Positions 1 through 64,000 of a stretch of DNA of 64,000 bases are shown one piece after another; the first letter of the stretch is position 1; each line of letters opens with the position of its first letter. The translations under genes and the position numbers were made by a program. Origin of the DNA: Acidobacteriota bacterium (lineage in GTDB: Bacteria > Acidobacteriota > Holophagae > Acanthopleuribacterales > Acanthopleuribacteraceae); contig JAGQSC010000050.1 of the NCBI GenBank assembly GCA_020439745.1, positions 62,001 to 126,000 on the forward strand, read 5' to 3'. The notes under the pieces were generated by a model. It did no database searches, was not told the origin of the DNA, and saw only the letters and a list, made by a program, of their open reading frames with translations.

Positions 1-603
1 CCCAGTATGACTTTGATCCAGATGTCGTTCAGTTATTACTGGGGCATTATTCCCCTGTATACCATGCCACACGTGCGCTTGCTCGTCATCCTGGCGATCC
101 TGCCTTCATTCTGTTTCGGTATGCTGCGTTTGAACCTCGCAGGACACTTGAAAGCGGCAAGCACGATCTCACTCGTATACCTAGGTGTATTAATCGCCGA
201 TTTTCTGCAGCAGAGACCCGATTTCAACCTGTCACTGGAACTGTTTCAGTTTGTCGTGGTGCTGGTGATGTTGGTCTGGTTCACCGTATTCGGTAGTTTT
301 GTATCCAACATGAGACATAAACTCCGGCGTCAGGGAACCGAACTTCAAAAGATCAACTCCGCGTATGTCGACGAAATTGAACAGCGAAAAGAAGCCCAGC
401 ATGAGTTAGAACAGGCACTTGCCAAGGTCAAGAAACTAACCGGTTTTATTCCCATCTGCGCGCACTGCAAAAACATTCGTGATGATTCCGGTTACTGGAC
501 TGAACTCGAAGTGTATCTTTCTGAAAACTCCGAAGCCGCTCTGAGCCACTCAATTTGCCCCAAATGCAAGGAACACTACTTTCCTGATTATGAATTCGAT
601 TAA
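1..603 (+). CDS. Membrane sensor protein, C-terminal part (5' truncated by window)
   Basis: The reading frame is open from base 1, so the start lies outside the window; the first ATG inside it is at base 7. The visible 200 residues hold three or four hydrophobic helices (about residues 5-110), a short coiled coil (about 115-145), and a C-terminal Cys motif: CAHC followed by IRDDSGYW and a final CPKC. This Cys tail is a familiar ending of PAS, histidine kinase and response-regulator proteins, and its four cysteines suggest a zinc or redox site (family knowledge plus inference). No kinase or GGDEF domain follows the helices, so output must come from the tail or from a partner. The stop overlaps the convergent downstream gene by 4 nt. 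Confidence 0.6.
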   Translation, partial: PSMTLIQMSFSYYWGIIPLYTMPHVRLLVILAILPSFCFGMLRLNLAGHLKAASTISLVYLGVLIADFLQQRPDFNLSLELFQFVVVLVMLVWFTVFGSFVSNMRHKLRRQGTELQKINSAYVDEIEQRKEAQHELEQALAKVKKLTGFIPICAHCKNIRDDSGYWTELEVYLSENSEAALSHSICPKCKEHYFPDYEFD

Positions 604-2036
604 GGGTTCATCCATTCATGGATCGGCACACCTGAAGCCAGAGCTTCACAAGCATCATCGCGTGCCAAATCACGCCGCGCCATGATAATGGCACGAGGAA
701 CCACTCCAGTCTGACCGGCACAAACCGTCACCCTCTCATCGATGGACATGTCGGGCGTCAAACCCGCCGCTTGCAGGAGCACCGATTCGGCTTCTATTGA
801 CTCCAGCTGGGCCACTTGTTGTACGATGCGTACGGCACGTAACCACAGCTTTCGGTTGCTGATCCGCAAGTCAATCATCAGGTTGCCCAAGACCTTGCCT
901 GCCCGCACAAAGCCGAGTGACGAAATCACATTCAAGGCCCATTTCACGGTCAACAACTGCAGCCAACCATTTTCACCCATGGCCGGTTGCAAGATTGCAG
1001 TCAAATCAACGGAATCCCTGACGGTTTCCCCCAACGCAATGCAAGTACCCAAGCAGGTAGGCCGCCTGGAAAACGCAATCGATTCCGGAGGCGTGTGGGA
1101 AAGCCGGTAGTTTCGCCAGCCACCTCGAACAAATGCTCGCACATCGCTGAAAGAAGCACCAAAAGTGGGACCGCATTCGGCCGCATCCATGATTGCCGAC
1201 AATCCATAACGCCGGTCAGTCAGGTATTGAACGCCCCTACCACTCCGCAACGACTGGCCAACACTGGCAACCGTATCGCTCAAGCGATGTGCGCGCTTTA
1301 AGTATCGATCGAGCGTTTGTTCCAACGCGGACAAATCTGGTGCACTTTCGCCCAACAACCAACTCAAAAGAACCCAGGTAGCACTTCCGCCCTTCAGCCT
1401 GGTTGACCCTGTGATGGCCTCAGGTCCCAACACCGGATTCATCAACATACCCCGATCCAATTGCCTTAAGCTGACGAGGAAATCTGTGACGGTAAGCGCA
1501 CCAATCGCAATAGATGACACACTCTCAGGTGAATTAAACCCCAACACAATCACCCGTGCCCCTTGGTTGTGCATCCAGTGCGCCGCATGTAACACGTAGG
1601 GCGCCGATAATCCGCAGGTGACACCCAGCAATAAGTGCGGACCGGGCATGCGATTCATGAGCGCCTTTAGCTGTTCTACACCGGATCCTGGATTGTCTTC
1701 AGCACCCTCTTGGGCGCGGATAAGCGCCGCTGAACCGCCGGCCATCAGGAAGGCCACCCGCCGATGCTTCGACGAGAAATGATCGGTAGCCATGAATGCT
1801 ATTCGACCACTGGTGCCTGCACCCATAACCACGACGGTTCCGCCCCTGCCCCACGTCTCATGAACCCAGCCCCTACCCTCCAAGACTTGACTCATCAGTT
1901 CAGGTGATCGGAGTCCAGCACCCCAGTCAGAACCCAGCAGCTCGCTGTCGACCTCAGAAAATACTCGTATCTGTTCGGCCAAATCCATTTGATCCAGGCG
2001 CTCCGTCAATGGATTCGGGATCTCGGTATATCGCAC
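600..2036 (-). CDS. Double-SIS-domain protein of the MurQ / glucokinase-regulator (GCKR) family
   Basis: This 478-residue protein is much longer than MurQ (about 300 residues) and resembles the two-SIS-domain GCKR branch. The first half has the sugar-phosphate loop GAGTSGR (72-78) and EGAED (110-114). The MurQ motif SEC that should lie just after the loop is replaced by TDH (84-86). The second half carries AAECGPTFG (285-293), which resembles that missing MurQ motif, and GPEAITGSTRLKGG (204-217) matches the conserved MurQ region. MurQ cleaves MurNAc-6-phosphate to GlcNAc-6-phosphate and D-lactate; GCKR only binds sugar phosphates. Which applies here cannot be read from sequence. It starts with GTG and overlaps the upstream stop by one base (TAGTG), last in a four-gene operon. 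Confidence 0.7.
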   Translation of the reverse strand: MRYTEIPNPLTERLDQMDLAEQIRVFSEVDSELLGSDWGAGLRSPELMSQVLEGRGWVHETWGRGGTVVVMGAGTSGRIAFMATDHFSSKHRRVAFLMAGGSAALIRAQEGAEDNPGSGVEQLKALMNRMPGPHLLLGVTCGLSAPYVLHAAHWMHNQGARVIVLGFNSPESVSSIAIGALTVTDFLVSLRQLDRGMLMNPVLGPEAITGSTRLKGGSATWVLLSWLLGESAPDLSALEQTLDRYLKRAHRLSDTVASVGQSLRSGRGVQYLTDRRYGLSAIMDAAECGPTFGASFSDVRAFVRGGWRNYRLSHTPPESIAFSRRPTCLGTCIALGETVRDSVDLTAILQPAMGENGWLQLLTVKWALNVISSLGFVRAGKVLGNLMIDLRISNRKLWLRAVRIVQQVAQLESIEAESVLLQAAGLTPDMSIDERVTVCAGQTGVVPRAIIMARRDLARDDACEALASGVPIHEWMNP

Positions 2037-3130
2037 TAGTATTTAGCCAAATTGGGGTCTATCTGCTCGGTCCATGCTTTGATACCCCCAGCCAAACTCA
2101 CAGCCCGCTCAAATCCAAGTTCACGCATGAACTTGACGGCTCGATAACTACGGATGCCGTCATAGCAGTACACGACCCAGGTCTCGGTGGGATCCAATAC
2201 TTCAAGCGCAGCCACATCCAATTGTACTAACGGCACATGAACATAGGGTTCTATGGCACAAATGGACACCTCAACCTCATCACGGACATCCATGAAACGA
2301 GCGCCCCTTTGCTGTAGCTGGTGTGCGGCTCGTGCATCGATTTCCAGATCGCTGAACTCGACTACCTCGTCTACAGGAACGCTCAATCCGCTACACAATG
2401 GACATTCTGGATCCCTGGCCAACTGAATCATTCGCATGGCCGGTTCTAATGCGTCATAGATTAAGACTCGCCCCAGCAGGACCTGCCCCACACCCGTTAA
2501 ATACTTGATCGCCTCGTTGGCCATCATGACGCCGATCACGCCGGGAAGCACACCCAATACCCCGGCCTGTTCGCAACTGGGGATCAAGTCCTTCGGAGGC
2601 GGATGTGGAAAAAGGCAACGGTAGCAAGGTCCATGGCGGCTATCAAACAGAGAAACCTGTCCCTCGAACTGTTGAATGGCCCCATACAGGTAGGGAATTT
2701 CCAATTGATGACAGGCATCCGTCATGGCGTAACGCGTTTTGAAGTTATCACTGCCATCGATCACCAGATCGATACCTTCCAAAACCGCGACATCACCACG
2801 ACCAAGGTGCAGAGCAAGCGCTAGGTAATGAATGTCGTCATTGATGGCGTGCATGCGCGACACCAGACTCTGGGCCTTGTTCAACCCTACTTCTGCAGTT
2901 CGGTGTCCAATCTGTCGCTGCAAATTACTCAGTTCAACTTGATCGCCATCGGCCACGGTGATACTGCCGACCCCTGCTGCGGCAAGATAGAGACCTACAG
3001 GGCAGCCTAAACCACCGGCGCCTACCAGCAAGACTCTGGCTCGCTTAAGCGCAAGCTGACCTTCCTTCCCGAAATCCGTGAGGCGCATGTGCCGCTGATA
3101 GCGGAGAATTTCTCGCGTGGACAGTTCCAT
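2036..3130 (-). CDS. moeB: MoeB/ThiF-type sulfur-carrier adenylyltransferase with C-terminal rhodanese domain
   Basis: The N-terminal part is an E1-like adenylyltransferase: ATP loop GAGGLGCP, a CYRC ... CPLC zinc-binding cysteine set, and the family block ending GVLGVLPGVIGVMMANEAIKY around residues 185-205. The last 100 residues form a rhodanese domain with the cysteine loop CYDGIR, so the active-site Cys is kept. Such fusions activate MoaD- or ThiS-like sulfur carriers by adenylation and sulfur transfer in molybdopterin or thiamine synthesis. The start at 3130 (MELSTREILRYQRHM) was chosen because it matches the family N-terminus and lies 20 nt after the methyltransferase stop. A molybdopterin enzyme is encoded near the end of the window, but no moaD or thiS is adjacent. 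Confidence 0.85.
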   Translation of the reverse strand: MELSTREILRYQRHMRLTDFGKEGQLALKRARVLLVGAGGLGCPVGLYLAAAGVGSITVADGDQVELSNLQRQIGHRTAEVGLNKAQSLVSRMHAINDDIHYLALALHLGRGDVAVLEGIDLVIDGSDNFKTRYAMTDACHQLEIPYLYGAIQQFEGQVSLFDSRHGPCYRCLFPHPPPKDLIPSCEQAGVLGVLPGVIGVMMANEAIKYLTGVGQVLLGRVLIYDALEPAMRMIQLARDPECPLCSGLSVPVDEVVEFSDLEIDARAAHQLQQRGARFMDVRDEVEVSICAIEPYVHVPLVQLDVAALEVLDPTETWVVYCYDGIRSYRAVKFMRELGFERAVSLAGGIKAWTEQIDPNLAKY

Positions 3131-3150
3131 GCACCATTCTATCAAGCTTG

Positions 3151-3897
3151 TCACGCCATCAGACGACCAACCCGCATACGCACAGGGAAACGCACCCTTA
3201 TCAATGGTCCCAAGCGGCACTGTCCCAAAGTATCGGCCAGTTCATCGGTTGGATCGTGCAAGTGGTCTTGTATGAACCGCTGAACGGCCGACCAGGTGCG
3301 AATGTAGTCCAGTAACTCCTGCAAATCCCATTGGATGCGTATTTGAAAATCAGGAGCTTGAATTTCGTCAAATGGAAAGGGCCATTGAGCGTATCCATCA
3401 TCCACCATGTGGCGTTCGGGTGGCCAATATGCCCCCACTTTTTGCCGATAGAACGCACGGATTACCGCGTCAGCTGGGTGATCCAATTCAAGGGTCTGGT
3501 AGCACCAAATAGCCAACACCCCACCCGGACGAAGGACGCGCATGACCTCTGCATAAAATCGTTGTAGATCGAACCAATGGGCCGCCTGAGCTGCGATTAC
3601 GAGGTCCGCTACATGGTCGGTCAGAGGAATCCTTTCCGCAGGACTCACTTCATAATGAATGCGTTTATGGGTTTCAGCTCGACGGATTTGCGCGTCGCTG
3701 GGATCGATGGCGACCACTCGATCAAAATAGCTGGTTAGCGCCACGCTCGCTTGACCATTGCCACACCCCACATCAACCGCCAATTGATTGCTGGGTGTAA
3801 GGCTCCTCAACCAATCGAAAATCGCTACTGGATAGGTCGGCCGGTGGGCTCTGTACGCATCTGCATGCTCAGAGAAATGGTCTTTGAACCTGCTCAT
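3151..3897 (-). CDS. Class I SAM-dependent methyltransferase
   Basis: A 248-residue Rossmann-type methyltransferase. The SAM-binding motif I is VDVGCGNGQ, followed by the acidic residue ending strand beta2 (VVAIDPSD), and motif post-II around LVIAAQAAHWFDLQRF. The order and the WFD element resemble the UbiE/type-11 group that includes trans-aconitate methyltransferase-like proteins; the substrate is not predictable. The start ATG (3897) overlaps the stop of the upstream DUF819 gene as ATGA, which points to translational coupling. A longer frame beginning with MWLVNG is possible but adds residues not seen in the family. Confidence 0.8.
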   Translation of the reverse strand: MSRFKDHFSEHADAYRAHRPTYPVAIFDWLRSLTPSNQLAVDVGCGNGQASVALTSYFDRVVAIDPSDAQIRRAETHKRIHYEVSPAERIPLTDHVADLVIAAQAAHWFDLQRFYAEVMRVLRPGGVLAIWCYQTLELDHPADAVIRAFYRQKVGAYWPPERHMVDDGYAQWPFPFDEIQAPDFQIRIQWDLQELLDYIRTWSAVQRFIQDHLHDPTDELADTLGQCRLGPLIRVRFPVRMRVGRLMA

Positions 3898-5147
3898 GTC
3901 ACAGGTGCTGCCCACCCCATTAACCAGCCACATATCAGCGCACCATAAGTACCTAATGCATAGCCCAGGACCGCCAATAGCACGCCCACTGGGGCTAACG
4001 CAGGATGAAATGCAGATGCCACGATAGGTGCAGAAGCCGCACCGCCCACGTTTGCTTGACTGCCGACCGCCATAAAGAAGACCGGAGCCTTAATGATCTT
4101 GGCGACTATCAGAAGAAGGGTTGCATGAAAGCCTATCCACACCATGCCCACCAAGAACAAGCCCGGCGATTCGGCAACAGCTGTGATATCCATTTTCATC
4201 CCAATCGAAGCCACCAAAATATACAGGAAGGCGGAGCCCACTTTGGACGCGCCTGCGCCCTCCAAGTTCCGCGCTTTGGTGAACGACAAGAGAATACCTG
4301 CGGTGGTCGCAATCACCACAATCCAGAAAAATGTAGAAGTGAGACCAAACCCGTCGAGTCCTGGCGCAGTTCGTTTGATGAATGGAGCAATCCAATCAGC
4401 CAAAAGATGGGCGAGGCCTGTCATGCCAAAGCCTACCGCGGCAATTTTCATCAAGTCCGTCAGGCTGGCAATGCGCGCGCTCTTTTCCTGAAAGGCCTCC
4501 ACGTTTTTACGCAGGCTTTCAATGGCCGAGGTGTCCGCGCCAACTCGCTGGTCAATCTCCTTGGAGCGACCTGCCATATACAACAAAACCGCCATCCAAA
4601 TATTAGCCACGATCACATCCACGGCAATCATGGCTGAAAATACCTGGTCCCCTACTTCAAAAACCTCTTTCATGGCGGTTTGGTTGGCACCACCGCCTAT
4701 CCAACTTCCTGCGATGGTGGTCATGCCTCGCCAGACGGCATCAGGTCCAGCGCCTCCTACAGTCTCTGGACTTACGAACGAAAAAATAAGAATCGCTAAG
4801 GGACCGCCGATCACAATCCCTACCGTACCCGTAAAGAACATGATCAACGCCTTGGGCCCCAATCTCATGATCCCCGGCAAGTCGATCGAAAGTGTGAGTA
4901 ATACCAAACAGGCCGGCAGCAAATAGCGCGACGACACAAAATACAATTTGGAGACTTCGCCCGAATAGACACCCAAAGACGTGAGAACCGACGGAAGAAA
5001 ATAACACAACAGCAACGAGGGCACGTAGGTGTAGAACTTCTTCCAGAATGGGTGCTCACTGTGGGCCGTGATGAAGACACCGGCCAGGATGCATGCGAGG
5101 ATACCTAAGACGATGGCGTCATTTTGAATGAGCGGGTCGTGATTCAT
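3894..5147 (-). CDS. DUF819 family integral membrane protein
   Basis: About 417 residues with roughly ten hydrophobic segments. Characteristic DUF819 blocks are visible: SLLLCYFLPS, LYFVSSRYLLPA with LVLLTLSID, GPKALIMFFTGTVG, and a Gly-rich SWIGGGANQTAMKE in the middle. Members are inner-membrane proteins thought to be permeases; no substrate is established. The start at 5147 is preceded by TTAGGAGCTTCC, a good Shine-Dalgarno sequence, unlike the earlier in-frame start at 5171. It is first in the operon with the methyltransferase, MoeB and SIS protein. Its promoter faces that of the NhaC antiporter. Confidence 0.85.
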   Translation of the reverse strand: MNHDPLIQNDAIVLGILACILAGVFITAHSEHPFWKKFYTYVPSLLLCYFLPSVLTSLGVYSGEVSKLYFVSSRYLLPACLVLLTLSIDLPGIMRLGPKALIMFFTGTVGIVIGGPLAILIFSFVSPETVGGAGPDAVWRGMTTIAGSWIGGGANQTAMKEVFEVGDQVFSAMIAVDVIVANIWMAVLLYMAGRSKEIDQRVGADTSAIESLRKNVEAFQEKSARIASLTDLMKIAAVGFGMTGLAHLLADWIAPFIKRTAPGLDGFGLTSTFFWIVVIATTAGILLSFTKARNLEGAGASKVGSAFLYILVASIGMKMDITAVAESPGLFLVGMVWIGFHATLLLIVAKIIKAPVFFMAVGSQANVGGAASAPIVASAFHPALAPVGVLLAVLGYALGTYGALICGWLMGWAAPVT

Positions 5148-5249
5148 GGAAGCTCCTAATTGATGTAACAAAGAGCGCTATTATAACCCGACAAAAATCA
5201 GCGCCTGACTGTTCCGCTTCCGCTATAATCAGCGCTTTCGAGGATCACC
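5148..5249. promoter_or_regulatory. Divergent promoter region between the DUF819 operon and nhaC-like gene
   Basis: The 102-bp gap holds two perfect TATAAT hexamers in opposite orientation: on the plus strand at 5224-5229, serving the antiporter, and on the minus strand at 5180-5185, serving the DUF819 operon. Neither has a strong -35 box. AGCGC-type half-sites recur near both -10 boxes (CGCTATTATAAC and CGCTATAATCAGCGC), so a shared regulator is possible. Confidence 0.5.
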
Positions 5250-6626
5250 ATGCACTCTTGGCTTTCCATTCTCCCTCCTGTCATCGCCATCGCCGTTGCC
5301 ATATGGCGCAAAGAGGTGATTCTGGCTCTGGTTGTCGGTATTTTTTCAGCCGAAATCATTCTGGCAAGTGGGAATCCACTCACAGCATTCGTGGAAACCG
5401 CAGAACGCTGCGTGGACGTGTTCCAAAGTGCGGGAGACACGCGAGTGCTTTTGTTTGGCCTGCTGGTGGGTGCCCTCTTAGAACTGATTCGGGCCAGTGG
5501 CGGTGTGAGCGCGTTCGTACAGCGATTGACACAGTCAGGATTGACCAAATCCCGCAGACAAGTCAGTTGGCTGGCGTCGATCATTGGCATGCTAATCTTC
5601 GTGGAGACGTCCATGAGTTGTCTGGCGGCCGGTGTGGTGTCTCAACCACTGTTTGACCGCTTCAAGATGAGCCGGGCGCGCTTGGCCTATCTGGTGGATT
5701 CCACCTGTGCACCTGTGAGTGTTCTGGTGTTATTGAACGGTTGGGGAGCTTACATCCTGAGCCTGATTGAGCCACAGCTTGAAGGCCAGGCTGTAGCGAT
5801 CATGGTGCAGTCCATACCTTTGAATTTTTATGCGCTGCTCACCTTGGCCGCTGTAGCTTATACCGCGACGACCACTCGGGTTCATGGCCCCATGAAACAG
5901 GCCGAGCTAACCTTGAACATCGCTGGAAGCGAATCGGTGGAGGCACCTACCCAATCGCGATTCATGATTGTTCCCATGATCGTTCTGGTGGGCGGCATGT
6001 TGAGTTTCATGTTCCTAACAGGAGACAGCGAAGCGACCGGAATTCTGGCGCGAATTACTTCCGGTTCTGGATCGCGGTCAGTACTTTGGGCCGTTTTTCT
6101 GGCTACCGTCACGGCGATCGTTTTGTTGAAGGTTCATGGACGCTTCAAGTATCCCGAAATGGTGCAATTGAGCATGAAAGGCATGGGCCATTTACTTCCC
6201 GTGGTCATCATCATGCTGTTGTCATTCGCCATTGGTGCGGCATGTAAGGAGCTACAGACCGGACCTTACGTGGCAGGCATGGTCGGCGATTTCCTACCCG
6301 CGTTCCTGGTGGCACCTCTCCTGTTTATTGCGGCAGGTTTCATCTCGTTTACCACAGGCACTTCGTGGGGCACCTTTGCCATTTTGATCCCTGTTGGCTT
6401 GCCATTGGCAGCGAGTATGGGCCTACCCCCTGCATTTGTGTTGGCATCGGTATTGGGTGGTGGCGTGTTCGGCGACCACTGTTCACCGATCTCCGATACC
6501 ACCATCATCTCAAGCTTGGCGAGTGGATGCGACCACCTGGAACACGTCAAGACTCAGCTACCCTATGCCTTAACCGTGGGTGTTGTTTCGGTCGCTCTCT
6601 ATGCCCTCGTCGGACTGGCACTGTAA
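5250..6626 (+). CDS. NhaC-type Na+/H+ antiporter family protein
   Basis: A 458-residue protein with about eleven membrane segments and the conserved block GGGVFGDHCSPISDTTIISS near residue 410, followed by DHLEHVKTQLPYA. These belong to the NhaC/Na+/H+ antiporter superfamily, which exchanges cytoplasmic Na+ or an organic acid for protons at the inner membrane. ATG is preceded by CGAGGATCACC. The gene is transcribed alone from the divergent region; the next 560 bp hold only remnants. Substrate assignment (Na+ versus malate/lactate or amino acid exchange) is not decidable. Confidence 0.85.
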   Translation: MHSWLSILPPVIAIAVAIWRKEVILALVVGIFSAEIILASGNPLTAFVETAERCVDVFQSAGDTRVLLFGLLVGALLELIRASGGVSAFVQRLTQSGLTKSRRQVSWLASIIGMLIFVETSMSCLAAGVVSQPLFDRFKMSRARLAYLVDSTCAPVSVLVLLNGWGAYILSLIEPQLEGQAVAIMVQSIPLNFYALLTLAAVAYTATTTRVHGPMKQAELTLNIAGSESVEAPTQSRFMIVPMIVLVGGMLSFMFLTGDSEATGILARITSGSGSRSVLWAVFLATVTAIVLLKVHGRFKYPEMVQLSMKGMGHLLPVVIIMLLSFAIGAACKELQTGPYVAGMVGDFLPAFLVAPLLFIAAGFISFTTGTSWGTFAILIPVGLPLAASMGLPPAFVLASVLGGGVFGDHCSPISDTTIISSLASGCDHLEHVKTQLPYALTVGVVSVALYALVGLAL

Positions 6627-6896
6627 ACCGGCAGCCAGTTGACAGGGGCCAGCATCCAGCATGGGCGGCTCATCGGTCAGACTAAGCGCCCAGAGGGCCG
6701 TCCCAGCCCTGGGTGATGAACAAGAGTCCGGAACCCGTGGTCAAAGAAACAGCCTCCAAGAAAGCCCGCCAGGGCGAACGTCGCATTCACCCCAGAGCCC
6801 TTCGTCGCCGGCCGAGAATTTACGCAAGTTTTCGACTACAGGATCATTCCTCAGCTTAAATGGGGCCGAAAATCAGGAGTTGGCCATGCTACCAAG
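6627..6896. other. Non-coding remnant stretch upstream of the transposase pseudogene
   Basis: The sequence between the antiporter stop and the transposase remnant has no convincing coding frame. Open frames here are short and rich in Ser, Pro and Arg, with no recognisable domain. It is probably decayed flank of the IS200-type element. No terminator with a clear T-run was found after the antiporter gene. Confidence 0.35.
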
Positions 6897-7193
6897 GTGA
6901 CCACGAATAACCGTTGGCCATTCCTACATAACGCCTCAGTTCGCACCGATCTTAATCGGCGTATCACAAATGTCCGTGCTAACCTGCATAGCCTTGCTGT
7001 TCGGGTGGGAGGCATGGACGACCATATTCACCTTCTATGTTCACATCCTAAGAAATCTACCGTTTCGGAACTGACCGAGCAAATAAAACCCAGCTCATCA
7101 AAATGGCTCAAGGGACTCAAGAACCGAGATCCAAAACAGGTCCAAGCTTGCGACGATAGAATACGTACAACCAGTTGGGGTCAATATGGATAA
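6897..7193 (+). pseudogene. IS200/REP-associated (Y1, HUH) transposase fragment
   Basis: The translated fragment contains VGGMDDHIHLL, the HUH metal-binding motif of IS200/IS605 TnpA and RAYT proteins, followed by the family block VSELTEQIKPSSSKWLKG. The start of the family (HVVFSTKNR-type strand) is cut: the frame begins at a sequence resembling its end (TTNNRWPFL). The C-terminal half, with the catalytic tyrosine helix and the YGAFSVS-type region, is missing and replaced by unrelated sequence after KNRDP. It is therefore a truncated, non-functional copy. It overlaps the start of the next gene by 8 nt. Confidence 0.7.
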
Positions 7194-7767
7194 ATATGTA
7201 GCAGTCGGATGTTCGCTTGTGGTTGGGTTTGTGGCATTGGCCATGATTTTTTCGTATGGCAAGAAGCGTGCGAATCATGTTTACGCCGAGGGTAAGGAAC
7301 CCGCACCCTCGATTCGCAGCTTCTCACGCTTAAGCAAAGTCTTGTTCACCGGAAACATGGTTCTGACGCTGGTCAGTTTTTGGGTCAACGTGGTGTCGCT
7401 GCATCAAAACGCCGCGTTGAAAATTGCAGGCACATCAATGGTCCTAATTGGCTTTCTTTGCCTTCGACGCGCATTTAGTGCACTTGCAGGCAACTACTCA
7501 CCCATGTTCGATGCCTACATTCCTCAATCCATTCAAACCCAGGGCATTTATGCGTGGATCCGCCACCCCATCTACAGCTTTAATTTGCTGATTAGCGCCG
7601 GTCTTTCACTGGCCAGCGGCTCTGTGGTTGTCATTGTGAGTGCGTTCATAGGTTTCTTGTTTGTCATGCGCGCCGTTCGCGCCGAGGAACAGTACCTCCC
7701 TAAAGCGTTTCCTGAATATGCGGCATATGCCAAGCAGACCTGGAAACTCATCCCCTTCATCTACTAG
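7186..7767 (+). CDS. ICMT/PEMT-like membrane methyltransferase
   Basis: A 193-residue membrane protein with an N-terminal helix, three or four further hydrophobic segments and the C-terminal signature of the isoprenylcysteine methyltransferase fold: GIYAWIRHPIY (about 120-130) and RAEEQYLPKAFPEYAAYAK near the C-terminus, where the Arg-His-Pro and Glu-Glu pairs form the cofactor pocket. Bacterial members methylate lipids or small molecules, and the substrate here is unknown. The start codon lies within the end of the transposase remnant, so the upstream regulatory region may have been altered by that insertion. Confidence 0.75.
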   Translation: MDKYVAVGCSLVVGFVALAMIFSYGKKRANHVYAEGKEPAPSIRSFSRLSKVLFTGNMVLTLVSFWVNVVSLHQNAALKIAGTSMVLIGFLCLRRAFSALAGNYSPMFDAYIPQSIQTQGIYAWIRHPIYSFNLLISAGLSLASGSVVVIVSAFIGFLFVMRAVRAEEQYLPKAFPEYAAYAKQTWKLIPFIY

Positions 7768-7792
7768 GCGGTCTCAAAGCACGAAAACATTT

Positions 7793-7836
7793 TGTCCATA
7801 TTTTTTATTGACAAAACATGGACATTGAATTACATT
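7793..7836 (+). promoter_or_regulatory. Sigma-70-type promoter with overlapping dyad, upstream of the lipoprotein gene
   Basis: TTGACA at 7808-7813 and TACATT at 7831-7836 are separated by exactly 17 bp. A 7-bp dyad, TGTCCAT (7793-7799) and ATGGACA (7818-7824), brackets the -35 box, a likely operator placement. Predicted initiation near 7843 leaves only a few bases before the Shine-Dalgarno sequence AAGGAGGG. Confidence 0.6.
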
Positions 7837-7855
7837 CCTTGACAAGGAGGGATTC

Positions 7856-8716
7856 TTGAAGACGATCACAATGATTAGCCTAGTGTTAACTTTTACAGGA
7901 TGCATGAGCTGGAACCGCGGTTGGACCGTACCGCGTTTTGAAGCTGCCCTTCCGCATCACGTCACCATGCAGGAAGCGGATACGTATTTTGAGCAAGCCG
8001 ATAGCAAAGAGAAGTTGCTTCACGCAATCTCGCTATACGAAGCGATCGATCCAGGGATCGATGCGCTGAAACGCCTAGATCGGCTGGCAGAGGCATACAT
8101 ACTTATGGGAGCCGCCTATGCCCAGTCACGGGAAGAGAAGCGGGATGCCTATCACCTTGGTATCCAGTTCGCAGAACAAGCATTATGGCTCAACCCCGAA
8201 TTTCGCACCGCAATGGCATCGGGAAACGATTGGGACGTAGCCGTTCAAAACCTGAACATGCCCCATATGACCAGCATGCTGTTGTGGGTGACAGGTGTAT
8301 CGTATTTATACAAGGAATGTCTTAGCGGATTGGGTCACGTATGGCATTTTCGTTGGGTGGAACAATCCCGTTCCATGCTGGATCGTATGGCACAATTGGA
8401 TCCCTATTTTGAATACGGCGCCGTATTGTTTTCCCAAGCTATCTTTGATATTGCGCTTCCCAAGAGTGCAGGTGGAGATCTGCAACGAGCCTCTGAAAGA
8501 ATGGATGCGGCAGTGGCAGCCTCTCAAGGTTCGCTGCTTATTCGCTGGGGCAGCGCCAAATACTTGCATGTGCGAACCCAAAACCGAGAAGCCATGATCA
8601 CCGACCTGAATTGGGTGGTGGCTCAAGATCCCAAAGCCGCACCATCGCCTTACCCCTGGAACGTGTATTTTCAGCGGGATGCCAAACAGATGCTGGCCAA
8701 ACTCGATCCGCTTTAA
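7856..8716 (+). CDS. Outer-membrane-type lipoprotein, TatT (TRAP T-component)-like helical repeat protein
   Basis: The gene starts with TTG, preceded by AAGGAGGG at ideal spacing. The 286-residue product has a short signal peptide with lipobox FTGC (Cys16) and is otherwise helical, with TPR-like segments such as LLHAISLYEAI, AEAYILMGAAYAQ and YHLGIQFAEQALWLNP. The layout resembles TatT, the lipoprotein associated with TRAP transporters in spirochaetes and Acidobacteria (family resemblance by eye). No TRAP transporter genes are adjacent. It has its own promoter and converges with the TonB receptor gene 15 nt downstream. Confidence 0.6.
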   Translation: MKTITMISLVLTFTGCMSWNRGWTVPRFEAALPHHVTMQEADTYFEQADSKEKLLHAISLYEAIDPGIDALKRLDRLAEAYILMGAAYAQSREEKRDAYHLGIQFAEQALWLNPEFRTAMASGNDWDVAVQNLNMPHMTSMLLWVTGVSYLYKECLSGLGHVWHFRWVEQSRSMLDRMAQLDPYFEYGAVLFSQAIFDIALPKSAGGDLQRASERMDAAVAASQGSLLIRWGSAKYLHVRTQNREAMITDLNWVVAQDPKAAPSPYPWNVYFQRDAKQMLAKLDPL

Positions 8717-8731
8717 TGCCTACCTCATGAT

Positions 8732-10843
8732 TCAGAAGTCATATTCGAGCGCCAGCCAATAGGTTCGCGATTCAACCGATGGTGTGCCCGGTCTTGGGTC
8801 CAATGTTGCTGCCACAGGCGCTTCGGTAAATGGGTAATAATGACTTCCATTGGTTAGATTATAGATATTGAAGTGCAATTTTGCCGAAGTGCGAAAGCGC
8901 CAAGTCGTGACCAAATTCAACATCACATCCTGGTTGCCCTTGGGACCATCGGTATACCAATCACCATACCAAAGCGCATGACTGGAGGCCTGCAATCTCC
9001 CATTGGACTGCCATGTCATATGCAGTCGCGCAGTTTGTTCGGGAAACGCGCGAACGTGTTTTCCTATCTCTTCGGGTGTGATGTACAAGCTTCCGTAAGC
9101 ATCCTGTTCTACTGAACTGACAACCACCGCCGAATAACTGAATGCCACTTCCCATTTGGAGGCTTGACACGTCAATTCCAGTTCACCGCCAGTGAGAGCC
9201 GTGGTGCCTGGCGTGTTCTGGAAGTACCAGTAGCCCTGCCAATCACCTTCATCATCACTTCCGATGCGATCGGGAGACGGCACATCGTTGAACGCCCCAA
9301 ACGCACCAAACCCAATCACATTCTCATAATGATTGCGAAAAAACGTAGCCTGGGTCTTCCAGCGTTTACCGTCATTCCAGCTAAGTTGGGCCTCCAAGCT
9401 CTTCAGGCGTTCCGGTTCAATAGGATTCAGGCGAATCGCTCCCTCGGTGGCTGCTTCAACCAAATGAAAATTGTCCTCACGCAAAAGACCATCGCCTTGA
9501 AACCCTCCAGCATAATGCACCCCTACAGCGCCTCGAAATCCCTGCTGGTATGAAAAGCGACATTGAAGCGCCTTGTTGCGGTTAAGCAGCACCCCAAACC
9601 GTGGTGACACTTCGGAGCCCCAAAATGGGTGGTGATCCAAACGCAAGCCTGCAAAGACCATATGTTGTGCAGATAGGCCATACGCGAGCTCACCAAACAC
9701 TCCTTTGAGATCCAGTTGCTCGTTGAAAACCCATTGACGGTTGGAGTTGGGGTCTTGAATCAGGGTTTCGTCAGCGCGATTCACAATGAAGTTATTTCCG
9801 TCTCGATTAGGACGTCCCATATCGAATCGCTTGATATCTCCACCGAGAGCCCACCGCCATCTGCCTGTTTCACCCGTCCAAGTGCTGGACAATGTCGTTC
9901 TATATTCTCGAACTCCGCCCATGACTTGTCCCAGCGCCGCGTGCAGCAAATAGTCGTCCACATCAAATCCCAGAGACCATTTCAATAGGCCAAAACGCGA
10001 CATATCGTGTTCACCATTAAGCATCCATGATGCGAGTATTTGCCGAACCTGATTGCGATCGCGACGAAAGTTGTACAGGTCGCGTTTTTGGTCTACGTAC
10101 AAAAACTGAAATTGAATCCCTTTGATATCGACCCGTCCAAAACCCATTGCCTGTTGGGCGCGATCCAACCTATTGCCGGAATTGTAGATATATTCACCAT
10201 CCACACCTTCCCAACTTCTTGTGGCGTTACCGCGCGCGGCCAAAGGTTGACCGTCATATTCTCCGATCTGCGCAAATGCAAACCCCCTCAAATTGCCGCG
10301 CTCAAAACCCGTCCCGAGAGATCCCAGTACCAGGCCGTTCTGACCCAGACGCACACGCACCTGTGGCGAGGCGTCTGCTTTTTGAGTTACCACGTTAATC
10401 GCGCCCAACAGCGCGCCCTGTCCCATCAAAGCGGAACCCGGACCGCGGATCACCTGAATGTGGTCGATGAGCCCCATATCCAGACCATTGAGCAAGGCGT
10501 CTGGCGGTCCCCAAAACCATTCCGTGTTCAACACGTGGCCGTTGAGCGCAAAGACGACTTTGGAGTTATTGTCAGGCGCTATCCCACGAAAGCCAGCAAT
10601 CAGATCGTCCTGATCCTCAACCATAAAGAAACCAGGAACGTAGACATTCAAGACCTCGTGCAGCGTCTTTGCTCCGCTTTGTTCGATCATCTCAGCATCA
10701 ATAACCGTGATCGAGACAGGCAGACCATCCTCTCCGTGGACCACATGGGAAACCACGGTAGGGCTGAGCTCAAGCAGCCGAGCCAACGATAGATCGGACT
10801 CACCTGCTTGTGCATAGATGGTCACGACCGCGAACCACCACAC
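8732..10843 (-). CDS. TonB-dependent outer membrane receptor
   Basis: A 703-residue receptor. The plug domain (about 40-155) shows the sequence VTVIDAEMIEQSGAKTL, the central LIAGFRGI, and the closing IQVIRGPGSALMGQGALLGAINVV. The rest is a 22-strand-type barrel ending in the aromatic residue of ALEYDF, as the BAM complex requires. Ligand specificity is unknown; no siderophore or cobalamin genes are nearby. The start is uncertain: GTG at 10843 gives a short hydrophobic leader ending YAQA without a basic N-region. The in-frame sequence upstream (FTRFVV) would complete a better signal peptide but has no standard start codon. Confidence 0.88.
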   Translation of the reverse strand: MWWFAVVTIYAQAGESDLSLARLLELSPTVVSHVVHGEDGLPVSITVIDAEMIEQSGAKTLHEVLNVYVPGFFMVEDQDDLIAGFRGIAPDNNSKVVFALNGHVLNTEWFWGPPDALLNGLDMGLIDHIQVIRGPGSALMGQGALLGAINVVTQKADASPQVRVRLGQNGLVLGSLGTGFERGNLRGFAFAQIGEYDGQPLAARGNATRSWEGVDGEYIYNSGNRLDRAQQAMGFGRVDIKGIQFQFLYVDQKRDLYNFRRDRNQVRQILASWMLNGEHDMSRFGLLKWSLGFDVDDYLLHAALGQVMGGVREYRTTLSSTWTGETGRWRWALGGDIKRFDMGRPNRDGNNFIVNRADETLIQDPNSNRQWVFNEQLDLKGVFGELAYGLSAQHMVFAGLRLDHHPFWGSEVSPRFGVLLNRNKALQCRFSYQQGFRGAVGVHYAGGFQGDGLLREDNFHLVEAATEGAIRLNPIEPERLKSLEAQLSWNDGKRWKTQATFFRNHYENVIGFGAFGAFNDVPSPDRIGSDDEGDWQGYWYFQNTPGTTALTGGELELTCQASKWEVAFSYSAVVVSSVEQDAYGSLYITPEEIGKHVRAFPEQTARLHMTWQSNGRLQASSHALWYGDWYTDGPKGNQDVMLNLVTTWRFRTSAKLHFNIYNLTNGSHYYPFTEAPVAATLDPRPGTPSVESRTYWLALEYDF

Positions 10844-11104
10844 AACAAATCTCGTGAAAACAGATATTTACACACCATACTATGCCACAAATGAAGGTGG
10901 GTCAACGCTTATTGCAATCATCGAGTGATGAACCACTAGATCCACACAGCCAAGCAGAAGCAAGCCTAGGTCCTCATGACGCCGTCTCAATCAAGGCCTG
11001 TGACTCAAAAGGATCCCCAACCCAATTGATTTGGCTTTCGTAACGTTGTTGGCATTTTCAGATCCTGTTGACAGACCATTCTGGTCCGTAGAAGATGTTT
11101 GTCC

Positions 11105-11971
11105 ATGATTCGCTCGATTTCCGACCTGGCACGCATGTCGCCGGTAGCTACCCTTGTACTTGCAATTGCAGTGACGGCGATGGTGTTTGGGGCCGACTAT
11201 CAAACCGGCTATGAGATTTCTTTTTCGGTTTTTTATTTGGGTCCTGTCGTGCTACTCGCCTGGCGTTTGGGCAAGCGGGCTGCACTGTTGTGGGCTTGTC
11301 TTTCTTGTGTATGTTGGTTTCTGGCTGACCAGGCCGCAGGCAACATCTACAGCCACCCTGCTATCCCTTTTTGGAACGCATCCGTTAGGCTTGCATTTTT
11401 TGTGGTGACGGCTGTTTTGGTGGCGGCCTTGCGCGCGAGCCACGATCACCAACGCGTACTCGCTCGGACCGACCCACTGACAGGGCTCGCCACAAGGCGT
11501 ATGTTTGAAGAGCACCTGGACCACGATTTGGATTGGTCGCGGCGGTTCAATGTGCCCATGACACTGATCTACGTGGACCTGGACCATTTCAAGGATGTGA
11601 ATGATCAACTGGGCCATGCCACCGGAGACCGGGTGTTGGTCCTGGCTGCCCATGCCATGCGTGACGCTATTCGTGATGTTGATCTGGTCGCGCGTTTGGG
11701 TGGCGATGAGTTTGCCATTGTGTTGCGTCAAACGGACCAAAACGGGGCCAAGAACGTGGTTTCCAAAATCACGGATCGGGTTCAGCAGGCACTTAAAGAC
11801 ATCGCACCCAAAGTCACTTGCAGCATAGGTGCGGTCACCTTTGCGAAGGACCCTCCTGCGTTAGTTGAGGCCGTGCAAGCGGCGGATTCAGTCATGTACC
11901 AGGCCAAGAAATCAGGTCGTAACCGCGCCACATTCGTGATTTATGGCGAGCCGTTGGAGAATCCAGTCTGA
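11105..11971 (+). CDS. Membrane-anchored diguanylate cyclase (GGDEF)
   Basis: About 288 residues: a membrane region of three to five helices (about 10-115) and a C-terminal GGDEF domain opening with RTDPLTGLATRR. The active-site loop LGGDEF is intact, so it should make cyclic di-GMP from two GTP. An RxxD inhibitory site is not evident immediately upstream of the loop. ATG at 11105 is preferred; a TTG at 11099, two codons earlier, is also in frame. The gene stands alone and converges with the beta-propeller gene, their stops 13 nt apart. Confidence 0.88.
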   Translation: MIRSISDLARMSPVATLVLAIAVTAMVFGADYQTGYEISFSVFYLGPVVLLAWRLGKRAALLWACLSCVCWFLADQAAGNIYSHPAIPFWNASVRLAFFVVTAVLVAALRASHDHQRVLARTDPLTGLATRRMFEEHLDHDLDWSRRFNVPMTLIYVDLDHFKDVNDQLGHATGDRVLVLAAHAMRDAIRDVDLVARLGGDEFAIVLRQTDQNGAKNVVSKITDRVQQALKDIAPKVTCSIGAVTFAKDPPALVEAVQAADSVMYQAKKSGRNRATFVIYGEPLENPV

Positions 11972-11984
11972 GTGCTTCAGAAGA

Positions 11985-13226
11985 CTATTGGGCGATTCGG
12001 TAGACCATCAAGGCCTTGCCGTGACGAATGTACAAGTTATCACCGGCAACGACCGGATGCGACCAATGTGGTCCATCGCCGAGTTTCACCTGAAAGGTGC
12101 TCACAGGCTTGAATTCGGATGGGTCCGCTTTAACCAGAGCGACGTGGCCGTTTTTTTCTTCATAACAGATCAGAAAATCGTTTACGGCAATAATTGAGCC
12201 TTTGGTTTGCCATGCGGTCTCGTATGCAGGCTTACCGGTCTGCCAATTGATGGCGCACCATTTCCCATTGCGATTGTTGATCCAGTTGGCACCATAGATG
12301 TGATCCCCCACCAGAACCACGCCGCCGTGGTGGGTATCGAGCGTGGCATCGGTCCAGGCCACCGAAATACTCTTCCCATCAGACCCAAGCTTGAACTGGG
12401 CACCCACGTGGTTGTATCCGCTGGTGGTGTAGACATGTCCCTCGCGATAGACGGGTGTAATGGTGTTTACATAGGGCGCCCCCCACTCAACAGGTGGCGC
12501 TTCCAATGTCCCGTATGAGTAGTGCCATAGCAACTCGCCATTGGCCAGGTCCACACCAAAAATATAGTTGGCTGAAACGTTTGTGATCACGGTCCTACCT
12601 CCATGCTCAAAAACGGCTGGCGAGGCATAAGCTGATTTGTCCTTCAGACTAGGCGTCTGCCAAACCGTTTCTCCGTTTTCGAGGCTCATGGCCACCATGG
12701 TTGTCTGATCGCCCCCAGGGGTGTAAATCACTTTCCCATCAATCACCAACAGGTTTTCAGAGGTACCCCAGATACCCCAACTTCCCTTGTAACGCGCATA
12801 TGCATCTACGGACCAAATTGCAGCCCCACTTTTCGCATCTGCTCGCACCACGGTTCCGGCACTGGTTATGACAAATACCGAACCGCCCACCACAGTCGGG
12901 GTGCAACGTGCCAAAGGAAAGTCGCCCTCATACGACGGGCCCAATTCCAGTGTCCACACGACCATCCCGCTTAGATCCATGGCCGTCAGAATCTCCTTCT
13001 GGGACCGCGTACCCACGGCAAATATCTGGCTATCGGTCACGGTGACAGTGCCATATCCGGGATCCAGGTTTTCGTAACGCCACAATAGGTCCGGCCCCGT
13101 ATCTGGCCATTCTGTCAACAAATTCGCGACTGTGTAGTGGCCGTCACGGTTGGGCCCACGCCATTGGGCATCGTTAGCCCAAGCAAAGTCACCTACAAAC
13201 ACGAATAAAACAATCAGCGAACGCAT
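11985..13226 (-). CDS. Secreted PQQ-like beta-propeller protein
   Basis: The 413-residue product has a signal peptide (MRSLIVLFVFVGDFAWA) and begins with WRGPNRDGHY, the typical opening of secreted PQQ-binding-like WD40/propeller proteins in Planctomycetes and Acidobacteria. Repeated strands with the pattern LENGETVWQT, ANGELLWHYS and QTGKPAYETAW mark about seven blades. There is no PQQ-dehydrogenase catalytic Ca2+/PQQ set that can be recognised, so it is probably a binding or scaffold protein. It has its own promoter. Confidence 0.75.
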   Translation of the reverse strand: MRSLIVLFVFVGDFAWANDAQWRGPNRDGHYTVANLLTEWPDTGPDLLWRYENLDPGYGTVTVTDSQIFAVGTRSQKEILTAMDLSGMVVWTLELGPSYEGDFPLARCTPTVVGGSVFVITSAGTVVRADAKSGAAIWSVDAYARYKGSWGIWGTSENLLVIDGKVIYTPGGDQTTMVAMSLENGETVWQTPSLKDKSAYASPAVFEHGGRTVITNVSANYIFGVDLANGELLWHYSYGTLEAPPVEWGAPYVNTITPVYREGHVYTTSGYNHVGAQFKLGSDGKSISVAWTDATLDTHHGGVVLVGDHIYGANWINNRNGKWCAINWQTGKPAYETAWQTKGSIIAVNDFLICYEEKNGHVALVKADPSEFKPVSTFQVKLGDGPHWSHPVVAGDNLYIRHGKALMVYRIAQ

Positions 13227-13258
13227 CCCAAGCCCCCTTGTATTGACTCTTGATACGC

Positions 13259-13287
13259 ATTCTAGGAGGGTGGCGGTTTGTTTGCAA
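13259..13287 (-). promoter_or_regulatory. Promoter of the beta-propeller gene
   Basis: On the minus strand TTGCAA (13282-13287) and TAGAAT (13259-13264) are 17 bp apart, with predicted initiation near 13252, about 25 nt before the start codon. This separates the propeller gene from the MGMT-like gene upstream. Confidence 0.5.
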
Positions 13288-13315
13288 AGAATGCCCGTTT
13301 AGAGCTAATTCCTCA

Positions 13316-13783
13316 TCAAGTCAATGCGTGGGTGACATCTTCATATTGTTCGAGCAAATATCTTTTTCGCTTGACCGTGATCTGGTGGCCTTCCTGTTCC
13401 AAACGTTGCTTTTGTAAAAGCAAGCCACCCGGGTACTTCTCGTTCAAGAGCCCACCACTTTTCAAGGTCCGCCAATAGGGCGTGATGGACGTTTCTCCAT
13501 CCGCTTCGTCTTCGCCGGCGGCTCCAGCCACAATTCGGGCAAGAATGCCTGTAACGATAGGACAGGCCATGGTGGCACCATGCTGATCAGCCAAGTATTG
13601 GCGCATATCGTTAATGGTGATCACCCTGCCAAAGGGTACTTCGTCCATGATCTGCTTCACTTCATATGGAGCGGGAATCAGAATCGTCCCTGGGCCATAT
13701 CGTTTCTCCATGCCGCCCGATAGCGGTTCCACTTTGGGTAATCCTTTGTCGGCTAGCTTTTCACGAAATGTTTTCTTTGCCAT
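13316..13783 (-). CDS. MGMT/ATL-like DNA-binding protein lacking the acceptor cysteine
   Basis: A 155-residue protein with the winged-helix part of the O6-alkylguanine-DNA alkyltransferase fold: VPFGRVITINDMRQYL, CPIVTGILARI, then ITPYWRTLKSGGLLNEKYPGG and LEQEGH. In MGMT the PCHR motif carries the alkyl-accepting Cys; here the equivalent place reads PYWR, so direct repair by alkyl transfer is not possible. Alkyltransferase-like proteins of this sort bind lesions and recruit nucleotide excision repair, while this longer subgroup has no known role. ATG at 13783 follows GTGAGGTAAGTG. It is the last gene of the run starting at LD-carboxypeptidase, 15 nt after the FAH gene. Confidence 0.7.
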   Translation of the reverse strand: MAKKTFREKLADKGLPKVEPLSGGMEKRYGPGTILIPAPYEVKQIMDEVPFGRVITINDMRQYLADQHGATMACPIVTGILARIVAGAAGEDEADGETSITPYWRTLKSGGLLNEKYPGGLLLQKQRLEQEGHQITVKRKRYLLEQYEDVTHALT

Positions 13784-13798
13784 CACTTACCTCACAGC

Positions 13799-14434
13799 TT
13801 AACCAATCGTCAATTCGCGGATCAAACCGAGGGTCGGCGAACTCAATCGCAGGACATCGCCCTGCGACACCGGTCCTACGCCTTTCGGTGTCCCCGTCAA
13901 GACAAGGTCGCCTGTTTGAAGCGAAATAAACGTTAACAAATCATCCATCAACGCCAACACCGGGAACACCATGAGCTCGCTGGCACCTTTCTGTTTCAGG
14001 TCTCCATTAACGTGCAACATGTAACGAAACCCATCTTTGGCAATGGCGGCATCCACGAGTCCTGCTATCCAACAGCTGTTGGCAAAACTCTTCGATCGGT
14101 CCCAGGGATGTTGCAGCTTTTTGAGCGTTCCTTGTAATTCCCGAGCGGTGAAATCCAATGCAAGGCCACAATGAGAAATGTCACTATATTGTGCGTTCGA
14201 ACCCAGAGCCAGATTGCGCCCTACGCGGACCAGCCACTCCGCTTCATAATGAATCGGTCCCAGATGAGAGGGGAAGGTCACTTTGCCTTCATGACTCAGG
14301 CCTGCAACACTTTTCATGAACCAAAGCGGTCGGTCGGGCACCTGATTGCCCAGCTCGGTGGCATGCTCGGCATAGTTTCGTCCGACGGCATAAATCGACC
14401 GACATGTGTCCAATAGGTGCATCCAGTCAGTCAT
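13799..14434 (-). CDS. Fumarylacetoacetate hydrolase (FAH) family protein
   Basis: A 211-residue single-domain member of the FAHD1/YcgM group. Visible signatures are IYAVGRNYAEHATELG, the metal-binding HYEAEWLVRVG (two glutamates), ALDFTARELQ with the third acidic ligand, the RSKSFANSCWIAG segment and the closing TGTPKGVGP. Family members are Mg2+-dependent hydrolases or decarboxylases of acylpyruvates and oxaloacetate. The start overlaps the stop of the upstream secreted-protein gene by 8 nt, so the two are likely co-translated. Confidence 0.85.
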   Translation of the reverse strand: MTDWMHLLDTCRSIYAVGRNYAEHATELGNQVPDRPLWFMKSVAGLSHEGKVTFPSHLGPIHYEAEWLVRVGRNLALGSNAQYSDISHCGLALDFTARELQGTLKKLQHPWDRSKSFANSCWIAGLVDAAIAKDGFRYMLHVNGDLKQKGASELMVFPVLALMDDLLTFISLQTGDLVLTGTPKGVGPVSQGDVLRLSSPTLGLIRELTIG

Positions 14435-15278
14435 GGATTCCCCCTATCAGCCGCAGAACCGCGTCCAGCATTAACCCTTGAGAATAGCGGTGGTCCACCC
14501 CTTTACCTGTCTCGGGATCAAACCTTTCCGCTTCGATATTGAAATAGCGGACTTGACGCATCTCCGCAAATACAGACAAAGAGCCGTCGTCCTCGTCTTC
14601 GATCGTCGCCACTGCAGGGTTCTGGTGAACGGCGTTGAATCCCGACCATTTCAGCCAATCGTGGTCATCTGAGTGAGTGGTCCAAAACAAATCATCTTCG
14701 TCCATGGGGCCCACTGTCACTTGAGTCAAGTATTTTGCACCCCAATTCAATCGGTCCAAGTATCTGAGGATAGAAACCGTACCGATGCCGCCATGCCCAT
14801 CATCGTCGTAGCCTTCGGTGTTGTTGTGCAGGGCCACCCAAACCACTTCCGTTTCTGATCGGAGGTACCTGGTTACAAATTTGCCAACTTCATAGGCCAT
14901 CTCAGCTGCTTGAGCCATGATGTCCAGATCGTTCATGTCTTCATTCAAATCAAACACACTGGCTTCCGCGCCGCAAGGTGTATAGATACGATTGGGGTCC
15001 ACCCACACCTCGTGGTCGCGAATGTCCAAACGCAGGTTTCGGGTTCCCGATTGGCGGATCACCACAAACCGAGCACGGCTATTGGGCACCATCTCGATCA
15101 GGGCCTGGTTCATCACACGCTCTGTTTGATGGGGCGCCACGAACACGACGCGATCATCCGCGTCCAAATCGTGGATTTCCAGATAAATATCTGGTTGGCC
15201 AGGGAATGGCACCAACAGCGACCCAGACATGAGTATCCAAAGACCGATCAATCCTTGCCTCCGCATACATGTTGCCAT
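14427..15278 (-). CDS. Secreted protein with HxxE and HNN motifs, possible metal-dependent hydrolase
   Basis: About 283 residues with a signal peptide (RRQGLIGLWILMSGSLL). I do not recognise a named family with certainty. The segment VVFVAPHQTE supplies an HxxE pair, the middle has VDPNRIYTP, and a second histidine lies in WVALHNNTEG followed by an acidic and Gly-rich stretch DDDGHGG. HxxE plus a distant H is the zinc-ligand pattern of M14 carboxypeptidases and aspartoacylase-type enzymes, so a peptidoglycan amidopeptidase-like role is conceivable (inference). The start is either 15278 or 15266; both overlap the end of the flavoprotein gene. Confidence 0.5.
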   Translation of the reverse strand: MATCMRRQGLIGLWILMSGSLLVPFPGQPDIYLEIHDLDADDRVVFVAPHQTERVMNQALIEMVPNSRARFVVIRQSGTRNLRLDIRDHEVWVDPNRIYTPCGAEASVFDLNEDMNDLDIMAQAAEMAYEVGKFVTRYLRSETEVVWVALHNNTEGYDDDGHGGIGTVSILRYLDRLNWGAKYLTQVTVGPMDEDDLFWTTHSDDHDWLKWSGFNAVHQNPAVATIEDEDDGSLSVFAEMRQVRYFNIEAERFDPETGKGVDHRYSQGLMLDAVLRLIGGIHD

Positions 15279-17992
15279 AAAACGCCCACATAGGACGAAT
15301 ACTGAAGTCCACTGGCATGGGTCATTGCCAACTCACATGTGCCACAGGCGGATATGGCTGTAGCGTCGTCATGTTCAGCCGCAAAGGCCCGTATCTCTTG
15401 TGCCTGATCCGCAGTCGCAGATTGGGTCAGTTCCGGATGAAGGAAACCGCGATCACCGGCAAAGCCACAACATGCCGATGCATTTGGTACCCAAACATCG
15501 GCACCCATGGCAACCAGCATCTCCTCTAATTTCACATCTGTGCCCAGCCCACGCATACTGCAAGTAGGATGCAGAATCAGTTGCTTATCCACAATCGACG
15601 GTAGCCTGTCTTTGTGTTGCGAAATTAGGTCAATCAAATCCAGGATCTGGAACGAAGTCCCCAATCTATCTTTCATCGTCTGTGCACAGGGCGCGACGTC
15701 AACAACTACAGGAATAGCCCCTTCTTGCGTTACATCGTTGAGCCATTTGATAAGTCGGTTTTGTACGATTTGGCCCGCCTCGTTTTGACCTTTGGAAAAA
15801 AAGACGGTGCCGCAACACTGGCGGTAAGCGGTCGACGCAACGCGGACCGCATATCCCAAGGTCCCGAGGATATCAGAGACCATTTGGCCTTGAGGCGGAA
15901 ACTGGGCTTGCGACATGACCGCATGGAGACAAGTGGGTAGATAGATCAACGGTATTCCTTCGCCATGCGGCTGAGACCAATGGCTGGAAGGTAGCGGAAG
16001 CTTCAACGAAGGAGCTATGTGATAAGGCCAACTCACTGTGTGCAAAAACTTTGCACCCATTCGACTGCGCTGCAACCAGTGAGAAAAACCCAACAATCGA
16101 CGAGTTATGGCCAGTACACGCCACCAATGCCTGGCCGCCGTTTTCGCAGCCATCCGCGAGACTTTCAAAGACCGTTTTTGGCGCTGCTGTTTGACCCATT
16201 GACCTGTGTTGATACCTAGAGGACAGGCTAAGGCGCAGGCACCGTCCACGGCGCAGGTATCCTCCACTTGGTAACGCGACGACATGCCGGCTCGAGCAAG
16301 TGCGATGCGTTGTCTGGGCGAAAGCGTCAACTGATTACTGGGACAACCCAACTCACAGAAACCACAGTCCATACATCCATCAATTTGTGCGTCCACAAGG
16401 TGCGCTTGTTTCATGTCGCGAAGATACGAGTCAGCATGCTCACTAAAAATAACACCTGGATTCAACAACATATCTGGATCAAATAGCTGTTTGATGGACT
16501 TCATCACCTGATAAAGATCATCGCCCCATTCGCGAGCCACAAACGGGGCCATGTTTCGGCCCGTTCCGTGTTCGGCTTTTAGAGACCCATCAAACTGGCC
16601 GACTACGATTTCGGCAAGCGTTTCCATAAACCCCGCGTAACGGGATTTGTGGTCGTGTTTTTCAAGACAGGTGTGCATGATGAAATGTAAATTTCCGTCC
16701 TTGGCATGACCAAACACCACGCGGTCGTCAAAACCAAATCGATCGAAGACCGGATTCAAGCAGAGGATGAGTTCTGGCATCCGGTCGGGTGCCACACAAA
16801 TATCTTCCACAATCATGGTGGCACCCAATGGCCTCCTACCGCCCACAGACGGATAAAGGCTCTTTCGCATATGCCAGAGTTGAGCGCGCAACTTTGGATC
16901 CGAACTTGGAGGCACGGCAAAGTGGGCTCCAGGCGGTAACTCATGCGCAAGTTGGTTTGCCTTGTCGCTTAGAGCCAGCGGGTCCGAGCCCTGAAACTCC
17001 ACTAACACAGCTGCATCGAAAGGAGTTATCTCTGTGAAATCGCCACATAGGGTGCCAATATGTCGAGCGGCTTCAATTGAACGAGCATCCATCAGTTCCA
17101 CGGCGTCCGCACCAAGCGATGTACATTTATTTGCCAACTCGGCACCCTGGTCAAGGTGGGACAGTCGAATGAGTGCCGTTGCGCGATAGGGCGGATCATC
17201 AACGGTGTTCAATACAGCTCTTTCGATAAAACCCAAGGTGCCTTCGGATCCAATGAGCAGGTGAATCAACATATCAATGGGGTTCTCATAATCAAGTAAC
17301 GCCTGAAGTCCGTAGCCAATGGTGTTCTTGATGGCATGTTTCTTTCTCAACCGGGACACCCATTCCGGATTCGCCAACAAAGCGGTTCTTTGATCCTTGA
17401 GCCCCTGCCAAAGTGTGTGATGTTGGTCCTTAAGAACACGATCGGAATCGGGATCGTTGCTGTTGAGCCTCAAACCATTTGCCAGGACAAACACCATGGA
17501 TTCTAGGGTCTGGTAACTGTTGTACCGTGTACCGCAGCACATGCCAGATGCATTGTTAGAAAGGATGCCCCCCATCATTGCAGCACCGATGGAGGCAGGG
17601 TCCGGGCCCAGACGACGATGGTAGGGTCGCAGTGCCGCATTAATGGCCCCACCAATAACGCCGGGCCCCGTTGCGACCTGATGACCCCGATCGTAGATAT
17701 TGAACTGTCTGAAAGTCCCCCACCCCACTTCCACAAGGAGTCCCGGTCCAATGGCCTGTCCACTCAATGAGGTACCAGCACCGCGAAATGTGATCGGAAG
17801 GTCCAGACTACGAGCAAGCTTTACTAGATTTACGACGTGGCCCGGATGTTGGGGTCTCACGATGCCCTTTGGCACGATGCGATAGCAACTGGCATCAATA
17901 GAACGAGCCGTTCTTAGTGTCAGGTCATCCACAAAATATTCGCCGAATGACTCGCGCAGTGCAGCGCGCTGCGCCCGGCTCAGTTCCGACAT
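15248..17992 (-). CDS. FAD-linked oxidase with Fe-S and CCG domains, D-lactate dehydrogenase-like
   Basis: The 914-residue protein fuses an FAD-binding PCMH domain (about 35-260; FRGAGTSLSGQ and GILSNNASGM are the flavin-contacting motifs), an FAD-oxidase C-terminal domain (to about 540; VFGHAKDGNLH, LKAEHGTGRNMA), a two-cluster ferredoxin-like segment (CMDCGFCELGCP and CALACP) and a CCG domain pair (QCCGTVFF; ACCGFAGDRGF). This arrangement is that of Dld-II/YdiJ-type enzymes oxidising D-lactate or D-2-hydroxyglutarate at the membrane. Substrate choice is inferred; the adjacent LD-carboxypeptidase suggests a cell-wall link. The gene begins one base after the LD-carboxypeptidase stop. Confidence 0.82.
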   Translation of the reverse strand: MSELSRAQRAALRESFGEYFVDDLTLRTARSIDASCYRIVPKGIVRPQHPGHVVNLVKLARSLDLPITFRGAGTSLSGQAIGPGLLVEVGWGTFRQFNIYDRGHQVATGPGVIGGAINAALRPYHRRLGPDPASIGAAMMGGILSNNASGMCCGTRYNSYQTLESMVFVLANGLRLNSNDPDSDRVLKDQHHTLWQGLKDQRTALLANPEWVSRLRKKHAIKNTIGYGLQALLDYENPIDMLIHLLIGSEGTLGFIERAVLNTVDDPPYRATALIRLSHLDQGAELANKCTSLGADAVELMDARSIEAARHIGTLCGDFTEITPFDAAVLVEFQGSDPLALSDKANQLAHELPPGAHFAVPPSSDPKLRAQLWHMRKSLYPSVGGRRPLGATMIVEDICVAPDRMPELILCLNPVFDRFGFDDRVVFGHAKDGNLHFIMHTCLEKHDHKSRYAGFMETLAEIVVGQFDGSLKAEHGTGRNMAPFVAREWGDDLYQVMKSIKQLFDPDMLLNPGVIFSEHADSYLRDMKQAHLVDAQIDGCMDCGFCELGCPSNQLTLSPRQRIALARAGMSSRYQVEDTCAVDGACALACPLGINTGQWVKQQRQKRSLKVSRMAAKTAARHWWRVLAITRRLLGFSHWLQRSRMGAKFLHTVSWPYHIAPSLKLPLPSSHWSQPHGEGIPLIYLPTCLHAVMSQAQFPPQGQMVSDILGTLGYAVRVASTAYRQCCGTVFFSKGQNEAGQIVQNRLIKWLNDVTQEGAIPVVVDVAPCAQTMKDRLGTSFQILDLIDLISQHKDRLPSIVDKQLILHPTCSMRGLGTDVKLEEMLVAMGADVWVPNASACCGFAGDRGFLHPELTQSATADQAQEIRAFAAEHDDATAISACGTCELAMTHASGLQYSSYVGVLWQHVCGGKD

Positions 17993-17993
17993 A

Positions 17994-19052
17994 TCAGCGG
18001 ACAGGATCTTCCAGCAAGATTAATTGGCCTGCGTCCACATCCAGACGCGCCATTGCACCTATGGGGACTGTGGTTTGCTCGCGAATGTGGCCGATCATCA
18101 GACCACGCAGGACCGGAATTCCCAGATTGCCTAAACGATCATTCAAAACACGCTCCAACGACCAAGTTGGAGGCGTGTCTTTGTTGCAATCGGTGCACTT
18201 ACCAAAGGCAATCCCTGCCAACTGGTGAAGACGGCCAGCTACGATGAGATGGGTTAACATCCCGTCGATGCGGTAGGGCCTCTCGTCCACATCTTCAAGA
18301 AACAGGATCTTGCCGCGGTAGTCAGGTTCGTAAGGTGTTCCCACCAATTTGGTCATCAGAGATAGGTTCCCTCCAATGAGTTGACCTTCAGCCGTCCCAG
18401 GTGAAATGCGAATTAATCGATTCTCTCGCTCAGCTTTACCTTCACCAGCTTCAAACGGTGGAGGTGCCCCCAAAACGTGTCCCTTGGCTTCGCCACTCAT
18501 GGTCACTCGTTTGAATTCGTTCAGGGTGTACTCGGAATACTCCTGGCGAGCCACCGGCCCGTGAAAGGTAATCATCCGTGATTTGGCGGAAATGGCGTTC
18601 AACAATGCGGTGATGTCGCTAAACCCAATAATTAGTTTGGCGTTCTTTGCGATCCGTTCGTAGTCGAGCAAATGAAGCATGCGCAGCGTACCAAAACCAC
18701 CACGCAAACACATGATGGCATCCACACTATCGTCGTCGAACATGGCTTGCACGTCCTCAGCCCGGTCCTCATCGCGGCCGGCCAGGTAGCCATCTCGCTG
18801 GAAGAGATACTTACCCTCTTTGGTCTTGAAACCCATTGAGGCCACAACGTCCAAAGCCCAGCGGATATCCTCATCTTCCCAAGCGTTGCTCGCAGGTGCG
18901 ATCACGCCCACTGTTTGTCCAGGCAAAAGCCGTTTAGGTTTTAGGAAACCCAATTCTTTCATCACGGTATCTCCCGAATGGGCCGGGCCAGCGGCTGCAA
19001 GAGCGAGGCTCACGCCGATGGTCTGCTTCAAAAATGTGCGTCGCGCTGCCAT
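17994..19052 (-). CDS. S66-family LD-carboxypeptidase (LdcA/MccF-like), with Tat-like leader
   Basis: About 352 residues. The N-terminus, ARRTFLKQTIG followed by an Ala-rich hydrophobic run, resembles a Tat or Sec leader, so the enzyme may be periplasmic rather than cytoplasmic like E. coli LdcA. S66 landmarks are present: GVIAPAS, CLRGGFGTLR, the nucleophile region GFSDITALLNA, LEDVDERPYRIDGML with the catalytic Glu, and MIGHIREQ with the catalytic His. The family removes the terminal D-Ala from murein tetrapeptides or cleaves related amide bonds. ATG at 19052 follows AAGGAG 12 nt upstream; a start at 19091 is less likely. Confidence 0.82.
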   Translation of the reverse strand: MAARRTFLKQTIGVSLALAAAGPAHSGDTVMKELGFLKPKRLLPGQTVGVIAPASNAWEDEDIRWALDVVASMGFKTKEGKYLFQRDGYLAGRDEDRAEDVQAMFDDDSVDAIMCLRGGFGTLRMLHLLDYERIAKNAKLIIGFSDITALLNAISAKSRMITFHGPVARQEYSEYTLNEFKRVTMSGEAKGHVLGAPPPFEAGEGKAERENRLIRISPGTAEGQLIGGNLSLMTKLVGTPYEPDYRGKILFLEDVDERPYRIDGMLTHLIVAGRLHQLAGIAFGKCTDCNKDTPPTWSLERVLNDRLGNLGIPVLRGLMIGHIREQTTVPIGAMARLDVDAGQLILLEDPVR

Positions 19053-19127
19053 GGGTGGTCGCAACTCCTTTAAACCTTGACGTTGGACCATTCTAAACGA
19101 ACCCCATCGCCAACAAAAGGCAATGCG

Positions 19128-20048
19128 TTAATTGCCGCCTGAGTCCGACGCCAGTCGCTGTTGCATTTCATACCACTCGTCAAATCGTTGCTGCATGGCC
19201 TGGTAGTCGGCGTCATTGTCCACATCGATGGCGGAACCGCCGATATCGGTAATCACCAAACGAAAACGGGCACCGATGATCTTGGAAATCATCCGCTCCC
19301 CGCGATTCACATGAATTCGGTTCGCCAGCCATTTGGCCAAACGCATGTGGCCCCGCACCTCGGTGACTCGTGCCATGTGAATACAAACAAAATACCAAAT
19401 TGCTGCAGGAAGCCGAATGGCTTGTGGAAACAACACCGCCACTAGACCCAGCGCGTTGCGAATGCGTTTCTGGTAACGCAGCGCGTATATTTTCCGTATG
19501 TACTGGCCGTGCCGCACGCCACCCGGGCGAACGAGGTGCAGGTTATTCACACGCAACCTTACACCGCGGAAGGCGAAGGTTGCCATTTGCACACCAGGCT
19601 GCGATTCAGTAGGCGCAAAACGCGCCAGCGCAGCGGCTGTCGTCATGCCTGTCTGCAGGTCAAACGCTTCTGCATCACAGCGGTCTAAGAACTGATTGAT
19701 CTCACCGGCTGTGATCAAAGGAACGTCTGACGGCATGATCATGTACACCTTATTTGGGTCCGAGCCCAGGGAGTCGTGTACGGAATAAATGTTCGATACG
19801 ATATCCTGGCTCTCTTCGTAACAGGTCACGGGAATACCCGTGGCAGGATACTCGATTTCTTTGAGATGTTCTTCAAGGCGTTGCTTGGGGCCTACCACGT
19901 GAATGCTGGCGATTCTGGGCACATCCTGCAATTGGCGCAGAATCCATTGCAGTATGGACCGTCCCTTTACTTTGAGGAAGGCCTTGTTTTCCGATTCGCG
20001 GACCTCGCGGTAACTTTCACCGCTGCCCGCGAGGATAATGCATTCCAT
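19128..20048 (-). CDS. MobA-like NTP-transferase domain protein
   Basis: A 306-residue protein. The first 200 residues are a nucleotidyltransferase fold: CIILAGSGE replaces the usual LAGGxGxR loop, followed by ENKAFLKVKGRSIL and YMIMPSDVPLIT, where PSDVP is the metal-binding aspartate. The C-terminal third has a hydrophobic stretch (LGLVAVLFPQAIRLPAAIWYFVC) and ends with a second conserved-looking block ITDIGGSAIDVDNDADY, typical of MobA/IspD-like enzymes in which the product sugar or cofactor is bound. The substrate is unknown. The Arg of the canonical loop is missing. Confidence 0.7.
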   Translation of the reverse strand: MECIILAGSGESYREVRESENKAFLKVKGRSILQWILRQLQDVPRIASIHVVGPKQRLEEHLKEIEYPATGIPVTCYEESQDIVSNIYSVHDSLGSDPNKVYMIMPSDVPLITAGEINQFLDRCDAEAFDLQTGMTTAAALARFAPTESQPGVQMATFAFRGVRLRVNNLHLVRPGGVRHGQYIRKIYALRYQKRIRNALGLVAVLFPQAIRLPAAIWYFVCIHMARVTEVRGHMRLAKWLANRIHVNRGERMISKIIGARFRLVITDIGGSAIDVDNDADYQAMQQRFDEWYEMQQRLASDSGGN

Positions 20049-20153
20049 GTACGAAACTCGCCACCCTTAACGCCTTGGGTATACGGATACCCGTCTGAAT
20101 TAATAGCACCGCTGGGCACCCCTGTCCAGGAATAATGTCGCACTGCGGCAATG

Positions 20154-20894
20154 CTATAGGGTCAGACCTCCGTCGGCGACCATGACGGACCCAGTCGTGA
20201 AAGAGCTTTCACCACTGGCCAAGTAACAGGCAAGACCCGCAATTTCATTGGGGTCCGCCATTCGTTTCAGAGGCGTGTGCTTGATGACAGGGTCTGCCAA
20301 CTTTGGGTTTGCCCAAATGGCCTCACTGAATTGGGTTTTCACAAAGCCAGGCGCAATCGCATTGACCCGAATACCCATGGGGCCAAGCTCTTTTGCCAGA
20401 ACTTTGGTGGCCATAATCAAGGCTGCCTTCAATACTGAGTAAGCACCCATGCCGGGATACACGCGGAGGCCAGCAATGGATGCAATGTTAATAATTGAAC
20501 CGCCACCCTTGGCCACCATGCCAGGTATGCACAGGCGAGCCGCATGAAGCGATGCCAGTAGGTTCACATCAAGCATTTTCTGCCAAGCGTCTGTGCCGCA
20601 CTCCAACATGGGCCCAAAATGAGGATTTGTGACGGCATTGTTGATGAGAATATCTGGATCGCCATAGGTTTTCTTGGCAAATGCCACGAGTGCTTCCAGA
20701 TCCTCAGAAGACCCCACGTGACAAGGAAAACCAGCCACATCGCCACATCCATCCAGCAGGGCTAGCGCCTGATCCACATTCTCCTGCTTGCGTGAAGAAA
20801 TGACCACTTTGGCACCTCGTGCTGCCAACCCCTTAGCCACCGCCAAACCAATACCGCGAGTAGCACCCGTAACCATTGCGACACGTCCATCCAT
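20154..20894 (-). CDS. SDR-family NAD(P)-dependent oxidoreductase (FabG-like)
   Basis: About 246 residues. The cofactor loop TGATRGIG, the NNA motif (INNAVTN), the catalytic Ser in IINIASIAG and the YSVLK (YxxxK) motif are all present, and the C-terminal DGGLTL is standard for classical SDRs. The reaction is probably reduction or oxidation of a hydroxyl or oxoacyl group; the substrate is unknown. ATG at 20894 follows GAGGTGATTGAAG with correct spacing; a TTG two codons upstream would overlap the ribosome-binding site. It is divergent from the YihY gene. Confidence 0.85.
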   Translation of the reverse strand: MDGRVAMVTGATRGIGLAVAKGLAARGAKVVISSRKQENVDQALALLDGCGDVAGFPCHVGSSEDLEALVAFAKKTYGDPDILINNAVTNPHFGPMLECGTDAWQKMLDVNLLASLHAARLCIPGMVAKGGGSIINIASIAGLRVYPGMGAYSVLKAALIMATKVLAKELGPMGIRVNAIAPGFVKTQFSEAIWANPKLADPVIKHTPLKRMADPNEIAGLACYLASGESSFTTGSVMVADGGLTL

Positions 20895-20918
20895 CTTCAA
20901 TCACCTCACACAGTTATA

Positions 20919-22274
20919 ATGGACATGGTACAACAGCTGACACAAAAGGAACGGACATTGCTGCAATCCATTTGGAACTTACTCAGTGGCAAAAGCGAAC
21001 GCACCATTTGGGACATCGAGATTAGCGAACTTCCCACGTTACCCGCTTGGGGACTGCGTTTGGCGAGGATCGGCGCTCTGATTGTTCGTAAGTTTCGCCA
21101 AGATGAATTACCTGTACGGGCAACGGTTCTGACCCTGACCACATTGATGTCACTCGCGCCGCTCTTGGTGATTGGCTACGCACTCCTGAAGGGGCTGGGA
21201 TTTGGCCCGGAGCTACTCAATCGATTGGTGGGCTTGACGGCGGAAATGCCTGAAGAGTTCCAGGGCATCGTGAAACAGGTGGTGGCGGCTGTCGAAGCAA
21301 CGGACTTTTCCAAGCTGGGCGGACTGGGCGCTATGATCTTATTTGTCATGGTGGTCCAAACACTGGGCACTATTGAAAAGGCATTTAATCGAGTTTGGGG
21401 TGTTCCGCAGAATCGGCCATTCATGCAGAAGATTACGCACTATGTGTCCATTGTCGTGATCGTGCCGGTGACGATTGCAACTGCCTTAACGGTTTCAGCT
21501 CAAGTCAACATGGACATGTTGGAGCAAAGCGGTCTCGTCCGACTGGTACCTGGATTTGTGACTTGGCTGGCACTCACGTTTTTGTATCTCTACATGCCCA
21601 ACACCCGAGTTCGGCCCCTTCCTGCTATGGCGGCAGCCGCATTAATCACCATCGCATGGTTTGTGTGGTTTCGAACCTATATCACCCTTCAACCAGGCGT
21701 GACCCGCCTCAATGTTCTTTACGGTACCCTGGCTTCGGTACCCATCTTTCTTGCATGGCTGTATGTGGGTTGGACGATTGTGCTGATGGGCGCCGTGCTG
21801 ACCTTTGCGTTCCAAACACACCGCACTTTTGAAGAGTCACGCCGCAGCACGCGGCTGGCCCCGCGCGCGCAATTCCATTTGGCGGTTGACTTACTGCTAT
21901 GGTGTGACCGAGCCTTTCAGGCTCAATCAGCGCCCCTGAACGCAGAGGTCTATGTCCAAGACACGTCAGCCCCTTTGGCAGATACCCGAGAGGTGCTCAA
22001 CAGAATGATCCAGGCCGGCTGGGTTGCTGAAGTCAGTCAAAATGCGCGCGATGATTCCGTGGTGTTGGTCACCGACTTGAAACACATTCCTCTGGAAGCC
22101 GTGCTGGCTCAGATTGCAGGATCAATTCCCGATGACATGCAATTGGCAGCAGAGGATCAGTTCAAATCAGAGTTGGATCGGTTACTTTCAGTTGGCATCA
22201 AGAACTTGACTATGGCTGACTTGCGCAGCTGGCAGCCTGCACCTCAACCCACCCTGCTGGAAGCGTCTAGCTAA
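20919..22274 (+). CDS. YihY/BrkB-family inner membrane protein
   Basis: The frame encodes 451 residues. The central part (about 40-310) carries the six-helix YihY/virulence factor BrkB domain: RATVLTLTTLMSLAPLL, a PSF-like RPFMQKITHYV segment, WLALTFLYLYMPN, LNVLYGTLASVPIFLAWLYVGW. The last 130 residues form a soluble domain seen in Gram-negative homologues. Function is unsettled; it was once called RNase BN, wrongly. The start is doubtful: ATG at 20919 has no ribosome-binding site, while TTG at 20958 in the same frame follows AAAAGGA by 7 nt. A TATAAT at 20915-20920 overlaps the ATG, which would place it at the transcription start. Confidence 0.8.
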   Translation: MDMVQQLTQKERTLLQSIWNLLSGKSERTIWDIEISELPTLPAWGLRLARIGALIVRKFRQDELPVRATVLTLTTLMSLAPLLVIGYALLKGLGFGPELLNRLVGLTAEMPEEFQGIVKQVVAAVEATDFSKLGGLGAMILFVMVVQTLGTIEKAFNRVWGVPQNRPFMQKITHYVSIVVIVPVTIATALTVSAQVNMDMLEQSGLVRLVPGFVTWLALTFLYLYMPNTRVRPLPAMAAAALITIAWFVWFRTYITLQPGVTRLNVLYGTLASVPIFLAWLYVGWTIVLMGAVLTFAFQTHRTFEESRRSTRLAPRAQFHLAVDLLLWCDRAFQAQSAPLNAEVYVQDTSAPLADTREVLNRMIQAGWVAEVSQNARDDSVVLVTDLKHIPLEAVLAQIAGSIPDDMQLAAEDQFKSELDRLLSVGIKNLTMADLRSWQPAPQPTLLEASS

Positions 22275-22345
22275 CTCCTTCTGTCCTGTGTATACTAGAG
22301 GGCTCGTTCGGATGCCCTTGTGGTTGCGGCATCAACGATACATGT

Positions 22346-22431
22346 GCGAGGGTGGCGAAATTGGCAGACGCACCAGATTTAGGTTCTGGCGGTTAATCAC
22401 CGTGGGGGTTCGAGTCCCCCCTCTCGCACCA
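22346..22431 (+). tRNA. tRNA-Leu (anticodon UAG)
   Basis: The acceptor stem pairs GCGAGGG with CTCTCGC (one G-U wobble). The anticodon stem CCAGA/TCTGG encloses the loop TTTAGGT, so the anticodon is UAG at 22380-22382. The long variable arm (GGCGGTTAATCACCG region) is the class II arm of tRNA-Leu, and the T arm is GGGGGTTCGAGTCCCCC. CCA is encoded at 22429-22431. A -10-like TATACT lies about 50 nt upstream. The trigger factor gene begins 38 nt downstream. Confidence 0.95.
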
Positions 22432-22469
22432 TTTTTCCAAATGACCATCAACAGTTAAAGGACCACTCC

Positions 22470-23921
22470 ATGCAATCAAAGATCACCCAGAAAAGCCCTA
22501 CCCGAGTGACTGCCGAAGTCACATTGGATTGGGATAAGGCTGCGCCCCATTTCCAGAAGGCGCTGAGAGAAATCCAGAACCAAGTCACATTGCCAGGCTT
22601 CCGCAAAGGCAAGGCACCCGCTGTTATTTTGAAGCGTCGTTACCGTGACGAAATCACGCAAGAAGTCGTACGACATTTGGTACCGTCGAGCATTGATGAC
22701 CTGATCAAAGAAAAGGACATCAAAATGGTGGGATTGCGGCATCTCCATCGCGCCGAGATCAAAGAAAATGAGTCTTTTGTTTACGAAGCCGATCTGGACG
22801 TGGTCCCAGAGTTTGAGTTGAAGCCCTACACCGGGATTGAAGTGGAATCCTTAAAGGTAAAGGTCGATGAACACGCTGTTGAACACGATTTGGAGCATAT
22901 GCTTGAACACAGTGCGTCGGATATACCTGTTGAGGACCGTGCCGTCGCGATGGGCGACGTGGTGAAAGCCGATCTCACTGTCATTGATGTGGATGCCGCT
23001 GAATCACTCCTCAACGTGGACAGCTACGAGATCTACACTGAAGACCATCATGGCCATCCGGTTTTGATCAATGCCGTAATTGGCATGAACTCCGGCGAAT
23101 TCAAGGAAGTCGAGTTTACGGGTGCAGACGATGATCCGTTCGTGACCTGGAGAGGAAAGAATCTCAAGGCCTACATTGAGATCCAACACATCGCAAAACG
23201 AGAGAAACCGGAACTCAACGACGCTTTCGCCGTCTCCAAGGGGTTTGACAATTTGAAAGCCTTGAAGGATGACGTCCGCGGAAAACTCGCCAAACGCGGC
23301 GAAGACCAAGAACGTGACCGCCTGATGAGCGTCGTGCTCGGCAAGATCGTGGAGCAGTACGATTTCGAATTGCCTGAATCCATGGTTCACGAAGAAGCAG
23401 AAAACCAACTCAATCAACAACTCCGTCCCCTGGCTCATTTGTTAAAGAAGAACCCTCTCGATCAGAAGACGATGACCAGCCTGTATGAAAGTATGTTGCC
23501 TCAGGCGGCAGGTGCCGTTCGCTTGGAATTGGTCCTGAATCGCATCGCAGACGACTTAAAAATCGAAATCGCAGATGAGGATCTGAACAAAGAATTGGAA
23601 GAAGCCGCCAAGCATGAGCGTTTCGCAGATGTAGCTGACTTCCGCAGTAAGTTGGAGCAATCAGGCCGTTTACAAAACATTGTTGATTTCATGCGACGCC
23701 GCGCCTCAATCGACATCATTCTGGACAAAGCCAAACTGAAAAAGGTTGATGCTTTGACCACGGAAGTTACCGATCCTGAGGAAGAGGACAAGAAACCGAC
23801 AAAGAAGACGACCAAGAAGAAGTCCGCACCCAAAAAGTCGGCTGCAGAAGCAGATACCACAGAAGAGAAACCGAAAAAGAAACGTACATCTAAAAAGAAA
23901 GCTGCCGACGCGGGCGAGTAA
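22470..23921 (+). CDS. tig: Trigger factor, ribosome-bound chaperone
   Basis: The N-terminal ribosome-binding domain has the signature LPGFRKGKAPAVILKRRY. The helical C-terminal chaperone arms are present. The middle FKBP-type prolyl isomerase domain is degenerate: the expected PGFxxxLxGM pocket reads HPVLINAVIGM, and the YHAEELAG-type segment is absent, so isomerase activity is doubtful. At 483 residues it exceeds the usual 430 or so because of a Lys-rich tail (about 440-483, repeated KKTTKKK, PKKS and KPKKKR blocks). The order tig-clpP-clpX is the classical one. The start follows AAAGGACCACTCC. Confidence 0.92.
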   Translation: MQSKITQKSPTRVTAEVTLDWDKAAPHFQKALREIQNQVTLPGFRKGKAPAVILKRRYRDEITQEVVRHLVPSSIDDLIKEKDIKMVGLRHLHRAEIKENESFVYEADLDVVPEFELKPYTGIEVESLKVKVDEHAVEHDLEHMLEHSASDIPVEDRAVAMGDVVKADLTVIDVDAAESLLNVDSYEIYTEDHHGHPVLINAVIGMNSGEFKEVEFTGADDDPFVTWRGKNLKAYIEIQHIAKREKPELNDAFAVSKGFDNLKALKDDVRGKLAKRGEDQERDRLMSVVLGKIVEQYDFELPESMVHEEAENQLNQQLRPLAHLLKKNPLDQKTMTSLYESMLPQAAGAVRLELVLNRIADDLKIEIADEDLNKELEEAAKHERFADVADFRSKLEQSGRLQNIVDFMRRRASIDIILDKAKLKKVDALTTEVTDPEEEDKKPTKKTTKKKSAPKKSAAEADTTEEKPKKKRTSKKKAADAGE

Positions 23922-23933
23922 AGGGAGGATTTT

Positions 23934-24518
23934 GTGCCATTAGTACCAATCGTTGTTGAACAAACAAGTCGCGGAGAGCGCAGTTACGATATCTATTCAC
24001 GGTTATTAAAGGACGGAATCATATTCGTTGGCGAACCGATCACTGATCATGTGGCCAACCTCGTTATTTCTCAATTGCTGTTCCTAGAGGCTGAAGACCC
24101 AGAACGCGACACAAGCATATACATCAATTCACCCGGTGGCAGTGTGACAGCGGGACTGGCCATTTTCGACACGATGAACCTCGTCAAACAGGACGTCTGC
24201 ACGATCTGTGTGGGCCAAGCAGCCAGCATGGGCGCATTTCTGCTAGCAGGCGGTACCCGAGGCAAGCGTTATGCCCTTCCCAACTCGCGAATCCTCATCC
24301 ATCAACCCTTGGGTGGCGCACAGGGTCAGGCCAGCGATATCGAGATTCATGCACGGGAAATTTTGAGGATGCGAGAGCAGCTCAATAAGATCCTTGCAGA
24401 AAATACCAGTCAGCCACTTAAAAGAATCCAGAAGGATACCGATAGAGACTATATAATGACTCCTGAGGAGGCACAGGAGTACGGCATTATCGATAGTGTT
24501 ATCACGCAACGCAGCTAA
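23934..24518 (+). CDS. clpP: ATP-dependent Clp protease proteolytic subunit
   Basis: A 194-residue S14 serine peptidase. The catalytic triad is visible: Ser in GQAASMGAF, His in [10 protein letters not shown] and Asp in QKDTDRDY. The axial and handle motifs [18 protein letters not shown] are canonical. It forms the double heptamer that degrades substrates unfolded by ClpX, encoded directly downstream. It begins with GTG, preceded by GGGAGG, 12 nt after tig. Confidence 0.97.
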
Positions 24519-24539
24519 TCACCACGGAGTACAACCAGC

Positions 24540-25778
24540 ATGAAATCTCCCCGCGATCTCAGATGCTCATTCTGTAACAAAAGTCAGCGAGAAGTTAAGA
24601 AACTGATTGCCGGACCCAATGTATACATTTGCGATGAGTGTGTGACGGTATGCACCGACATCATTCAGGAAGAGCAGATCTATGATGCGAAACCTGAACA
24701 CCGTCTATTCAAACCGCTGGAAATAAAAGAGTTTCTAGACGAGTATGTGCTGGGCCAGGACGAAGCCAAGAAAAAACTTTCGGTGGCGGTTTACCTGCAT
24801 TACAAGCGTATTTCTATACCGAAACCCAAAAAGGACGATGTGGAACTCGAAAAGAGCAACATCCTCATGATTGGTGACACCGGAACGGGAAAAACATTGC
24901 TGGCGAGAACTTTGGCGCGCATTCTCGATGTGCCTTTTGCCATTGTCGACGCAACCACACTTACCGAAGCTGGGTATGTGGGTGAAGATGTTGAGAACAT
25001 CTTACTTCGTCTTTTGCAAGCGGCAGATTATGACATTGAACGCGCCCAACGCGGTATCATCTATATCGACGAGATCGACAAGATTTCTCGCAAGAGCGAC
25101 AACCCCAGCATCACCCGCGATGTGAGCGGTGAGGGCGTGCAGCAGGCGTTGCTGAAGATTCTTGAGGGAACGGTAGCCAACGTGCCACCACAAGGTGGCC
25201 GCAAACATCCGCACCAGGAATTTTATCAGGTGGATACGACAAATATCCTGTTTATCTGTGGCGGAGCTTTCGTGGGTTTGGACAAGTTAATCGAGCGACG
25301 AATGGGTAAGAAGTCGATGGGTTTTACTTCGCGAAACAAAGAAAAAGTCATCATTTCCAAAGACAAAGAGCACATCTTCTCCCATGTGGTTCCTGAAGAC
25401 CTGATGAAATTTGGTTTGATTCCAGAGTTCGTCGGGCGGGTACCGGTGATTGCACACTTGAATCCACTCACGGAAGAGGATTTGGTCCAAATTCTCACCA
25501 AACCCCGCAACGCATTGGTGCGCCAATATCAGAAGATGTTTGAATTGGAAGGCGTGGAGCTGAAGTTTCAGAAGGAAGCCATCGCCATGATTGCCAAGAA
25601 AGCTATTCAAAGAAGGCTGGGCGCCCGTGGCTTGCGTCTCATTATGGAAGATCTAATGCTCGACTATCTGTTCGAATTGCCAACCGCAACAGATCGCGAC
25701 CAAGAGATGACCATTACCGCCGAAATGATCAAACAAAAACAATTCAAGTTCCTTCAAGTTGAGGACATGGCGGGCTGA
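24540..25778 (+). CDS. clpX: ATP-dependent Clp protease ATP-binding subunit ClpX
   Basis: The 412-residue unfoldase has an N-terminal zinc finger (CSFC and CDEC), Walker A GDTGTGKT, Walker [11 protein letters not shown], the GYVGEDVE pore motif, sensor regions ([13 protein letters not shown]) and the C-terminal [11 protein letters not shown] block. An IGF-type ClpP-docking loop is represented by KSMGFTSRN or a nearby variant; the exact tripeptide is less clear. It follows clpP by 21 nt and recognises proteins for degradation or remodelling. Confidence 0.97.
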
Positions 25779-25808
25779 TCGCATCGGTCGCAACAATGAA
25801 GGTTCAAT

Positions 25809-26432
25809 GTGCACGTAAAAACAGCTGAATACACTCATTCTGCGGCCAAACCTTCTCAGTTTGTAAAGCGTCCCGTGCCGCATTTCGTATTTGCGGGCCG
25901 ATCAAATGTGGGCAAATCCAGCTTGTTGAACGCACTTCTCAATCGCAAATCGTTGGCTCACACCTCCAAAACGCCGGGGAAAACCCGACTCGTGAACTAT
26001 TTCTTAGTCAACGATCGTTTGTTTTTTGTGGATCTGCCTGGATACGGCTTTGCCAAAGTCAGTAAGAAGGAGCAAGAGCAATGGGGCAAGTTAGTCGATG
26101 CCTACCTGCGCGAAACACCTTACATTGCGACCGTCTTCTTGTTAATGGATATTCGGCATGACCCTTCAGCTCACGACAAACAAATGCTAGAATGGTTGCT
26201 CCATTACCAAATCCCATTCAATCTCATACTGACAAAGGCGGACAAATTGTCCAAATCTCAAGTCATCCGCCAACGCGCCCAGTTTGCACGCATTTTTGGC
26301 TTAGCCCCAGAAATCATCTTCGCCACTTCTTCGGCAAACAAATTCGGTGTACAAGACGTATGGAGCCAAATCACCCACCACTATCATCGAATGCGCGAGC
26401 TGATGTTTGATTCGAAGGAAACATCGTGTTGA
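25809..26432 (+). CDS. engB: YihA/EngB ribosome-biogenesis GTPase
   Basis: A 207-residue TRAFAC GTPase: G1 [12 protein letters not shown], the G2 region [13 protein letters not shown]3 [11 protein letters not shown]4 TKADKLS and G5 ATSSAN. Members assist maturation of the large ribosomal subunit and are also called YsxC. Start is GTG at 25809 after GAAGG. The stop overlaps the rho start by 7 nt, so expression of the two is linked. Confidence 0.95.
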
Positions 26433-27682
26433 ATATTGCGGAACTTAAGGAAAAGAGTATTGAAGACCTGCTGAAACAGGCCAAAAAGCACAAGTTGGAG
26501 GGCCTCTCGGGCAAGCGGAAGCAAGAACTCATTTTCGCCATTCTTCAAGCTCAAGCCGAAGCCAGCGGACTGATTTTCAGCGAAGGTGTACTTGAAGTCC
26601 TGCCAGATGGCTTTGGTTTTTTGCGCGCCCCTGAGTACAACTATTTGCCCGGTCCCGATGATGTATACGTGGCCCCCTCTCAGATCAGACGCTTTGAGCT
26701 TCAAACGGGTGATACCTTGAGTGGTCAAATCCGCCCACCAAAAGAAGGAGAGAAATATTTTGCCCTGATCAAAATTGAAGCCATCAATTTTGAAGATCCT
26801 GAATCAACGGCTGATCGCACTTTGTTTGATAATTTGGTTCCCCTTTACCCGGAAGAGCGCATTCGTCTTGAAGTGTCGGGAGACAATCTGTCGAGTCGGG
26901 TCATGGATTTGATGACGCCGGTGGGCAAGGGTCAACGTGGCCTGATTGTCGCCCCGCCCCGCACGGGCAAGACCATGTTGTTACAGAACATCGCCAATTC
27001 AATCACCACCAACCACCCAGAAATTAATTTGATCGTATTGCTGATCGATGAACGGCCTGAAGAAGTCACGGACATGCAGCGCAGCGTGGAAGGCGAAGTG
27101 ATCAGTTCCACTTTTGATGAGCCCGCGACCCGTCATGTACAGGTTGCCGAGATGGTCATTGAAAAAGCCAAAAGACTTGTTGAATACAAACGCGATGTGG
27201 TCATTCTATTGGATTCCATCACGCGTCTGGCACGCGCCTACAACACCATCGTGCCACCTAGCGGAAAAGTGCTCAGTGGCGGTGTCGATTCCAATGCGTT
27301 GCAGAGACCGAAGCGCTTCTTTGGTGCGGCTCGCAATATTGAAGGTGGTGGGAGCCTGACCATCATCGCTACGGCCCTGGTAGAAACGGGATCGCGGATG
27401 GACGACGTGATTTTCGAAGAATTCAAGGGTACCGGCAACATGGAAATTATTCTTGATCGTCGCCTGTCAGACCGCCGTGTCTTCCCGGCCATCGATATAT
27501 CACGTTCGGGCACGCGCAAAGAGGAGTTGTTGCTGTCCCAGAAAGAACTCAACAGGCTTTGGGTGTTGCGAAAAGTATTGAACCCGCTTTCACCCCCCGA
27601 AGCGATGGAGTTGTTGTGCGACCGCATGTCGAAAACAAAATCCAACGAAGACTTTTTGGATTCCCTGACAAGGGGTGGTTAA
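26426..27682 (+). CDS. rho: Transcription termination factor Rho
   Basis: A 418-residue hexameric RNA helicase. The N-terminal helical hairpin begins [17 protein letters not shown], the RNA-binding cold-shock-like domain has [21 protein letters not shown], and the motor has Walker [10 protein letters not shown], Walker [17 protein letters not shown], and the Q and R loops ([21 protein letters not shown]). There is no long insertion, unlike many Actinobacteria. It begins with GTG, preceded by GAAGGA. The stop is 2 nt from the convergent gene's stop, with no obvious intrinsic terminator between them. Confidence 0.97.
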
Positions 27683-27684
27683 GA

Positions 27685-28410
27685 CTATCTGCGCTCTAAC
27701 AGTTTGACATTGCCGGAAGCGCTCTCCACAGTGAGTTGATGGGTACCCGCACCGACCTTGACCTGCGCCTGGCGCACGCCGCTGTCCGAAACATCCATAG
27801 TCATGGAATAGTCACTCGTCACTTCACCCATGGTGCGAACAGCCACGCTCATTTCAGCTTTGCGTGGAAAGTGCAAAGCGATCGTTCCCAGTTTCGTGGT
27901 GAAGTCGGCGCTTGCAGAAACGCGTTCAAAAAAGGCCTGGATTTCGCCTTGGTAGGTTTCCACGACCAATTTCCCCTGCCCTTTGTAGAAGACTTTGCCT
28001 GAAAAAGTCTGGAAAGTCGAATCGCTCTTCAGTCCCTTCGCTTCCAGTAGTCCGGCACCTGTAGCGGCAACTATTGGTGTTCCATAAGGCAAAAAGATGG
28101 TGATGTCGGCACGTCGGCGTCCACCCTTCGCAAATGTTTTGGCCTGATCACCGGCAAAATACGCGCTTACCTGAAAAACACCGTCCTTTTGTTCGCGTTT
28201 GATCTCAATTTTTTCGGGATCACCGTCTGCAAACTGGATCACCGCGGAAAGTGCTAATTCGGGGTTGGCCGTGCCTCTAATGCGAATATCCCCGTATGGG
28301 TTTTCTAACTGAAAAAGACTGCCATTCGGGACCACATCAGTCCATTCAACCCGATCGATTTTCCAGTTTTCATCTTGGAATCCAAACAGCAGCCAAACCA
28401 TCAGCATCAT
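27685..28410 (-). CDS. Exported DUF4097-like beta-solenoid protein
   Basis: About 241 residues. A short hydrophobic leader (MMLMVWLLFGF) is followed by repeated beta strands with the spacing of DUF4097 adhesin-like proteins: FQLENPYGDIRIRG, ADITIFLPYGTPI, GLLEAKGLKSDSTFQTFSGKV, ESASGNVKLL. Members are predicted left-handed beta-helices in the envelope, of unknown role. The start at 28410 follows GGGAGGGTACCTTC. Its promoter (TTGGCA, 16 bp, TATAGT) lies just upstream. A longer frame starting at 28437 would overlap that promoter. Confidence 0.65.
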   Translation of the reverse strand: MMLMVWLLFGFQDENWKIDRVEWTDVVPNGSLFQLENPYGDIRIRGTANPELALSAVIQFADGDPEKIEIKREQKDGVFQVSAYFAGDQAKTFAKGGRRRADITIFLPYGTPIVAATGAGLLEAKGLKSDSTFQTFSGKVFYKGQGKLVVETYQGEIQAFFERVSASADFTTKLGTIALHFPRKAEMSVAVRTMGEVTSDYSMTMDVSDSGVRQAQVKVGAGTHQLTVESASGNVKLLERR

Positions 28411-28435
28411 GAAGGTACCCTCCCGCAAGAGAGTC

Positions 28436-28463
28436 ACTATACACGTTGCTCAAGAAATGCCAA
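28436..28463 (-). promoter_or_regulatory. Promoter of the DUF4097-like gene
   Basis: On the minus strand, TTGGCA (28458-28463) and TATAGT (28436-28441) are separated by 16 bp; each differs from consensus at one base. Initiation near 28429 leaves a leader of about 20 nt. Confidence 0.5.
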
Positions 28464-28493
28464 AGTCGTGTAACCAATGACCTGATTCCCACG

Positions 28494-28502
28494 TGATATA
28501 CT
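28494..28502 (+). promoter_or_regulatory. Extended -10 element upstream of panBC
   Basis: TGATATACT is an extended -10 box (TGN followed by TATACT); no matching -35 box is seen at 16-18 bp. Initiation near 28509 would give a leader of about 95 nt that contains the small frame at 28533. Confidence 0.35.
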
Positions 28503-28532
28503 CTGAAGGTTCAGCTTGAGCTCTAGCCAGGC

Positions 28533-28607
28533 ATGAACATACCCTCGACTAAAAAAAGCAAAAGCACGCGAGACCCTAGCAATGGGCTTGCAGTGGAGTA
28601 TCTATGA
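28533..28607 (+). CDS. Possible 24-codon leader peptide upstream of panB
   Basis: An ATG-initiated frame encodes MNIPSTKKSKSTRDPSNGLA and four more residues, ending in TGA that overlaps the panB ATG as ATGA. Its own ribosome-binding site is weak, whereas panB has GTGGAG at proper distance inside the leader frame. It may be a coupling leader or chance; nothing in the peptide indicates attenuation. Confidence 0.25.
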   Translation: MNIPSTKKSKSTRDPSNGLAVEYL

Positions 28608-29428
28608 ACGAACATGTAACAGTTACGGACGTGTTACAGGCACGTCAGCCACTGGTGATGATCACAGCTTACGATCAGCTCAGTGCCCGTATTGTGGATG
28701 CCGCAGAGGCAGACATGATCCTGGTGGGCGATTCCTTGGGAATGGTGATCCAGGGTCACACCAATACGCTGCAGGTCACGCTGGATGAAGTGATCTATCA
28801 CGCAAAGGCTGTGACTCGAACCAAACCGAAGGCCATGGTGATTGGAGACTTGCCGTACCTCTCTTATCACGTATCCCGAGCTGAGACCGTGCGGAACGCG
28901 GGTCGTTTGGTTCAGGAGGCTGGTGTAGATGCCGTCAAATTGGAAGGTGGACGCAATCGTCTAACCATGGTTTCGTCGCTCATCGATGCGGAGATTCCGG
29001 TCATGGGACACCTTGGCCTAACACCACAATCCGTCAATGCGTTTGGGGGATTTAAGGTCCAAGGCAAGACCAAAGAGGCAGGGAAAGTGATCATGGAAGA
29101 CGCACTGCGACTTCAAGATGCCGGTATTTTTGCCTTGGTGTTGGAATGTGTGCCTTCAGAGTTGGCACAAGAAATAACACAATCACTGGACATCCCCACG
29201 ATTGGCATTGGTGCTGGCCCCTATTGTGCCGGCCAGGTTCTGGTTTTCCATGATCTGTTGGGCATGTCGTTCGGGCATCAACCTAAGTTTGTCAAGGCCT
29301 ATGCTGATTTGGGCAGCCAGGCTGTACAGGCCCTGCAACAGTTTCGTCATGAAGTTCAAACTGGCGTGTTTCCGACCCTCGCCCACTCATACGCCGCAAA
29401 AAAGCCCCGCATCAAGGCCGTTGAATGA
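28604..29428 (+). CDS. panB: 3-methyl-2-oxobutanoate hydroxymethyltransferase
   Basis: A 274-residue TIM-barrel enzyme that transfers a hydroxymethyl group from methylenetetrahydrofolate to ketoisovalerate, the first step of pantothenate synthesis. Signatures: MITAYDQLSARIVDAA, ILVGDSLGMVIQGH with the Mg2+-binding Asp, GDLPYLSY, VKLEGG, GHLGLTPQSV, and IGIGAGPYCAGQVLVFHDLLGM. Length and order are normal. The stop overlaps panC as ATGA, so the two are translationally coupled. Confidence 0.97.
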   Translation: MNEHVTVTDVLQARQPLVMITAYDQLSARIVDAAEADMILVGDSLGMVIQGHTNTLQVTLDEVIYHAKAVTRTKPKAMVIGDLPYLSYHVSRAETVRNAGRLVQEAGVDAVKLEGGRNRLTMVSSLIDAEIPVMGHLGLTPQSVNAFGGFKVQGKTKEAGKVIMEDALRLQDAGIFALVLECVPSELAQEITQSLDIPTIGIGAGPYCAGQVLVFHDLLGMSFGHQPKFVKAYADLGSQAVQALQQFRHEVQTGVFPTLAHSYAAKKPRIKAVE

Positions 29429-30291
29429 CGGCCCGTATCAGCCACATTGCAACGCTCAAAAAACATTTACAAGAAGCTAGGAAGTCATCTCAAGTTGGCT
29501 TCGTGCCAACCATGGGATATTTGCATGAAGGTCACCTGTCGTTGATTCGTGCCTCACGTGACCAAGGTCTTTATACCGCCGTGTCGATTTTCGTCAACCC
29601 TACCCAGTTTGGCCCCAACGAAGACCTGGATCAGTATCCGCGTGACCATGACCGAGATTTTGAGCTAGCCAAAAGCGCAGGAGCCGACCTAGTTTGGTAC
29701 CCGGCGCATGAAGATTTGTATCCCGCAGGCCACCAGACCATGGTGGTTCCCGGTGATTTGGCGCATAAGCTATGTGGTATCAGTCGACCGGTGTTTTTTA
29801 CCGGTATCGCTACCGTTGTGTTGAAACTATTCCATTTGATCAAGCCGCATATGGCCTTTTTCGGTGAGAAGGACTACCAGCAGTTGGCGATCATCAAGCG
29901 CATGGTCCGCGACTTCCTTATGGAGATCGAAATCCAGGGTTGCGCCACTGTCAGAGAAGCAGATGGGTTGGCAATGAGTAGTCGTAATGTCCGTCTATCA
30001 ATTGAGGATCGCGACATTGCATTGACCCTATATCGTAGTATTTGCACGGCTCGCATGCGTTTCCTTGAAGGAGAGACAGACCCCGATACCATTCGTGGTG
30101 AGATATTGTCATCCTGGCCAAAACGCCTGGAACTGGACTATTTAGAGTTTCGTGATCCTGAGAACCTTGAACTGGTCCCCGTCTTGACGCCCACCACTCG
30201 AATATTCATAGGTGCATGGCTGGATGGCGTACGATTGATCGACAACGCATCTATTGATTCAACGGAGCCACTCACTTTGCATGATACCTGA
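29425..30291 (+). CDS. panC: Pantothenate synthetase (pantoate-beta-alanine ligase)
   Basis: A 288-residue enzyme that joins pantoate and beta-alanine through a pantoyl-adenylate. The nucleotide-binding HIGH-type motif is PTMGYLHEGHLSLI; VSIFVNPTQFGPNEDL and the FGEKDYQQLAIIKRMVRDF block follow, and the KMSKS-like region is represented by GLAMSSRNVRLS. It overlaps panB upstream and the transporter gene downstream by 11 nt. No panD is present in the window. Confidence 0.96.
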   Translation: MTARISHIATLKKHLQEARKSSQVGFVPTMGYLHEGHLSLIRASRDQGLYTAVSIFVNPTQFGPNEDLDQYPRDHDRDFELAKSAGADLVWYPAHEDLYPAGHQTMVVPGDLAHKLCGISRPVFFTGIATVVLKLFHLIKPHMAFFGEKDYQQLAIIKRMVRDFLMEIEIQGCATVREADGLAMSSRNVRLSIEDRDIALTLYRSICTARMRFLEGETDPDTIRGEILSSWPKRLELDYLEFRDPENLELVPVLTPTTRIFIGAWLDGVRLIDNASIDSTEPLTLHDT

Positions 30292-31471
30292 TGACCGCTC
30301 GTTTCGGGCACTCCTCATCTGTCAGTTCCTCGGGGCATTTCATGACAACCTATTCAAGCAAGCCATACTTCTTTACGCGGTTTATCGAAGTGGTACCGAC
30401 CGTCAAGGTCTCGCCACGATTCTGTTCACGCTTCCTTTTGTCCTGTTTTCGTCCTATGCCGGTCAACTCAACGAGATTTGCTCCAAAACATCCGTAATCC
30501 GAGCCGCAAAGTGGCTCGAATTGATTTTGGCATTGATGGCCGCTTTCGCGTGGTGGCAGGATTCCTTTGTCATGTTGGCGGCCGTTTTGTTTGGATTTGG
30601 ATTCCAATCTACTCTTTTTGCACCCAGCAAGTATGGCGTCGTGCCGGAACTGGTGCCCACGGTCAAATTGGTGGCAGCCAACAGTTGGTTGAATGCGACG
30701 ACGTTTGCGGCCGTCATCATCGGTACAGCTTGTGCCGGTGTCTTGATCAGTGGCTCGCGCGTTTTGCCCCTTATCTCAGCGTCACTGGTGATCGCTATGC
30801 TCGGCCTTTGGGCAGCAGCGCACATTCGCAAGCTGCCGGCTAACAGGCGGGAACCCCTAAGTTGGCACCCCGTTTCGCGACTCAAATACAGTTTGACAAA
30901 CATATTGAAAGATACATCCATGAACCATGCGCTCCTGGCCAACGCCGTTTTTTGGTTTTCGGGAGTCTGGGTGATCCTGATTGTCAATCACTCTGGCAAA
31001 CATGTGTGGCATCTTAATCCGGCTCAGGTTTCCGGATTACTGGTGACCGTAGCGGTTGGCGTTATTGTAGGTAGCTGGTTGACAGTCGTATTGACCCGAC
31101 GGTGGTCAGCCCGATTTTCGGTAGCGGTTGGGGCCATCACGGTGTTATTCGCGGAAACCAGCATGGGTCTTTTGAATGTAGGTATACCAGGACTACTTTT
31201 TGCGGCAGGCACGGGCTCTGGCCTGTATGTCATTCCACTGCTGACGCTGCTTCAGCAAAAACCGCCCTTAGGTGAAAAGTCAGAGGTTTTGGCGGCTATG
31301 ACCTTTGTTAACTACTCGGCCATGTTAGTGGCTGGCGGTTTATGGTGGGTCTGGACCAGTCTCGACTTGTCGGCTCAGAGAGCATGGCTCTTATTGGCGG
31401 CTGCGCTCCTCACAAGTGGTGTCATGGTTGGCCGCCCGCTCTGGCGGACCTTTAATTTGTCTGAGGTGTGA
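30281..31471 (+). CDS. MFS transporter of the lysophospholipid transporter (LplT) type
   Basis: About 396 residues with roughly eleven or twelve hydrophobic segments. The opening FLGAFHDNLFKQA and the block GFQSTLFAPSKYGVVPELV are typical of LplT and of the transporter half of LplT-Aas fusions, which flip 2-acyl-glycerophospholipids inward for re-acylation. No acyltransferase domain is attached or adjacent, so the lipid substrate is inferred. ATG at 30281 lies inside the end of panC. The stop overlaps the convergent kinase gene by 20 nt. Confidence 0.75.
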   Translation: MIPDDRSFRALLICQFLGAFHDNLFKQAILLYAVYRSGTDRQGLATILFTLPFVLFSSYAGQLNEICSKTSVIRAAKWLELILALMAAFAWWQDSFVMLAAVLFGFGFQSTLFAPSKYGVVPELVPTVKLVAANSWLNATTFAAVIIGTACAGVLISGSRVLPLISASLVIAMLGLWAAAHIRKLPANRREPLSWHPVSRLKYSLTNILKDTSMNHALLANAVFWFSGVWVILIVNHSGKHVWHLNPAQVSGLLVTVAVGVIVGSWLTVVLTRRWSARFSVAVGAITVLFAETSMGLLNVGIPGLLFAAGTGSGLYVIPLLTLLQQKPPLGEKSEVLAAMTFVNYSAMLVAGGLWWVWTSLDLSAQRAWLLLAAALLTSGVMVGRPLWRTFNLSEV

Positions 31472-32090
31472 AGTAAGTGACACCGCGATGATCACGATCG
31501 ATGAAATTGAGCAAATCCAGCAGCGCAGTGCGGTCACGATCAAACCGGACCTCGTTCGCATTGACAATAATTAAAGGTCGTTTGTTGAAGTGAAAAAAGA
31601 ACCGGTTGTATCCCTCAACCACGTTTTCCACATATTCGTCCGACACGGTGAACAAGCCGGAATGTCTTTTGCGCATCACGTCATACAAGCGATCGGGGCT
31701 CATCTGCAGATAAATAACCAAGTCGGGCTCAACGACATCGGCTCTCAAAAGGGAAAACAACTTTTCATATAACATCAGCTCACTGTCGCTGAGGTTCTGA
31801 TAGGCGTAGATCCGATCCTTATCCAACATGAAATCAGAAATAATCGTTTGGTGAAACAGACTTGGTTGTTTCAGTTCCTGAAGGATCTGGTATCGATTCA
31901 AAAGAAAGAAAAGTTGTGCCTGAAATGCGGCCCCGCCCTTGTTCTTGTAAAAGCTCTCCAAGAATGGGTTTTCCTTGAGGTCCTGCACCAACTCCGCATT
32001 AAGCGATTTGGCTACATGCTGCGCCAGCTCGCGCTTGCCACACGCCATGGGTCCCTCAAAGGCAATATATCGATAACGCTTGATCGTCAA
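31452..32090 (-). CDS. Deoxynucleoside kinase family protein
   Basis: The P-loop is FEGPMACGKRELA, followed by the dNK-family landmarks ENPFLESFYKN, FQAQLFFLLNRYQIL, ISDFMLDKDRIYA (the DRF-like sensor region) and the LID region MRKRHSGLFTV. These kinases phosphorylate deoxynucleosides for salvage. In the P-loop the residue after GK is Arg rather than Thr or Ser, which is unusual because that hydroxyl binds Mg2+. The start is TTG at 32090, preceded by GAGG 8 nt upstream; longer frames would run through the promoter region of the divergent S1 gene. Neighbouring pan genes and dNK are often found together in other bacteria. Confidence 0.7.
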   Translation of the reverse strand: MTIKRYRYIAFEGPMACGKRELAQHVAKSLNAELVQDLKENPFLESFYKNKGGAAFQAQLFFLLNRYQILQELKQPSLFHQTIISDFMLDKDRIYAYQNLSDSELMLYEKLFSLLRADVVEPDLVIYLQMSPDRLYDVMRKRHSGLFTVSDEYVENVVEGYNRFFFHFNKRPLIIVNANEVRFDRDRTALLDLLNFIDRDHRGVTYFTPQTN

Positions 32091-32226
32091 ACGGTTAGCC
32101 TCAACTCGGCGTTTTTTATGGCAGTTACTATACCACCGATCCTCAACATCAGTGCTCCACCTAATGGAATTGGGGGTCAATGTGACTGCGAACCTGCAAT
32201 CCACCCCAAAACGTGACAAATGCCAT

Positions 32227-32256
32227 CTGGCAACTCTAGATTCAAATCGCTACAAT
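32227..32256 (+). promoter_or_regulatory. Promoter of the S1-domain gene
   Basis: CTGGCA (32227-32232) and TACAAT (32251-32256) are 18 bp apart. The -10 box sits in a short perfect dyad, CGCTA-CAATA-TAGCG, which could bind a regulator. The start codon is 30 nt beyond the -10 box. Confidence 0.45.
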
Positions 32257-32285
32257 ATAGCGTTTGTCAATATGCGGGAGTTGAA

Positions 32286-33695
32286 ATGACCGATCCAGAT
32301 CCAGTTGAAAATAACCACGAGCCATCGTTTGAAGAGCTGTTGGCTCAGTCTGAAGCTGACACGATAACTAGGGTCACACCTGGTGAAAAGCTCAAGGCAG
32401 TCGTGGTCCAAAAGGCAGCGGACTGCGTGCACGTGGACATAGGCATGCGCAGCGAGGCCGTGATTCGATCAATCGAGGACGAACGCGTATCCAAACTTGT
32501 TCCCGGTGATCGTTTGGAGGTGTATGTACTCAAGGGTGGTTATGAAGTTGAGGTAGGCCTAGACCCGGTCCTCGGGATGGGTGACATATCGGTCTTGAGA
32601 GAAGCTCACCAGGAAGAAAACACGGTTCAGGGCAAAATCGAGTCCACCAATCCGGGCGGTTACTCCGTCAACGTGGCCGGGGTTCGTTGTTTCTGTCCGC
32701 ATTCTCAAATTGACATCAAGCGCGTGGAGGATCCCAACGCTTGGATCGGACAGATACACGATTTCTTGATCATCGAATTTGACGAAGCATCGAAGAATGT
32801 GGTGCTTTCGCGCCGGAAGATTCAACAGCAAGAGATCGACCGCCAGATGGCCAAAACGCGATCGCTCATTGTGCCCGGAGCAGTGCTGAAAGGGTCCGTG
32901 CGAGATATTCGCGAGTTTGGCGCCTTCGTCGACTTGGGCGGTATCCAGGGCTTGGTTCATATCAGTGAGTTAAGCCACCAGCGTGTGGATCGCGTAGAAG
33001 ATGTCCTGTCCTTAGAACAGGAAGTGGACGTTCAAATTTTAGATGTCAGCCAGGACGATCGCGGACGAGACCGGATTTCGCTGTCCATCAAGTCACTGTT
33101 GCCCGATCCATGGGACAGCCTCAACCTGGAACGTGGCGCCAAGTTGACTTGTTCCGTCGCGAAGACCCGCGACTTTGGCGTATTCATGGAAGTGAAACAA
33201 AACGTCCTGGGCCTAATTCCAAAGCGGTTCCTGAAGCAAGACGGCAAAACGATAGAGCCCGACCATTACGAGCCAGGCACATCCCTTGAGGTTGAGGTGG
33301 TCGACTGGGACGACAAATCGCGTCAAATCACATTGGCCCTGCCCGGATGGGACCATGAACTCAGGTCCAATCTGAGCGCAGGTTCTCCGCTCACGGCTCG
33401 GGTTGCCAAGATTATCGGTGCCGGAGTCATCTTGGAAGGTGTAGACGATCCGGCCAGAGGTTTGCTGCCGAAGCGCCTGTTGAGCCAGTCTTCGTTCAAG
33501 CAGATCGAGAAGGACTTCCCAGTTGGGTCTGAACACCGTTTAGTCGTTGAAGAAGTGGACGAACAAGGCCGCTTCACCTTTGCTCCTCTATCCGATCGTG
33601 ACCTCGCAGATCGCGCACTTGTGGAGCAATATCAAGAAACTGACTCAATTGGACACAATCCATTTGCATCTTTTTTCAAGAAGCAGGACAACTGA
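32286..33695 (+). CDS. S1 RNA-binding protein with five S1 domains (ribosomal protein S1-like)
   Basis: About 469 residues. Five S1/OB repeats can be traced, at roughly 35-100, 110-180, 200-275, 285-355 and 365-440. The third is the most canonical: [29 protein letters not shown] and [12 protein letters not shown]. Ribosomal S1 usually has four to six such domains and recruits mRNA to the 30S subunit; in this lineage this may be the functional S1 or an added RNA-binding factor. The acidic N-terminus (about 1-30) precedes the repeats. ATG at 32286 follows GGGAG. Confidence 0.8.
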
Positions 33696-33795
33696 ACTTT
33701 AAACATACGCCCCTCGTACATCCGCTTCATGACGTAAGGCCGTATTGTTTTGGTATGCATCTTGCCCCTGAAGGTGCTCGGAGGACACTCGCCTG

Positions 33796-34707
33796 ATGAA
33801 GCAAAAAGCGTTCTTGGATCCCGAGGTATTGGCTGGAATCAAGAACCTTGTTGTGCGCGCACGCACAGTTGTCGAAGGCGCTCTGGTTGGCGAACACGTC
33901 TCGCCTTTCCGCGGCGGCAGTATCGAATTCGCACAACATCGGCCCTACACGCCCGGTGACGAACTGCGGTATATCGACTGGCGACTGCTTGCACGTACCG
34001 ACCAATTGCATGTCAAGCAATTCGAGGTTACGACCAACCTACGGGCTTATTTATTGGTAGATGCCAGCGGAAGTATGGCCTACCCAGAATCAGCGTCATT
34101 ATCCAAGTACAGTTATGCGAGTCTTTTAGCCAGCGCCTTGGCATACGTGTTGATCCAACAATCAGATGCCGTATCGCTGTGTACAAATGAACCAGACGGC
34201 GTGCGTTATCTTCCCCCGCGCAGTCAAATCGCTTACCTGAAGCAAATACTCTCTTTACTGGATCAACATGCCCCGCAGGGCGAAGAAGGGGTGATGGCGC
34301 TTGTGCGCCATGTTCAAGACCGCGTATCGCACCGCAGCTTAATCATTCTCATGTCGGACTTTTTTGTCGACTTGGATCAGTTAAACCAACGGATCAAGTA
34401 TTTGCGTGGAAGAGGCCATGACCTCATGGTGTTTCAAGTGATACATCCTGACGAGGTCGCATTTCCTTTCCAGCGTTTCTACGAATTCCATTGCATGGAA
34501 ACGCCCGAAACTTTGACTGCGGACGGTCGATCCATACGTGACCACTATCTGGAAGCGTTCCAGGAACACCAAGACAAACTCAAAGACATCATGAGACAGG
34601 CTGGGGTCGATTTCACATCCGTCACCACGGACCAGCCGCCTGACCGAGTCTTGGCGCGTCACCTCAATCAGCCTCATCGCGCCCAGAAATTGAGGAAGAT
34701 GTACTGA
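33796..34707 (+). CDS. DUF58 domain protein with vWA fold
   Basis: A 303-residue soluble protein. The DUF58 core is visible in EFAQHRPYTPGDELRYIDWRLLARTDQLHVKQFE, read here in part, followed by a vWA domain with the metal site DASGSM (about 93-98) and LIILMSDFF. DUF58 proteins are encoded with MoxR ATPases and are thought to be delivered to or remodelled by them. It opens the eight-gene cluster. GGAGGACACTCGCCTG precedes ATG. The stop overlaps the next start as TGATG. Confidence 0.88.
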   Translation: MKQKAFLDPEVLAGIKNLVVRARTVVEGALVGEHVSPFRGGSIEFAQHRPYTPGDELRYIDWRLLARTDQLHVKQFEVTTNLRAYLLVDASGSMAYPESASLSKYSYASLLASALAYVLIQQSDAVSLCTNEPDGVRYLPPRSQIAYLKQILSLLDQHAPQGEEGVMALVRHVQDRVSHRSLIILMSDFFVDLDQLNQRIKYLRGRGHDLMVFQVIHPDEVAFPFQRFYEFHCMETPETLTADGRSIRDHYLEAFQEHQDKLKDIMRQAGVDFTSVTTDQPPDRVLARHLNQPHRAQKLRKMY

Positions 34708-36680
34708 TGAATCTGTTCAGCTGGACGTTCCTAGCACCTGCCGCCCTGGTTGGCTTCATGGGTATCGCCATTCCCGTATATCTGCATTTGCGGCACAAAC
34801 CTCGAGCAGTCCCTCTCAAGTTCGCTGCATTTGAGTTTCTCTTGCGCGCCCGGCGCAAGCAAAAACGCCGATTCCGCGTGGAGCAGTGGATCTTAATGGC
34901 ACTCCGCGCCGGCGTGTTAGCCCTGCTCGCTATGATCTTTGCACAACCGTTTCGAGACGAGTTGTTTCAAACTAATTCATCACTCAATCGAAGACCCTAT
35001 ATCGTTGTGTTAGACAATTCGCTCTCCATGCTGGCGGGTCAGCCCACGTGCTTTGACGAAGCTCGAAACACGGTTCGTGACCATCTCAAGCAACGCGATC
35101 GCACCGCGCCCACGGCACTACTAGCCGCTTCTGACCCAGAATTGCATCTAGCATCACAAACGGCTTCATCCGTTGAACAGGTCTTGGATGCCGTAAAGGT
35201 GACCACCCGACGGGTCACCTTAGATGCTGCCTATCAAAGAGCGCTCCAACTACTGGAAGACAGTGAATGGACCCACGCAACCATACAAATCTTCAGTGAC
35301 GGAACGCGATCGGCATGGCGTGAATTACCGCCCCAACCACCCGAAGGCGTTGAAGTGATCTACACTTCCCTACGCCAAGGTCCTTTCAAGAATATCGGCA
35401 TCACGCGTGTCTCGCAGCCTCAAGGCTTCGATGCTGGGGAATTGGACATTACCCTGGCCAACGGTTCAGCCAATACCTCTGACTTCATTATTTCGGTGGT
35501 ATCCGAAAACGAGCAGCTCACACATCAACTTAGACTCGATCGGTTTCAAGACACCACGCACCGATTCAAACTGAGCGATAGCAGCCAAAAGATAACAGTC
35601 CGTGTGCCCAGTGACGATTTCGCCCTCGACAATCAAGTGAACTTCGCTCCAGACCAGCAATCCAAAACACGTATTTTGGTCGTCGATGGAGACCCTAGCC
35701 CCACGCGCCGAAATAGCGAAAGTTTCTTTTTCGAACATGCTCTAAATCTGCATCGAAAAGAAAACACCAGCATTGACATTGAGACTATCTCCGTGAACGG
35801 CCTCAAATCAGCTGATCTTAGTGAATACGACGCCATTTGTCTTTTGAATGTGTCCACCCCACCTACGGAGCAATTGGCGCAATTGGTGTCGGTACCTGCT
35901 GGGATCTTGATTTCCATGGGCGAGCGTATGGACTTCGATGCATGGAACCCTTTCCTTCTACAATTGGGCCTGGAAGTCTTTGAGGCCAAACGTTTTGATC
36001 GTCCACAGGCCGTTGAGATATCCGTAGGCGACCATCCCCTCTTCGAAGGCATGCCCATTGCCGACTTGGAGTTATACGCACAAGGCATTGGTATCCAGGC
36101 TTATCGATTGATGTCTGTGGGGCGGTCCAACTTTTCCATTCCCCTTTCATTATTCGATGGCTCCCCCTTACTGGTGGCCAAGGAACTTGAAGGGCGTCGG
36201 TATGTCTTGTGGACCAGTACCATGGATTTGGGTTGGACGGACTTCCCTCTTCAGCCGGGCTATTTGCCGATTGTTCGTAAGATCACGGATTATCTTTCGT
36301 TCAAAGACGCCAAGGCTCAATCAGATACCTTGCCGGTGGATGATGCCCTTCGTTTGGGTTTGATGGATCAGCTGGTCTTGCAGGAGGCACAGGAAGGTTA
36401 CGCTGATGTACCTGTCACCGGACCAATCCCGGGCATCTATACGAGACGCGATTCTCAAAATGCGCAATTGACGCATTTGGTCATCGATCCCGCTGAATTG
36501 GATTTTCGACCGATCAAGGATCAAGTCGAAGGCTCGCCTGCAAGCGCCATGGAGGAACTCGGCTTCAAAGAGTTTTCTCGACTGGATCTCGCGCCGAATT
36601 TGCTCTGGTGGCTGTTTGGTTTTGTGCTCATTGAGACTTGGATCGCGGGCAGGCTCAGCTTGAAATGGGGATCGCGATGA
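34707..36680 (+). CDS. BatA-type membrane protein with vWA-like domain
   Basis: A 657-residue protein. The N-terminal BatA module has two transmembrane helices (about 5-25 and 55-75) around HLRHKPRAVPLKFAAFEFLL. A periplasmic vWA-like domain follows, with the metal-site motif DNSLSM near residue 105. A central GATase-like region (ILVVDGDPSPTRR, then a DAICLLNVSTPP segment) and a C-terminal helix (LLWWLFGFVLIETWIAG) complete it. In related clusters this protein works with the DUF4159 and DUF4175 partners at the inner membrane. The start overlaps the previous stop by one base, the end overlaps the next start as ATGA. Confidence 0.75.
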   Translation: MNLFSWTFLAPAALVGFMGIAIPVYLHLRHKPRAVPLKFAAFEFLLRARRKQKRRFRVEQWILMALRAGVLALLAMIFAQPFRDELFQTNSSLNRRPYIVVLDNSLSMLAGQPTCFDEARNTVRDHLKQRDRTAPTALLAASDPELHLASQTASSVEQVLDAVKVTTRRVTLDAAYQRALQLLEDSEWTHATIQIFSDGTRSAWRELPPQPPEGVEVIYTSLRQGPFKNIGITRVSQPQGFDAGELDITLANGSANTSDFIISVVSENEQLTHQLRLDRFQDTTHRFKLSDSSQKITVRVPSDDFALDNQVNFAPDQQSKTRILVVDGDPSPTRRNSESFFFEHALNLHRKENTSIDIETISVNGLKSADLSEYDAICLLNVSTPPTEQLAQLVSVPAGILISMGERMDFDAWNPFLLQLGLEVFEAKRFDRPQAVEISVGDHPLFEGMPIADLELYAQGIGIQAYRLMSVGRSNFSIPLSLFDGSPLLVAKELEGRRYVLWTSTMDLGWTDFPLQPGYLPIVRKITDYLSFKDAKAQSDTLPVDDALRLGLMDQLVLQEAQEGYADVPVTGPIPGIYTRRDSQNAQLTHLVIDPAELDFRPIKDQVEGSPASAMEELGFKEFSRLDLAPNLLWWLFGFVLIETWIAGRLSLKWGSR

Positions 36681-37411
36681 AACGCCGCACATTCTTAAAG
36701 TCAACGCTATTGGCCGCCTTGCCTGCTATGGGGTCGCCTCCAGACGCACGATTTCGCTTCACCTTGCTGCAACACGGTGAACACTGGTCTGATCGCGAGA
36801 GAGCGCTCAGACAACTGGCTTTCGAAATCCAGAATCGCTGCAATATTCCAATCGATCCAGATTTCGATAGCGTGCCCATAGAATCTGCGTTGGAAGCAGG
36901 ATCACCATTCTTCGTGCTCACGGGAAAAGGCCCCCTACCCGAGCTGTCAACCGCACAGGCCGACTCGTTGCGTATCGCACTCAATTCGGGTGGTTTTCTC
37001 CTAATCGACGACCAGTCTGCTTCAGGCGACAATCAGTTCATCACTTCAGCGGTAGCCGCCATGCACCGCGCGTTCCCAGAGGTTGAACCCGCAGTCCTGC
37101 CTTCTGATCATTCTATTTATCAGAGTTATTATCTGTTGAAGGAAGCTCGAGGACGAACCAACAAAGCCAACTACCTCACAGGTTGGAACTACGGCATTAG
37201 AACCATCGCCGCGTTTTCACACAACGACCTTCTTGGTGCGATGGAAGCAGATCGTATGGGTAGCTGGACGCACAACATGGAAATCGGAGGCGGCTTCCGC
37301 CGGGAGCTTTGCTTTCGGTTGGGTATCAACATCACCTACTATGTCTTAACCGTAAATTACAAGAAAGATCGCGCCTTTCCGCCTGTGATTGAAAGAAGGC
37401 GGCGCCTATGA
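36677..37411 (+). CDS. DUF4159 domain exported protein
   Basis: About 244 residues, starting with a Tat-like leader (KRRTFLKSTLLAALPAM). The remainder matches the DUF4159 pattern: FRFTLLQHGEHWSDR, LRIALNSGGFLLIDDQ, PEVEPAVLPSDHSIYQSYY and the Arg-rich close GGFRRELCFRLGINITYYVLT. DUF4159 is a GATase-related fold of unknown function found next to MoxR/BatA genes. Start (36677) and end (37411) both overlap neighbours by 4 nt (ATGA), so translation is coupled on both sides. Confidence 0.78.
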   Translation: MKRRTFLKSTLLAALPAMGSPPDARFRFTLLQHGEHWSDRERALRQLAFEIQNRCNIPIDPDFDSVPIESALEAGSPFFVLTGKGPLPELSTAQADSLRIALNSGGFLLIDDQSASGDNQFITSAVAAMHRAFPEVEPAVLPSDHSIYQSYYLLKEARGRTNKANYLTGWNYGIRTIAAFSHNDLLGAMEADRMGSWTHNMEIGGGFRRELCFRLGINITYYVLTVNYKKDRAFPPVIERRRRL

Positions 37412-39618
37412 CCCATTTCGAATACCAAACGCTCGGCTCGCTTTGGCTGGAAGTGCTGCTGTTGATCGTATGTCTCGCCGCCTGGGGATATGCTGTGTGG
37501 TCCACGCGATTCCAGCGTCCCGGCGTTCGGATCGTCGTGTGTACGTTGCGTACGATGATTCTGACAGCCTGTTACGTGTTGCTACATCACCCAACCTGGA
37601 TCCATCAGGAGAGTCGCCCAACTGAAACCAAGATTGCCCTGCTCACAGATCGATCAGGCAGTATGCAATCACTGGATGGAACCGATAAATCCAGATATCA
37701 AAGAGCCATCAAATCACAATCCATATTTCAATCGGATGAGGTCAAAGTCGATCGCTACGAGTTTGACCAGGTCGCCTATGGACCCATTCACCACGAATCA
37801 AGCACACTCGTAGTCAACGGTAATAAGACGGACATCTACCAGTCCGTGACGCAGTTGCTCAACCAGACATCCGACCTCAAAGGCATGGTCTTATTCTCAG
37901 ACGGACACGACTTGGGACGCATCACCACCATGAGCCTGGACGAGACGAAAGCGTGGTTGACCCGCCTAGACGCGCCGCCCATCAATGCCGTTCTGGTAGG
38001 TGAGGCGCAAAAGGGTGCCGAAATAGCCATTCATTCGTTGGAAGCCCCTGCTTTCTCTTTTGTCCGAGCACCGCTCCGCATTCGTGCCACGATCATGGTG
38101 CGAGAGATCGACCCCCCGCCTGCGCAAATCCAGCTGATGGAGGCAGATAAGATCGTTCAAGTCAAAGATGTACAAATTGACAGCCAGGGATTTGGCACCG
38201 TCGACTTTGAGTTTTATCCAGAGACTGTAGGCGAGCACCTGTACACCGTTTACGTACCGCCGGACACACGAGAATCCAATCAAATCAATAACAGCCAGCA
38301 CATTTTGGTGCAGATTGGACGCGACAAGATCAGTGTGCTGCACATCGCGGGCTCCATTACTTGGGATTTGAACGGGTTGCGATCCATGTTTGAGCGCAAC
38401 GATCAGGTGGATCTGACCGCCTTTTACATCATGAGGACCCGCGAACACGTACTGCACGGAATTGATGGTCGCAACATAAACCCTGAAGAAATGGCACTGG
38501 TTCCCTTCCCGACCGAGGAAATCTTCGACCGGCAACTGTATGGATTTGACGTGATCATATTTCAGGATTTTGATGCGGGTAACTACTTCAGCGACTCCTA
38601 CCAAGCGCGAAGGTTACTGACCAAAATCCGCAACTTCATTGAGCAGCATCACGGTGGCCTGATTGTAGTCGGCGGACCGCGCATGGCGGGTGGTCCCTCG
38701 TTGGGTCTCAGTCCCCTGGCTGAATGCTTACCCATATCACCACCCACCTACCGCAGTCCTTATCGCGACGAGTCGGTTACTGCCAAAATATCCAAACAGA
38801 GCGCGAACCATCCACTTCTCCAATATTTCAATACGGACGAGAACCCCATCAATGGCTACATGGAGAAAGTGACCTTGAATCCACAGGCTATGCCATTACT
38901 GAGTGCCCCTGATGGCACACCACTTTTTGCGACCCTAGAAAAAGGGACTGGACGCGTCGCCTTTCTCAACACTTCCAACAGCTTCCAGTGGTTACGAGGC
39001 GGATTGGCCGAGGGCAAAACAGGCGATACATACTATGCCTTTTGGGATCAACTACTGCGATGGTCGACCCAAGACCCGTCACTGCAGCAAGTGAAAATGA
39101 TCGCCAACAAGTCCACCGACAGACCATTAGATCTCGACGTAGAGATACTCCTTCGTGACCGGCATTTCAAGCCCCAACCCAACGCTGGGGTGACGGTGCT
39201 GTTATCGGGGATTGGCAACGAGTCAACTTATGAGTCACGTGTGGTGACCAGTACTTCGGGACAGGCCCAGGCAAAAATGTCTGTCGTCGCGCCCGGCTAT
39301 TATTCGTTATCGTTAGTCGAGAAACCATGGGCTGAAATGTGTCAACGACAAATCGTGTTCCTCGGCGGATCGCAGGATGAGTTTCGGAATCAGGAACCCG
39401 TGGCCGAAACATTGGAACGTCTTGCCAGCCTATCAGGCGGCTCGTTCTCCACGCATGCGGATTTGACGTTGGATGACATGCGTTGGCAGGCAAACGACGA
39501 AAAACAAATCACGGAAGTACGCCGTTTAAAACTCAGAAACTGGATTTGGAACCTCCCAATCCTTATGATTATTGCAGGTCTTGAATGGTACTTGCGCCGT
39601 TCAAGTCATTTGGCCTAG
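37408..39618 (+). CDS. Membrane protein with vWA and glutamine-amidotransferase-like domains
   Basis: A 736-residue protein: two N-terminal transmembrane helices (about 12-32 and 42-58), a vWA domain with an intact metal site (LTDRSGSMQS, about 80-89), two Ig-like regions, a GATase-like region containing LIVVGGPRMAGGPSLG, and a C-terminal helix (IWNLPILMIIAGLEWYL). It lacks a catalytic Cys-His pair in the GATase-like region as far as I can see, so it is probably structural. The topology places the bulk in the periplasm. ATGA overlap with the DUF4159 gene. Confidence 0.75.
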   Translation: MTHFEYQTLGSLWLEVLLLIVCLAAWGYAVWSTRFQRPGVRIVVCTLRTMILTACYVLLHHPTWIHQESRPTETKIALLTDRSGSMQSLDGTDKSRYQRAIKSQSIFQSDEVKVDRYEFDQVAYGPIHHESSTLVVNGNKTDIYQSVTQLLNQTSDLKGMVLFSDGHDLGRITTMSLDETKAWLTRLDAPPINAVLVGEAQKGAEIAIHSLEAPAFSFVRAPLRIRATIMVREIDPPPAQIQLMEADKIVQVKDVQIDSQGFGTVDFEFYPETVGEHLYTVYVPPDTRESNQINNSQHILVQIGRDKISVLHIAGSITWDLNGLRSMFERNDQVDLTAFYIMRTREHVLHGIDGRNINPEEMALVPFPTEEIFDRQLYGFDVIIFQDFDAGNYFSDSYQARRLLTKIRNFIEQHHGGLIVVGGPRMAGGPSLGLSPLAECLPISPPTYRSPYRDESVTAKISKQSANHPLLQYFNTDENPINGYMEKVTLNPQAMPLLSAPDGTPLFATLEKGTGRVAFLNTSNSFQWLRGGLAEGKTGDTYYAFWDQLLRWSTQDPSLQQVKMIANKSTDRPLDLDVEILLRDRHFKPQPNAGVTVLLSGIGNESTYESRVVTSTSGQAQAKMSVVAPGYYSLSLVEKPWAEMCQRQIVFLGGSQDEFRNQEPVAETLERLASLSGGSFSTHADLTLDDMRWQANDEKQITEVRRLKLRNWIWNLPILMIIAGLEWYLRRSSHLA

Positions 39619-39625
39619 GACTACC

Positions 39626-42600
39626 ATGAGCGAACTCAACGCAATCTTGTTGCACTGGGGAAACCAGATTTGGCGGCGCCAAACCGCCAGGACCATCATG
39701 CAGGCCATTGCCATTTCGTCGGCGGCTTTGTTTCTGTACCTATGCGCCGTCCTTCTAGTTACCCGCATGCCGTTGTCCTGGCCAGTGGCTGTCTTTATGC
39801 CCGCACTTGTTTGGGCGATGGCATTCCTGCTCATTGTGCGCAATTGGTATCGGCTAAGGCAACCTCGTTCCGTCGCTGTAATCCTTGAACGCGAAAACGA
39901 CGATCTGGATCTCAAGATACGCACTGCAATGGACCTTATGTCGCACCGGTCGGATTGTGATCCAAGCAAGATAGCCGCTGAATACACAGGTACCATCACA
40001 AGTCGCGTGATGGCATGTCCGCCTCAAAAGAGTCCCATCACGGCAGTAGGTAGCTTGGCCATTGCGGCGACCCTATCGCTTTATGGTCTGTGGTGGTGGA
40101 AAGGAGATCACCTTTCTCGCAAGACATCCCAGCCACTGATTGCTTTCAGCGAGGACAGCATTGTTTTCGAAGGCGGTTCCATTACGATCTTCGAACCCGA
40201 CTACACCAACATACCGGGTCGTACCTTGCCGCTAACTCATGGACAATACCAAGCCTATCCCGGAAGTCGCGTTCGATTTGTCGTCAATGATTCGCGACCC
40301 TTGAATCGCGTCTGGTACAGCCAGAATGAAACCGAACTCAAACCGATTGACACCGAACATACCGGTCAGTTTACCCATGAGTTTCTGTTGTTGGAACCGG
40401 TTGTGTACCATTTCTACCTGGACGATCACAAACGCGGCGGAAAGACACAACCCTTTGAGTTCAAAACCAAACGCGATACGGAACCCGAAATCCAGCTAAA
40501 GAGCCACACGCCACCTGGTCCCATCAACGCATTGGACCCGCTTTATTTGGACGGCATTGTCAAGGATGATTTTGGCATTGCCAAGCTGGAAGCAATTGTG
40601 ACCTGGGAAGACGGCGAAAAACGATTGAGCCTCCAGATACCGAACAATCAACGCACACACTTCATTAGCAAAAACCGCTGGAGTATTTCTGATCTGGTCC
40701 CCGAGAATGCTACCGCATTCACCTTGATGCTGGAAGCCACGGACAACAACCCCATCAACGGTCCTGGGGTAGGCCAATCGGAGGCACTCCACTTTGAGCT
40801 GGAAAGTCCCGATCGCAAACACGATGAACTTATGGAAATGGCGCGTCAACTGTTGGACCGCATGACTCATGTTCTCGGCGATAACCTGGACACCGTACTC
40901 GCCAGTGTCCACGACAGAACGCGTATGGAACAGGCTCAGAGTATGTCGGACCAGATCCAGTCGGGACTGTTTCAAGCACAGAGTCTGACGAATGCCATCA
41001 TTAGTTTGATGCGAGAGGACCCCTACATCACGGGACTCGATCACGACTTCATTCGCGAATTCAACAACGGGCTGATACGCACGTTTCGACAGCGCATCGA
41101 GATAGGGCAGGCTTACGCCTTGCAGTCCCGCATCAGGCGCCAGATCAACTCGCCCTCGGATATTGGTCGATTACACCAACAGGAAGAAGTGAAGTTGGAA
41201 CAATTGACATACGATCTTCTCCTGCAATTGAAGATGTGGGCGCTGATGGAAATGCAACGAGACCAGGAATCCATCGAACAGGCACTCGATCAGATCTCTC
41301 AACTGCTTGAAAACAGTGAGAATATGACGGCAGATGAGCTTGAGCAAGAGCTGCAAAAAATGCTTGATCAACTGATGGCAGAGCTGCAGGAAATGATGGC
41401 CAGTGCGGCTCAAGAGATGGACACAACCCTCCAAGAGTTCATGAACCAAGAGGGATTGCAGATGCAACAGGACCAAATGGAACAGCTCAAACAGGAGATG
41501 ATGGAAGCCTTGCGAAATGGCGACATGGAACGCGTCAAGGAACTCATGGAACAGTTCCGTCAAATGATGATGAACGCGATGTCAAGCATGCAGCAGGCCA
41601 TGGGCGAGATGTCTCCTGAAATGCAACAAATGATGGCTGACATGCGAGAAATGATGGGTCTCTTGAAAGAAATGAAAATGCAAGAGGAACAGCTACAAGC
41701 ACAAACACAAGCCCTTCGTAGTGACATCGATGAGAAGCTTGGTGGCAATCAAACCGAAATGTCAGAAGCCGAGCAGCAACAACAGCAGGACGCCATGGCG
41801 CGGATCCGCGAAATACTCACTCAACTCCACGAAAAACTGGTGGATTATCAGAACGAAGAGACCACCAAGCGCATCCTGGATCAAATTAAGGACTTGCGCA
41901 TACGTGCTGAATCCGAAGATCTGACGAAAGATGAACGTGAGAAGCTGGAAGCGCGCATTCGAAACGCGGAACGCACACTCGACTTCATCATGCGCGACGC
42001 TTTGGACCAACTGCAAGATGCCACGTTAAAAAGCCTTGATACCACGGAACGCATGGCTGATCTTTTGAAACAGGGTGAGCTGACTCAAAGCTTGGATGTG
42101 GGCTTTCAGTTGGAGAACAAACTTTTGCAGGGCGAACGATTGTCCGAACGCGGTGTATCTGACGAGGTTCAAAGTCAGGCTCGTCCCCGAGAATCTTTCG
42201 CGGAAGCACGGGAAGAGCTGTACAAGGTCATGGAAGCACTGCAAAACGTCAAACAGAATGCCGAACAACGTCGTAAGCAGCAGATGCTGCAAACCAACGA
42301 GACCCGGCAACAGGAATTGGCCCGAAAACAAGAATCTATCAGGCAGATGATTGATGAATTCAAGGACAGAGTCGAAGACAGCCTTGGTGGCTCTCAGGCC
42401 ATGGAACGGTTGGACCGCATTGGTCTTTCCATGAAGAATGCTGAACGAAAGCTGGATGGGTCCAGTATTGATGGCGGCTTGTATCACGAAGGCGAGGCGT
42501 TGCGTCAGATCGGCGAAATGATGGAACAAATGCAACAATCCATGCAGCCGGGGCAGATGCGACCCCAATTTATGCCCGGCATGAGTGGGCGTAACGAGTC

Positions 42601-42763
42601 GCTGCGCGGCGATCCGGTGGGCGACGTGTACATCCCTGAATCTGAGCGCGTGTTACGAGATGACCAATTAAGGGATCTGATACAACGTCAATTACAGAAG
42701 AATTTCCCCGACAACTACGGAAAGGAGATCAAACAGTATTATGAAACGCTCATGGATCAATAG
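39626..42763 (+). CDS. DUF4175-like membrane protein with long Met/Gln-rich coiled coil
   Basis: About 1045 residues. Two helices at about 23-75 and a third near 135-152 anchor it. An Ig-like domain follows (YTNIPGRTLPLTHG, then AYPGSRVRFVVN). From about 540 to the end the chain is a periplasmic coiled coil very rich in Gln, Met and Glu (blocks such as LMAELQEMMASAAQEMD and QQMMADMREMMGLLKEMKM). DUF4175 proteins occur in MoxR/BatA clusters of Alphaproteobacteria, Bacteroidetes and Planctomycetes; their function is unknown. ATG at 39626 follows TAGGACTACC. The end overlaps the next gene by 23 nt. Confidence 0.72.
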   Translation: MSELNAILLHWGNQIWRRQTARTIMQAIAISSAALFLYLCAVLLVTRMPLSWPVAVFMPALVWAMAFLLIVRNWYRLRQPRSVAVILERENDDLDLKIRTAMDLMSHRSDCDPSKIAAEYTGTITSRVMACPPQKSPITAVGSLAIAATLSLYGLWWWKGDHLSRKTSQPLIAFSEDSIVFEGGSITIFEPDYTNIPGRTLPLTHGQYQAYPGSRVRFVVNDSRPLNRVWYSQNETELKPIDTEHTGQFTHEFLLLEPVVYHFYLDDHKRGGKTQPFEFKTKRDTEPEIQLKSHTPPGPINALDPLYLDGIVKDDFGIAKLEAIVTWEDGEKRLSLQIPNNQRTHFISKNRWSISDLVPENATAFTLMLEATDNNPINGPGVGQSEALHFELESPDRKHDELMEMARQLLDRMTHVLGDNLDTVLASVHDRTRMEQAQSMSDQIQSGLFQAQSLTNAIISLMREDPYITGLDHDFIREFNNGLIRTFRQRIEIGQAYALQSRIRRQINSPSDIGRLHQQEEVKLEQLTYDLLLQLKMWALMEMQRDQESIEQALDQISQLLENSENMTADELEQELQKMLDQLMAELQEMMASAAQEMDTTLQEFMNQEGLQMQQDQMEQLKQEMMEALRNGDMERVKELMEQFRQMMMNAMSSMQQAMGEMSPEMQQMMADMREMMGLLKEMKMQEEQLQAQTQALRSDIDEKLGGNQTEMSEAEQQQQQDAMARIREILTQLHEKLVDYQNEETTKRILDQIKDLRIRAESEDLTKDEREKLEARIRNAERTLDFIMRDALDQLQDATLKSLDTTERMADLLKQGELTQSLDVGFQLENKLLQGERLSERGVSDEVQSQARPRESFAEAREELYKVMEALQNVKQNAEQRRKQQMLQTNETRQQELARKQESIRQMIDEFKDRVEDSLGGSQAMERLDRIGLSMKNAERKLDGSSIDGGLYHEGEALRQIGEMMEQMQQSMQPGQMRPQFMPGMSGRNESLRGDPVGDVYIPESERVLRDDQLRDLIQRQLQKNFPDNYGKEIKQYYETLMDQ

Positions 42764-44396
42764 ATCCTTACTGTTGGCTTGGGCGTTCATTGGCTGTTTG
42801 TCCCCTGCCCAGGATCGAGACACCATTCGTGAGGCTCTGCAACTGGAAATGGCTCGGGCAGTTGCTGGTAGTAAGCACGCGGAAGAATACCTGGAAATCC
42901 ACCGCTTGTTGCGTGCCTTTGAGCCCGACAAAGTCTTGCAACAACTCAATGATTCACAGATGTCCCCTAACCTGGTGGATCTGTTCAGAGGTTGGGCGTA
43001 CCATCAAAAGGGTGAATACCGGGAAGCGCTCCAATACTTCCACAGGCTTGACGAGCATGCTGACGAATTTGATGACTTCATGGCAAATCGACTCGTGGAG
43101 TTGCGCCGAGCAGACGAAGCCCTACTTTCCTTCAAGACCCTTGAAACTGATAATTTCTCCATCCGTTATCAAGAGGGACGCGACGAAGTCATGACTTGGT
43201 TCCTTCCTGTCGTCTTGGAAACGGCGCTCGAACGTCTTTCCGCTACGATGAAGTTTGAACCTAAGTCGAAGATCATCATCGAGTTGATGCCCGACTACGA
43301 ATTGTTTTCTTATGCGTCGGCATTAACCAAACAACAAATTGAGACCACTGGAACCGTAGCCCTTTGCGTGGAAAACCGAGTTGTGGTCTTGACACCCAGG
43401 CGAGTTGCCCTGGGTTATTACTGGCCGGATGTCATCTCTCATGAGTTCATTCACTACGTTATGACCAAGACAGGCGGTGAATTGATTCCGCTCTGGTTCC
43501 ACGAAGGAGTCGCCAAGTTCTTTGAGTCCACTTGGGAAACTAGTGTGGAGGTGAGTTTGGATCCGCGTCTGCAAGATAGTCTGGTGGATGCTTTTCGAGA
43601 AGATCTGTTCATTACTTTTGAGCAGATGCACCCCAGCTTCGCAGCGCTTCCCACACCCAAATTGGCACAGCTCGCGTATGCTCAGTCCGCATCCATGATT
43701 GAGTTTTTATGCGACCAAAGAGGAACCGACATCATTCCCAGCATGCTGCGATCGCTTGATTCTGACAACGCCATAGAAACCCAACTTCAAATCATGTTCG
43801 ATACAGACATCGATGGCTTCATTGCAACATGGCAAAATTGGGCCAAGGCTCGCGGGTACGTGAGCTCCGGACATCATGAAGCGGAGGGCGTCACACTTCT
43901 TGATGACGACTACACCGATCCTGGGCTAGGCCAACTGGACCAGGAAGACGAAGCGATCAAGAAGTATACGCGCCTGGGTGATTTACTTCTAGAGCGCAAC
44001 CGAACGGCGGCGGCTTTGAAGGAATATCGCAAGGCTTTGTCCGAAAAAGACGCACTCATGTCTCGTCAGATGATGCTGCGTCTTTTGATCTGCTACCAAC
44101 GACTGAATGAAGGTGAAGCCATATTGAAGTTGGTCGAAGAACAATCGGATCAATGGCGTTTGGATCCTACCCTACTGAAAGCCATGGCCGGCGCCTACTT
44201 GATGTTGGATAGATTGAATGAAGCCAAGGCGACCCTATTACAAGCGGTACGCGTCAATCCTTTCGACCCAAAGGTACACGAGCTACGACGCCAATTGGCT
44301 GAGCGACAGTCTGATCAGGCCACCCTTGATCAAATACAACAAATTATGGAGCGACTCGCACACCGCGGCGACGCCAAAGAACCCAGCAAGAGTTAA
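42741..44396 (+). CDS. Lipoprotein with HExxH peptidase (MA-like) domain and TPR repeats
   Basis: A 551-residue protein. A signal peptide ends in the lipobox FIGC (Cys19). A short TPR-like segment (GWAYHQKGEYREALQYFHRL) precedes a gluzincin-like domain with SHEFIHYV (His234, Glu235, His238) and the downstream FHEGVAKFFE (Glu255 as third ligand candidate). The C-terminal third holds further TPR units (LGDLLLERNRTAAALKEYRKAL; AGAYLMLDRLNEAKATLLQAV). It is likely a zinc peptidase displayed at the envelope; the substrate is unknown. It lies between the DUF4175 and MoxR genes, an uncommon insertion for this cluster type (recollection, not tested). Confidence 0.72.
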   Translation: MKRSWINRSLLLAWAFIGCLSPAQDRDTIREALQLEMARAVAGSKHAEEYLEIHRLLRAFEPDKVLQQLNDSQMSPNLVDLFRGWAYHQKGEYREALQYFHRLDEHADEFDDFMANRLVELRRADEALLSFKTLETDNFSIRYQEGRDEVMTWFLPVVLETALERLSATMKFEPKSKIIIELMPDYELFSYASALTKQQIETTGTVALCVENRVVVLTPRRVALGYYWPDVISHEFIHYVMTKTGGELIPLWFHEGVAKFFESTWETSVEVSLDPRLQDSLVDAFREDLFITFEQMHPSFAALPTPKLAQLAYAQSASMIEFLCDQRGTDIIPSMLRSLDSDNAIETQLQIMFDTDIDGFIATWQNWAKARGYVSSGHHEAEGVTLLDDDYTDPGLGQLDQEDEAIKKYTRLGDLLLERNRTAAALKEYRKALSEKDALMSRQMMLRLLICYQRLNEGEAILKLVEEQSDQWRLDPTLLKAMAGAYLMLDRLNEAKATLLQAVRVNPFDPKVHELRRQLAERQSDQATLDQIQQIMERLAHRGDAKEPSKS

Positions 44397-44414
44397 CATC
44401 CCGAAGGAGCAAAC

Positions 44415-45422
44415 ATGACTGTTGAAACCGCAGCACCCCAAGAATTGCGCGAGCACGTCGATGACGTGCACAACGCCTACAGCGATCTCAAACGAGAAAT
44501 CGCGAAAGCAGTAGTTGGACAGGAAGAGGTCGTGAACCTGATGATACTCTCCCTCATGACCAGCAGCCATTCCTTGCTCATGGGTGTCCCGGGACTTGCC
44601 AAAACACTGCTGGTTCACACACTTGCAGACGCTTCATCCCTGGATTTCACCCGGGTTCAATTCACGCCAGACATGATGCCAAGCGACCTGATCGGTACGG
44701 AAATCCTTCAGGAGGACCGCGCAACGGGTAGACGTGAATTCAAGTTCGTCAAAGGCCCACTGTTTACCAATCTCTTGTTGGCTGATGAAATCAACCGAAC
44801 AACGCCCAAGACCCAAGCTGCACTGTTGCAAAGCATGCAGGAACGGCAAGTTTCTGCTGCAGGTACCACCTATCATCTGGATCGACCTTATTTGGTATTT
44901 GCCACGCAAAACCCCATCGAGCAGGAAGGCACCTATCCCCTGCCTGAAGCTCAATTGGACCGCTTTCTTTTTCGAATCGACGTGCAATACCCCAAGCATC
45001 AACAAGAAGTTGAAATGGTCATGAATACCACATCCAGAGATGCTCAAAAGATCGAGCCCGTATATACCAAAGAACGCCTTTTGAAACATCAATCGCTGGT
45101 TCGGCAAATTCCAGTTTCTGAGACCATTGTTCAGTACGCAGTCACGTTGGTTCGCGGTACGCGACCCCATGAAGAAGGCAGTACTGATTTCGCCAATGAA
45201 AACATCCGCTGGGGTGCAGGTCCCAGGGCATCACAGTCTCTGATTCTGGCCGGAAAGGCGCGCGCCTTGTTGGATGGCCGGTTTACGGTTGAAAAGGAAG
45301 ACATTACTGCCTTAGCTGCGCCCATTCTAGTCCATCGCATCATGCCCACCTTCCAAGCTGAAGCTGAAGGCATTTCTTCGACACAAATCATTCAGGAAAC
45401 GTTGCGTACAACAAGAATCTGA
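44415..45422 (+). CDS. MoxR-family AAA+ ATPase
   Basis: A 335-residue MoxR protein: Walker A GVPGLAKTLL, Walker B LLLADEINRT, sensor 1 FATQNPIEQEGTYPLPEAQLDRF, and the C-terminal lid (LILAGKARALLDGR). MoxR ATPases act as chaperones for vWA proteins, here presumably the DUF58, BatA-like and vWA/GATase products. In most clusters the MoxR gene comes first; here it is seventh. It follows the lipoprotein gene by 18 nt with AAGGAGC as ribosome-binding site, and its stop overlaps the sigma-factor start as TGATG. Confidence 0.92.
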   Translation: MTVETAAPQELREHVDDVHNAYSDLKREIAKAVVGQEEVVNLMILSLMTSSHSLLMGVPGLAKTLLVHTLADASSLDFTRVQFTPDMMPSDLIGTEILQEDRATGRREFKFVKGPLFTNLLLADEINRTTPKTQAALLQSMQERQVSAAGTTYHLDRPYLVFATQNPIEQEGTYPLPEAQLDRFLFRIDVQYPKHQQEVEMVMNTTSRDAQKIEPVYTKERLLKHQSLVRQIPVSETIVQYAVTLVRGTRPHEEGSTDFANENIRWGAGPRASQSLILAGKARALLDGRFTVEKEDITALAAPILVHRIMPTFQAEAEGISSTQIIQETLRTTRI

Positions 45423-46723
45423 TGGGCTCGCGCCAGGACGACTCTCAGCTCAATCCCCTGATTGAGCGAATATTCCGCAACGAGCACAAACACTTGGTGT
45501 CGGTACTCACGCGTATCTTCGGTCCCCACAATTTGGCATTGGCCGAAGATGTGGTGCAAGAGTCGTTTATGGCGGCGCTTACCCACTGGCAGCTTCACGG
45601 ATTACCGGATAACCCCAGTGCATGGTTGATGCGCACGGGGCGAAACCGCGCGGTGGATGCCATTCGTAAGACCCGCACTCAAGTCTCCTACGCCCACGAC
45701 CTGACTATGTACCTTGAAAGTGAATATACGCTTTCCAGAACAGTTCAAGAGGCATTCGATCGAACGGAAATCAACGATGACCTGTTACGAATGATTTTCA
45801 TGTGCTGCCGGCCCGAAATTTCCACCGAGAACAGCGTCACGTTGATCCTCAAAACGCTGTTGGGTCTTAGCGTTTCGTCGGTGGCAAGAGCCCTGTTGAC
45901 ACAAGTATCTACGATTAACAAACGGTTGCTCCGCGTTCGGAAACACCTCCAGTCCGTTCGTTTTGACGTACCCGAGCCCGTGCACTTGAACGGGGCTTTG
46001 GAGGCGGTACATACATCGCTCTACTTGATGTTCAACGAGGGCGCGTATTCCACCAATCACGAGCCCATTCGTCAGGAATTATGCAGGGAAGCGCTTTACT
46101 TGGTGGAACGTCTGACCCAAGCGCGTCACGCCCACAACAGTGAGACGGTCGCCTTATCCGCGTTGATGTGTTTTCACATGGCCCGTTTGAATACCCGGAT
46201 GGACACCAACGGAAAACTAATACCCCTCGACCAACAAGACCGAACGCAGTGGGATCGAGACATGATCGATCGTGGCCTGCAAGCACTGGCCCATTCCACA
46301 AGAATGGAACGCAATGTAGCCAGCCGTTTTCACCTTGAAGCTGCCATCGCATCGCGCCATTGTACAGCCTTGTCGTTTGCAGACACCGATTGGCGGTCGA
46401 TCTGTAAGCTGTACAACCGACTGTTGGACGTCGCACCGTCCACGCTGGTCGCACTCAATCGCGCTGTGGCCATCTCCTATCTTCATGGGCCCGGAATGGC
46501 TATTGATGTGGTTAAGCAACTGGAAGAAGATCAAGCGCTTCCCAAACACAACAACTCTATTCAAGCGGTTCTAGCGGTGCTGTACCAACGAATCGGCGAA
46601 ACAGAAGTGGCCCAAACCTACCAAGAACAGGCCATCGCCATGGCAGCCACAGACCACGAGCGCGACCTATTGCAAATGCAGATCGACCGCGCTCGAAGTC
46701 TCAGCCACGTCAGACCTGAATAA
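45422..46723 (+). CDS. ECF sigma factor with C-terminal helical (TPR-like) extension, ECF42-like
   Basis: A 433-residue sigma factor. Region 2 has LAEDVVQESFMAALTHW and AWLMRTGRNRAVDAIRK, region 4 contains LGLSVSSVARALLTQVSTINKRLLRVRK. The remaining 220 residues are the DUF6596/TPR-like extension (SLYLMFNEGAYS, LNRAVAISYLHGPGMAIDVV). ECF42 factors have no membrane anti-sigma factor; the extension controls activity, and the genes usually lie beside a YCII/DGPF-family gene. That partner is present here but convergent, overlapping by 14 nt. The start is fused to the MoxR stop (TGATG), tying it to the vWA cluster. Confidence 0.88.
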   Translation: MGSRQDDSQLNPLIERIFRNEHKHLVSVLTRIFGPHNLALAEDVVQESFMAALTHWQLHGLPDNPSAWLMRTGRNRAVDAIRKTRTQVSYAHDLTMYLESEYTLSRTVQEAFDRTEINDDLLRMIFMCCRPEISTENSVTLILKTLLGLSVSSVARALLTQVSTINKRLLRVRKHLQSVRFDVPEPVHLNGALEAVHTSLYLMFNEGAYSTNHEPIRQELCREALYLVERLTQARHAHNSETVALSALMCFHMARLNTRMDTNGKLIPLDQQDRTQWDRDMIDRGLQALAHSTRMERNVASRFHLEAAIASRHCTALSFADTDWRSICKLYNRLLDVAPSTLVALNRAVAISYLHGPGMAIDVVKQLEEDQALPKHNNSIQAVLAVLYQRIGETEVAQTYQEQAIAMAATDHERDLLQMQIDRARSLSHVRPE

Positions 46724-47066
46724 CTGGACGAATGACAACCGTCGCTGGAACTCGATCGTTAAGATGGGGCGAACCCTGCGCCAGCTTTACAGCTTCCTCA
46801 AGCGAGTTGGCAGCCACGATAGAGTATCCGCCAATCAGTTCCTTCACTTCAGGAAGAGCTGTGTCGGTTTTGATGCCGGAACCGTTGCGGGACACTATGG
46901 CACCACCAGGACCCAGCGGCGCACCGGGATTGCGTAGGTGGCCAGACGCTTCCAATTGTTGAAACCAGGCACCCCATTGACCCATGACTGTTTTGATTTC
47001 TTCTGGAGTGGCCGTTTCAAACCAATTCTTGTCGCCACCTTCATAAATAAACATGTATTCGTTCAT
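46710..47066 (-). CDS. YCII/DGPF-family protein
   Basis: A 118-residue single-domain protein beginning MNEYMFIYEGGD and containing the core pattern WGAWFQQLEASGHLRNPGAPL, GGYSIVAANSLEEAVKLAQ and SPHL. DGPF/YCII proteins are small ferredoxin-fold proteins accompanying ECF42 sigma factors; their biochemical role is not known. ATG 47066 or 47069 are both possible behind GAGGTGAGA. Its 3' end overlaps the sigma-factor gene in antisense. Confidence 0.85.
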   Translation of the reverse strand: MNEYMFIYEGGDKNWFETATPEEIKTVMGQWGAWFQQLEASGHLRNPGAPLGPGGAIVSRNGSGIKTDTALPEVKELIGGYSIVAANSLEEAVKLAQGSPHLNDRVPATVVIRPVIQV

Positions 47067-47293
47067 CATTCTCACCTCATTGTTCTGTTTGGGATATCTC
47101 GTCCCTTAAATGTACGACGATTGGCACGCATCCAATGAGACATCCTCTCAAAAAAATTTTCTACTGCTTGATTTGGACGATCATGCACCCGCATATCCGG
47201 GCCGTTGAGCGCAACCTCCACGGAACACAACTATGGTCTAGTGCACTCCTACTGTTATAGTTGCTAGATGTTCCTGTGCGCCTGGAGGATACT

Positions 47294-47425
47294 TTGAGAA
47301 GTGCAATAGTATTGGGCGTTGTCTTGTGGACCGGATGCGGTGATTCTGGCCTGCAATCGCTGAAGGAGCAACCCTCTGCACCTGTATCGACCGCTCTCAT
47401 CAGCGTACAACCCATCATCCCATGA
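47294..47425 (+). pseudogene. Remnant: first 43 codons of an RND membrane-fusion (adaptor) lipoprotein
   Basis: A TTG codon preceded by CTGGAGGATACT opens a 43-codon frame. It starts RSAIVLGVVLWTGCGDSG, a signal peptide with lipobox WTGC, and continues [15 protein letters not shown] before a stop. That is the way AcrA/MexA-type adaptors begin. The body of the adaptor is gone, and the sequence continues directly into the end of an RND pump gene. A functional tiny lipoprotein cannot be excluded, but truncation is the simpler reading. Confidence 0.55.
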
Positions 47426-47591
47426 CAACGTATGCCCCCTGGCCTTAGGGATCGGAGAAGGCGCAGACGCTCAGGCCCCGTTGGCCCGAGCCGTAGTTGG
47501 TGGTCTCACCGCGTCGACAGCCATCACCCTTTTACTTATCCCTGCCATTTATCTCCTGGTCCATAGGATGCCGCCACCAAAATGTGATTGA
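47426..47591 (+). pseudogene. Remnant: last 50 codons of an RND efflux pump (AcrB/HAE type)
   Basis: From about 47436 one frame reads [20 protein letters not shown] then [20 protein letters not shown], ending [10 protein letters not shown] and a stop at 47589-47591. This is the conserved C-terminal end of hydrophobe/amphiphile RND pumps. Nothing upstream of it in that frame codes for the rest. Together with the preceding adaptor start it marks an internal deletion of a complete adaptor-pump operon. Confidence 0.7.
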
Positions 47592-47597
47592 TTTCAG

Positions 47598-50500
47598 TCA
47601 GTCAGACACCAATTGGTTTCTACCCAGATACGTCATCAAACTAGGCAACACCAACAAAGTCAATAGGGTGTCGCTGAGGACGCCGCCCAAAACCACCAAC
47701 GCGAGTGGGCGCTGTACCTCGGCGCCCACACCCGTATTCAGGACCATGGGCAAAAAACCCAGTCCGGCCACGAGCGTAGTCATAAGTACAGGACGCAGTC
47801 TGTTCAAGGCCGCACGCTTGATTGCCACCGGCAGGTCCATACCTGCATTGACATTTTGGCGGAACGAGGCCATAAGCACCAGGCCATTGAGCATAGAAAC
47901 CCCGCAGACAGCCACAAATCCGACCCCAGCCGAAATCGTGAAGTGAATACCTGTCAGCCACAGCAACAAAATGCCACCAAGCGCCGCAAACGGTGCTCCC
48001 GTAAAAATCATCAGGCTGTCGGCAATTGAGCCCGTACTCGTGTGTAGCAGGAAAAGGATTAAGAGCAGTGCCAATGGTACAACAACGGCCAGGCGCTTCT
48101 CGGCCCGTATCATGTGTTCAAATTGACCACCGAACTGAACAAAGGTGTCTTCGGGCAAGCGGATACGTTCACGGATAAGCTGTTCGGCCTCCTTCACGAA
48201 AGAACCCAAGTCACGGTCATGAACATTACATGTCACGGCAATTCGCCTTTTCATCCATTCGCGCTGGATATTTGCAGGACCTACTTCAATTCGAATATCG
48301 GCCACCTCATCCAGTGGGATACCGCCGCCATCAGGCAGGGGGATCACGAGTTCAGCCACATGATGAGGGTCCAGCCTCGTTTCCGGATTCCAGCGCATGA
48401 CCAGATCAAAACGGCGCTGTCCCTCGCGCACCTCACCCACCTTGTAGGTACCCAAACTGGCAACCATGTTCAGAACCGACTGAGCGGACAGGCCGAACCG
48501 GCCCAATGCGGCCCGATCTACATGCACCGTCAACATCCGTTGGCCTGTAACCTGTTCCGTAGCTACGTCCTCTGCGCCCGGCAAGGTGCGCAGCAACGCA
48601 TCAATTTGAGCCGCAATGTCCTGAAGAACCTCAAGATCATCACCAAACACCTTGACACCCAAATCGCTGCGAATGCCGGACACCATTTCATTCATGCGCA
48701 GCTCAATCGGTTGGGTAAAGGCCAATCTTGTGCCTGGAAACACAGACATGGAAGTGCGCATTTGATCCATCAGCGACTCCTGTGTGTCAGCTTGGGTCCA
48801 TTGGGATCTAGGGGTCAACGTGACAAAGATATCACTCAACTCAATGCCCATAGGATCGGTAATCACATCAGCGGTTCCTGTTCGCGCCCACACATCTTGA
48901 ATCTCGTCAGGAAACGACGCCAGTAAATGGGCTTCCAACCGCCCGCCGTAGCGCACGGATTCATCGAGCCCAACACCCGAAAGACGAACCGCATTGATGA
49001 CAATGCCCATTTCGGAGAGCTTTGGAATGAATTGCGAACCCAAACGCCCAGCCACAATCAGCCCGGCAACCATTAGAATCAAAGTACCCATGATGAAGGC
49101 AACTCGCACGCGAATTGCTGCATCCACAAGTGGTGTATAGCAACGTCGCACAAACGGCATGATCAAGCCCTCGCGATGCTTGTCCGTTTTGCCCAAGCAC
49201 AAACTGACCAGCACTGGCATCAAGGTCAGGGAAAGTATCAACGATCCAGCCAGAGCCATCATGACTGTAAGAGCCATGGGCCGAAACAGCTTGCCTTCCA
49301 CACCTTCAAGCGTGAGAATCGGCAAATAGACCAGCATAATGATGAGTTCGCCGAACATGGTGGGTTTGCGCACTTCAATGGCCGCGTTTCTAACGACTTC
49401 TTTGACACTTGTACCCGGATCTGCATGACGCAATCGCCGTACACTGTTCTCAACCATGATCACCGAGCTGTCCACGACCAATCCAAAATCTATAGCTCCA
49501 AGGCTCATCAAACTTCCGGCTATGCCAAACTTGGCCATACCATTGGCGGCAAATAGCATTGAAATGGGAATGGCGCTTGCCACAATTAGTCCCGCTCGAA
49601 CAGAGCCCAGGAATACGAACAGGACAGCCACCACCAATAGTGCGCCTTCCAGCAGGTTCTTCTTAACCGTGTTCAGCACTTTCTCGATTAACTCGGTGCG
49701 CACGTACAAGGGTTCAACAACAACACCATCAGGCAGCTGTTTACTTACCGACGCCAGTCGCTCTGACAGGGCGTTTGTCACCCGATAGCTGTTCTCACCC
49801 ACCATCATGAAGGCCAACCCAAGCACAACCTCACCCTGCGCGTTGGACGTGGCTGCCCCGCGCCTGATTTCATGGCCCAGCACCACACGCGCTACGTCGC
49901 GAACCAACACGGGCACCCCTTCGCGACCGGGCACATTGGAAGCTGTATTGATTGCAATAGCCTCAATCTCCTCAATGGCCTGCACCACGCCCAACCCTTG
50001 TATCAAGAACTGCTCACCGGCTAATTGGAGATTTCCTCCACCAACATTCATATTGTTTGCCCTAAGCGCGTCCTGTAGATCTTCAAACGTCACACCTCGA
50101 GCGCGCATCGCATCTGGGTCCATTTGAACGTGATACTGCTTTTGTGCCCCACCCCAAGTGCTCACTTCAGCCACGCCTGGCAGACTCAAAAGCTGCGGTT
50201 TGATGACCCATTCCTGCAACGTGGTCAATGTCTGCAGGTCATGACTTCGACTGCGTACCACGTAGTGGAGGACTTCACCCAGACCCGTGGCAAGGGGTCC
50301 CATCTGTGGTACGGATGCACTCTGAGGGAGCTGGACCGTCTGCAGCCGTTCCATCACCATTTGTCGCGCCAAGAAGAGATCCATGTCGTCTGCAAACGTC
50401 AACGTAATTTGGGAAAGCCCAAACTTGGAGACCGAACGCATGTCCTTCAATTTCGGCAATGCGCCAATACTTTGTTCAATGGGAAAGGTTAATTGCTGCT

Positions 50501-50684
50501 CAACCTCTAAAGGCGATAAAGCAGGTGTGGTGGTATTGATTTGCACCTGAACGGGCGTGGTGTCGGGAAAGGCATCGATTGGCACATGATTCACGGACCA
50601 GATTCCTACCAGACACACCAAAAACGTCAGAATAAGAACAACCGGTCGCTTGTCCAGTGACCAACTGATAATTCGATTCAACAC
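47598..50684 (-). CDS. Heavy-metal efflux RND pump (CzcA type)
   Basis: A 1028-residue inner-membrane proton antiporter with twelve predicted helices and two large periplasmic loops. The fourth helix, near residue 400, has AIDFGLVVDSSVIMVEN. Its Asp, Asp and Glu occupy the spacing of CzcA D402, D408 and E415, a triad of Zn/Co/Cd pumps and not found in CusA. That points to divalent cations rather than copper or silver, although the specific ion is inferred. The ATG follows GAGGTGAC, 8 nt after the adaptor stop. No outer-membrane channel gene is in the cluster. Confidence 0.9.
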   Translation of the reverse strand: MLNRIISWSLDKRPVVLILTFLVCLVGIWSVNHVPIDAFPDTTPVQVQINTTTPALSPLEVEQQLTFPIEQSIGALPKLKDMRSVSKFGLSQITLTFADDMDLFLARQMVMERLQTVQLPQSASVPQMGPLATGLGEVLHYVVRSRSHDLQTLTTLQEWVIKPQLLSLPGVAEVSTWGGAQKQYHVQMDPDAMRARGVTFEDLQDALRANNMNVGGGNLQLAGEQFLIQGLGVVQAIEEIEAIAINTASNVPGREGVPVLVRDVARVVLGHEIRRGAATSNAQGEVVLGLAFMMVGENSYRVTNALSERLASVSKQLPDGVVVEPLYVRTELIEKVLNTVKKNLLEGALLVVAVLFVFLGSVRAGLIVASAIPISMLFAANGMAKFGIAGSLMSLGAIDFGLVVDSSVIMVENSVRRLRHADPGTSVKEVVRNAAIEVRKPTMFGELIIMLVYLPILTLEGVEGKLFRPMALTVMMALAGSLILSLTLMPVLVSLCLGKTDKHREGLIMPFVRRCYTPLVDAAIRVRVAFIMGTLILMVAGLIVAGRLGSQFIPKLSEMGIVINAVRLSGVGLDESVRYGGRLEAHLLASFPDEIQDVWARTGTADVITDPMGIELSDIFVTLTPRSQWTQADTQESLMDQMRTSMSVFPGTRLAFTQPIELRMNEMVSGIRSDLGVKVFGDDLEVLQDIAAQIDALLRTLPGAEDVATEQVTGQRMLTVHVDRAALGRFGLSAQSVLNMVASLGTYKVGEVREGQRRFDLVMRWNPETRLDPHHVAELVIPLPDGGGIPLDEVADIRIEVGPANIQREWMKRRIAVTCNVHDRDLGSFVKEAEQLIRERIRLPEDTFVQFGGQFEHMIRAEKRLAVVVPLALLLILFLLHTSTGSIADSLMIFTGAPFAALGGILLLWLTGIHFTISAGVGFVAVCGVSMLNGLVLMASFRQNVNAGMDLPVAIKRAALNRLRPVLMTTLVAGLGFLPMVLNTGVGAEVQRPLALVVLGGVLSDTLLTLLVLPSLMTYLGRNQLVSD

Positions 50685-50692
50685 ATGTCACC

Positions 50693-52096
50693 TCAATGCC
50701 CTGATTCAGCCTGGCAACAGCCTGCACCGATACTCTCCTTCATCAGTTCGGTCTTCAGCAGGAAACTTCCAGTGGTTACCACCTGTGCCTCGGCACTCAA
50801 GTCAGCGGCAACTAAGTAGGCATCCTGGTCCTCGTGAAGAATGGACACTTTGACGGGCTTGAAGCGATTATTGCCGTCAGGCGTGAAAACGATCTGACAA
50901 CATCCTTCCCACTGCACAGCGTCTTTTGGCACGCTCAAACCGGCCTGCTCTTCTAACACCAATTCAACCCTACCGTAGTCGCCCGCTCGAATAAGCCCTT
51001 CCGGGTTGTCCAAGACTGCTCGTGCACGCAAAGTCTGCGTGTGGCTATCTATTTCTGAGCTAATCCAGTCGACCTGTGACTCGACGACCTTTAAGCCAAT
51101 GCCGTACCGAACCACCAGCCCCTTTTTCAAATATTGAACATCGCGCCTGGGGACGTCCAACCATAACCACATGCGTTGCGTATCAGCCAAGGCAAACAGG
51201 GCTTCATTGGCGGCAACAAACAGACCACGAACTGCCGCACGCGAGACGACCTTGCCCGACAACGGAGCGCGTATGGCGACAATGGGTCGACCTTCACGTT
51301 CAATCAGGTCCATATCCATGCCATGATTTGTAAGCACCCGTCGTTGACCTTCGAGCGCTGCTGTGGCTTCTCTCCATGCGTTTTCCGTTTCCAAGAAATC
51401 GCGTTCGGCCAATAACCCCTGTTCCCAAAGACGCTGATCCTGTTTGTATTTCTGTTCCTGCAGCGACGCATGACTGCGGACTACGTGATATTCAGCACTC
51501 CACTCCGCCACTGCACTGCTTTCCATCATGGCAATTACGTTGCCGGCCTCAACCCACTGTCCCAAATCAACCTGAACATCTGTCACCAGTCCTGCAATTC
51601 GGGCACGCACCTGAACGTAATGGTTTTGGTCATGATCCGTGCGCGCAGGTACTTCGATGTGTCGTCCGTGGTCCATCCAAATCACCGGGGCCACCTGGAT
51701 ACCCACCTTTTCGGCGGTTTCAACATTTGGAAGAACAATGACGCTGGCAACGCTGGGACAAGCCGTTTCAATAGGCAGATTGGAGGCCAAGTCGAGTTTT
51801 GGCACCTGAGCACCACAAGCATCGCATTGGGATTCAGGAAGCGCATGTTCAACACACCAATCGCCCTGAGCTCGAAACCCGGGTTCCAAATCTGCGTGGC
51901 AGCGAAAGCAGAAAGCCTCTTGCCACCCGTGTTCGGGACAAATACCTAATTCAGACACATAGTCTGCGTTGCACCAAGGACAAACTGACTCATTCCTCTG
52001 GTGTTCTTCACAATATGCTTGCGCCTCCATACGAGGAACGTGGCAATTCAGAATCAGCGCGCTCAAGCACGCAAGAACGACTCGTGTCGTCGACAT
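50693..52096 (-). CDS. RND efflux periplasmic adaptor with N-terminal Cys-His repeats
   Basis: A 467-residue membrane-fusion protein. After a signal sequence come three evenly built repeats of the form CxEHx6Cx2C at about 29-42, 53-66 and 81-94 (CEEHQRNESVCPWC, CPEHGWQEAFCFRC, CVEHALPESQCDAC). Then follow the usual adaptor parts: the beta-barrel/lipoyl halves (VRARIAGLVTDVQVDLGQWVEAG, IRAPLSGKVVSRAAVRG) and the long coiled-coil hairpin between. The Cys-His repeats are likely metal-binding, delivering or sensing the exported ion. GGAGGCCTGAT precedes the start. It is 55 nt downstream of the small Cys-rich gene. Confidence 0.88.
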   Translation of the reverse strand: MSTTRVVLACLSALILNCHVPRMEAQAYCEEHQRNESVCPWCNADYVSELGICPEHGWQEAFCFRCHADLEPGFRAQGDWCVEHALPESQCDACGAQVPKLDLASNLPIETACPSVASVIVLPNVETAEKVGIQVAPVIWMDHGRHIEVPARTDHDQNHYVQVRARIAGLVTDVQVDLGQWVEAGNVIAMMESSAVAEWSAEYHVVRSHASLQEQKYKQDQRLWEQGLLAERDFLETENAWREATAALEGQRRVLTNHGMDMDLIEREGRPIVAIRAPLSGKVVSRAAVRGLFVAANEALFALADTQRMWLWLDVPRRDVQYLKKGLVVRYGIGLKVVESQVDWISSEIDSHTQTLRARAVLDNPEGLIRAGDYGRVELVLEEQAGLSVPKDAVQWEGCCQIVFTPDGNNRFKPVKVSILHEDQDAYLVAADLSAEAQVVTTGSFLLKTELMKESIGAGCCQAESGH

Positions 52097-52151
52097 ATCA
52101 GGCCTCCAAACTCACTTCGCTGGACGGAACTCCGCCTATTCGGAATCACGT

Positions 52152-52496
52152 TCAGCGACGGGGCGGCCTAAATATCTCCAGTATCTGACCTGTAATGTGT
52201 GCGGGATCAGCGGATGCAGGCGGCATCGAGGATGTCGGTTCCATGACAATCGACGCCACAGAACACAAGTCTGCCGCATGTCCGATACAGGTGTGTTTGG
52301 GGCAATCAGGACAGGATTCATCCCCATCATTCTGGCCCTGATTACAATTGTCGATTGTTTGGCAGGGTACGCTGTGAAGGTCATCCAACAGCAACTTTTC
52401 GCTGCAACAATCGGAAACCTGGTTCACGAGCACCAGAGGTTCGCAATTGAACCAAACCAAACAAAAGAGTGCCATGAAGGTGACTAAGTGTGACAA
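52152..52496 (-). CDS. Small Cys-rich exported protein, first gene of the metal efflux operon
   Basis: A 114-residue product with an N-terminal hydrophobic signal (LVTFMALFCLVWFN) and ten cysteines in total, including CPDCPKHTCIGHAADLC. I do not recognise the family; comparable small Cys/His-rich secreted proteins precede metal exporters in other bacteria. It begins with TTG at 52496, with AGGT about 9 nt upstream; ATG at 52475 is the alternative. Position and composition suggest periplasmic metal binding. Confidence 0.5.
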   Translation of the reverse strand: MSHLVTFMALFCLVWFNCEPLVLVNQVSDCCSEKLLLDDLHSVPCQTIDNCNQGQNDGDESCPDCPKHTCIGHAADLCSVASIVMEPTSSMPPASADPAHITGQILEIFRPPRR

Positions 52497-52633
52497 ATGC
52501 GCTTACCTGCGTGGCATTCTATCCCGTCACTCGCGCTTTGACAAGTTCATAGCTATTGTATCCTGGGCCACTGCGAAGAACTCGCTTGTCATCAATGGCA
52601 AAGTTGAGCCGGGTTTGTTATGTTCATTCACAT

Positions 52634-54022
52634 ATGAAACGTCGGGTCTTTTTGCAATCCCTTGCTTTTGCTCTAGCACAACGTCGGCGAAACCGACGAC
52701 CTGTGCCCCGACTGATTGCCGAACCCAATCCTTTTCCCTACGCCAATGGGCTGGCCTTCACCGTGGATGGCGTTCCATCACCAGTCCTGCGATTTCGACA
52801 GGGCGATACACTCGACTTTGAACTGGTCAATCACCTTGACGAACCGACGACCGTGCATTGGCATGGACTCAAGGTGGATTGGATCCACGATGGGCATCCC
52901 CTTTTCTCCGTTGCTCCCCAAGAGAGCCGATCGATTCAGTTCCAGATCCTCAATCGCGGTGCCACCTACTGGTATCACCCTCATGCCCACCAACGCACCG
53001 CGTTTCAGGCCTATCACGGCATGGGCGGTGCCCTCATCGTGGATGACGAGGATCAAGACCGTTTGAAAGACCGCTTTTCATTAGTACCTGGCGTGACTGA
53101 CCTAGTGCAGGATCGCGTGATCGACGGCAACCTGCTGGTGTACAACGAAGGTCATCCCTTACATGGATTTCTAGGTGACCAGGTCATGGTCAACGGTACG
53201 ATCAAAGCTACCAAGAAGGTTTCGGCGACCTGGCACCGACTTAGGTTGATCAATGCGTCAAACGCCCGCATCTATCGCATCGCATTATTTTCAGAGGGAC
53301 AAATGGTACCGTTCCAACTGATTGGAGTCGACGGGGGTTTGCTGGAACAGGGCGCTGAGGTCAATGAGGTGTGGCTATCACCAGCTGAACGCGTAGAGCT
53401 GATGGTTGATTTCGGTCATCCCTTAATGGGTTCTCGAGCTTCTTTGCAGTCACAAGACTTTACCGAGTTGATTGGGCCCATGGGCGGCCCCACAATTCAG
53501 GGTCATCCCATCCACATCATGGATTTCCTGGTCCTGCGCAAACGGCCGGTGGTACGACCCGCGCCCAATTTTGATGGACTCAGTGTCGTTGCAACACCGG
53601 ACTTCACCGATGCCCCGTTTCGCAACATTGGACTCGCAGGTCAAATGCATTTCACGATTAACGGCGCCGTCTTCGACATGAATGAAGCGCCCATCACTGT
53701 TACTCGTAACAGCAAAGAGATATGGTCGATCACCAACAACACCACTATTCCCCATCCCATGCACCTGCATGCCGTTCCCATGCACGTCCTTGAACGAAGA
53801 GGTAGTCCTCAGCTCATACGCAGCCAAGCCGTTGATATGCGGGGTAGACTGCCGACCGACCTTGGTTACCAAGACACCGTTCTGGTCTGGCCATTCGAGC
53901 AAGTGCGCGTAGGCGTCGCGTGGGAAATTCCCTTTAACACAGAGCAATCCTATCTTTTTCACTTTCACAACCTGGAGCATGAAGACCGCGGCATGATGGT
54001 CAACGTGCGCGTCACACCTTAA
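52634..54022 (+). CDS. Multicopper-oxidase-like protein lacking the type-1 copper cysteine
   Basis: About 462 residues, with a short leader (KRRVFLQSLAFALA, then an Arg-rich RRRNRR). Cupredoxin motifs: HWHG near residue 75, WYHPHAH near 115, HPMHLHAVPMHV near 374-385, and FHFHNLEHEDRGMM at 442-455. In active enzymes the last motif is HCH; here Phe444 stands in place of the Cys (codon TTT at 53963-53965, one base from TGT). The type 2/3 histidines are all present. Without the Cys, T1 electron entry should fail, so this is either a non-oxidase like FtsP/SufI or a recent loss. It diverges from the metal efflux operon. Confidence 0.82.
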   Translation: MKRRVFLQSLAFALAQRRRNRRPVPRLIAEPNPFPYANGLAFTVDGVPSPVLRFRQGDTLDFELVNHLDEPTTVHWHGLKVDWIHDGHPLFSVAPQESRSIQFQILNRGATYWYHPHAHQRTAFQAYHGMGGALIVDDEDQDRLKDRFSLVPGVTDLVQDRVIDGNLLVYNEGHPLHGFLGDQVMVNGTIKATKKVSATWHRLRLINASNARIYRIALFSEGQMVPFQLIGVDGGLLEQGAEVNEVWLSPAERVELMVDFGHPLMGSRASLQSQDFTELIGPMGGPTIQGHPIHIMDFLVLRKRPVVRPAPNFDGLSVVATPDFTDAPFRNIGLAGQMHFTINGAVFDMNEAPITVTRNSKEIWSITNNTTIPHPMHLHAVPMHVLERRGSPQLIRSQAVDMRGRLPTDLGYQDTVLVWPFEQVRVGVAWEIPFNTEQSYLFHFHNLEHEDRGMMVNVRVTP

Positions 54023-54147
54023 TCTCTCTTAATGCCCGCAATGCGCGGTCAGATTGACGTATGGAATAACTCTGATACCCACCAAATTGTCTTTGTCTGT
54101 ATCTTTGCAGTAGATCTGTCAGTTCGACTGGCGCAAACGACACCCAT

Positions 54148-54184
54148 CAAAAAGAGTCGGGCCACGTCCGTGGCCCGATTTCTT
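54148..54184 (-). terminator. Intrinsic terminator after the 54194-55600 gene
   Basis: A ten-base-pair perfect stem, TCGGGCCACG with CGTGGCCCGA at 54157-54178, is followed on the minus strand by a T-run (CTCTTTTTG). On the plus strand the same hairpin precedes ATTTCTT, so it may also stop transcripts of the multicopper-oxidase-like gene. Confidence 0.75.
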
Positions 54185-54193
54185 GGCTGATGA

Positions 54194-55600
54194 TTATTCA
54201 TCATCCCCATCTGGATCAGCATTACACACTTCTTTGAGGAAAGGAGCATTGGTCCACAAAACACCTACCGGTGCACCAGGGGCCGTGCCGCGCAGTGAAA
54301 CCAACGCGAATGGTTGGTCACTCTCCACTTCGATCAGGGAACCGGGATTATCAGCAAAGTAGTCCCCCAGAACGACAAGCAACTTGCCATGGGGCGCCAA
54401 TTCCTCACTTAGTTCGACTTCGGCAATGTCTTCTCCTTCGTCGTCCACTTGTGTGGCTGTCACTTCTGCTGCGACATCGCCCAGGTTGACTAACGCCAGG
54501 CCGTCGAAGACGGTGGACCACTCACCCTGAAAAAGAGTGACGCCGCATTGTGCAGATGATTCGCGTACTTCTGCAGAAGCGCCTGGACCGCTGGAAGCCT
54601 TATAGGCACTGAATACGCGGCAATCATCAGAGCCGACGATGCCGAAATGGCTGATTTCTTGGCTGCCGAACAGTTCAGCGGCATCTACTGCCATCACAGA
54701 TTCGCCTTCAACGGTAATGTTCATGGAAGCCATGGCAGTGCCATCGGCGAGATAGGGAAACAAGGTCATGGTTGTGTCCTCATCGCCATCATTAAAGAGC
54801 CTGATTTCGGTGTCAAAACCGCCATTACTTCGAGTTACATGGGGCATCCATCGGGTTGGGGCCCGAAACGCCCACCCATAATCAACAAGCTCCAAGTCTT
54901 CATCTTTGATCTGGCCCACATATGGGGCGAAATACTTGATTTCTGGATCAGCTTCGGGCTCCAGCGCTGTGGAGTCAGCGATCACAGCAACTTGTTCAAA
55001 CATCTGGCCTTCTATTTCAAGGTTAATCAGTCCAATGATTTCGCCGCGATCGAGGGCTTCATCTTCGACAGCTATTTCCTGCATGTACCGCGAACCTACC
55101 AGGATACTTCCGGGCATGATGATTCCAGGTTGGGCGTCATTCACGCCGGCAAGCCAAGCACCGTGATGGTCCACAATCTCTCCATCTTCATAAAAATCAA
55201 CTTCTTCGCCAAAGTAGTAGACATCTTTTGAGTGCAGACAAATGGCGTAGAAGTTACGAGAGACTTCATACAGTTCGCCATCAATCCATTCTCGCTCTTC
55301 CACGACTCGCGTAAGTACGCCATCCACCCATTGCGTTTCATTCAGTACGGTGATCTCCAAACGGATAAATTCCACTTCGCCTTCATCTTCTTCTTCGCCT
55401 TCTAGGGCAAGCCACCAACCAGGTTCGAGGATGAAATAAGGGTTTTGGTCGCTCATAGAGCCTGTGTGTGTCACAAACTCACATTGCTCCATTGGAAACT
55501 CATCAGTAAAATAACCACCGCACGGTTCTTGTGCTACGGTTGGGGCCAGGGCGGTTAGGCAAAACAAGACCCAGGCTCCAATCCAAACTTTGCATTTCAT
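54194..55600 (-). CDS. Secreted protein of unknown function
   Basis: A 468-residue protein with a good signal peptide (KVWIGAWVLFCLTALAPTVAQ). The N-terminal half is acidic and Cys-containing (CGGYFTDEFPMEQCEF, EGEEEDEGEVEF). The C-terminal half has repeated beta-rich segments, HVTRSNGGFDTEIRLFNDG then FPYLADGTAM, and FALVSLRGTAPGAP, resembling extracellular Ig-like modules in secreted proteins of Acidobacteria and Chloroflexi. I recognise no enzymatic motif. A strong terminator follows. It ends in an acidic tail DPDGDDE. Confidence 0.6.
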   Translation of the reverse strand: MKCKVWIGAWVLFCLTALAPTVAQEPCGGYFTDEFPMEQCEFVTHTGSMSDQNPYFILEPGWWLALEGEEEDEGEVEFIRLEITVLNETQWVDGVLTRVVEEREWIDGELYEVSRNFYAICLHSKDVYYFGEEVDFYEDGEIVDHHGAWLAGVNDAQPGIIMPGSILVGSRYMQEIAVEDEALDRGEIIGLINLEIEGQMFEQVAVIADSTALEPEADPEIKYFAPYVGQIKDEDLELVDYGWAFRAPTRWMPHVTRSNGGFDTEIRLFNDGDEDTTMTLFPYLADGTAMASMNITVEGESVMAVDAAELFGSQEISHFGIVGSDDCRVFSAYKASSGPGASAEVRESSAQCGVTLFQGEWSTVFDGLALVNLGDVAAEVTATQVDDEGEDIAEVELSEELAPHGKLLVVLGDYFADNPGSLIEVESDQPFALVSLRGTAPGAPVGVLWTNAPFLKEVCNADPDGDDE

Positions 55601-55814
55601 ATCAATGCTCCCTTGTTGTTTTTGTTGTGACTAGGTCACACAACAAAAATGACGCATGAATATGAAGGAACGATGAAGGCTCAGAAATCTCGTTTTTGAG
55701 GGCGGTCATTGATCGTCATGTGTTAATCAACCCATCAATACCCATCCAGAACCGATCAACAGAATCGTTTTCACACGGTTTTGGGGCCTGAATCAGATCG
55801 AATGACGGAATTGA

Positions 55815-56972
55815 CTATTTCTGGCTATAAGCTTCAACTTGACGCCACACACGCAACACGTTTCCAGAACAGATCTTTTGGATACGCTCAACGCTGTACC
55901 CGTTCTTCAACATTTCATAAATCAGGTTGGGGAACTGCGAAACATCGCGCAGGCCGTCAGGGAGCGTATCCCCCACGCCATCGAAATCCGAGCCCAAACC
56001 CACATGATCCTCCCCGACTAAACCGATCACATGTTCGATATGTGCCATCACATCCTGTATATTGGCTCGTGGAAAAGCGTGCTCTGCCCGGTAGGCGTCA
56101 ATGAGGGCCTTGGCTTCGTCTTCTGGGTGCTCTTCACGGATTTTCATGATCTCTTTGCGCATGGTGTCGCCCGCACGACGACTTTCCTCTTTGATAAAAT
56201 AGCTTCCGAAGTTGATTTGGATGACACCACCTTTGGCTGCTAATTTCTTGATCATATCGTCGCTCATGTTGCGTTCCATACCGGGCGTGAAATGGCGACA
56301 TGAAGAGTGGCTGGCAATCACAGGCACCTTGGATAGCTCCATGACTTGCTCAAAGGTCTCATCCGAAATATGAGCCACATCGATCATCACTCCCAACTGA
56401 TTCATGGCAACCACCAGTTCCTTGCCGAATGGACTTAAGCCGTGCCATATACGTTCCTCGTCATAAGAAGAATCACAGATGTGGTTGGCTTTGGAATGGG
56501 TCAAAGTAATGTAACGGATGCCGCGATCGTAGAAATGACGCAGATTGGCGAGGTCACCTTCGATTGGTGCGCCATTTTCCATACCCATGGGCAGCGAAAT
56601 CAGGCCTTGTTCGAATTGTCGCTCCACATCGGCGGGTGATTTGGCAATGGCGAACTTCTCGGGCCATTGCTTGGCAAATCCCTCAACCATGTCGATCAAC
56701 AAATCAGCATGTGCCTTGGCTCCGTTGTCTTCCATACTGGCGGGCACATAGATCGACATAAATGGCGCATTCAGACCACCTTCTCGAGCCCTCACGTAAT
56801 CGAAATCGCCAGATGCAGTGCGAATTGAGATATCTTCCATTTTTTCAAATAGGCGGTATGGCACATCTATGTGCCCATCCAAGATGATGGTCTCTTGGGC
56901 CAACTTGAGCGCCTGAGACCTCACAGCGTCGTTGTCTGAGGCGATAAGGAAACAAACTAATCCTATCCACAT
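55815..56972 (-). CDS. Membrane-dipeptidase-family (M19) peptidase
   Basis: A 385-residue metallopeptidase with a short hydrophobic leader (WIGLVCFLIA). M19 landmarks: LDGHIDVPY (metal-binding His and Asp), GMENGAPIEG, ITLTHSKANHICDS, IDVAHISDETF, and IASHSSCRHFTPGMERN. The closing LGSDFDGVG is also standard. These enzymes hydrolyse dipeptides, including those with a C-terminal D-residue. The start lies 28 nt downstream of the hydroxylase stop, suggesting co-transcription. The preceding 55601-55814 stretch (214 bp) holds no gene. Confidence 0.9.
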   Translation of the reverse strand: MWIGLVCFLIASDNDAVRSQALKLAQETIILDGHIDVPYRLFEKMEDISIRTASGDFDYVRAREGGLNAPFMSIYVPASMEDNGAKAHADLLIDMVEGFAKQWPEKFAIAKSPADVERQFEQGLISLPMGMENGAPIEGDLANLRHFYDRGIRYITLTHSKANHICDSSYDEERIWHGLSPFGKELVVAMNQLGVMIDVAHISDETFEQVMELSKVPVIASHSSCRHFTPGMERNMSDDMIKKLAAKGGVIQINFGSYFIKEESRRAGDTMRKEIMKIREEHPEDEAKALIDAYRAEHAFPRANIQDVMAHIEHVIGLVGEDHVGLGSDFDGVGDTLPDGLRDVSQFPNLIYEMLKNGYSVERIQKICSGNVLRVWRQVEAYSQK

Positions 56973-57000
56973 GTTCTGGTGACCATCCTAGCTTAACTTT

Positions 57001-58761
57001 TCAAACTGACTGATTGACTTCGTCGAGGAATCCCAAGTAGCGAAGCCCCATGGAGATGGGCGCATCGCGGTAGTGGCGCGACTCGATTTCCAATAGTTCA
57101 TCTTTGATTCTCGATGCGAGCAAGACGCCTCGGTCAATCTTTTGTAGACCTTCCAACAAATTCCAGCGCAACAACCAACTGTCGCGATAATAGGAAAGCT
57201 CACGATCAATGCGTGTAAATTCGCGGACAATGGCGCTATGATCGCCGGCTGCCCAGACGTCAAGCGCTTGCTGATACAGCTCCAAAAGGTGTTTACCTTT
57301 TTCGTCGAGCACTTTCTGGACCGGCACCGATTTGTCGGGATAGTCGCTCTTGGACCAATAAGACACATCTGCTGGACCTGCATACACGGATGGCACTTCT
57401 TCGCCGACGGCACAATCAAACGCACCCCACTCGGGCCTGAAAAAGACTTCATCCCCGCGTTTGACCCAGCAATCCGAGAAGCTGATCACCATCAAATGGC
57501 CCGACGCATTGACCACCGCGTTTTCAAGTGTACCCGCGACTTCAATGCCGGAGGCATAAGTCAACTTAAGTGTGTGACCTCGTCCTTCGCAACCCAGCCA
57601 ACGCAAATCCACTTCCTTGCACAACGACAGTTGGCGCCCGTCCGCCAGCGGTCCAAGTGGCGTGCTGTAGCCATCCGGGTGGTGTTTGGCGTCATGGCCT
57701 GGCAGGTGCTGATCCTGGTGCGCCAAGGCACATGGACCTTTGAATTTAAGGAACACGGGCGACTTGTCTTGCATGATGAAATCCGTCAGCACCCCGGAAA
57801 TTTGAATACCAGAGTTCAAACAAACCGTGCCTACCTCGCCACTCATTCGGAACCGTTCCAACCCTGTCAGTCCACCCATTCGGAAAGCCAGTCCGTCTGC
57901 TACTTCTTCAAGCACTTCGTTCAGGTGATTGAAGTCACGTGCCACAAATAATTGGGGTTGCGGTTCTGTGATGTCGTACGATACATCAATGCAGCCGGCC
58001 GTTAGAGGCACCTTCTTAACCTTACTCTGGTGGCAGAAAAAAGCTTCACCCACGGATGACAGGATCCCAGCTCCATAGATTTTGTAATCCTTAGGTGTCC
58101 CCACGAGTCCATACTCCACGGTCCACCAATGTAACCGCGACATTAAAGAGGCCTCGGTCAGAAAGCTAACCGCTTCAATGGATGCCTTCAATTCAGCTTC
58201 AGCTGCACTTACCTGGGCGGCTGTGGCATGGGGGTCTTCTTTGGTTTCGGAAAGCTGGCGAATGGCTAGGTAAACTCGGTTGTCTTCCCGAGAGGAAAAG
58301 GCCTTGGCACCGATCTCGCCAAATCGCTGAAGGTAGTCGCGATAAATAGGGTCTGGAATGATGGGCGAATGCCCGGCGGACTCGTGAATAATGTCCGGTG
58401 CAGGCGTGTAGGCAAGGTGTTCAGCCGTGCGAATCTCGGTGGCAATCGTCATGATACGCAGGGCTTGAAATTCTTGAAAGGCGCGAGGCGGGATAAAACC
58501 ATCCACACACACCGCACCCCAACCATAGTCGGAAAGGCATTTGTCCATCTCTTCGATTCGCGGAATTCGGTCTATGGAAATGCCGGTTTGTTCCAGTCCC
58601 TTGATATAAGTGGGATGGGCCGTTCGCTTCAGTTGGTTGTAGGTCTGCAGCATTACAAATCGCCAAACGGCCTGGTCAATCTCGTCATAGGCGCTGTAGT
58701 CCTGTTTGACAATATACTGACGCAGGTGTTCGGGCACGCGATCCAAGGTCGCTTGATTCAT
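57001..58761 (-). CDS. Aromatic amino acid hydroxylase (phenylalanine 4-monooxygenase-like), long form
   Basis: A 586-residue protein. The catalytic domain (about 20-330) has the iron ligands His126, His131 (IIHESAGHSP) and Glu216 (WWTVEYGLVG), with the pterin-binding region around RIMTIATEIR. A C-terminal extension of about 250 residues follows, containing beta-rich segments (GYSTPLGPL, TLKLTYASGIEVAG) and a helical tail. Similar long hydroxylases occur in Bacteroidetes and Acidobacteria, where the role of the extension is not known. It is a tetrahydropterin-dependent monooxygenase converting Phe to Tyr by inference. Confidence 0.88.
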   Translation of the reverse strand: MNQATLDRVPEHLRQYIVKQDYSAYDEIDQAVWRFVMLQTYNQLKRTAHPTYIKGLEQTGISIDRIPRIEEMDKCLSDYGWGAVCVDGFIPPRAFQEFQALRIMTIATEIRTAEHLAYTPAPDIIHESAGHSPIIPDPIYRDYLQRFGEIGAKAFSSREDNRVYLAIRQLSETKEDPHATAAQVSAAEAELKASIEAVSFLTEASLMSRLHWWTVEYGLVGTPKDYKIYGAGILSSVGEAFFCHQSKVKKVPLTAGCIDVSYDITEPQPQLFVARDFNHLNEVLEEVADGLAFRMGGLTGLERFRMSGEVGTVCLNSGIQISGVLTDFIMQDKSPVFLKFKGPCALAHQDQHLPGHDAKHHPDGYSTPLGPLADGRQLSLCKEVDLRWLGCEGRGHTLKLTYASGIEVAGTLENAVVNASGHLMVISFSDCWVKRGDEVFFRPEWGAFDCAVGEEVPSVYAGPADVSYWSKSDYPDKSVPVQKVLDEKGKHLLELYQQALDVWAAGDHSAIVREFTRIDRELSYYRDSWLLRWNLLEGLQKIDRGVLLASRIKDELLEIESRHYRDAPISMGLRYLGFLDEVNQSV

Positions 58762-58831
58762 TCATGCCCCCTCAAAGTTTTGCTGTCCAAAAAATAACCG
58801 CTCAGCCCGAGTCCCGTCAAGCCCAACCCAG

Positions 58832-58862
58832 AAATGAGAAAGGGCCCGCAGCAGCGAGCCCT
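58832..58862 (-). terminator. Intrinsic terminator after the lamin-tail gene
   Basis: On the minus strand AGGGCTCGC pairs with GCGGGCCCT (9 bp, one G-U) around a TGCT loop, followed by TTTCTCATTTCT. It lies 24 nt after the stop codon of the lamin-tail gene. Confidence 0.7.
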
Positions 58863-58886
58863 AAATATTTGATGTAAGACGATTGT

Positions 58887-59453
58887 TTACTCGACAGAAA
58901 AAGTCTGTAACTCAACTGGCAAGGTTTGATTCGTATTGACAGCACCAGGCGACTCGGTAACGGGTCCCGTCCATTGAAAATCCGTGTAGACTTTGGCGCC
59001 ATCCACAATATCGATGAGCTGTAATGACTGGCCAATCGGCGTAGATGAACTCTCAACAACTCCCACATCAGTTGACGTCATGCCACTTGCAACACCATTG
59101 GTTGCCGTGAATGACCCTTCGTAAGACAAAAACTGAACGACGCTGACACCATCGTATAGGACGATTCCATCGGGAGACCCGTTTTGGATCCCTGGTGTAA
59201 GAAAAGAAAGGGTACCTCCACCCATACTCTGATCGGGTAATAAGCCTGTCAATGCAATGGTATCGTAACTTTGTCCATTGGCTCCGTTGTAAAGCACGAT
59301 ACTCCAGCCTGAAAGATTGGTTCCTGCCGGACCTGCAATTTCAACAAATTCGCCGGTATCTGTGCCGGTATTGTCATAGTGAAACTCGTTAATGAACACA
59401 GCTTGTGCCATCACGCCGAAACAACATAGGCTCGCAAACAAAATCCTAATCAT
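58887..59453 (-). CDS. Secreted lamin-tail domain (LTD) protein
   Basis: About 188 residues: a signal peptide (MIRILFASLCCFGVMAQA) and one LTD domain (VFINEFHYDNTGTDTGEFVEIAG, LSGWSIVLYNG). LTD modules are extracellular beta-sandwiches, often beside nucleases or adhesins. The protein ends directly after TLPVELQTFSVE, the linker that in many Bacteroidetes proteins precedes a C-terminal sorting domain; here no such domain follows. The start is 59453 or 59462, both in range of GGGAGG. Confidence 0.7.
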   Translation of the reverse strand: MIRILFASLCCFGVMAQAVFINEFHYDNTGTDTGEFVEIAGPAGTNLSGWSIVLYNGANGQSYDTIALTGLLPDQSMGGGTLSFLTPGIQNGSPDGIVLYDGVSVVQFLSYEGSFTATNGVASGMTSTDVGVVESSSTPIGQSLQLIDIVDGAKVYTDFQWTGPVTESPGAVNTNQTLPVELQTFSVE

Positions 59454-59599
59454 CGTTACCATATCCTCCCTCAATAAAAGCCGCTTCTCGCCTTCCGCCT
59501 CAAATAGCCAAAAAAACCGGACGCAGCTTCACAAAGAAAGACATGCTAGCATGATTCCCGTTGAATAGAATTAGAAACATGTTAAGGATGGGGTGAAAC

Positions 59600-60559
59600 T
59601 TGGAGTTGGTGTTCCAGTGGCTGCTTTTCCTGGGCTACGTTGTGATTGTTGCCGCAGGCATTGTCGCCATCTTGTTCTTCGTCTCGTTGACGATTGGCCG
59701 ATTCAAAAGCCACGAATCGAGGGGGATTGAGTTACAGTTCCTCAACCAAAAGCAGCGCATGGCTCAGCTACAACTTCGTATCGCCTTAGCCGATGCAAAA
59801 GAAGCAAAGCGCCTGTGGAAAGCCCTCAAAAAAGAACCCAAACCCGACCCAACACGACCGAAAGTTTTTGTGTTGGATTATTCAGGGGATCTCGCCGCAA
59901 GTGCCACCGCTGAATTGCGCGAAACCCTCAATGCGCTTCTTCCCGAGTGTGGACCCGAGGATGAGATTTTGGTTCGGCTGGAGAGTATGGGCGGCAAAGC
60001 CCACGCCTACGGCTTTGCGGCCTCGCAACTGAAACGCATACGCGATCGCGGTATTCCACTCACAGTCTGCATCGATAAAGTGGCTGCCAGCGGCGGTTAC
60101 ATGATGGCCTGTGTCGCCAACCAAATCATCGCCTCCCCTTTTGCGCTGGTGGGTTCAATCGGTGTCATTGCCATGCTGCCCAACGTTCACAAATTACTGA
60201 AAAAGCTCAATATCGACTATGACGAACTGACCGCAGGCGAATACAAACGTACCGTCAGTAACTTCGCCGAAAATACACCCGAAGGCAAAGCCAAGTTCAT
60301 GGAAGAACTGGACACCTTCCACACCGTCTTCAAGGACTTTGTCAAAACGCATCGACCTCAGGTATCCATCGATCAGGTGGGAACCGGTGAATCATTCTAC
60401 GGCCAACAGGCACTGGACCTGAAACTGGTGGATCAACTGATGGTCAGCGACGACTGGATGATGGGTCTGTTCGACACCAAAAATGTTTACCAAGTGTCCT
60501 TGCATCTGAAAACCGACCTTCGTACGCGAATCTCGGATTGGCTTTCAAGCATGCGTTAG
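59600..60559 (+). CDS. SohB/S49-family serine peptidase
   Basis: A 319-residue protein with an N-terminal transmembrane helix (FLGYVVIVAAGIVAILFFVSL) and an S49 domain: VFVLDYSGDLAAS, RLESMGGKAHAYG, the nucleophile region KVAASGGYMMAC and the lysine in AGEYKRTVSNF. The catalytic Ser-Lys pair is therefore intact. SohB-type enzymes are periplasmic membrane-anchored peptidases of uncertain substrate. It starts with TTG, preceded by GGATGGGG. The next gene begins 8 nt after its stop. Confidence 0.87.
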   Translation: MELVFQWLLFLGYVVIVAAGIVAILFFVSLTIGRFKSHESRGIELQFLNQKQRMAQLQLRIALADAKEAKRLWKALKKEPKPDPTRPKVFVLDYSGDLAASATAELRETLNALLPECGPEDEILVRLESMGGKAHAYGFAASQLKRIRDRGIPLTVCIDKVAASGGYMMACVANQIIASPFALVGSIGVIAMLPNVHKLLKKLNIDYDELTAGEYKRTVSNFAENTPEGKAKFMEELDTFHTVFKDFVKTHRPQVSIDQVGTGESFYGQQALDLKLVDQLMVSDDWMMGLFDTKNVYQVSLHLKTDLRTRISDWLSSMR

Positions 60560-60567
60560 GAGTGCCT

Positions 60568-62649
60568 ATGTTCACCACCTGTCCCCTCTGCGAAGCCATG
60601 TGTGGTTTGGAAATCACGCTCAAGGACCACCGAATAGACGAGATAAGGGGCGATAAACAAGACCCCTTGAGCCGCGGCCATTTGTGCCCTAAAGCGCTTG
60701 CCCTAAAGACCATTCAAGAAGACCCCAACCGCCTCAAACAACCCCTGCTCAAAAGAGATGGCCAGTTTGAAGTCGTCTCATGGGACGAAGCCTACGCTAT
60801 CGCAGCCGAACGAATCACAAAGATCCAGCGCCAACATGGAAACGACTCTGTGGCACTTTATCTCGGCAATCCCAACGTGCACAACGTGACAGCATTGTTA
60901 AACGTCCGTGAATTCAGTCGTACTCTGAAGACAAAAAACCGATACTCCGCATCCAGCGTGGATCAGTGGCCCCATCAACACGTCGCTTACGAAATGTATG
61001 GCCACCAATTCCTGGTTCCCATTCCTGACATCAATCGCACCCAGTTCCTGGTCATTATGGGCGGAAACCCCCTTGTTTCCAACGGGTCCATGATGTCCGC
61101 GCCCGATGTGGGTAACCGAATCAAAGACATTCGTAACCGTGGTGGTCGCGTGGTGGTGATTGATCCAAGACGCAGTGAAACCGCAAAGAAAGCCTCCGAC
61201 TACATCGCCATTCGTCCGGGCACAGACGTATTCATGCTCGCCGCCTTGGTTCGTCAAGCTCTCGAAAACCCAACCTCTGGCCCCTGGCAGTCGCTCTGCA
61301 TGGGCTTGGACCAACTGCGGTCATTTGTCGCACCGTTCTCATTTGAACGAGCCTCACAAATCACGGGTATCGATGCTGATGTGATGGCACAGCTAGGTCG
61401 TGACTTCGCAGCCGCCGAAACGGCGGTTTGGTACGGCCGCATGGGTGTATCCACCCAGGCATTTGGGGCCACGTGCCAGTGGCTGATCCAATGTTTGAAC
61501 ATCCTTACCAACCGGCTCGATCGACCGGGTGGTGCGATGTTCCCCAAGCCGGCCATCTCGGTTCTGGATCTGCTTTCCAAAGGTCATCACGGTCGATGGC
61601 ACAGTCGTGTGCGCAAGCTACCCGAATTCGCCGGTGAATTGCCCGTCGCCTGCCTGGCAGAGGAGATGGAAGTCGAAGGACCGGATCAAGTGAAGGCACT
61701 GGTCGTGGCAGCTGGAAACCCGGTGGTTTCAACACCCCATGGATCCCGCCTGGAATCAGCCATCAAGAAGCTGGATTTTACGCTGTGCATTGACTTCTAC
61801 TTGAATGAGACCAGTCGACATGCTGACTTGGTATTGCCACCTGTTGCACCCCTGGAACGCGACCACTACGACCTCATCTTTCATCAACTGGCCATTCACA
61901 ACACCGCCAAGTACCACGATGCCCCTCTAATTCCAGCCGCAAAACAACCAGACGATGGTCAGATCCTCATGGGTCTGGCCAGGGCCATTGCCAAAGCCAA
62001 AAAGTGGCCCCTGAAGAAGCGATTGGGCTTGGCCTTTCATGCTTGGATGGGTACCAAACGCATGTTGAATTGGGCATTGAAGCGGGGACCCTACCGCTTG
62101 AGCCTTAAGCAACTTAAGAAGACGCCTCACGGATTGGACTTGGGACCCATGACACCACAATTGCCAGACATACTCAGGCGTCCCAAGATTCAATTGGCGC
62201 CCGAACGGTTCCTGGCGGATGCCAAACGACTGCAAGAGACCCAGCCAACCACATCGATGTTATTGGTGGGTCGCCGGCACTTGCTACAAAACAATTCGTG
62301 GCTACGCCATGTGCCCCATCTCACCAAGCAAACCGACCGCAGCGCCATGCACATGTCTCCTAAAGACGCCACGCGTTTGGGTCTGGTAGACGGTCAGAGG
62401 GCACGCGTGACCAGCGAAAGCGGGATGGTGGAAGTAGCCATCGCGATTTCCGATGCCATGGCCGAAGGCACCGTTTCCATACCACATGGCTACAGTAATC
62501 GCGCTCACCCCGATAGTGGTGGGCCCTTCTCAGATGCGGTCTCAGTCAACGAACTGACCTCGTGCAAGGCCATCGATCCCATCAGCGGTAATGCCGCACT
62601 TAACGGCGTACCCGTCCGCATCGAAGCATTACAAGCAGCCAGCGATTAA
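60568..62649 (+). CDS. Molybdopterin oxidoreductase (formate dehydrogenase-like alpha subunit)
   Basis: About 693 residues. An N-terminal 4Fe-4S motif (CPLCEAMCGLE and CPKA), MGD-binding motifs (WDEAYAIAAERI, RVVVIDPRRSETA, VVAAGNPVVSTPHGS) and the C-terminal dinucleotide-binding domain (MSPKDATRLGLVDGQRARV) are complete. At the usual Cys/SeCys Mo-ligand site the sequence reads SASSVDQWPHQ, so no Cys is present; related uncharacterised proteins share this. The reaction is unknown. ATG at 60568 follows TTAGGAGTGCCT. Cofactor supply may involve the MoeB-like protein at 2-3 kb. Confidence 0.85.
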   Translation: MFTTCPLCEAMCGLEITLKDHRIDEIRGDKQDPLSRGHLCPKALALKTIQEDPNRLKQPLLKRDGQFEVVSWDEAYAIAAERITKIQRQHGNDSVALYLGNPNVHNVTALLNVREFSRTLKTKNRYSASSVDQWPHQHVAYEMYGHQFLVPIPDINRTQFLVIMGGNPLVSNGSMMSAPDVGNRIKDIRNRGGRVVVIDPRRSETAKKASDYIAIRPGTDVFMLAALVRQALENPTSGPWQSLCMGLDQLRSFVAPFSFERASQITGIDADVMAQLGRDFAAAETAVWYGRMGVSTQAFGATCQWLIQCLNILTNRLDRPGGAMFPKPAISVLDLLSKGHHGRWHSRVRKLPEFAGELPVACLAEEMEVEGPDQVKALVVAAGNPVVSTPHGSRLESAIKKLDFTLCIDFYLNETSRHADLVLPPVAPLERDHYDLIFHQLAIHNTAKYHDAPLIPAAKQPDDGQILMGLARAIAKAKKWPLKKRLGLAFHAWMGTKRMLNWALKRGPYRLSLKQLKKTPHGLDLGPMTPQLPDILRRPKIQLAPERFLADAKRLQETQPTTSMLLVGRRHLLQNNSWLRHVPHLTKQTDRSAMHMSPKDATRLGLVDGQRARVTSESGMVEVAIAISDAMAEGTVSIPHGYSNRAHPDSGGPFSDAVSVNELTSCKAIDPISGNAALNGVPVRIEALQAASD

Positions 62650-62825
62650 ACCAACGATGTGCATGCCCACTTAGCTGCAATACAAGACAACCCTCCTCCA
62701 GAGAAAATGTCATGCGGCTCATGTCGGGGTGGTTATGGATAAGGTCACGAAAAGTTGATTTCGAGGTCGCCACGATCACCTCGGGCACCAGCCATTCGAA
62801 CGAAAGGAATCCTTGATCACGTTCA
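62650..62825. other. Intergenic stretch without recognisable features
   Basis: About 176 bp between the convergent oxidoreductase and vWA genes. No hairpin with T-run and no convincing short gene was seen on either strand. Confidence 0.3.
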
Positions 62826-64000
62826 TCAACGGTTGAGGTGTTTGCGGACCTTGTTTAGGGCTTCTTCCAGGCCCGGTTCGGACTGTGGTTCCACATTGAT
62901 CGGCTTAGAGGCCGAGGGTGTGGGTGCCACTACCTTTTTCATGGCTTGGGCACCCATCAAGCGAACAAGGACACTCGCCAGAAGCCAAATCATGGCGGAT
63001 GCGACAACGAATGGAGCCATGGATACCCAGGAAGGCACAGGTTCGATTTCGTCCCAGATCGCCTTGAAATCGTTGCGAAGATGACCGCCTGTGGCTTGAG
63101 CCAACCATTGCAGCCGCTCTTTGCCACCCTGACTTGGTCGATATTCGGGCGAGTACAAATGGCGCGCCATGGGCAGTGTTTCAACGGTTCCATCCGGCCA
63201 TTCAAGTACGGGTAGCAACTGCGCATCCCCAGCAAGATCCACTTTAGCAACCAGTGCTTCTCGCTCCGGCCAAGTCAACGCAATGTTCCGTGATTGAGGT
63301 TTCTGCCCGGGGAGAGCTGTCAATACCTTCAATTGTGGTACCTCGACATGATTGGCGTCCACGAACAACTTCAGTTGCCAAGATCCACTCACAACGTGAC
63401 TTTGCGAAACGGTATGATTTGTGCCCACTTTTCGTTCAGCATATGAAGCAAGCCCATTGAAGAAGGAACCCACCTTTGGCCAGTCAGATAATGATTTCGA
63501 TCCCGAAGCGTCTCCCATGTAACAGATGACTCGCCCAGAACCCACCTGCCAAAAAGCCACCAGCGGCGCGGGTTCCTCTTCAGTATTCACTGCCGCCACG
63601 TCAGCCCCTGTTTGGAGATAACATACGTTATAAGCGTCCACAATGGGTTGGTCCCGCCAGGGCCCCGAACCAAGCATACTCATAGCGGGCATAAACACCA
63701 TGCCCGTGGGTTCCTGAACGAAGGCGCTGCGCGACATATTAATGGTGTCCTGAACGAATATTTGTGGCAACTCCAGGGCGTCCTCAGTAAAAAAACATTC
63801 CCCGCCACCCAATTGCGCGATTTCGCGCAGGAGCCCGGCGTGTATGTCTGTGGGTGTTCCTAATCCCACAACACTGGTTGTGATGCCTGCCGCTAGCGCC
63901 ATGTCCACCAGTTGGACATATGCGCCCGGATTCTCCGAATCGGACGCATCGGCAAACAAAAACAAATGGCGAACCGAAGTATCGGCCTCAATCAGAGCAC
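62826..64000 (-). CDS. vWA/GATase-like membrane protein, C-terminal part (5' cut by window end)
   Basis: The frame is open through base 64000 on the minus strand, so the start lies outside. The visible 391 residues begin inside a vWA domain (HLFLFADASDSENPG, ITTSVVGLGT), continue with LVAFWQVGSGRVICYMGDAS, a beta-rich domain and a transmembrane helix near the end (MAPFVVASAMIWLLASVLV), and close with a charged cytoplasmic tail (LEEALNKVRKHLNR). It belongs to the same broad class as the vWA/GATase proteins at 34.7-39.6 kb; a MoxR gene may lie further downstream of the window. Confidence 0.72.
   Translation of the reverse strand, partial: ALIEADTSVRHLFLFADASDSENPGAYVQLVDMALAAGITTSVVGLGTPTDIHAGLLREIAQLGGGECFFTEDALELPQIFVQDTINMSRSAFVQEPTGMVFMPAMSMLGSGPWRDQPIVDAYNVCYLQTGADVAAVNTEEEPAPLVAFWQVGSGRVICYMGDASGSKSLSDWPKVGSFFNGLASYAERKVGTNHTVSQSHVVSGSWQLKLFVDANHVEVPQLKVLTALPGQKPQSRNIALTWPEREALVAKVDLAGDAQLLPVLEWPDGTVETLPMARHLYSPEYRPSQGGKERLQWLAQATGGHLRNDFKAIWDEIEPVPSWVSMAPFVVASAMIWLLASVLVRLMGAQAMKKVVAPTPSASKPINVEPQSEPGLEEALNKVRKHLNR

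Follow-up and report, generated by a model that had tools for sequence, protein, structure and literature searches.

What is a multicopper oxidase (MCO) that has kept its trinuclear copper ligands but carries a phenylalanine where the cysteine of the type-1 (T1) site should be? The question is raised by a gene in a 64,000-nucleotide stretch of an Acidobacteriota genome (hereafter the window), whose plus strand encodes a protein of 462 amino acids at positions 52634-54022. On balance we think it probable that this protein is a McoP-type periplasmic metallo-oxidase, of the kind acting on Cu(I) or Fe(II), from which a natural Cys-to-Phe change has recently removed the type-1 copper. The initial annotation had offered three readings, namely a recent inactivating change, an assembly or sequencing error, or a protein that binds copper but has no oxidase function. 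Our analysis favours recent loss leaving a T1-depleted copper binder, with an error the less likely case on priors.

A McoP-like protein with an intact predicted fold

The protein matches the Pfam families Cu-oxidase_2 and Cu-oxidase_3 with strong scores above the cut-off, and the nearest solved structures by sequence are McoP from Pyrobaculum aerophilum (42% identity) and McoA from Aquifex (6ttd/6syy). In a FastTree phylogeny of 100 sequences it is the sister of McoP (support 0.94), and the two are nested with betaproteobacterial proteins in a clade with a support of 0.998. The protein has the GRLPTDLG and HNLEHED-GMM motifs in common with McoP, and shares its three-domain fold. The AlphaFold2 model (pTM 0.90) retrieved McoA and McoP as the best Foldseek matches (E about 1e-51), together with laccases and CueO, and the list includes 3nsc and 3nt0, two structures of the T1-depleted C500S variant of CueO. 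As modelled, the fold is intact and like that of an active MCO, with the cupredoxin domains and architecture of the three-domain McoP/CueO-type enzymes. The reading frame is likewise intact and its GC3, at 0.57-0.58, is the same as in the neighbouring genes. The twin-arginine motif near the amino-terminus makes export through the Tat pathway probable.

Two narrower assignments were considered and rejected. Against the CueO equivalog model (NF008205) the protein scored 221.8 bits, below the cut-off of 525, and against the model for the pseudo-MCO SufI/FtsP (NF008135) it scored 130.9 bits for a cut-off of 581. SufI also has the MCO fold, is exported by Tat and is not an oxidase, but it has lost nearly all of the ligands, with no more than two of the copper residues of CueO left, and binds no copper at a site that is blocked (PMC2661564); in the protein described here ten histidines are kept and the cysteine alone is lost.

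Table 1. Features of the MCO-like gene and of the divergent efflux genes, with positions in the window.
Feature	Position	Strand	Basis
Heavy-metal RND pump, ZneA/CzcA-like; divergent neighbour	47598-50684	-	
RND periplasmic adaptor, Cys-rich N-terminus, ZneB/CzcB-like; divergent neighbour	50693-52096	-	
McoP-like MCO of 462 aa with Phe at the T1 Cys position	52634-54022	+	PF07731 and PF07732; McoP (3aw5) E=3e-88; AlphaFold2 pLDDT 91
Probable Tat signal peptide, MKRRVFLQSLAFALA-Q	52634-52681	+	Twin-Arg motif then hydrophobic stretch, from reading the sequence alone
HWHG (in VHWHG), His75 (type 2) and His77 (type 3) ligands	52856-52867	+	Invariant columns
Asp86 in the conserved DG motif, counterpart of the proton donor Asp112 in CueO	52889-52891	+	Invariant column; family DGX motif (PMC2661564)
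HPHAH (in YHPHAH), His115 and His117 (type 3 ligands)	52976-52990	+	Invariant columns
HPMHLH, His374 (T1), His377 (type 2) and His379 (type 3)	53753-53770	+	Invariant columns
HFHNLEHEDRGM, His443, His445 (type 3), His449 (T1), Glu450 and axial Met454; Phe444 in place of the T1 Cys	53960-53995	+	

The type-1 site lacks its cysteine

The C-terminal copper motif reads FHFHNLEHEDRGMM (H443, F444, H445, H449, M454). All ten histidine ligands are kept, as are the axial Met454 and the proton-relay residues Asp86 and Glu450. The eight histidines of the trinuclear type 2/3 cluster (H75, H77, H115, H117, H377, H379, H443 and H445) each fall in an invariant column, in agreement with the initial annotation, which had listed the HWHG, HPHAH and HPMHLH motifs and both histidines of the final HxH as retained. 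In the T1 site, which requires two histidines, a cysteine and an axial methionine, H374, H449 and M454 are present and the cysteine is Phe444, as had also been reported. Its codon is TTT, at positions 53963-53965. TTT and TGT are one base apart, and the earlier suggestion of a single-base change from TGT is plausible, since TGT outnumbers TGC among the Cys codons of the window (106 versus 85). There is no cysteine anywhere in the translated 462 residues, which leaves no thiolate that could act as ligand instead; this disposes of the one case, a different Cys serving the T1 site, that had been named as able to overturn the assignment at the protein level. Judged by its T1 site, the protein is a homologue of the MCO family that is predicted to be non-functional as an oxidase.

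Two further features of these motifs were set aside. The tandem TTTCACTTTCAC at positions 53957-53968 is an automatic consequence of encoding FHFH and gives no evidence for slippage, and HPHAHQ and HLHA are not signs of decay, similar forms (HTHAHE and HPMHLHA) being present in relatives that keep the cysteine.

Expected consequences for copper chemistry

In MCOs the substrate reduces the T1 copper, and electrons then pass through the His-Cys-His pathway to the trinuclear centre; McoP oxidises Cu(I) and Fe(II) in this way (PMC11111587). McoP has its T1 cysteine and several methionines in the loop near the T1 site, whereas the protein described here has Phe444 and a single methionine. It would still be expected to fold, to be exported by Tat and to load the trinuclear cluster, but the change to phenylalanine would take away the T1 copper along with the covalent electron route from substrate to cluster. 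With that route gone, neither a blue band (about 600 nm) nor appreciable oxidase turnover is to be expected.

Close parallels are laboratory mutants, the C500S variant of CueO (3nsc, 3nt0) and the C473A variant of CutO from Rhodobacter capsulatus, in which the T1 cysteine alone was removed and the fold and the trinuclear histidines were kept. These differ in that serine and alanine were introduced by design, whereas the phenylalanine is found in a natural sequence, and in that the parent enzymes are active and have Met-rich segments, which the present protein lacks. Oxidase activity was undetectable in CutO C473A, but the variant still supported copper resistance. Under aerobic conditions this was comparable to that of the wild type at 250 uM but lower at 400 uM, and without O2 it was near wild type; the authors propose copper sequestration (PMC8456105). 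By analogy, our protein would at most be a copper-binding protein conferring residual copper tolerance: copper binding may be retained, and oxidase function should be lost. The single methionine in the loop and the missing Met-rich segment suggest that any sequestration may be weaker than in CutO.

It is highly improbable, in our view, that catalysis continues with electrons delivered directly to the trinuclear cluster, for example by Cu(I), a partner protein or peroxide. The complete trinuclear histidine set, retained with Asp86 and Glu450, is consistent with such activity, but the engineered CutO mutant has no detectable oxidase activity (PMC8456105), and among the ORFs read none next to the gene is evidently that of a cupredoxin or cytochrome.

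The change is unique among the sequences searched

The initial annotation had called the retention of type 2/3 ligands without the T1 cysteine unusual and had proposed a comparison with orthologues as a check. The rarity was borne out. Cysteine occupies position 444 in every relative with a readable motif (about 125, matched by tblastn) and in all 46 other members of a 47-sequence alignment. An alignment with 99 relatives has 24 invariant columns, of which C444 is the only one where the protein departs. When the motif HxHxLxHEDxGM was surveyed in 396 genomes of the same phylum, 55 occurrences had a Cys codon and one, the present gene, did not (non-Cys codons being counted where the second base is not G). 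By these sequence comparisons the loss of the T1 cysteine is unique among all sequences searched, and the restriction to one invariant position together with the uniqueness of the motif is far beyond chance.

A search for a close orthologue found none in the family's six other genomes, of which one belongs to the same genus. The best matches, at about 40-44% identity, come from Betaproteobacteria, Chloroflexota and archaeal McoP, and none exceeds about 44%. A homologue of about 910 residues occurs in a genome of the same class (G028), and also in JACQZU010000019.1 from an Acidobacteria bacterium. A scan of viral contigs gave 13 matches, all distant. The gene has no second copy in its own genome, where the only other Cu-oxidase_2 protein is an MCO-like protein of 421 residues on another contig (L136:2987-4252, contig C51). 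This second protein has an intact HCH (YHCHIIPHVKHGMW), and its first motifs are unusually spaced.

A change confined to precisely one invariant residue, and lying one base from the commoner Cys codon of the window, could also be produced by a sequencing or assembly error or by a mixture of strains, the true codon then being one for cysteine. We consider this decidedly unlikely. The prior for one codon is about 1e-4 (from our own estimate of consensus error, 1e-5 to 1e-4 per base), and the surrounding genes are intact. T1-less MCOs also occur naturally, as documented for one laccase from a fungus, PoLac11, in which the cysteine is serine (PMC6017272), and one from a plant, SmLAC5, which has no H-C-H (PMC6463009). 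Since such natural cases are known, natural loss is likelier than error on priors. Both resemble the present protein as MCO paralogues that have naturally lost the T1 cysteine or site, although they belong to eukaryotic multigene families and ours is bacterial.

How old is the loss?

Among columns conserved in at least 90% of sequences, the protein departs at 4 of 51, and McoP (3aw5), which keeps its cysteine, departs at 6. The terminal branches are of similar length, 0.90 for this protein and 0.93 for McoP, and give no indication of acceleration. Because no other invariant position has decayed, the loss of the T1 site appears recent relative to the divergence of the gene. As a crude estimate, any fully unconstrained period would cover less than about 15% of the terminal branch, given 23 further invariant columns left untouched and the assumption that sites free of constraint evolve no more slowly than the average.

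The same 23 columns could also have stayed unchanged if the remainder of the protein is under selection or if the base is wrong, and because no orthologue exceeds about 44% identity, sequence does not separate these from recent loss. Conservation of the second shell may, moreover, partly reflect folding needs, which counts against the recent-loss reading. With the best relatives at about 42-44% identity, the age of the loss and the selection acting on it can be judged only indirectly.

Selection could have kept the protein, after T1 was lost, as a stable pseudo-oxidase that binds or sequesters periplasmic copper at the trinuclear histidines. All eight of these are still present and show no decay, CutO C473A is a precedent for a protein of this type raising copper tolerance (PMC8456105), and the gene is divergent from a metal-efflux operon which it adjoins. 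We hold this to be unlikely, if still worth weighing: Asp86 and Glu450, residues of the O2 chemistry that a pure binder would not need, are kept as well, no second T1-less homologue was found in the about 125 relatives or the 396 genomes, and the neighbouring pump is Zne/Czc-like. A maintained bacterial class of T1-less MCO, whether a trinuclear-site copper store or an oxidase or peroxidase fed with electrons directly at the cluster, seems to us quite improbable. Recent loss within a single genome is most likely the better explanation than a new kind of protein.

Genomic neighbourhood

The metal-efflux operon that the initial annotation placed beside the gene is indeed there, but it supports a copper role for the MCO-like protein less than was then assumed. 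The pump scores 604 bits against ZneA and 569 against CusA, and the adaptor 83 bits against ZneB and 40 against CusB. The positions that we take to be the CusA methionine triad (M573, M623 and M672) are not methionine in the pump alignment. The operon thus probably exports divalent metals, as judged from these alignments, and because its pump and adaptor are nearer to ZneA/ZneB than to CusA/CusB, co-location lends weak support to a copper role for the MCO-like protein.

An outer-membrane partner is not evident beside the pump and adaptor genes on the minus strand. Residues of about 28-95 of the adaptor form an N-terminal Cys-rich extension ahead of the HlyD domains, in which CxxC, CxxH and CPEHG-like motifs recur; this extension may be a metal-binding domain. 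Immediately upstream of the adaptor gene, a small Cys-rich ORF (52152-52496, minus strand) encodes 114 residues, possibly secreted, with no Pfam or NCBIfam match. On the other side of the MCO-like gene, positions 57001-58761 of the minus strand encode an aromatic amino acid hydroxylase (NF010657, 623 bits) of 586 residues, which is extended at length beyond its C-terminal end.

In the same-genus genome the homologues of the flanking genes sit on different contigs. Elsewhere, one relative of the MCO-like gene adjoins genes for CopA, CopB and a CusS-type sensor (L054), a second those for a cupredoxin and a sensor kinase (L049), and a third that for a P-type ATPase with an HMA domain (L058). These neighbours support the idea that the family takes part in handling copper or metals.

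Implications

If the loss is recent, or the base is an error, the locus is a caution for automatic annotation, which would call the product a multicopper oxidase despite its broken oxidase site. If the base is real, the engineered T1-depleted MCOs have a natural counterpart in this protein, which would offer a test of whether the trinuclear site by itself has a part in copper handling in cells, as CutO C473A suggests.
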